Positions 1 through 11,885 of a stretch of 11,885 nucleotides of DNA are shown here, in pieces (positions within the stretch are counted from its first letter, which is position 1; the number at the start of each line of letters is the position of its first letter). The translations under genes were made by a program, and so were the position numbers. Source of the DNA: Lactobacillus helveticus DSM 20075 = CGMCC 1.1877 (GTDB lineage Bacteria; Bacillota; Bacilli; Lactobacillales; Lactobacillaceae); the NCBI RefSeq assembly GCF_000160855.1, contig NZ_GG700759.1, positions 31,420 through 43,304 of the forward strand, in the 5' to 3' direction. The notes beneath the pieces were generated by a model that was given only the letters and a program-made list of their open reading frames with translations, had not been told where the DNA came from and made no database searches.

Positions 1-695
1 AACTTTTTAATTAAGACAAAATCAGCAACTTTTTGCAAATCTGCACCTGTATAAATCCCCATCTCATGTAGCTGTTCTTGAGTTTTTGGCCCTACACCTG
101 GGAATTTTTCAATTTTTTGCATCCCCAAAAATTGTTTAGCTTCATACGGCAAAATAACTGTTCTGCCAAAAGGCTTGGCATATTCCGAACCCATTTTGGC
201 TAAAAATTTATTATATGAAACGCCAAAAGAAGAATTCAGTCCTAACTCCGTTCGAATCCGGCGTTGTAATCCAATTGCTAATTGAACTGCCAAATTTTGT
301 CCTAACTTATTATGAGTGACATCGAGATAAGCTTCATCTAAGGCGATAGATTCCACCTTATCTGTAATCTCATGCATAAAGGAATGAATTTTAGCTGAGA
401 CGCTTCGATATTTCTTAAAATCAGGTCTTACAAAAACTAGCTCTGACTTAGGAATCAACTTAACCGCCTTAATTGCGGGCATTGCCGAATGAACGCCGTA
501 TTTACGTGCCACATAATTACAAGTTGCAACTACGCCATGCCCACCATTATTACGGGGATCCTGCCCAATGACCAATGCCTTATTTTTTAATTCAGGGTTT
601 CTCTGAGTTTCAACTGAAGCGTAAAAAGCATCCATATCCAGATGAATAATCCGGCGATGGATATCATTTTGTGGCAATAAATTTTGCTTATTCAT
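1..695 (-). CDS. dinB: DNA polymerase IV (Y-family), 3' end cut by window
   Basis: Translesion DNA polymerase that copies past damaged bases with low fidelity, acting in the cytoplasm at stalled replication forks. I translated the minus strand from ATG at 693-695 and it is open to the window edge: 231 residues are visible, so roughly the last third (little-finger domain and C-terminal clamp-binding peptide) is missing. Visible signatures are the palm motif LDMDAFYASVE with catalytic Asp20 and Tyr25 at the steric-gate position, the second catalytic motif IALDEAYLDVT with Asp120-Glu121, SFGVSYNKFLAKMGSEYAKP, and the helix-hairpin-helix of the thumb, FPGVGPKTQEQL (198-209). The ATG overlaps the zwf stop by 8 nt (ATGAATAA), and there is only a weak GGA-type ribosome binding site inside zwf, so it is probably translated by coupling to zwf. 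The start gives about 12 residues before the usual N-terminus; no closer in-frame ATG precedes the first catalytic motif. Family assignment is secure. Confidence 0.95.
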   Translation of the reverse strand, partial: MNKQNLLPQNDIHRRIIHLDMDAFYASVETQRNPELKNKALVIGQDPRNNGGHGVVATCNYVARKYGVHSAMPAIKAVKLIPKSELVFVRPDFKKYRSVSAKIHSFMHEITDKVESIALDEAYLDVTHNKLGQNLAVQLAIGLQRRIRTELGLNSSFGVSYNKFLAKMGSEYAKPFGRTVILPYEAKQFLGMQKIEKFPGVGPKTQEQLHEMGIYTGADLQKVADFVLIKK

Positions 696-2139
696 AAATC
701 CAATGTTCCGTTGGAGTTTCGAAGATATCGTTTGCTTCCTTTGGTCCCATTCTATATGGCAAATATTGGGCGATTTTAGCATCGCCTGTTTCATTTTCTT
801 TTTGCCAATCAGCTTCAACAGAATCAATAAATTCCCAGTAACGCTTCAATTCGCTCCAATGGGTAAAGTTAGTTAAATCATTGACAAAAACATCCTGCAA
901 AAGTCGCTCATATCCGTCTGGGACTTTAGCCATTTCAGACTTTGAAAATTCATAAGTTAAATTTTCACATCTAATTCCTGGTTGATCAATCTTTTTACCA
1001 TTTATGGTGATATAAATCTTGCTAGTAGGATCGATTTCGATCGTAATTTTGTTGGAATAGGCTTGACCATAAGGATTATTGATGTGCTTTAATACGATAT
1101 CAATTCGACTCTTCTTTTCCTTAAATTCCTTACCAGTTCTAAAGTAAATTGGCACCCCAGCAACTGGACCTTCTTTAAATTTAACTTTACCGGCTACAAA
1201 AGTTTCAGTAGTTGAGTTTTCATCAACATTTGGTTCTTGTCTATAAGCAAAAGTAGTATCACTACCTAAATATTGGCCACGAACAAAATACTTTTTTACT
1301 TCTTCTGGACTAGGAATAATCATACTTTCAAGCAAAGCTTGCTTAGCTTTGTGAACACCAGCAGAAGTTAAATCTTTAGGTTCTGGCATAGCAAGCAAAG
1401 TAATGATTTGGAAGATATGATTTTGGACCATATCGCGTAAAGCACCGGAAGTATCGTAATAACCACCACGTGCTTCAACTCCCAATCGCTCTGCCAAAGT
1501 AACTTGAATATTTTTAATATAATCAGCTGACCAAATATTTTTGATCAAAGGATTGGTAAAGCGCATTGGCATAATATTCTGTACCATTTCCTTGCCCAAA
1601 TAATGGTCAATTCTAAAAATATCCTCTTCATTAAATGAAGCAGTAATTTCCTTATTTAATTTTTCGGCAGATGCCAAATCATGACCAAATGGCTTTTCTA
1701 GGACGATACGGTTAAATCCGCTGCCTGTTAGGCATTGGTCATTGATATGTGTAGCAATTGTACCGAAGAATCTTGGAGCCATTGCCATGTAAAAGAGACG
1801 GTTGCCATGTGCGCAGTAACGATCATCTAATTCTTGAGCTAATTTTTTCAGTGTCTCATAATGTTCAACATTAGTGACATCATGTGATTGATAGTAAAAA
1901 TGGCTGGCAAAATGCTTTAAACTATTTTCATCAACATCATCATGAGTCTCATGAACAGCGTCACTAACTTGTTCGCGTAAATATTCGTGTGACCAAGGTC
2001 TACGAGCTGTTCCAATCACAGCAAAATTATCATGAATTAAGCCTTGTTGATACAAATTAAACAAAGCTGGGTAGAGCTTACGGTGAGCTAAATCACCACT
2101 ACCACCAAAAATAATCATAACTACAGGAATATTTCTCAT
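688..2139 (-). CDS. zwf: Glucose-6-phosphate 1-dehydrogenase
   Basis: Oxidises glucose 6-phosphate to 6-phosphogluconolactone while reducing NAD(P)+, the first step of the oxidative pentose phosphate branch; cytoplasmic. The 483-residue product has the usual length of bacterial G6PD (about 486 in Leuconostoc). The N-terminal Rossmann fold carries GGSGDL (12-17) followed by HRKLYPALF; EKPFG is at 148-152; the substrate signature RIDHYLGKE is at 176-184, with Asp178 and His179; His241 in QNHIFQ corresponds to the catalytic base His240 of the Leuconostoc enzyme. The C-terminal part has the family's beta+alpha domain (for example FRTGKEF near 335). ATG at 2137-2139 follows a purine-rich AAGGAAAAGG site. 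It sits downstream of the yajC terminator, probably as the first gene of a zwf-dinB transcript; its stop overlaps the dinB start. Cofactor preference cannot be read with confidence. Confidence 0.98.
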   Translation of the reverse strand: MRNIPVVMIIFGGSGDLAHRKLYPALFNLYQQGLIHDNFAVIGTARRPWSHEYLREQVSDAVHETHDDVDENSLKHFASHFYYQSHDVTNVEHYETLKKLAQELDDRYCAHGNRLFYMAMAPRFFGTIATHINDQCLTGSGFNRIVLEKPFGHDLASAEKLNKEITASFNEEDIFRIDHYLGKEMVQNIMPMRFTNPLIKNIWSADYIKNIQVTLAERLGVEARGGYYDTSGALRDMVQNHIFQIITLLAMPEPKDLTSAGVHKAKQALLESMIIPSPEEVKKYFVRGQYLGSDTTFAYRQEPNVDENSTTETFVAGKVKFKEGPVAGVPIYFRTGKEFKEKKSRIDIVLKHINNPYGQAYSNKITIEIDPTSKIYITINGKKIDQPGIRCENLTYEFSKSEMAKVPDGYERLLQDVFVNDLTNFTHWSELKRYWEFIDSVEADWQKENETGDAKIAQYLPYRMGPKEANDIFETPTEHWIYE

Positions 2140-2180
2140 AATACTATCCTTTTCCTTAACTTGCTTTTTGAATCATTACT

Positions 2181-2207
2181 ATTTTACAACAAGCTTTTTC
2201 ATTGCAA
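2181..2207 (-). promoter_or_regulatory. Possible weak promoter for zwf-dinB
   Basis: Read on the minus strand, TTGCAA (2202-2207) is followed after 15 bp by TAAAAT (2181-2186). It lies just downstream of the yajC terminator and about 40 bp before the zwf start, where a promoter is expected. The short spacer and imperfect -35 make this a tentative call, and the region is A/T-rich enough for chance matches. Confidence 0.35.
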
Positions 2208-2210
2208 ATC

Positions 2211-2235
2211 AAAAAGCGCCTAAATTGACGCTTTT
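2211..2235 (-). terminator. Rho-independent terminator after yajC
   Basis: On the minus strand a 9-bp stem forms between AAAAGCGTC (2227-2235) and GGCGCTTTT (2212-2220), with one T-G wobble and a 6-nt loop (2221-2226); the 3' arm runs into five consecutive T residues. It lies about 40 nt past the yajC stop and ends the transcript of the mutS-to-yajC block before zwf. The U tract is short, so read-through into zwf is possible. The upstream arm has been duplicated (see the adjacent repeat). Confidence 0.75.
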
Positions 2236-2273
2236 ACAATTATTAATAAATTGACGCTTTTACAATTATTAAT
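2222..2273. repeat. Perfect 26-bp tandem duplication (two copies)
   Basis: Bases 2222-2247 are repeated without a mismatch at 2248-2273. The unit contains TTGACGCTTTTACAATT. One copy supplies the 5' arm of the yajC terminator stem (2227-2235), and the extra copy repeats that arm at 2253-2261 without a second 3' arm. The second copy ends on the first base of the yajC stop triplet (2273-2275). It looks like a replication-slippage duplication and could vary in copy number among strains. Confidence 0.9.
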
Positions 2274-2698
2274 TATTTATCTTCTTTAGTTTCATCTGAA
2301 GCATCAGTAGTCTTAGTGTCAGTTGCACTAGTATCTTCCTTAGAAGCTGTATCTTCAGTCTTATCTGCTGCAGGAGCATCATTTTCTTCAACTGGTGCTA
2401 CGGCAGGGATAATGCGACGAACGGCCATTCTTTCGAAAGTTAAGTAAATACCATCTGCATCTACCACAATGGTCTTGTCGCTGTTGATCTTATCAACCTT
2501 AGCGTGCAAACCATCAACAAGGACAACGCCGTCACCCTTCTTCAACTTGTCCATCATTTGCAATCTTTGTTGTTGTTGCTTCTTTTGTGGACGAATCATA
2601 CCAAAGTAAGTAAAACCGATCAAAACGATGAATAAGATGATCATCATCATGTTGCTGCCACCAGCAGCGCCAGCATTTGCTAAAAATAAAGTATTCAA
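2273..2698 (-). CDS. yajC: Preprotein translocase accessory subunit YajC
   Basis: Small single-pass membrane protein of the SecDF-YajC subcomplex that associates with the SecYEG channel. About 141 residues with the start chosen here. A short N-terminus (LFLANAGAAGGS) leads into one hydrophobic segment, MMMIILFIVLIGFTYFGM, followed by the family's RPQKKQQQQRLQMMDKLKKGDGVVLVDG, which begins the conserved cytoplasmic domain; the last 40 or so residues are a low-complexity Asp/Glu/Thr/Ala-rich tail, making it longer than the roughly 110-residue E. coli protein. The frame can start at GTG 2707, but that codon is inside the best ribosome binding site GAGGTG (2705-2710), which stands 6 nt before TTG at 2696-2698; TTG is therefore preferred. 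It lies 58 bp downstream of ruvB, with TATAAT-like boxes between, and is closed by a terminator. Confidence 0.93.
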   Translation of the reverse strand: MNTLFLANAGAAGGSNMMMIILFIVLIGFTYFGMIRPQKKQQQQRLQMMDKLKKGDGVVLVDGLHAKVDKINSDKTIVVDADGIYLTFERMAVRRIIPAVAPVEENDAPAADKTEDTASKEDTSATDTKTTDASDETKEDK

Positions 2699-2704
2699 AT
2701 CTTT

Positions 2705-2710
2705 CACCTC
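2705..2710 (-). promoter_or_regulatory. Ribosome binding site that decides the yajC start
   Basis: GAGGTG on the minus strand, 6 nt upstream of TTG 2698. The alternative GTG start (2705-2707) overlaps this motif and has no comparable site of its own, so the TTG reading is favoured. Confidence 0.6.
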
Positions 2711-2729
2711 ATAAAACTATTGTCTAGAT

Positions 2730-2744
2730 ATTATATCTATTATA
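2730..2744 (-). promoter_or_regulatory. Possible yajC promoter -10 boxes
   Basis: Two perfect TATAAT hexamers occur on the minus strand at 2739-2744 and 2730-2735 in the short ruvB-yajC gap. Neither has a convincing TTGACA-like -35 at 16-18 bp (the best is TGATAA, 16 bp upstream of the first, at the end of ruvB). The second lies within the small inverted repeat AGATAT-N-ATATCT (2726-2738). Either could give extra yajC transcription independent of ruvB. Confidence 0.35.
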
Positions 2745-2756
2745 CAGAAAATAACA

Positions 2757-3773
2757 TTATTTATCACCTGGAACTGGCAAACCCAGTTGCAAATATGCCT
2801 TGTCTGTCACCATTCGGCCACGTGGCCCAAGCAAAATAAATCCATGCTGCAACAAATAAGGCTCATAGAGTGATTCGATCGTTTCCATATCTTCACCCAC
2901 ATTAGCAGCTAAAGTTCTAATTCCAACCGGTCCGCCATTATAGCCTTCAATCATTGTCCGCAATAAACGACGATCAGTTTGATCTAATCCCTCATCATCA
3001 ACTTGAAGCTGCTTCAATGCACCTTCAGTTGTAGCAAGAGAAATTGTCTTTTCACCTTTAACTTCGGCGAAATCACGAACCCGCTTCAAAAAACGGTTGG
3101 CTACACGTGGCGTTCCCCGTGAACGACGAGCTAGCTCATGAGCTGCTTCGGGTGCAATGGAAGTATGGAAAACATCGCTTGATCTTTGGACAATCTTTTC
3201 AAGTTCATCAATTGTGTAGTACTGCATGTGTTCGACAATACCGAATCGATCTCGCAAAGGTGCGGACAATTGCCCAGCCAAGGTCGTTGCCCCAATCAAA
3301 GTAAATGGTGGCAATGGCACATGAACGGCATGAGTAGTCTGTCCTTCACCAATTACAATATCAATATAATAGTCTTCCATTGCAGAATACAAAACTTCTT
3401 CAACAGGCTTAGCAAGACGATGGATTTCATCAATAAACAGCACATCCCCTGGATCAAGGTCTGAAAGCAGAGCTACTAAATCGCCTGCTTTTTCAATTGC
3501 TGGACCACTTGTACTCTTTAAATGCACACCCAGTTCATTTGCAATTACAAAAGCTAAAGTCGTCTTACCTAAGCCTGGTGGTCCATAAAGCAAGACATGG
3601 TCCAAAGCCTCATCACGCTGTTTTGCGGCTTTAATATAAATGGACATTTCCTTTTTAACCCGTTTTTGACCTAAATATTGATCTAAAGTTTGGGGTCTCA
3701 AAGATAATTCCATTGCCTCTTCTTCAGAGTTTTCTACTTCACCTGAAGTTACTGCATCTTCATTTTCTACCAT
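2757..3773 (-). CDS. ruvB: Holliday junction branch migration ATPase RuvB
   Basis: Hexameric AAA+ motor that, loaded by RuvA, drives branch migration of Holliday junctions in recombinational repair; cytoplasmic. With ATG at 3771-3773 the protein has 338 residues, the normal family length. Numbered from there: [12 protein letters not shown] (25-36), Walker A GPPGLGKT (64-71), Walker B LFIDEIH (112-118), sensor 1 IGATT (160-164), arginine-finger region LRDRFG (173-178), sensor 2 RGTPRVANR (219-227), and a C-terminal winged helix (about 255-338) with [11 protein letters not shown] and GPRGR. The frame could extend to TTG at 3800, but a good ribosome binding site (AAGGAAG, 3782-3788) lies 8 nt before ATG 3773 and inside that extension. 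It follows ruvA after a 48-nt gap that holds an extended -10 promoter motif. The usual downstream queA-tgt pair is absent. Confidence 0.98.
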
Positions 3774-3781
3774 CAGTTTCA

Positions 3782-3788
3782 CTTCCTT
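3782..3788 (-). promoter_or_regulatory. Ribosome binding site that decides the ruvB start
   Basis: AAGGAAG on the minus strand, 8 nt before ATG 3773. It excludes the upstream TTG (3798-3800) as the likely start and yields a protein of normal RuvB length. Confidence 0.75.
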
Positions 3789-3808
3789 ACTTATTATCAA
3801 TCTTTACC

Positions 3809-3817
3809 ATTATAACA
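3809..3817 (-). promoter_or_regulatory. Extended -10 promoter before ruvB
   Basis: The minus strand reads TGTTATAAT: a consensus TATAAT (3809-3814) preceded by the TG of an extended -10 element (3816-3817). It begins just after the ruvA stop (3822-3824), with about 30 nt of leader to ruvB. No good -35 is visible, which extended -10 promoters can tolerate. It may let ruvB be transcribed apart from mutS-mutL-ruvA. Confidence 0.5.
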
Positions 3818-3821
3818 AGAT

Positions 3822-4412
3822 CTACTTCTTAAGCAGTAATGCCAAGCCTTTTTTAATATATTGATCGGCTGTATCCGCATTAACTTCTTCAAGCTTAGGA
3901 GTAATTCGATCTAATTCTTTTTGAGTATAACCCAAGGCAATCAACGCTAACAAGGCATCATTCAATGCTGGTGGGATATTTCCTTGTTCTTCATCTTGAC
4001 GATCAAGTCGAGCAACATAATCGCGTAGCTTGCCCTTCAAATCAAGCACAATCTGAGAAGCCGTTTTTTTACCCACACCAGGGAAACGAGTAAGATACTT
4101 AACTTCTCCCTGCTCAATTGCTTCGGCCAAAGAATTGGCATCTTCAGCTGCCATGATAGCCAATGCGCTTTTAGGGCCGATCCCACTAACGCTTAACAGC
4201 TTAAGAAAGAGCTCCTTGTCATCTTCGCTTTGAAAACCATACAAGGTAATTCCCGTATCTCTTACAACTTGTTCAATAAAGATTTTAGCTTTATCTCCCT
4301 TTTGATAGGCGAAAGGAGTTGGACTATATACCTTATAACCTACACCATTTACATCAACTACGATATAACTAGGCGTAATGACTGTAACTATTCCTTCAAA
4401 ATATTCGTACAT
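3822..4412 (-). CDS. ruvA: Holliday junction DNA helicase subunit RuvA
   Basis: Binds four-way junctions as a tetramer and loads RuvB. The 196 residues match the family length (about 200). Domain I is an OB-fold (1-62: [25 protein letters not shown]); domain II carries two helix-hairpin-helix motifs, [13 protein letters not shown] (74-86) and [13 protein letters not shown] (110-122); domain III (about 149-196), which contacts RuvB, follows an acidic, Gln-rich linker. The acidic pin, Glu55-Asp56 in E. coli, aligns with Asp52-Thr53, so only one acid is kept; whether this is normal for the genus I cannot tell. The ATG directly abuts the mutL stop (GAATAA/ATG), and its ribosome binding site AAGGTGA lies inside the last codons of mutL, so it is probably coupled to mutL translation. 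Confidence 0.98.
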
Positions 4413-6323
4413 TTATTCACCTTTCTTGAACATTTTTCTTAATTCATTTTGACTTATCCGCACTAAAATAAGGCGACCGTCTGCATCGTGATACGGATCG
4501 GACGTTTTACGCAAATCTGTGATAATTTGTGTACCTTCTGCAGCGGATAAATTAATTTTGCCTTTAACACTGCGTTTTGCTTCTAAAGCTGCCACTCGTT
4601 TAAATAAATTTTGTGTTTTGCCTTTATCAAGATTTAAATAATTATCCAAAATTTCACGAATGGATTCTTCAACATGATCGTGGATCCAGGTAGGATATGA
4701 GCGCACAATAAAACTATTTTGACCAAATTCATCTAAATATATACCTAGCTGTTTAATTTGATAAATCTTATCCTTAATTTGTAGAAAATCTAAATTGCCA
4801 AATTCTAAAACAATCGGTGTCAGTAAGCCTTGTTGAACTATTTTTTTAGAGGTAATAGTTTGATAAATCTGTTCAAACTGAAGACGTCTTCTGGCTGCCA
4901 CTTGGTCAATCAAATACAAATCGCCATCATTTTCAGCTAGCAAATATGTATCAATTTTTCCCACATAAGCAAGACGCGGCAAATTATTAGCAAGAGTTTC
5001 ATCCCCAGTCGAAATAACTTCTTGATCCACCTTTTTATTGCTAAATGGCATCAACTTCTGCTGCAAAGCAACATTCTTATCCCAAGTTTTAGTAATGATA
5101 TATTGATCATCTTCCCGAGGAATATTGATATCCACATAGTTATGCTCAGTTTCGTTCTTAGGCTCTTCAGAATTTTTAGCTTTTTGTTTTACTAAAAATT
5201 CTGGCTTTTCAGCTTCTTCATGAACTTCTGGCGTTTTACGCGTTGTATTAACAACATCTTGATTCAAGTTGAATTCTAATTGATCAACTAGAGTCTCACG
5301 TTTATTTTCTAAATTGGCAAAACCACTGCTTTGTTCAGTTTTGTCTAGCAAAGCATCGCTAATGGCACCAGTGATCAAACGACTGAGCTCTTTTTCCTTA
5401 GATAAACGAACCTCTTGCTTGGTTGGATGGACATTCACATCCACTAGCATTGGATCAACGTGAATAGCGATCACAACGATTGGATAATGACGCGCTGCTA
5501 ATTTTGAGCCATAACCATCCATAATGGCATTATTTAATTGAAAGTTCTTAATATAACGGCCATTCAATAAAATCGAAATAAAGTTGCGCGTAGAGCGTGT
5601 TAATTCAGGCTTGGACATTAAGCCTGTAATCTTAAAATCGCTATCTTTTGCTTCAAAACTTTCCATTTTTTCAGCAATATGTCGACCGTATACATTGGCG
5701 ACTGTTTGCTTCAAATTGCCATTGCCAGTTGTTCTGAATAAAACTTTGCCAGTATTCGACAAGGTGAATGAAACATGTGGATAACCTAATGATAAACGGT
5801 TAATGATATCCACAATTTTCATAATTTCGGTCCGCGGACTACGCAAATATTTTAATCGAGCAGGCGTATTAAAGAACAAATCTCGAACTGTAATTTTAGT
5901 CCCCTTTTGTGACGCTGCATCTTCTTGGCCCTTTTTACTGCCGCCACTAAAGTCCGCCTTAATTCCAATTGCATTTTCTGTAGCCGTTACAATTTCAACA
6001 TGGCTAACAGCGGAAATTGAGGCTAAAGCTTCACCGCGGAATCCTAAAGTAGAAACTTTAAACAGATCATGCTCATTGCTAATCTTGCTTGTAGCATGCC
6101 TAGTAAAGGCTAAATCTACTTGGTCACGTGCAATACCAGTCCCATTATCTTGAACTACGATTTGCTTTAATCCGGCATCAATAAAATCGACTCGAATTCT
6201 AGTTGCACCCGCATCTAATGAGTTTTCCACAAGTTCTTTAACTACACTAGCAGGACGCTCTATTACTTCACCTGCTGCAATCTGATTAGTTAAATTTTCA
6301 GATAGCTCGTGAATTTTAGCCAT
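4413..6323 (-). CDS. mutL: DNA mismatch repair protein MutL with degenerate endonuclease site
   Basis: Links mismatch recognition by MutS to strand removal. The 636 residues have two parts. The N-terminal GHKL ATPase is intact: ENSLDAGA (33-40), DNGTGI (59-64), TLGFRGEAL (92-100), plus VNVHPTKQEVR near 297-307. A charged linker (about 325-445) precedes the dimerisation domain. In MutL from bacteria without MutH that domain nicks DNA using DQHAxxExxxxE, an (A/S)C-K-x-x-I/V motif and CPHGRP. Here these read DQVAARRRLQFE (473-484; His to Val, Glu to Arg479), EAKRSVK (581-587; Cys to Ala582) and DADGRL (613-618; Cys, Pro, His and the final Pro lost). The clamp-binding motif QxxLxP is kept (Gln498-Leu501-Pro503), as is FIVRSYP. 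I infer loss of metal-dependent nicking. The ATG overlaps the mutS stop by 1 nt; the stop abuts ruvA. Confidence 0.97.
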   Translation of the reverse strand: MAKIHELSENLTNQIAAGEVIERPASVVKELVENSLDAGATRIRVDFIDAGLKQIVVQDNGTGIARDQVDLAFTRHATSKISNEHDLFKVSTLGFRGEALASISAVSHVEIVTATENAIGIKADFSGGSKKGQEDAASQKGTKITVRDLFFNTPARLKYLRSPRTEIMKIVDIINRLSLGYPHVSFTLSNTGKVLFRTTGNGNLKQTVANVYGRHIAEKMESFEAKDSDFKITGLMSKPELTRSTRNFISILLNGRYIKNFQLNNAIMDGYGSKLAARHYPIVVIAIHVDPMLVDVNVHPTKQEVRLSKEKELSRLITGAISDALLDKTEQSSGFANLENKRETLVDQLEFNLNQDVVNTTRKTPEVHEEAEKPEFLVKQKAKNSEEPKNETEHNYVDINIPREDDQYIITKTWDKNVALQQKLMPFSNKKVDQEVISTGDETLANNLPRLAYVGKIDTYLLAENDGDLYLIDQVAARRRLQFEQIYQTITSKKIVQQGLLTPIVLEFGNLDFLQIKDKIYQIKQLGIYLDEFGQNSFIVRSYPTWIHDHVEESIREILDNYLNLDKGKTQNLFKRVAALEAKRSVKGKINLSAAEGTQIITDLRKTSDPYHDADGRLILVRISQNELRKMFKKGE

Positions 6324-8920
6324 TATTTATCATCCTTCAAGTCTTTTTGCCAATTAGCCACCATTTGCATAATCTGCAGTGGTGTCTTATCAGCTAAATA
6401 AAGATTAGAAATATCATCCAGCACCTCTTGTTCCGCATCGGTCATTGGACTGTTTTCACTATCGTTATCATCCACTTCATCAGAAGCAGCTTCCGGTTGG
6501 GCAAATAAATCTAGCTGTTGGCTAACTGGAGCCAATTCACTGCCTTGTGCTTCTAGACGCTTTAGCAACTTAGTTGCTTCACGTAAAACGGTACGTGGCA
6601 AGCCAGCAAGCTGTGCAACATGGATACCATAACTTTGATCAGCAGGACCTGGCAAAATCTTGTGTAAGAAAATTAACTTACCGTTTTCTTCAGTTGCACC
6701 AACATGGATATTTTTCAAATAATCCAGCGTTTCATCAAGACTTGTTAATTCATGATAGTGAGTGGCAAAAAGTGCTTTAGCTCCTACTTTATCATGCAGA
6801 TATTTAACAATTGCACCTGCTAAAGCCATACCGTCATAAGTAGCTGTACCACGTCCAATTTCATCGAATAATACAAGACTGCGTTTAGTAGCATATTGCA
6901 AAGCATCATTTGCTTCACTCATTTCCACCATGAAAGTACTTTGACCAGAGATCAAATCATCGGCTGCACCAATACGGGTAAAAATTTGATCAAAAATAGG
7001 CAAAGCAGCACTATCAGCGGGAACAAAAGAACCAACTTGGGCCATAATTGCAATTAATGCCATCTGCCGCATATAAGTACTCTTACCTGACATGTTTGGT
7101 CCAGTAATCAAAAAGATATTTGTAGCAGAATCCATCTTCACATCATTAGGAATGTATGAACCTGCAGTCATTACTTTTTCCACAACCGGGTGACGGCCAT
7201 TAACGACATCAATGTCTTGACTATCAGTATGGAAAGATGGACGACAATAATTATTTTGTTCAGCAACTGTAGCGAAGCTACAATAAACGTCCAAGGCAGC
7301 TAATTGATTGCCTAATTTTTGCAAAGCAGGAATGTACTTCTTAACTTCATCACGCAATTGAACAAATAAATCATATTCCAGATCAGTTGAGCGAGTTTGA
7401 GCCTCTAATATTAGATTTTCGTGTTCTTTTAACTCTGGGGTAATGTAGCGTTCGGCATTAGTTAAGGTTTGCTTACGAGTATAGCGATCAAGAGGCACCT
7501 TGCTCTTGTTACCATTAGAAACCTGAATATAATAACCAAAGACCTTATTGAAACCTACTTTTAAGTTTTCAATTCCTGTCTTTTGACGTTCATCAGTTTC
7601 CATTTGAACCAGCCATTTTTTACCATTATTCATGGCATCCCGATAGCGATCAAGCTGTTTATCCACACCATCTCTGATTAATCCACCTTCTGTAGTTAAA
7701 AGCGGTGGATCTTTTACTAAAGTTGTAGAAATTAATTCAGCAACACCCTTTAAAGGATCAATTTTTTTGGCAAAATCTGTCAAAACATCACTGTCAGATT
7801 GATTGAGAGCATCAAGAATAACTGGGACTGCTTGCAAAGAACGTGATAATTGCAATAATTCACGGGCATTTACATTTCCAAAGGCAATCCGTCCTGTTAA
7901 GCGTTCTAGGTCATAAACGCCCTTTAAGGCATCAATAATGTTTTCACGAGTGAAATAGCCATCAAGCAATGCTTGGACCATTTTCTCACGATGATTAATG
8001 ATATCCACGTTTAACAATGGACGGGCCAACCACTGCTTAAGAAGACGACCTCCCATGGCTGTATGAGTTTTATCCAATACCCAGAAAAGTGAGCCCATCT
8101 TTTTACCGGTCTTAGCTGATGCCACTAATTCCAAATTATTTTGTACAGTGTGTGACATCTGCAAATATTGATTTACTTCATAGCTCTTAGCAATTTGTAA
8201 GTGGGCTAAACTTCTCTTTTGGGTTGAAAGCAAGTAGCCAACTAATTGACGCGTTGCAGACTTTTCTGCTCCATTAGTCAAGTTTTGTTCAACGTAAGAA
8301 ATTTCCGCATGTTCGCCTTCAATTGGTGTAGGTGCAGAAACCGTAATATTAGCCTTGTGCATAAAGTCTTTGTTTTGCTCAGTTAATGGACCGTTATACA
8401 CAACTTCTCTTGTTCTTAAAGACAAAAGTTCATTAGAAACTGCGGCGAAACTCTTTAAATGAGTAGAATAAATTTCACCGGTGGATAAATCACTGTAAGC
8501 TAAACCAAAACCACTTTTAGTAGTAACCACAGAAGTTAAATAATTAGAATCCTTAGCATCATTAGGTCCTTCATTCATCATGGTACCTGGAGTTACTAAC
8601 TGAATGATGCCTCGCTTTACCATGCCTTTAGCTTTTTTAGGATCTTCAAGTTGTTCACAAAGAGCGACTTTATACCCTTTTTCAACCAAAGTATTCACAT
8701 AAGTATCCACAGCCATGTGTGGAACGCCTGCCATTGGAATAGGGTTCTTGGTCTTATTTGATCGATGAGTCAGAGTTAATTCCAGAATCTGTGCCCCTTT
8801 AACCGCATCATCTTCAAATAATTCATAAAAATCTCCGACGCGATAAAAAAGAAAGGCGTCAGGATATTGTTTCTTGATTTCATAATACTGCTCCATCATA
8901 GGAGTTGTTTTCTCAGCCAT
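6323..8920 (-). CDS. mutS: DNA mismatch recognition ATPase MutS
   Basis: Recognises base mismatches and small loops and recruits MutL. The 865 residues cover the whole MutS1 architecture: mismatch-binding domain with GDFYELF (29-35; Phe31 and Glu33 are the mismatch wedge residues), connector, lever/clamp region, and a C-terminal ABC-type ATPase with Walker A TGPNMSGKST (606-615), signature STFMVEMSEAND (661-672), Walker B LVLFDEIGRGT (682-692) and FATHYHELT (718-726). After the ATPase there is a beta-clamp binding peptide QLDLF (802-806) and an acidic stretch (814-823) before the short C-terminal segment. ATG at 8918-8920 has an AAAGGG site 6 nt upstream. It is the first gene of the mutS-mutL-ruvA-ruvB run, separated from groEL by a terminator and a candidate promoter. 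Confidence 0.99.
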   Translation of the reverse strand: MAEKTTPMMEQYYEIKKQYPDAFLFYRVGDFYELFEDDAVKGAQILELTLTHRSNKTKNPIPMAGVPHMAVDTYVNTLVEKGYKVALCEQLEDPKKAKGMVKRGIIQLVTPGTMMNEGPNDAKDSNYLTSVVTTKSGFGLAYSDLSTGEIYSTHLKSFAAVSNELLSLRTREVVYNGPLTEQNKDFMHKANITVSAPTPIEGEHAEISYVEQNLTNGAEKSATRQLVGYLLSTQKRSLAHLQIAKSYEVNQYLQMSHTVQNNLELVASAKTGKKMGSLFWVLDKTHTAMGGRLLKQWLARPLLNVDIINHREKMVQALLDGYFTRENIIDALKGVYDLERLTGRIAFGNVNARELLQLSRSLQAVPVILDALNQSDSDVLTDFAKKIDPLKGVAELISTTLVKDPPLLTTEGGLIRDGVDKQLDRYRDAMNNGKKWLVQMETDERQKTGIENLKVGFNKVFGYYIQVSNGNKSKVPLDRYTRKQTLTNAERYITPELKEHENLILEAQTRSTDLEYDLFVQLRDEVKKYIPALQKLGNQLAALDVYCSFATVAEQNNYCRPSFHTDSQDIDVVNGRHPVVEKVMTAGSYIPNDVKMDSATNIFLITGPNMSGKSTYMRQMALIAIMAQVGSFVPADSAALPIFDQIFTRIGAADDLISGQSTFMVEMSEANDALQYATKRSLVLFDEIGRGTATYDGMALAGAIVKYLHDKVGAKALFATHYHELTSLDETLDYLKNIHVGATEENGKLIFLHKILPGPADQSYGIHVAQLAGLPRTVLREATKLLKRLEAQGSELAPVSQQLDLFAQPEAASDEVDDNDSENSPMTDAEQEVLDDISNLYLADKTPLQIMQMVANWQKDLKDDK

Positions 8921-8965
8921 TTACGTCCCTTTCCTATTTTCATCTAGAGTAAGTTACTGTTAAGT

Positions 8966-8971
8966 ATTATA
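8966..8971 (-). promoter_or_regulatory. Candidate mutS promoter (-10 box)
   Basis: A consensus TATAAT on the minus strand lies about 45 nt before the mutS start. The matching -35 position falls in the T-rich tail of the groESL terminator and is poor (TTCTTT-like). The clear terminator just upstream means mutS needs its own start signal, which raises the likelihood of this one. Confidence 0.5.
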
Positions 8972-8992
8972 CGCTATAAAGGAAGAGAAAAG

Positions 8993-9033
8993 AAAAACTT
9001 CGAAGCTGAACTTTTTTCAACTTCGAAGTTTTT
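8993..9033 (-). terminator. Strong rho-independent terminator of groESL
   Basis: A perfect 13-bp stem joins 8993-9005 and 9021-9033 (core CTTCGAAG, itself containing TTCGAA), extended inside by TGAA/TTCA (9007-9010 with 9016-9019) beyond one C-A mismatch, with a 5-nt loop. On the minus strand it is followed by TTTTTCTTTTCTC. It begins about 47 nt past the groEL stop and separates the chaperonin operon from mutS. Confidence 0.9.
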
Positions 9034-9079
9034 AATATTTATTTTTTTGAAATAGAGTGAGAGTGTTGGACTGTTTCAA

Positions 9080-10705
<1,626 letters not shown>

Positions 10706-10741
10706 TTATCTATGCCTCCTTAATCTCGTATTTTAATTTCT

Positions 10742-10760
10742 AATAATTGCGTCAATTATT
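10742..10760 (-). repeat. Small hairpin at the groES-groEL junction
   Basis: AATAATTG (10742-10749) and CAATTATT (10753-10760) form a perfect 8-bp inverted repeat with a 3-nt loop, overlapping the groES stop codon (10756-10758). No T run follows on the minus strand, so it is unlikely to be a terminator. It could affect mRNA processing or stability between the two cistrons; this is inference, and A/T-rich palindromes also arise by chance. Confidence 0.45.
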
Positions 10761-11040
10761 TTGCAATTGCTAAAATGTCTTTTTCATGAAGGACTAAGTA
10801 CTTTTCACCTTCGTATTCAACGTTGGTGCCAGAGTATCTATCGTAGAGAACTACGTCGCCTTTCTTAACTGACATAGGAATCTTTTCACCGTTTGATGCG
10901 TAAGCACCTTCACCTACGGCTACAACTTCACCTTCAGTTGGCTTCTTCTTAGCGTTAGATGCTAAAACAATACCACCAACAGTCTTTTCTTCTTCATCTT
11001 TAACTTTTACGATCACACGATCACCGATTGGTTGTAACAA
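10756..11040 (-). CDS. groS: 10-kDa co-chaperonin GroES
   Basis: Heptameric lid of the GroEL folding chamber. The 94 residues are the normal length, starting [12 protein letters not shown] after the initiator, with the mobile loop that contacts GroEL around residues 16-33 ([17 protein letters not shown]), [43 protein letters not shown] at the C-terminal half. The start codon is TTG (11038-11040), supported by a strong AAGGGGG ribosome binding site (11048-11054) at 7 nt; no better start exists. It is the first gene of the heat-shock operon, with a leader of about 90 nt that contains CIRCE, so repression by HrcA is expected. Confidence 0.98.
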
Positions 11041-11047
11041 GTTTAAT

Positions 11048-11054
11048 CCCCCTT
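11048..11054 (-). promoter_or_regulatory. Ribosome binding site supporting the TTG start of groES
   Basis: AAGGGGG on the minus strand, 7 nt before TTG 11040. The near-perfect site explains how a TTG codon can drive an abundant protein. Confidence 0.75.
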
Positions 11055-11098
11055 ATAATTAGTTTTTCTTTTAGAAACTTTGATACTTTTGTTATTGA

Positions 11099-11125
11099 TT
11101 AGCACTCTTATTTCTTAAGTGCTAA
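11099..11125 (-). promoter_or_regulatory. CIRCE operator (HrcA binding site), promoter-proximal
   Basis: TTAGCACTC-N9-AAGTGCTAA matches the CIRCE consensus (TTAGCACTC-N9-GAGTGCTAA) at 17 of 18 arm positions with the exact 9-nt spacer. On the minus strand it lies immediately after the predicted transcription start and within the groES leader, the standard position for HrcA repression and heat induction. The hrcA gene itself is not in the window. Confidence 0.96.
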
Positions 11126-11137
11126 CTTACAAATATG

Positions 11138-11166
11138 ATAATACCCTGTTTCATTAAAAAAAGCAA
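11138..11166 (-). promoter_or_regulatory. groESL promoter (sigma-A type)
   Basis: On the minus strand -35 TTGCTT (11161-11166) and -10 TATTAT (11138-11143) are separated by exactly 17 bp. The start of transcription should fall near 11131, so the proximal CIRCE would be at about +6 to +33. The -35 sits a few bases downstream of the distal hairpin/CIRCE-like element. Confidence 0.85.
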
Positions 11167-11168
11167 GA

Positions 11169-11203
11169 AAAATTAGCACTTTTTTACAAATAGTGCTAAT
11201 TTT
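11169..11203 (-). terminator. Hairpin terminator downstream of the integrase, possibly bidirectional
   Basis: A perfect 12-bp stem joins 11169-11180 and 11192-11203 (AAAATTAGCACT/AGTGCTAATTTT) with an 11-nt loop. Read on the minus strand the stem ends in a TTTTT run; on the plus strand it is followed by TTTATTTTTT-like sequence, so it could stop transcription both ways. It is the only hairpin with a T tract between the integrase stop (11277) and the groESL promoter, shielding groESL from integrase read-through. The same bases have CIRCE geometry. Confidence 0.65.
11173..11199 (-). promoter_or_regulatory. Second, distal CIRCE-like operator
   Basis: TTAGCACTT-N9-TAGTGCTAA matches the CIRCE consensus at 16 of 18 arm positions with the same 9-nt spacer. 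It lies just upstream of the -35 box, its centre 74 bp from that of the proximal CIRCE, close to seven helical turns. It may be a second HrcA site. Since it coincides with the terminator-like hairpin, HrcA binding is not certain. Confidence 0.6.
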
Positions 11204-11228
11204 ATTTTTTGCCTTACAGTATCAAGCG

Positions 11229-11265
11229 TTTAGAGCATTTCTAAAAAATATTGTTCCGAATATTG
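11229..11265. repeat. Short repeats next to the integrase 3' end
   Basis: Two small structures lie between the integrase stop and the groES control region: an inverted repeat TTTAGA-N5-TCTAAA (11229-11245) and a direct repeat AATATTG (11247-11253 and 11259-11265, 12-bp period). They are where recombinase binding sites or an attachment core could be, but a second att copy would lie outside the window, and repeats this short are expected by chance in A/T-rich DNA. Confidence 0.25.
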
Positions 11266-11276
11266 CTACTTTTGAC

Positions 11277-11885
11277 CTAGTTTTCCATGTATTGAGCAAA
11301 ACTCAGAGCCGTTTTGTCCTGTTTGTCCTTAGTAACGTGAGTGTATATGTCCATTGTAGTTTGAATGCTTGCATGTCCTAACCGTTGTTTTACGTCTTCC
11401 ATAGGAACACCCGCATCAAACAATAAAGAAGCGTGAGTATGTCTAAAACCGTGTATTTTGATACGTCTTAGCCCGTTCTTATCGCAGATTCTTTTATTCC
11501 ACACCGCTACAAGATTTGGACGCACAACCTCATTATCGAAGTTTTGAAATACTACTTGCTCTTTATCAAAAGGATTAAAGCCTAGCCGTAGCAAGTCCTG
11601 TCTTTGCTGAAAACGCCACTCTTTTAATAATTGCATCGTTCTAGCATCCATAGAAATTGCTCTGTTTCTTTTGGTTTTCGTGGTATTGTTGACCACTACT
11701 CTATGCTTGTTACCAATAGAAACCGTTTTGTTAATGCTAATAATATTACTAGTAAAGTCAATATCTGACCATTTAAGCGCTAATGCTTCACCTTTGCGCA
11801 TTCCACTATAGGCAAGCAAGCGAAAGAATGTATATATCTTAATATTCTCATTTTTAGACGCTGATTGTAAAATTAAATTGAACAC
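11277..11885 (-). CDS. Tyrosine recombinase/integrase, C-terminal part (5' end beyond window)
   Basis: Site-specific recombinase of the phage-integrase family that inserts or excises a mobile element. 202 residues are visible and the reading frame runs off the right edge; the GTG at 11883-11885 is an internal codon, so the N-terminal arm-binding and core-binding domains are outside. The catalytic domain is complete: Arg30 in SGMRKGEAL, a likely hairpin Lys in TKTKRNR (70-75), His145 and Arg148 in HGFRHTHASLL, His171 in LGHASIQTT, and the nucleophile Tyr181 in MDIYTHVT. These match integrases of Gram-positive prophages and Tn916-like elements. It ends with TAG (11277-11279), about 150 bp upstream of the predicted groESL transcription start. 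No excisionase, repressor or tRNA is visible, so the type of element cannot be named; it presumably lies to the right. Confidence 0.93.
   Translation of the reverse strand: MFNLILQSASKNENIKIYTFFRLLAYSGMRKGEALALKWSDIDFTSNIISINKTVSIGNKHRVVVNNTTKTKRNRAISMDARTMQLLKEWRFQQRQDLLRLGFNPFDKEQVVFQNFDNEVVRPNLVAVWNKRICDKNGLRRIKIHGFRHTHASLLFDAGVPMEDVKQRLGHASIQTTMDIYTHVTKDKQDKTALSFAQYMEN

Follow-up and report, generated by a model that had tools for sequence, protein, structure and literature searches.

The window, meaning the whole stretch of 11,885 nucleotides analysed here, carries mutS and mutL side by side on the minus strand. The mutS gene (6323..8920, minus strand) encodes 865 residues and matches TIGR01070 with 1078 bits. 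The mutL gene (4413..6323, minus strand) is an open reading frame of 636 residues with the Pfam domains DNA_mis_repair, MutL_C and HATPase, and its product shares 100% identity with record P0002 of Lactobacillus helveticus. The mutS stop and the mutL start overlap by one base, so that the tight coupling of the two genes claimed in a preliminary description of this DNA is borne out. The ruvA frame (3822..4412, minus strand) starts on the base directly after the mutL stop. The names of ruvA, of ruvB (2757-3800, minus strand), and of groEL and groES, which lie upstream of mutS on the same strand, were recognised from the translations. Beside groES, a frame at 11277-11885 (minus strand) reaches the window edge and, judging from its translation, resembles the C-terminal part of a tyrosine recombinase/integrase. 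No RNA family reached the gathering threshold in the window. The genome-level counts given below refer to the genomes of relatives in Lactobacillus.

The N-terminal ATPase domain of MutL (NTD, residues 1-328; 5340..6323, minus strand) was assigned from its match to solved MutL ATPase domains, with a best E-value of 1.8e-102 over residues 1-325. It is a GHKL ATPase domain of the MutL family, with matches to PF01119, PF13589 and PF02518, and is intact as the preliminary description had claimed. The C-terminal domain (CTD, residues 447-636; 4416..4985, minus strand), whose nuclease site is lost, was defined with a structure model and a fold comparison, and it matches MutL_C (PF08676) with 100.8 bits. 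In NCBIfam, the protein takes its endonuclease name from TIGR00585 (578.8 bits against a cut-off of 180); it misses the cut-off of NF000950 (684.2 against 756 bits).

According to a passage of PMC10366529, the metal ions of MutL endonucleases are held by three conserved motifs. The C-terminal part of the window MutL was aligned by HMMER to the B. subtilis MutL CTD 3gab_A (E-value of 1.3e-26), and three altered stretches fall on DQHAAQERIKYE, SCK and CPHGRP of that chain. Motif I is DQVAARRRLQFE (473-484; 4872..4907, minus strand) in place of DQHAx2Ex4E, motif II is EAKRSVK (581-587; 4563..4583, minus strand), which has no Cys, and motif III is DADGRL (613-618; 4470..4487, minus strand) in place of CPHGRP. 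The stretches lie where the preliminary description had put them, and its claim that the metal ligands are gone from all three motifs holds throughout the clade alignment. None of the 73 distinct clade rows has the His or the first Glu of DQHAx2Ex4E, the Cys of the ACR/SCK motif, or the Cys or the His of CPHGRP (0/73 for each of these five ligands). For the intact rows of the same alignment, the motif I ligands are present in 45/45 and the motif II and III ligands in 44/45, the single gap being the truncated L070. Identical proteins were collapsed before the clade alignment, the residue pairing, the tree, and the dN/dS and identity comparisons.

In the window MutL, motif I still has its Asp (D473) and its last Glu (E484), and motif III has its Arg (R617), with Asp at both the Cys and the His positions. 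The Cys column of motif II is a gap by deletion in 71/73 rows; the two remaining rows have V or K there. A Cys occurs within the last 70 residues in 27 of the 71 MutLs of the genus, yet never at the motif positions. The window MutL very probably does not nick DNA, as judged from these residues, and the database name 'endonuclease MutL' is probably wrong for these Lactobacillus proteins.

The loss of the endonuclease residues is wider than the preliminary description had reported; it covers the Lactobacillus genomes examined and Amylolactobacillus. A MutL match was found in 71 of the 75 Lactobacillus genomes searched, one per matching genome, and neither DQHA nor CxHGR occurs in the C-terminal part of any of them (0/71). 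One of the 71 (G193) is a partial frame at a contig edge with one stop. Genome contigs were also scanned with the window MutL, and 29 Lactobacillus loci were obtained. The MutL C-terminal family was detected in 146/151 genomes of an even Lactobacillaceae sample, and the scores fall clearly apart: 138 genomes reach at least 130 bits, and the other 8 no more than 106. Six of the low scorers belong to Lactobacillus and the remaining two to a single other genus; the MutL of one of these two is 100% identical to that of Amylolactobacillus amylotrophicus. The MutLs of both Amylolactobacillus-genus genomes lack the metal ligands, and the motifs are also missing from four more proteins near the Amylolactobacillus one (51-73% identical). 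All of the 138 high-scoring MutLs read have DQHAx2Ex4E, and 137 have all three motifs. The exception, L070 (genome G021, outside Lactobacillus), has DQHA, and its frame ends before motifs II and III; it is a truncated MutL or a frameshift.

MutL_C was detected in 245/246 genomes of an order-wide sample, and the ten with E-values above 1e-33 are all Lactobacillus. Among the other order-wide genomes, 14 MutLs were read (the ten weakest and four more), and all three motifs are present in 14/14; the remaining genomes were judged by score. MutL_C was also detected in 249/250 genomes of a class-wide sample. Besides two known Lactobacillus genomes, six genomes of Bacilli in that sample (G501, G473, G455, G547, G606 and G623) show unusually weak MutL_C scores, with E-values from 1e-28 to 2e-32, and these could be further losses of the nuclease motifs. 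Five of the 151 Lactobacillaceae genomes (G043, G079, G109, G135 and G159; 1.7-2.0 Mb) have no MutL_C. A whole-protein MutL search found no match in four of them, and a marginal match over part of the ATPase domain in G109 (E-value of 8.3e-4). The five possibly belong to a hypermutable lineage without mismatch repair, such as Oenococcus. Four Lactobacillus genomes (G185, G207, G215 and G219) matched neither MutL nor Smr; at least some of them are small or fragmented assemblies, and the genes may therefore be missing from the assembly only.

The preliminary description had called for the loss to be mapped across Lactobacillaceae, and the loss falls on one branch. The tree was built from the ATPase domain of 45 intact and 72 lost rows, with the columns of the trait itself excluded and the partial L149 omitted. 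It shows one change between the intact and lost states, with support of 100/97, and one change was counted in all 200 bootstrap trees. With high confidence, the loss is real, old and clade-wide, in an otherwise maintained repair protein, and the comparisons support this well.

The CTD was modelled with a mean pLDDT of 91.6. The eight best structure matches of the model are chains of the B. subtilis MutL CTD (3gab, 3kdg and 3kdk), with TM-scores of 0.84-0.89, and two chains of 1x9z, which we take to be the E. coli MutL CTD, gave 0.65-0.66. The fold of the CTD is therefore confidently predicted to be retained. The CTD also has a putative sliding-clamp-binding motif, QGLLTP (498-503; 4815..4832, minus strand), which fits QxxLxP and is conserved. 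Gln498, Leu500, Leu501 and Pro503 are invariant in 73/73 rows, the pattern Qxx(L/I)xP is found in the CTD in 71/71 Lactobacillus genomes, and QxxLxP-type patterns occur in 137 of the 138 intact Lactobacillaceae relatives. MutS at the 29 named loci has the DFYE mismatch motif in 29/29 and a clamp-like QxxLF motif in 28/29.

In the lost clade (82 pairs of 38 sequences), the CTD has a median dN/dS of 0.088 and the NTD one of 0.034; in the intact relatives (7 pairs of 11 sequences only), the respective medians are 0.033 and 0.026. The pairs lack independence, and dS is high for many of them. At NTD identities of 0.62-0.68, with the motif positions excluded, the CTDs of the lost clade have a mean identity of 0.43 (540 pairs) and those of the intact relatives one of 0.62 (206 pairs). 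The partial L149 and the truncated L070 were omitted from both comparisons. By these measures, the constraint on the CTD in the lost clade is clearly relaxed yet far from gone.

Several simpler readings were rejected. Decay to a pseudogene was ruled out by the intact frame in the window, the low dN/dS (about 0.09 for the CTD) and the genus-wide state, in agreement with the earlier claim that the gene is not decaying. A sequencing or frame error was ruled out by the same state in 71 genomes. A transferred E. coli-type MutL was rejected, as the nearest fold is that of B. subtilis and the ATPase-domain tree, which has no E. coli row, joins the protein to Lactobacillaceae. A phage origin was rejected, as 20/20 matching phage records are below 60% identity. 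A second MutL as partner was rejected on one match per matching genome, although a very divergent copy could be missed.

The residues now found at the former metal site are themselves conserved. Where intact MutLs have the first Glu of motif I, 68 of the 73 rows carry Arg, 2 Lys, 1 His and 2 Ala; in place of the Cys of motif III, 71 rows carry Asp and 2 carry Ser. Paired by row (479 and 613 in the window), the two positions hold a basic residue with Asp in 71/73 and Ala with Ser in 2/73, the latter being the Amylolactobacillus-genus rows. It is highly improbable that the CTD still cuts DNA with a metal site rebuilt from conserved residues such as Asp473, Asp609 and Asp613. Such a site would find candidates in the opening Asp of motif I, kept in 72/73 rows, and in newly conserved acidic residues, namely Asp at 613 (71/73), 609 (69/73) and 468 (67/73). 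The preliminary description had considered that other conserved residues might supply the ligands; Asp613, however, goes with the basic residue at 479, which counts against a metal site at that place, and Arg479 (68/73) occupies the old one. Amylolactobacillus has Ser and Ala there, not Asp and Arg. The Asp of motif I is described in a passage of PMC10366529 as critical but not a ligand, and it may cap a helix; Asp473 corresponds to this helix cap in A. aeolicus MutL, and its conservation is thus as expected. The Arg of CPHGRP, called catalytic in the same passage (PMC10366529), is kept in only 15/73 rows, the window included. A salt bridge instead of a metal at positions 479 and 613 is a fair guess, drawn from few independent changes, because the residues at both positions bind metal in intact MutLs.

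If MutL cannot nick, the strand signal would have to come from existing nicks or another nuclease, as the preliminary description had argued. MutH, the partner of MutL in E. coli, was found in 0/75 Lactobacillus genomes and was recovered in the E. coli control, in keeping with its earlier supposed absence. NucS of the EndoMS/NucS repair was found in 0/75 Lactobacillus genomes and in 7/14 controls. The RNase HII family is present in 14/14 control genomes and in 73/75 Lactobacillus genomes; the two that lack a match have assemblies of 0.8 and 0.9 Mb. Exactly one match to this family was seen in 72/75 Lactobacillus genomes; B. subtilis has two such enzymes, RNase HII and HIII. The reading that we prefer, with a probability of about 0.6, is that MutL docks on the clamp, does not nick, and depends on strand breaks that replication or RNase HII leaves behind. 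The second-ranked reading, which we regard as unlikely, is a separate nickase of this clade, unrelated to MutH or NucS, that MutS, MutL and the clamp would activate for a strand-directed cut like that of MutH in E. coli. It is well established that in E. coli a non-nicking MutL works with a partner nuclease, and Smr proteins, mostly in frames of MutS2 size, are found in 70/75 Lactobacillus genomes. Smr is, however, also present in 9/14 control genomes, including B. subtilis and Lactococcus lactis, and is thus not a clade-specific gain; MutH and NucS are missing from all 75. RNase HII, present in all 14 controls, is an ordinary gene and gives no special support to the preferred reading either, and since both are ordinary genes, the presence of RNase HII and MutS2 merely leaves these options open. 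It is improbable that MutL in this clade has largely left replication mismatch repair for a different task that needs no nicking, for instance the prevention of recombination between diverged DNA sequences. The faster evolution of the CTD and the adjoining ruvA would fit such a task, but mutL beside ruvA may be ordinary gene order, and the NTD dN/dS is close to that of the intact relatives (7 pairs only). Furthermore, MutL retains its clamp motif and MutS, by pattern in 28/29 loci, a clamp-like one, and this retention speaks for a role coupled to replication.

According to the preferred reading of a clamp-docked MutL using existing breaks, the metal-dependent nuclease site would have been lost once, in the ancestor that Lactobacillus and Amylolactobacillus share, and MutL would have been kept as a non-nicking ATPase recruited by MutS. 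The protein presumably dimerizes through the same C-terminal fold and docks on the sliding clamp, which would orient it. In Lactobacillus, two former ligand positions would have become the conserved basic-Asp pair, which may join the helix and the loop once bridged by the metal. Mismatch repair, provided that it functions as the selection implies, would start from breaks that already mark the new strand, namely Okazaki-fragment ends and RNase HII nicks at misplaced ribonucleotides. As MutL is without the metal-holding residues yet its gene is kept under selection, the faulty strand is probably found in Lactobacillus by means other than the textbook one. We infer the mechanism that replaced the lost nicking with moderate confidence. 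The complete scheme is tentative, with chances a little short of even: a genus-wide MutS-MutL repair without a dedicated incision enzyme, in which a nuclease-dead MutL locked by the salt bridge docks on the clamp and breaks from replication and ribonucleotide repair are used. Weighing against the preferred reading, the CTD is under weaker constraint than in the intact relatives.

Passages of the literature describe the general rule. Bacteria without MutH are said to depend on a nicking MutL (PMC12733681, for 'many bacteria'; PMC9159922, where the 2014 work of Banasik and Sachadyn on conserved MutL motifs is cited). In one excerpt, the nuclease motif is ascribed to all MutL homologues except those of some gammaproteobacteria with MutH (PMC3848065), and in another, MutLs are endonucleases 'with a few exceptions' (PMC10366529). 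A Pseudomonas review discusses the ends of Okazaki fragments and the nicks made by RNase HII as natural sites where repair might start in a bacterium that has no MutH, and calls the leading strand unclear (PMC8744996). Part of a recombineering review covers the use of L. reuteri, L. lactis, L. plantarum and L. gasseri, with evasion of mismatch repair for the first two (PMC4155826). A nuclease-less Lactobacillus MutL is not reported among the literature matches listed, a search outside which most subscription journals lie. Lactobacillus, a much-used genus, thus appears to break the rule that MutH-less bacteria carry a nicking MutL. As a natural nuclease-free setting, it allows one to ask whether existing breaks suffice to tell the strands apart, particularly on the leading strand, and why MutL retains a clamp motif without a nuclease to direct.

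Eukaryotic Mlh1 and Mlh2 are familiar MutL homologues that have no nuclease site but nevertheless function in repair, either as a partner or in an accessory role (see also PMC4014439). Mlh1, however, works beside a nuclease-bearing subunit, whereas the Lactobacillus genomes with a match show one MutL each. E. coli MutL, like that of Lactobacillus, is generally held to have no nuclease motifs of its own, in line with part of the Pseudomonas review (PMC8744996). It partners MutH, whereas MutH is found in none of the 75 Lactobacillus genomes, and its CTD is less near the Lactobacillus model than that of B. subtilis according to the TM-scores (0.65-0.66 against 0.84-0.89). The B. subtilis MutL (3gab, 3kdg and 3kdk) is a MutH-independent endonuclease, and the Lactobacillus protein differs from it in having none of the five ligands compared. 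The two share the domain order, the predicted CTD fold, the clamp motif and a setting without MutH.
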